From Candidatus Rokuibacteriota bacterium (GTDB lineage: Bacteria; Methylomirabilota; Methylomirabilia; Rokubacteriales; JACPHL01): 7,506 nt of DNA. Within the stretch, counting starts at the first letter, position 1, and every line of letters starts with the position of its first letter. The DNA is taken from positions 1 through 7,506 of the forward strand of contig JACPHL010000137.1 in the NCBI GenBank assembly GCA_016188625.1. Direction: 5' to 3'. Shown here one piece after another: positions 1 to 7,506 of this stretch. Below the pieces are notes generated by a model. It did no database searches and was not told the DNA's origin. It saw only the letters and a program-made list of their open reading frames with translations. The position numbers and the translations under genes are program-made.

Positions 1-986
1 CGCGCGAGCTTCTCCCGGACGTGGGCGGCCCGCTCGATCCCGTTCGCCTCGGCGGCCAGCATCGCCGCGCCGATCATGAGGTCCAGCAGCGGGAGCTTGT
101 AGCTGATGGCCGTGAAGCGATGGAACTGGACGAAGCCGAGGGCCAGGGCGCCGGCGTAGGCCGTCTCGCCGCAGAGGAAGACCCGCTCCCAGGGGACGAA
201 GACGTCGTCGAAGACGGTGAGGGTCTCGATCATCTTGTGCTCCGACGAGACCGGGTGGTGGAAGCGGGAGGGGCTCGTGGCGGAGAACGGGCTCGCGAGC
301 AGCTTGAGGCCCGGGGCGTTGGCGGGGACCGCGAAGGCCACCGCGTAGTCCCGGTCGGCCTCCGAGAGGGCACGAGTCGGGAGGGCGACGATCTCGTTGG
401 CCGCGACGGAGTTGGTGGTGTGGGCCTTGGCCCCGCGGACCACGATCCCGTCCTTGCCCCGGTCCACGACCCGGACGTAGTAGTCGGGGTGCTCCTGCTC
501 CGAGGGGCCGAGGGCGCGGTCGCCCTTGACGTCGGTCTGGGCCACGGCGAGGGCGAGGTCGCCATCCTCCACCTGGCGGTGATACGCGCGGAGGCGCTCC
601 AGGTAGGGGGCCTTGAGATGCTCCTGCATCTGGTGGGCGACCACGGTGTGGGCGAAGAGGAAGTCGGTCCCGATCTCCTTGATGAGCATGACGACTCCGC
701 GGCCCGCGCGGGTCCCGTGCTCGATCATCTCCCGGCGGCGGAGGAGGTCCTCGGGCCCGGTCGGGAGCTTGAAGTACCGGCTCGAGCGCCGGCCGCGGTC
801 GTCCTCGTAGGTGAGGAGGTCCCGGTGAGCCGGGTCCTGGGCCGAGGCGTACTCGATCGCCGCGTGCCGGGCCCCGATCCCCAGCTCGGGGTGGGCGGTC
901 ACGTCGGCGACCCGCTCCCCCCGATAGTAGACGGCGCGACCGTCGCGGAGGCTCTGGAGGTACTGCTCGGGTGTTCTCAAACCCAT
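1..986 (-). CDS. HpaB/AbfD-superfamily flavoprotein (4-hydroxyphenylacetate 3-monooxygenase-like), 3' end beyond the window
   Basis: Read on the minus strand from an ATG at 986, preceded by a strong Shine-Dalgarno (GGAAGGAG, about 8 nt away). The frame stays open to the left edge, giving 328 codons of an expected ~480-500. It begins MGLRTPEQYLQSLRDGR, the usual N-terminus of the 4-hydroxyphenylacetate hydroxylase/4-hydroxybutyryl-CoA dehydratase superfamily. Other family stretches are the acyl-CoA-dehydrogenase-like middle domain (VRGAKAHTTNSVAANE, about 183-198) and VFDDVFVPWERVF (258-270). From memory, AbfD binds its 4Fe-4S cluster through C99, C103, H292 and C299. Here H289 matches H292, but the C299 position is Y296 and no cysteine lies near 99-103; the only visible cysteine is C272. 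E254 and K297 match AbfD E257 and K300. A flavin-only hydroxylase-like or still uncharacterised role therefore fits better than a radical dehydratase. The substrate is unknown. The gene lies 30 nt downstream of hbd and is probably co-transcribed with it. Confidence 0.85.
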   Translation of the reverse strand, partial: MGLRTPEQYLQSLRDGRAVYYRGERVADVTAHPELGIGARHAAIEYASAQDPAHRDLLTYEDDRGRRSSRYFKLPTGPEDLLRRREMIEHGTRAGRGVVMLIKEIGTDFLFAHTVVAHQMQEHLKAPYLERLRAYHRQVEDGDLALAVAQTDVKGDRALGPSEQEHPDYYVRVVDRGKDGIVVRGAKAHTTNSVAANEIVALPTRALSEADRDYAVAFAVPANAPGLKLLASPFSATSPSRFHHPVSSEHKMIETLTVFDDVFVPWERVFLCGETAYAGALALGFVQFHRFTAISYKLPLLDLMIGAAMLAAEANGIERAAHVREKLA

Positions 987-1016
987 GGCAGGCGCTCCTT
1001 CCGGAGAGGGGGCTGG

Positions 1017-1877
1017 TCAGCCTTTCGGCGGGTAGTCGTAGAACCCCTTGCCGCTCTTCCGCCCGAGCTGCCCCGCCGCCACCATCCGCCGGATGAGGGA
1101 GGGCGGGGCGAAGCGCGGCTCCCGGAACTCCTCGAACATCACCTCGGCCACGTGGAGCGTGGTGTCGAGCCCCACGAGGTCCAGGAGGGCGAAGGGGCCC
1201 ATGGGGTAACCGCAGCCGAGCTTCATCGCCTGGTCGATGTCTTCCTTCGAGGCCCCGCCCGACTCGAGGAGGCGCACCGCCTCGAGAAGGTAGGGGACCA
1301 GGAGGCGGTTGACGATGAAGCCGGTGGTGTCCTTGGTGGCGACCGGGGTCTTCCCGAGCGACTCGACGAACCCCCACGCGGCCCGGAAGGCCTCCTCCCC
1401 GGTCAGGATGGTGCGGACCACCTCCACGAGCCGCATCACCGGGGCGGGGTTGAAGAAGTGGAGCCCCAGGACCCGGGCCGGCCGCTTCGTGGCGGCGGCC
1501 AGCTCGACGACGGTGCAGGAGGAGGTGTTCGTCGCCAGGATGGCGTGGGGCGGGCAGAGCCGGTCGAGCCTGGCGAAGGTCTCCTTCTTCAGGGCGATGT
1601 TTTCGGTGATCGCCTAAATGACGAGGTCCGCCTCCCGGAGGTCCTCGAGGGTCGCGCTCCCCCGGAGCCTGCCGAGGAGTGCCTCCCGCTGCCCCGCCTC
1701 GAGCCGCCCCTTCTCGACCAGGCCGTCCAGGTTCCGCCGGATCGCCGCCAGGCCCCGGTCGAGGAGCTCCTGGCTGGCCTCGACCACCGTGGTCGGGTAG
1801 CCGGCCTGGGCCGTGACCTGGGCGATCCCGCCCCCCATGAGCCCGCAGCCGACGACCCCGACCTGCTTGATGGCCAT
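1017..1877 (-). pseudogene. hbd: 3-hydroxyacyl-CoA (3-hydroxybutyryl-CoA) dehydrogenase gene interrupted by an in-frame amber codon
   Basis: One continuous frame of 287 codons encodes a full-length NAD-dependent 3-hydroxyacyl-CoA dehydrogenase (family length ~280-290), except that codon 88 is TAG (minus strand, 1616-1614). Before the stop are the Rossmann motif VGVVGCGLMGGGIA (G10, G12, G15) and E33, the NAD-selective acid. After it, the same frame continues with AITEN, NTSSC (S119), the catalytic HFFNP (H140, N143), E152, the C-terminal dimerisation domain and the terminal GRKSGKGFYDYP. Family members have Glu at position 88 (VIEA-type), so GAG became TAG. Everything else is intact, pointing to a very recent nonsense mutation or a sequencing/assembly error. 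If functional, it would oxidise (S)-3-hydroxybutyryl-CoA to acetoacetyl-CoA. The ATG at 1877 is 13 nt after the upstream Spy-like gene and has only a weak AGGGG ribosome site, so translational coupling is likely. Confidence 0.85.
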
Positions 1878-1890
1878 CAGGGCCCCTGCG

Positions 1891-2436
1891 CTACTGCCCC
1901 ATCCCGGCCTGCCGGGGCCCGCCCCGCGGCGCGGCGAGGAGGGTCTTGAGCGTCGTGCGCTGCTCCGGGGTGAGCTGGGCCTTCCCCTGCTCGATCACCC
2001 GGATGCGGGCCACGCGCAGGTCGGCCTGGAGCTGGGCGATCTCGCGGACCTTAGCCTCCACCCGGGCGAGATCCGCGGGCTCGACCTGGAGGAGGGCCCG
2101 GAGATCCAGCTCGGCGACCCGGAGATCGGCCTCCCGCCGGATCGCCTCCCGCTGGAAGTCGGCGCGGAGGCCTTCCAGCGCCTGGACCTGCTCGGGGGTG
2201 AGCTTGAGCTCGTCCCGGCGGTGGAGCATGAAGCTGATGAGGGGGCGCTCCTCGGGTCCCCCGGGGCGGAAGTGCCGGTGCCAGTGGGAGCCGAGCCCGC
2301 GGACCTGCTCCCCCATCTCGTCGAAGAGCCGGCCGACCTCCTCGTGCATGACCGGGACGGGGGCGGGCTCCCCCCAGGCCCCCCCGGCCAACCCCACCAG
2401 ACCCAGCACAAGGCTGATCATCACGATCGCGCGCAT
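1891..2436 (-). CDS. Spy/CpxP/ZraP-like periplasmic LTxxQ protein
   Basis: A 181-residue protein with an N-terminal signal peptide (MRAIVMISLVLGLVGLAGGA, probable cleavage near A20-G22). The mature part is highly charged and almost entirely predicted helix, and carries two LTPEQ motifs at 79-83 and 155-159. Paired LTxxQ motifs in a small exported helical protein are the signature of the Spy/CpxP family, which are periplasmic chaperones or envelope-stress and metal-stress sensors (CpxP, Spy, ZraP, CnrX relatives). A histidine cluster HWHRH (51-55), with H31 and H72, could bind Zn, Cu or Ni; this is inference only. The ATG at 2436 follows GAGGAGGG at about 8 nt. It sits between apt and hbd, with no two-component system or efflux genes in view, so its stimulus cannot be read from context. 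Its stop codon is TAG. Confidence 0.8.
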   Translation of the reverse strand: MRAIVMISLVLGLVGLAGGAWGEPAPVPVMHEEVGRLFDEMGEQVRGLGSHWHRHFRPGGPEERPLISFMLHRRDELKLTPEQVQALEGLRADFQREAIRREADLRVAELDLRALLQVEPADLARVEAKVREIAQLQADLRVARIRVIEQGKAQLTPEQRTTLKTLLAAPRGGPRQAGMGQ

Positions 2437-2459
2437 CGTCGTCCCTCCTCGCTCGGATT

Positions 2460-2477
2460 GCCGGCCGTCCGGCCGGC
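2460..2477. repeat. GC-rich inverted repeat in the apt/Spy-like gene spacer
   Basis: A near-perfect palindrome of two 8-nt arms (GCCGGCCG and CGGCCGGC) around a 2-nt centre; as an RNA hairpin it would be 7 bp with a 4-nt loop. It lies 23 nt upstream of the Spy-like start, within the 85-nt gap after apt. There is no T-tract on either side, so it is not a standard intrinsic terminator. It may attenuate read-through from apt, stabilise mRNA ends, or be an operator. Confidence 0.4.
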
Positions 2478-2521
2478 TATCGCTTGGACGCGCGGCAGGA
2501 TCCGTCCATTCGACCCCAGGC

Positions 2522-3037
2522 TCAGTCGTAGATGATGAGGGAGGTGATGGGGTAATCCTTGATCTTCTCGCGCCCGCCGAGGAAGGCCAGCTCGATGAGG
2601 AAGGCGACCCCCACCACCATCCCGCCGATCTGCTCGATCAGGCGGAGGGTGGCCGCCATGGTTCCGCCGGTGGCGAGGAGGTCGTCCACGACCAGGACCC
2701 GCTGGCCCGGGGTGATGGCGTCGGCGTGGATGGCGAGGGCGTCGCGCCCGTACTCCAGCTCGTACTCCACCTCGATGGTCTTGGCCGGAAGCTTCCCCAG
2801 CTTCCGGACCGGGACGAGCCCGGCCCCCAGCTCGTGCGCCATGGCCCCGCCGAAGATGAATCCCCGGGACTCGATGGCGACGACGACCTCGACCCGGGAC
2901 TGGATGTAGTTGACCGCGAGCTGATCGACCACGTACTTGAAGGCCCGCGGGTCCTTGAGGAGGGTGGTGATGTCCTTGAAGAGCACCCCCTCGGTCGGGA
3001 AGTCCCGGATCTCACGGATCTTGGCCTTCAGGTCCAT
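2522..3037 (-). CDS. apt: Adenine phosphoribosyltransferase
   Basis: A 171-residue cytosolic enzyme of purine salvage that converts adenine plus PRPP to AMP and pyrophosphate (EC 2.4.2.7). It has the type I phosphoribosyltransferase PRPP loop VLVVDDLLATGGTMAA (114-129). It also has the APT-specific ESRGFIFGG segment (56-64), the N-terminal FPTEGVLFKDITTLL (13-27) and the flexible-loop RKLGKLPAKT (78-87). Length matches the family (170-180 residues). The frame stays open upstream to 3448, but homology begins exactly at MDLKAKI (ATG at 3037), and the longer version would run across the divergent promoter region and the DUF4258 gene, so I chose 3037. The ribosome site is weak (GAAGAG, close to the ATG). 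A plausible promoter lies about 40-70 nt upstream. It heads the minus-strand gene series. Confidence 0.95.
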   Translation of the reverse strand: MDLKAKIREIRDFPTEGVLFKDITTLLKDPRAFKYVVDQLAVNYIQSRVEVVVAIESRGFIFGGAMAHELGAGLVPVRKLGKLPAKTIEVEYELEYGRDALAIHADAITPGQRVLVVDDLLATGGTMAATLRLIEQIGGMVVGVAFLIELAFLGGREKIKDYPITSLIIYD

Positions 3038-3075
3038 GACTCTTCGCCCCCCGGTGCGGGATTCGACGCCCCCTG

Positions 3076-3105
3076 AGTATACCCGGCCCTCACCTATCCC
3101 CGCAA
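3076..3105 (-). promoter_or_regulatory. Predicted sigma70-type promoter for apt
   Basis: On the minus strand a -35 of TTGCGG (3105-3100) is followed after 18 nt by a -10 of TATACT (3081-3076; five of six consensus bases). Transcription would begin near 3069, giving a leader of about 32 nt before the apt ATG. For the divergent plus-strand genes only an isolated -10-like TAGAAT (3124-3129) is visible, without a recognisable -35. Confidence 0.45.
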
Positions 3106-3173
3106 GAATCAAAAGGATCGGGGTAGAATAGAGGGGCACCCCCCCGTGGCGGGCCGACCATTGGGGAGGGGAA

Positions 3174-3184
3174 CCTGACTCAGG
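3174..3184. promoter_or_regulatory. Short palindrome at the DUF4258 translation start (possible operator)
   Basis: CCTGACTCAGG is an inverted repeat with 5-nt arms around one base. It lies between the GGGGAGGGG ribosome site (3163-3171) and the proposed CTG start (3185). Toxin-antitoxin-like modules often have autoregulatory palindromes at this position, but neither product here has a visible DNA-binding domain, so the operator role is speculative. Such a short palindrome could also arise by chance. Confidence 0.2.
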
Positions 3185-3451
3185 CTGATCGTCTTCACTC
3201 GTCATGCCAGGAAAAAGATGCTCGAGCGATTGACCACTGAAGCAGAGGTCATACAAACGATCCGGGATGCTCGATGGCAGCCCGCAGAAAAGGGACGATA
3301 CCGGGCCCGCAAGTGGTACCCTTTTAGGGCTGAGCACGAAGGAACGTTTTACGCTGGGAAAGACGTGGGGCCGATATTCGCGGAGGAGGCAGACCGGATC
3401 GTGGTCGTGACCGTCTATGTCTATCTGAACCAGCGAGAGGAGCCGCAATGA
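3185..3451 (+). CDS. DUF4258 family protein (RelE/toxin-like small protein)
   Basis: The first ATG is at 3218 (77 residues), but the frame is open upstream to a TGA at 3176. The extra codons read LRLIVFTRHARKK directly before MLERLT. The HAR..MLER pattern is the conserved N-terminus of DUF4258, so the true start is probably upstream. The best candidate is CTG at 3185 (88 residues), 12-13 nt after GGGGAGGGG; an internal start at 3218 with AGGA at 5 nt is the alternative. The C-terminus IVVVTVYVYL is the family's terminal strand. DUF4258 proteins are small, of unproven function, and resemble RelE-type toxins in size and fold prediction. The TGA stop overlaps the ATG of the following DUF2283 gene by 4 nt, so the two are translationally coupled. 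GC content is visibly lower (about 55% in 3241-3300) than in neighbouring genes. Confidence 0.75.
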   Translation: MIVFTRHARKKMLERLTTEAEVIQTIRDARWQPAEKGRYRARKWYPFRAEHEGTFYAGKDVGPIFAEEADRIVVVTVYVYLNQREEPQ

Positions 3452-3684
3452 AGATCACGTATGACGCAGGGGCGGACGCGATGTACATCTACCTCCAGGG
3501 CAAGCCTGGGGAGAAGGTAAGCAGAACCCAGGAGCTTGGGGATGGGATCGCCATAGATTACGGTCCTGGCGGAGCGGTATTTGGGATCGAGATCTTGGAC
3601 GCCAGCCACAGGCTCGGTTTCCCCCGGGGATGTCCGGAGGTCTCTCTCGAGCAAATGGTCTTCAAGGGATCGCCTGCTCGTTAG
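3448..3684 (+). CDS. DUF2283 family protein (putative partner of the DUF4258 protein)
   Basis: A 78-residue protein with the DUF2283 signature: MKITYDAGADAMYIYL at the N-terminus (D6, D10), DGIAIDYGPGG in the middle (32-42) and GIEILDAS (46-53). Family members are usually 60-90 residues and of unknown biochemical role. The ATG overlaps the DUF4258 stop (ATGA) and follows AGGAG at about 6 nt. From general knowledge, DUF2283 and DUF4258 genes recur as neighbours in diverse bacteria in an arrangement like a type II toxin-antitoxin pair; which is which, and whether either is toxic, is not shown by sequence. It has no signal peptide or membrane segment. Base composition is about 57% GC in 3481-3540, against 77% in a comparable stretch of the aminotransferase gene (4081-4140), consistent with horizontal acquisition. 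Confidence 0.85.
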   Translation: MKITYDAGADAMYIYLQGKPGEKVSRTQELGDGIAIDYGPGGAVFGIEILDASHRLGFPRGCPEVSLEQMVFKGSPAR

Positions 3685-3726
3685 TGTGACGGGCGGACCG
3701 CATCGCCTTTCCGTGAGGACCTTTCT

Positions 3727-3780
3727 GTGAGCCAGTTCAACGAGGTCGCCGAGCCGATCATCTGCGACGCCCCCCACTGA
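3727..3780 (+). pseudogene. 17-codon ORF, possible 5' remnant of a type III restriction (Res) subunit gene
   Basis: A GTG start at 3727, with GAGG at about 8 nt (3715-3718), opens a short frame reading (M)SQFNEVAEPIICDAPH before TGA at 3778. This resembles the N-terminus I recall from large type III restriction endonuclease/DEAD-box subunits, whose proteins begin with a similar FNxxxEPIIxxP(Y/F)EEP pattern. Here the reading breaks exactly where PYEEP would follow, and no downstream frame continues the similarity. It is best read as a deletion scar keeping the ribosome site and first codons; a chance ORF cannot be excluded. It lies between the DUF2283 gene and the aminotransferase gene. Confidence 0.3.
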
Positions 3781-3844
3781 TTCTGAGAAAGGGGCAGCTC
3801 TCAACGATCCGATTGAGGCGTTGGAGCCTGGAAGGAGCCGAGCG

Positions 3845-5137
3845 ATGGAGGACCTCTTCGCGCTGGCCGACCGCTATCTCATCCGCTACAGCCGGAGCTT
3901 CTGCCCCCGGATCATCCGGGAGGCCCGCGGGGCGGTCCTGATCGACCGGGACGGGCGGGAGATCCTGGACTTCACCTCCGGGCAGATCTGCTCGACCATC
4001 GGCCACAACCACCCCAGGATCGTCGAGGCGATCGAGGCCGCCTGCCGCCGGGTGATCCACTTGAACAGCTGGATGCTGACCGAGGAGGTCATCCGCCTGG
4101 CCGAGCGCCTCGCCGGGCTCCTCCCGCCCCCGCTCGAGAAGGTCATCCTCCTCAACACGGGGTCGGAGTCCAACGAGGTGGCCCTGCGGATCGCGCGGAT
4201 CCACACGGGGCGCTCGGAGCTGGTCGGGCTCAACCAGAGCTTCCACGGCCTGACGGCGGGCGCGGCCGCGGTCACCTTCGCCGTCGGGCGCGCCGGCTAC
4301 GGCCCCGGCCTCTCGGGGGCCTACGCCCTGCCCGCCCCGTACGCCTACCGCTGCCCGGTGAAGCGGGCGTGCGGGACCTGCGACCTGGCCTGCCTCGAGA
4401 CCGGTCTTGATCTCCTCGACGCCCAGGCCGCCGGCCCCCCCGCCGCCCTGATCGCCGAGCCGATCCTGAGCAGCGGCGGGATCATCGAGCCCCCGCCCGG
4501 CTACCTCCAGCGCCTCCAGGCCGAGTGCCGGGCCCGCGGGATGCTCCTGATCCTCGACGAGGCCCAGACCGGGTTCGGGCGGCTCGGGACGATGTTCGGG
4601 TTCGAGCAGGAGGGGATCGTCCCTGACATCCTCGCCGTCTCCAAGACCCTCGGCGGCGGCCTCCCGCTGGCCGCGACCGTCACTTCATCCGCGATCGAGG
4701 CCGACGTCTTCAGGAAGGGGTTCTTCCACATCACCTCCCACGTCTCCGACCCCCTCCCGGCCGCGGTGGGGCTGGCGGTCCTCGACGTGATCCAGGAGGA
4801 GCGTCTGGTGGAGGCCGCGGCCAAGCGGGGGGCCTATCTCAAGGAGCGCCTCCAGGAGTTGGCCCGGGAGCACGAGGTGATCGGCGATGTGCGGGGGCGG
4901 GGGCTCCTCCTGGGCGTCGAGCTGGTCAAGGACCGCGAGAGCAAGGCCCCGGCCGAGGAGTGGGGGGCCCGGATCACCGAGGCGTGCCTCGCCCGCGGGC
5001 TCTCGATGAACATCATCCGGGCCGGCGGGGCCGCCAGCGCCTTCCGGATCGCTCCGCCGCTGACCATCACGGAGGCGGAGCTGGATCGCGGGGTGGCGAT
5101 CCTGGACGAGGCGATCCGCGCCGTCGTCTACGGCTAG
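3845..5137 (+). CDS. dgdA: Class III PLP enzyme, 2,2-dialkylglycine decarboxylase-like
   Basis: A 430-residue fold-type I PLP enzyme; the Burkholderia enzyme is 433. DgdA couples oxidative decarboxylation of 2,2-dialkylglycines (e.g. 2-aminoisobutyrate) to transamination of pyruvate to L-alanine in the cytosol. Matching segments include ILDFTSGQ (40-47), TGSESNE (105-111), LILDEAQTG (235-243), SKTLG with the Schiff-base K267, SHVSDPLPAAVGL (298-310), GDVRGRGLLLGVELVKDR (347-364), GLSMNI (385-390) and FRIAPPLT (400-407). Recalled DgdA residues map with a constant offset of 5: Q52 to Q47, D243 to D238, K272 to K267, R406 to R401; keeping Q47 favours decarboxylase over a plain transaminase. W138 is F133, M141 is L136 and T303 is S298. 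Four cysteines (C170, C176, C179, C183) occur where the Burkholderia protein has none. The ATG at 3845 was chosen over a TTG at 3821 because GGAAGGAG ends 7 nt before it. A broader omega-aminotransferase role remains possible. Confidence 0.8.
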   Translation: MEDLFALADRYLIRYSRSFCPRIIREARGAVLIDRDGREILDFTSGQICSTIGHNHPRIVEAIEAACRRVIHLNSWMLTEEVIRLAERLAGLLPPPLEKVILLNTGSESNEVALRIARIHTGRSELVGLNQSFHGLTAGAAAVTFAVGRAGYGPGLSGAYALPAPYAYRCPVKRACGTCDLACLETGLDLLDAQAAGPPAALIAEPILSSGGIIEPPPGYLQRLQAECRARGMLLILDEAQTGFGRLGTMFGFEQEGIVPDILAVSKTLGGGLPLAATVTSSAIEADVFRKGFFHITSHVSDPLPAAVGLAVLDVIQEERLVEAAAKRGAYLKERLQELAREHEVIGDVRGRGLLLGVELVKDRESKAPAEEWGARITEACLARGLSMNIIRAGGAASAFRIAPPLTITEAELDRGVAILDEAIRAVVYG

Positions 5138-5144
5138 AAATTCG

Positions 5145-5175
5145 GAGGGGGGCTTCGCCTCGGAGGCGCGAGCCC
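5145..5175. terminator. Hairpin between convergent genes, possible bidirectional terminator
   Basis: Between the convergent stops of the DgdA-like and HAD genes lies an imperfect stem: GGGCT (5150-5154) pairs with AGCCC (5171-5175), then a small internal loop, then CGCCT (5156-5160) pairs with AGGCG (5164-5168) around a CGG loop. No U-tract follows on either strand, so it would be a non-canonical terminator or 3'-end-stabilising structure. Its position in the 41-nt spacer between two stops supports a role in ending both transcripts. Confidence 0.45.
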
Positions 5176-5178
5176 GCC

Positions 5179-5916
5179 CTAAGCGAGCAGCCCGAGGAGC
5201 GCAGGGAGATCCACGAAGCGGCGGAGGATCCCCTCCCCCGGCCCGGAGGTCTCAGGACGCCCGTCGGGGAGGTAGAGGAGGGCCCGCATCCCCGCCGTCC
5301 GGGCCCCGGCCACGTCCGCCTCCGGGTCATCGCCGACGTGGAGCGCCGTCTCGGGTCGCGCCCCGACCCTCCCCAGCGTGCGCTGGAAGATCTCGGTGTG
5401 CGGCTTCCGCCAGCCGACCTCGTCCGAGAAGGAGAGGGTCTGGAAGGCGTCGAGGACTCCTGACCGGTCGAGGAGCCGGCGGAGCACCCGCCCGGGGGTC
5501 CGGCCCGAGTTGGAGATGACGGCCAGGGTCACTCCCCGCGCCCTGAGGGCCTCGATGGCCTCGCGGGCGCCCTCGGCGAGGACCGGCGGGTGGTGCAGCA
5601 CGGCGGTCGCGTACGCCTCGACGATCCCCTCGAAGGCGGCGGGCGGGAGCCGCCCGGGGAGGGTCGGATCGAGGCAGGCGAGGAAGAGCGCGGCCTGCTC
5701 GCCGGTCGAGACGTCGCGCAGCCCCCCCCAGATCTCGGCGAGCCGCGCCCCCGAGGCCCTGTAGGCGGCCGCCAGCGCGGCCCGGTCCACCGGGTGGCCC
5801 GCCTCGGCGAGGAGGCGGCCCACTCCCTCGGCGCGCAGGGCCTCGTTGGCGGCGTTGCTCTCGGGGGTCTCCGCCATCAGGGTCCGCCAGAAGTCGAACG
5901 TCACCGTCTCGATCAT
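5179..5916 (-). CDS. HAD-superfamily hydrolase with Trp at the Asp+2 position
   Basis: A 245-residue haloacid dehalogenase-like hydrolase, probably cytosolic. Motifs in order: motif I TFDFWRTL with nucleophile D8; a helical cap from about 15 to 105; motif II VISNSG (S135); motif III K171 in WRKPHTEIF; motif IV HVGDDPEADVAGA with D196 and D197. Motif I carries W10 where classical HAD phosphatases have the second Asp (DxD). The FDFWxTL form is seen in a subset of HAD proteins, so the substrate may not be a simple phosphomonoester and cannot be inferred here. I chose the ATG at 5916 over an in-frame GTG at 5937: GGAAG lies 8 nt before the ATG, MIETVTFDFW is the usual HAD N-terminus, and the predicted promoter would start transcription near 5937. 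It is a single gene facing dgdA and ends with TAG. Confidence 0.85.
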   Translation of the reverse strand: MIETVTFDFWRTLMAETPESNAANEALRAEGVGRLLAEAGHPVDRAALAAAYRASGARLAEIWGGLRDVSTGEQAALFLACLDPTLPGRLPPAAFEGIVEAYATAVLHHPPVLAEGAREAIEALRARGVTLAVISNSGRTPGRVLRRLLDRSGVLDAFQTLSFSDEVGWRKPHTEIFQRTLGRVGARPETALHVGDDPEADVAGARTAGMRALLYLPDGRPETSGPGEGILRRFVDLPALLGLLA

Positions 5917-5943
5917 CGCTCGGGCTTCCGTGACCACCCTTTC

Positions 5944-5972
5944 AGGCTACGGGTGCGGCCCGGGGGTGTCAA
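5944..5972 (-). promoter_or_regulatory. Predicted sigma70 promoter for the HAD hydrolase gene
   Basis: On the minus strand a perfect -35 hexamer TTGACA (5972-5967) is followed after 17 nt by TAGCCT (5949-5944), which keeps the key T, A and final T of the -10 box. Transcription would start near 5937, giving a leader of about 20 nt before the ATG at 5916. No equally convincing promoter is visible for the divergent lipoprotein gene in the rest of this 182-nt spacer. Confidence 0.5.
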
Positions 5973-6098
5973 GCCGGCGGCCGCGTGAAGATGAGCCGCG
6001 CCCCGAGCGTCCTACTCTCGGATGAGGGGATCCGTGAATGTCCGGTCCGGGTGACCGGGGGTCTCCAGCGTCGGACGGTAGAAGAGGAGGACGTGAAG

Positions 6099-6515
6099 AT
6101 GCGGCGAGGTATCGCGCTGGCGGTGATCCTGAGCCTGGTGACCCTGACGGTGGGCGCGTGCGCCACCACCCAGTCGCCGGTGACCACCGGGCGGACGTAC
6201 GAGGGGGCGACGGCGGGCGGGGTCCTGGGCGCGGTGGCGGGGGCCCTGATCGACAAGAAGAACCGCTGGCGCGGGGCGGTGATCGGGGGCGCCCTGGGGG
6301 CGGTCTTCGGGGGGACGGTGACGGAGATCTCCGCCCGGGCGTCCCGCGAGGCGGCCCAGCAGAACCGGCCGGTGAGCTACCAGACCACCGACGGCTTCCA
6401 GCGGGTCGAGGCCGAGCCCGTGGGGACCACGCCCCGGGGCTGCCGGCAGGTCCGGGAGCGGATCTATCAGGAGGGGCAGCTCGTCAGGGACGAGGTGCGC
6501 GAGGTCTGCCAGTAA
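6099..6515 (+). CDS. Glycine-zipper outer-membrane lipoprotein, 17-kDa antigen-like
   Basis: A 138-residue precursor with a lipoprotein signal peptide ending in the lipobox VGAC (C21). The +2 residue is Ala, which in Gram-negatives favours outer-membrane sorting. Residues 36-48 (GATAGGVLGAVAG) and 59-72 (GAVIGGALGAVFGG) form two glycine-zipper segments separated by the charged turn DKKNRWR, the layout of the Rickettsia 17-kDa surface antigen/SlyB/OsmB-type proteins. The C-terminal 30 residues are charged and contain C115 and C137, which could form a disulfide. The likely role is envelope integrity, but the precise function is unknown. I chose the ATG at 6099 because GAAGAGGAGG ends 8 nt upstream; the GTG at 6093 is too close to that site, and the earlier in-frame start at 5985 would place a charged extension before the signal peptide. 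It converges on the desulfhydrase-like gene with only 27 nt between stops. Confidence 0.8.
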   Translation: MRRGIALAVILSLVTLTVGACATTQSPVTTGRTYEGATAGGVLGAVAGALIDKKNRWRGAVIGGALGAVFGGTVTEISARASREAAQQNRPVSYQTTDGFQRVEAEPVGTTPRGCRQVRERIYQEGQLVRDEVREVCQ

Positions 6516-6542
6516 ACTCTGAGGGGGGCTGCGGGCACATCC

Positions 6543-7506
6543 CTAGCCCTCTTCCGGGAGGGGCTCGCCGTCGAGGAGCCGGGTGAGAGGCTCCCGGAAG
6601 GGGAAGAGCCCGAAGGCCCCTCCGGTGTGGAGGAACAGGATCCGGCGGCCGAAGCGCCGCGGGTCCTGCTGGAGCTGGTCGGCGAGGCCGAGGAAGGCCT
6701 TGGCCGTGTAGACGGGATCGAGGAGGAGCCCGGATTCCCGGGCGACCTCCCCGATGATCGCCAGCTCCTCGGGTCGCGCCCGCGCCCGACCGAACCCCTG
6801 ATAGCCGTCGAGGAGATGGACGGGATCCGGGGAGACCTCGAGCCCGAACCGCGCCGCCGCCTTCTCCACCGTTGCCCACACGTACTCCCGGATCCGCTCG
6901 GCCTCGAAGGCGACCGGCACCCCCCAGACCTCGGCGGGGAGGCCGTAGAGCGCCTTGCCGAGCGCGAGCCCCGCCAGGCTCCCCCCGCTCCAGGCCGCGA
7001 TCACCACGGCGTCGAACGCCGGCGCCCCTTCCCGGATCTGGGTCTGGATCTCCTCGACCGCGGCCGCGTACCCGAGGGCCCCCAACTCGTTGGAGCCGCT
7101 CTCGGGGATGACGTAGGGCCGGCCGCCGGCCCGCTGGACGCGGTCCGTCAGGCGGGCGAAGAGCTCGTCCGGCCGGTCGGCCTCCTCGGACGGGACGTAG
7201 ACCGCCTCGGCGCCGAGCAGCCGGTCGAGGAGCAGGTTGCCGTCGTAGGTCCCGGGCGGCTCGCCGCGGAGGGCCAGGAGGCAGCGGAGGCCGAGGCGGG
7301 CCGCCACCGCGGCGGTGGCGCGGGCGCAGTTCGACTGGAGGCTCCCCACCGTGACCAGCGTGTCGGCGCCCTGGTCCAGGGCCTCCCGGACCAGGAACTC
7401 GAGCTTCCGCACCTTGTTGCCGCTCTCCGCAAACCCGGTGAGGTCGGCCCGTTTGACCCAGAGCTCGACGCCGAGCCGGGCGGAAAGGCGCGGGAGCGGC
7501 TCGATC
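6543..7506 (-). CDS. D-cysteine desulfhydrase/ACC deaminase family PLP enzyme, 5' end beyond the window
   Basis: The minus-strand frame is open to the right edge and ends with TAG at 6545-6543; about 320 codons are visible, with perhaps 10-25 N-terminal residues missing. The visible start IEPLPRLSARLG is the usual early segment. It is a fold-type II PLP enzyme: WVKRADLTGF, then SGNKVRKLEFL holding the PLP lysine, then VGSLQSNCARATAAVAARLG. A phosphate-loop-like WSGGSLAGLALGKA follows, then LLLDPVYTAKAF, and near the C-terminus FLHTGGAFGLFPF. Relatives convert D-cysteine to pyruvate, H2S and ammonia (DcyD), open ACC to 2-oxobutyrate (AcdS), or cleave cysteate. The HTGG.FGLF ending and QSN segment fit the D-cysteine desulfhydrase branch better than bona fide AcdS, but sequence alone does not settle the substrate. 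QSNCAR has Cys where QSNH is usual. A GTG at 7412 lies inside the conserved core and cannot be the start. Confidence 0.85.
   Translation of the reverse strand, partial: IEPLPRLSARLGVELWVKRADLTGFAESGNKVRKLEFLVREALDQGADTLVTVGSLQSNCARATAAVAARLGLRCLLALRGEPPGTYDGNLLLDRLLGAEAVYVPSEEADRPDELFARLTDRVQRAGGRPYVIPESGSNELGALGYAAAVEEIQTQIREGAPAFDAVVIAAWSGGSLAGLALGKALYGLPAEVWGVPVAFEAERIREYVWATVEKAAARFGLEVSPDPVHLLDGYQGFGRARARPEELAIIGEVARESGLLLDPVYTAKAFLGLADQLQQDPRRFGRRILFLHTGGAFGLFPFREPLTRLLDGEPLPEEG

Follow-up and report, generated by a model that had tools for sequence, protein, structure and literature searches.

A Ser/His/Glu catalytic triad and an HxFxPxxxMxLxE motif have been described for the 3-hydroxyacyl-CoA dehydrogenase family (PMC11476959). 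The fold of this family has already been solved often, and its many relatives in the PDB include 6hrd, 4kug and 6aa8. Internal stops in bacterial draft genomes often turn out to be spurious, the product of assembly error where coverage is low (PMC11017572). The gene described here resembles the other members of the dehydrogenase family in that it is full-length, contains both domains, retains His140 and Glu152 and lies in a conserved neighbourhood beside the adenine phosphoribosyltransferase gene (apt). Unlike them, it carries one in-frame TAG at the position of a family glutamate.

The stretch of DNA analyzed, hereafter the window, is 7,506 nucleotides long and represents a whole contig (C262) of a Rokubacterium draft MAG (G000; 2.6 Mb, 344 contigs, 84% complete) with relatives among Candidatus Rokuibacteriota. 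The 3-hydroxybutyryl-CoA dehydrogenase gene occupies positions 1017..1877 on the minus strand and is complete save for the TAG. Translation of the frame from 1877 to 1017 reproduced the one given in the earlier note, although its count of 287 codons includes the terminal stop; the protein has 286 residues followed by TGA. The lone internal TAG is codon 88 (1616-1614, minus strand), so that the frame, as assembled, is interrupted at this codon, within the NAD-binding domain. When the TAG is read as a residue, the frame matches NF005875 (3-hydroxybutyryl-CoA dehydrogenase) with 367 bits against a cut-off of 319, and both PF02737 and PF00725 are covered end to end, which bears out the earlier description of a single stop with family motifs on both sides. 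Ser119, His140 and Glu152 are all present 3' of the TAG, as is the HxFxPxxxMxLxE motif. The 87 codons before the stop (1617..1877, minus strand) encode the glycine-rich NAD-binding N-terminus alone, and an 87-residue product would thus be devoid of the Ser/His/Glu triad.

An orthologue of the dehydrogenase was found in nearly all of the 58 relatives searched, nearly always adjoining apt. In the window, apt (2522..3037, minus strand) is the upstream neighbour, an arrangement conserved in nearly all relatives, and the HAD-family hydrolase gene (5179..5937, minus strand) is likewise found near apt in most of them. Directly 3' of the dehydrogenase, positions 3-986 contain a fragment of an HpaB-like oxygenase gene that is 82% identical in the related MAG G003; an HpaB-like gene lies near the dehydrogenase in few relatives only.

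Codon 88 (1614..1616, minus strand) encodes glutamate in all 45 Rokubacteria relatives that align here without gaps, mostly as GAG and otherwise as GAA, and in none of them as TAG. This comparison of orthologues agrees with the glutamate that the earlier note had expected from the family. The window reads GTC ATT TAG GCG around this site, while codons 87-88 are ATC GAG in both closest relatives. As ATT accounts for only 1.5% of the isoleucine codons in the source genome, ATT TAG is best read as one tandem CG to TT change at 1616..1617 (minus strand), affecting the third base of codon 87 and the first base of codon 88. The earlier proposal of two adjacent changes is therefore well founded, and the alignment points to a single tandem event and not to a single point mutation. 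A search flag suggesting a TAG in common with one relative (G043) was rejected, since the G043 orthologue contains no internal stop; we took the flagged TAG as the G043 gene's own end.

Conservation was assessed over 135 columns in which identity among the relatives reaches 97% or more. Apart from the stop, the window gene deviates at five of these columns (T124V, K149R, P260S, L262I and K263R), fewer than the two closest relatives, which deviate at 9 and 14. The dN/dS between the window gene and its closest relative is 0.10-0.23. Pairwise values to the three nearest relatives amount to ~0.10-0.24 for the part 3' of the stop and 0.19-0.44 for the part 5' of it; pairs among the relatives give similar values. 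Thus, neither the conserved columns nor dN/dS revealed relaxed constraint or further lesions of the kind expected for a decayed pseudogene, and purifying selection has acted on the gene, at least until very recently.

To place the TAG in the context of the whole MAG, 81 contigs or contig parts (the window and 80 more; 735 kb non-N) were scanned for stops flanked on both sides by coding sequence in the same frame, and for shifts of frame without a stop near the switch. An identical scan of 759 kb from two related MAGs (G001, 393 kb; G003, 366 kb) served as control. Frame breaks without a nearby stop numbered 25 in the source MAG vs 2 in G001 and 0 in G003, with some of those counted possibly being gene boundaries and only part having been checked by hand. 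The corresponding rate ratio is ~13 (p ~2e-6, and still ~3e-4 after removal of eight of the 25 breaks), a comparison that may flatter the controls, since most of the test contigs are shorter than those from which the control stretches were taken. In the source MAG sample, three conserved genes contain an internal stop other than a TGA at a cysteine-like position of a redox protein: the window dehydrogenase and livG are interrupted by TAG, and prcA by TAA. For such stops alone, the excess (3 vs 0 in the controls) is not significant (p = 0.12). The sample further contains 8 internal N-runs vs none in the controls, and the same short peptide flanks three of its frame breaks, with exact repeats for two of them; the flanking repeats and N-runs point to joining errors. 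At the TAG itself no short repeat, duplication or join repeat was found, nor any N in the window, and the other window genes are intact. The overall density of close exact repeats was dropped as a measure of assembly error, being 8 per Mb in the source MAG vs 18-22 in the controls.

Several of the damaged genes were inspected individually. The sole copy of metG, encoding methionyl-tRNA synthetase, carries a ~20-bp deletion and a frameshift on contig C226 (L191) near 15,230, while the gene is intact in 12/12 relatives. A live cell cannot do without metG, so this break very probably reflects faulty assembly or an artefact of a minor strain. In prcA, encoding a proteasome subunit (C93:19,834; L178), a garbled GYSY motif ends in TAA and several neighbouring bases are changed, with a GGCTACTCCTAC-like sequence replaced by GGGGACATGTAA; nine of nine relatives have tyrosine at the TAA site. 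The TAG in livG falls at a variable linker site where relatives have other codons, and ~47 bp are missing between livG and livM, which lies upstream of it. Further frame breaks affect an acyl-CoA dehydrogenase and an aminotransferase gene.

Taken together, the window TAG probably reflects local damage to the consensus or the assembly of this low-quality draft MAG, possibly through the merging of close strains, and the gene is probably intact in the organism. This reading is favoured by the excess of lesions in the MAG, which extends to genes that the cell can hardly lack, and by the combination of a tandem two-base change with the lack of relaxed selection. Given that the MAG is rich in local lesions, the same origin as for the metG lesion is the simplest explanation for the window TAG, and we infer that it shares its cause with the other lesions. 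The organism would then possess an ordinary, conserved and intact 3-hydroxybutyryl-CoA dehydrogenase, and merging of closely related strains may have produced the TAG in the consensus. As assembled, the window gene resembles the described spurious pseudogenes (PMC11017572): it is conserved and intact apart from one internal stop, and the assembly to which it belongs has many other frame defects. The candidates that the earlier note had left undecided can now be ranked, with error or strain-mixed assembly first, a real recent nonsense change second and readthrough last; an assembly or consensus error is most likely, rather than new biology. Isolated stops in draft MAGs should accordingly be weighed against the lesion rate of the same MAG before a pseudogene or recoding is claimed. 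Here metG provides a yardstick, as the only copy is broken in the assembly, yet the cell depends on a functional methionyl-tRNA synthetase.

A genuine and very recent nonsense allele, with some or all cells carrying the TAG and making an inactive 87-residue fragment, is possible but clearly the less probable explanation. The stop is clean and lies within an otherwise intact contig, and natural double substitutions in tandem are known. Moreover, the source MAG encodes a second, intact 3-hydroxyacyl-CoA dehydrogenase paralogue (C234:2873-3715), which at 48% identity may cover part of the function. However, the orthologue is kept nearly throughout the order, nearly always beside apt, the remainder of the window gene is undecayed, and lesions of other types abound in the MAG, metG being one of the genes hit.

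Programmed readthrough or recoding of the TAG by a suppressor tRNA, pyrrolysine or another local mechanism, yielding the full-length enzyme, is very improbable. It would fit the purifying selection on the frame 3' of the stop and the second TAG interrupting livG in the same MAG, and an in-frame TAG in an enzyme gene is also what pyrrolysine decoding presents. In contrast to that system, neither PylS nor a CUA tRNA was found for the window genome, and the TAG is not conserved in relatives. TAG terminates 99 of 300 long reading frames in the sample of the source MAG and is therefore an ordinary stop there; the five neighbouring genes that the earlier note had listed as ending in TAG all do so. 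Both a suppressor tRNA(CUA) and other TAG-interrupted conserved genes had been named in that note as pointers to recoding. None of the 29 tRNAs in the MAG, which is 84% complete, has a CUA anticodon, and in the 735-kb sample livG was the only other conserved gene with an internal TAG, at its variable site. PylS gave no match over the curated cut-off in 59 genomes (the incomplete source MAG and the 58 relatives). Since the MAG is incomplete, the absent CUA tRNA on its own is a weak argument, and stop usage is the stronger one against recoding. The interruption of prcA by TAA indicates in addition that interruptions are not specific to TAG. Recoding, already considered unlikely genome-wide in the earlier note, was thus rejected, with stop usage, tRNAs, PylS and the relatives all speaking against it. 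We likewise give little credence to a context-dependent local mechanism that would read through the window and livG TAGs while TAG ends other genes; decoding of the TAG would constitute a new case of context-dependent readthrough, and the evidence is strongly against it. That the two halves work as separate proteins is the least credible of all and was rejected together with a restart, for although both halves retain conserved sequence, the earliest start codon after the stop is a GTG at 1439 (codon 147, as the earlier note had stated), the frame from it (1017..1439, minus strand) lies beyond the catalytic His140, the stop interrupts the NAD-binding domain and no relative is split at codon 88.

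The scans also revealed TGA codons within genes. The source MAG contains a tRNA-Sec gene (C273:1401-1494; L224), and TGA occurs at cysteine-like positions of AhpD-like, GlcF-like, OsmC and AhpC/TSA proteins at L139:4395(-), L163:4883(-), L158:4354(-) and L186:6483(+), the AhpD-like and GlcF-like names being based on motif only, with neither short piece matched by Pfam. We read these as ordinary selenoproteins; a literature search on selenoproteins of Rokubacteria returned nothing useful. In the related MAGs, DsbA-like and AhpD-like proteins have TGA at a redox-motif position, at L243:3842 (G001) and L259:18528 (G003), where it probably encodes selenocysteine. A further TGA in G003, at L261:12939(+), lies in an apparent peptide-binding transporter protein (GEQHW*IIDGAGPWGTGPY) at no obvious cysteine position and is possibly a nonsense change in this control MAG.
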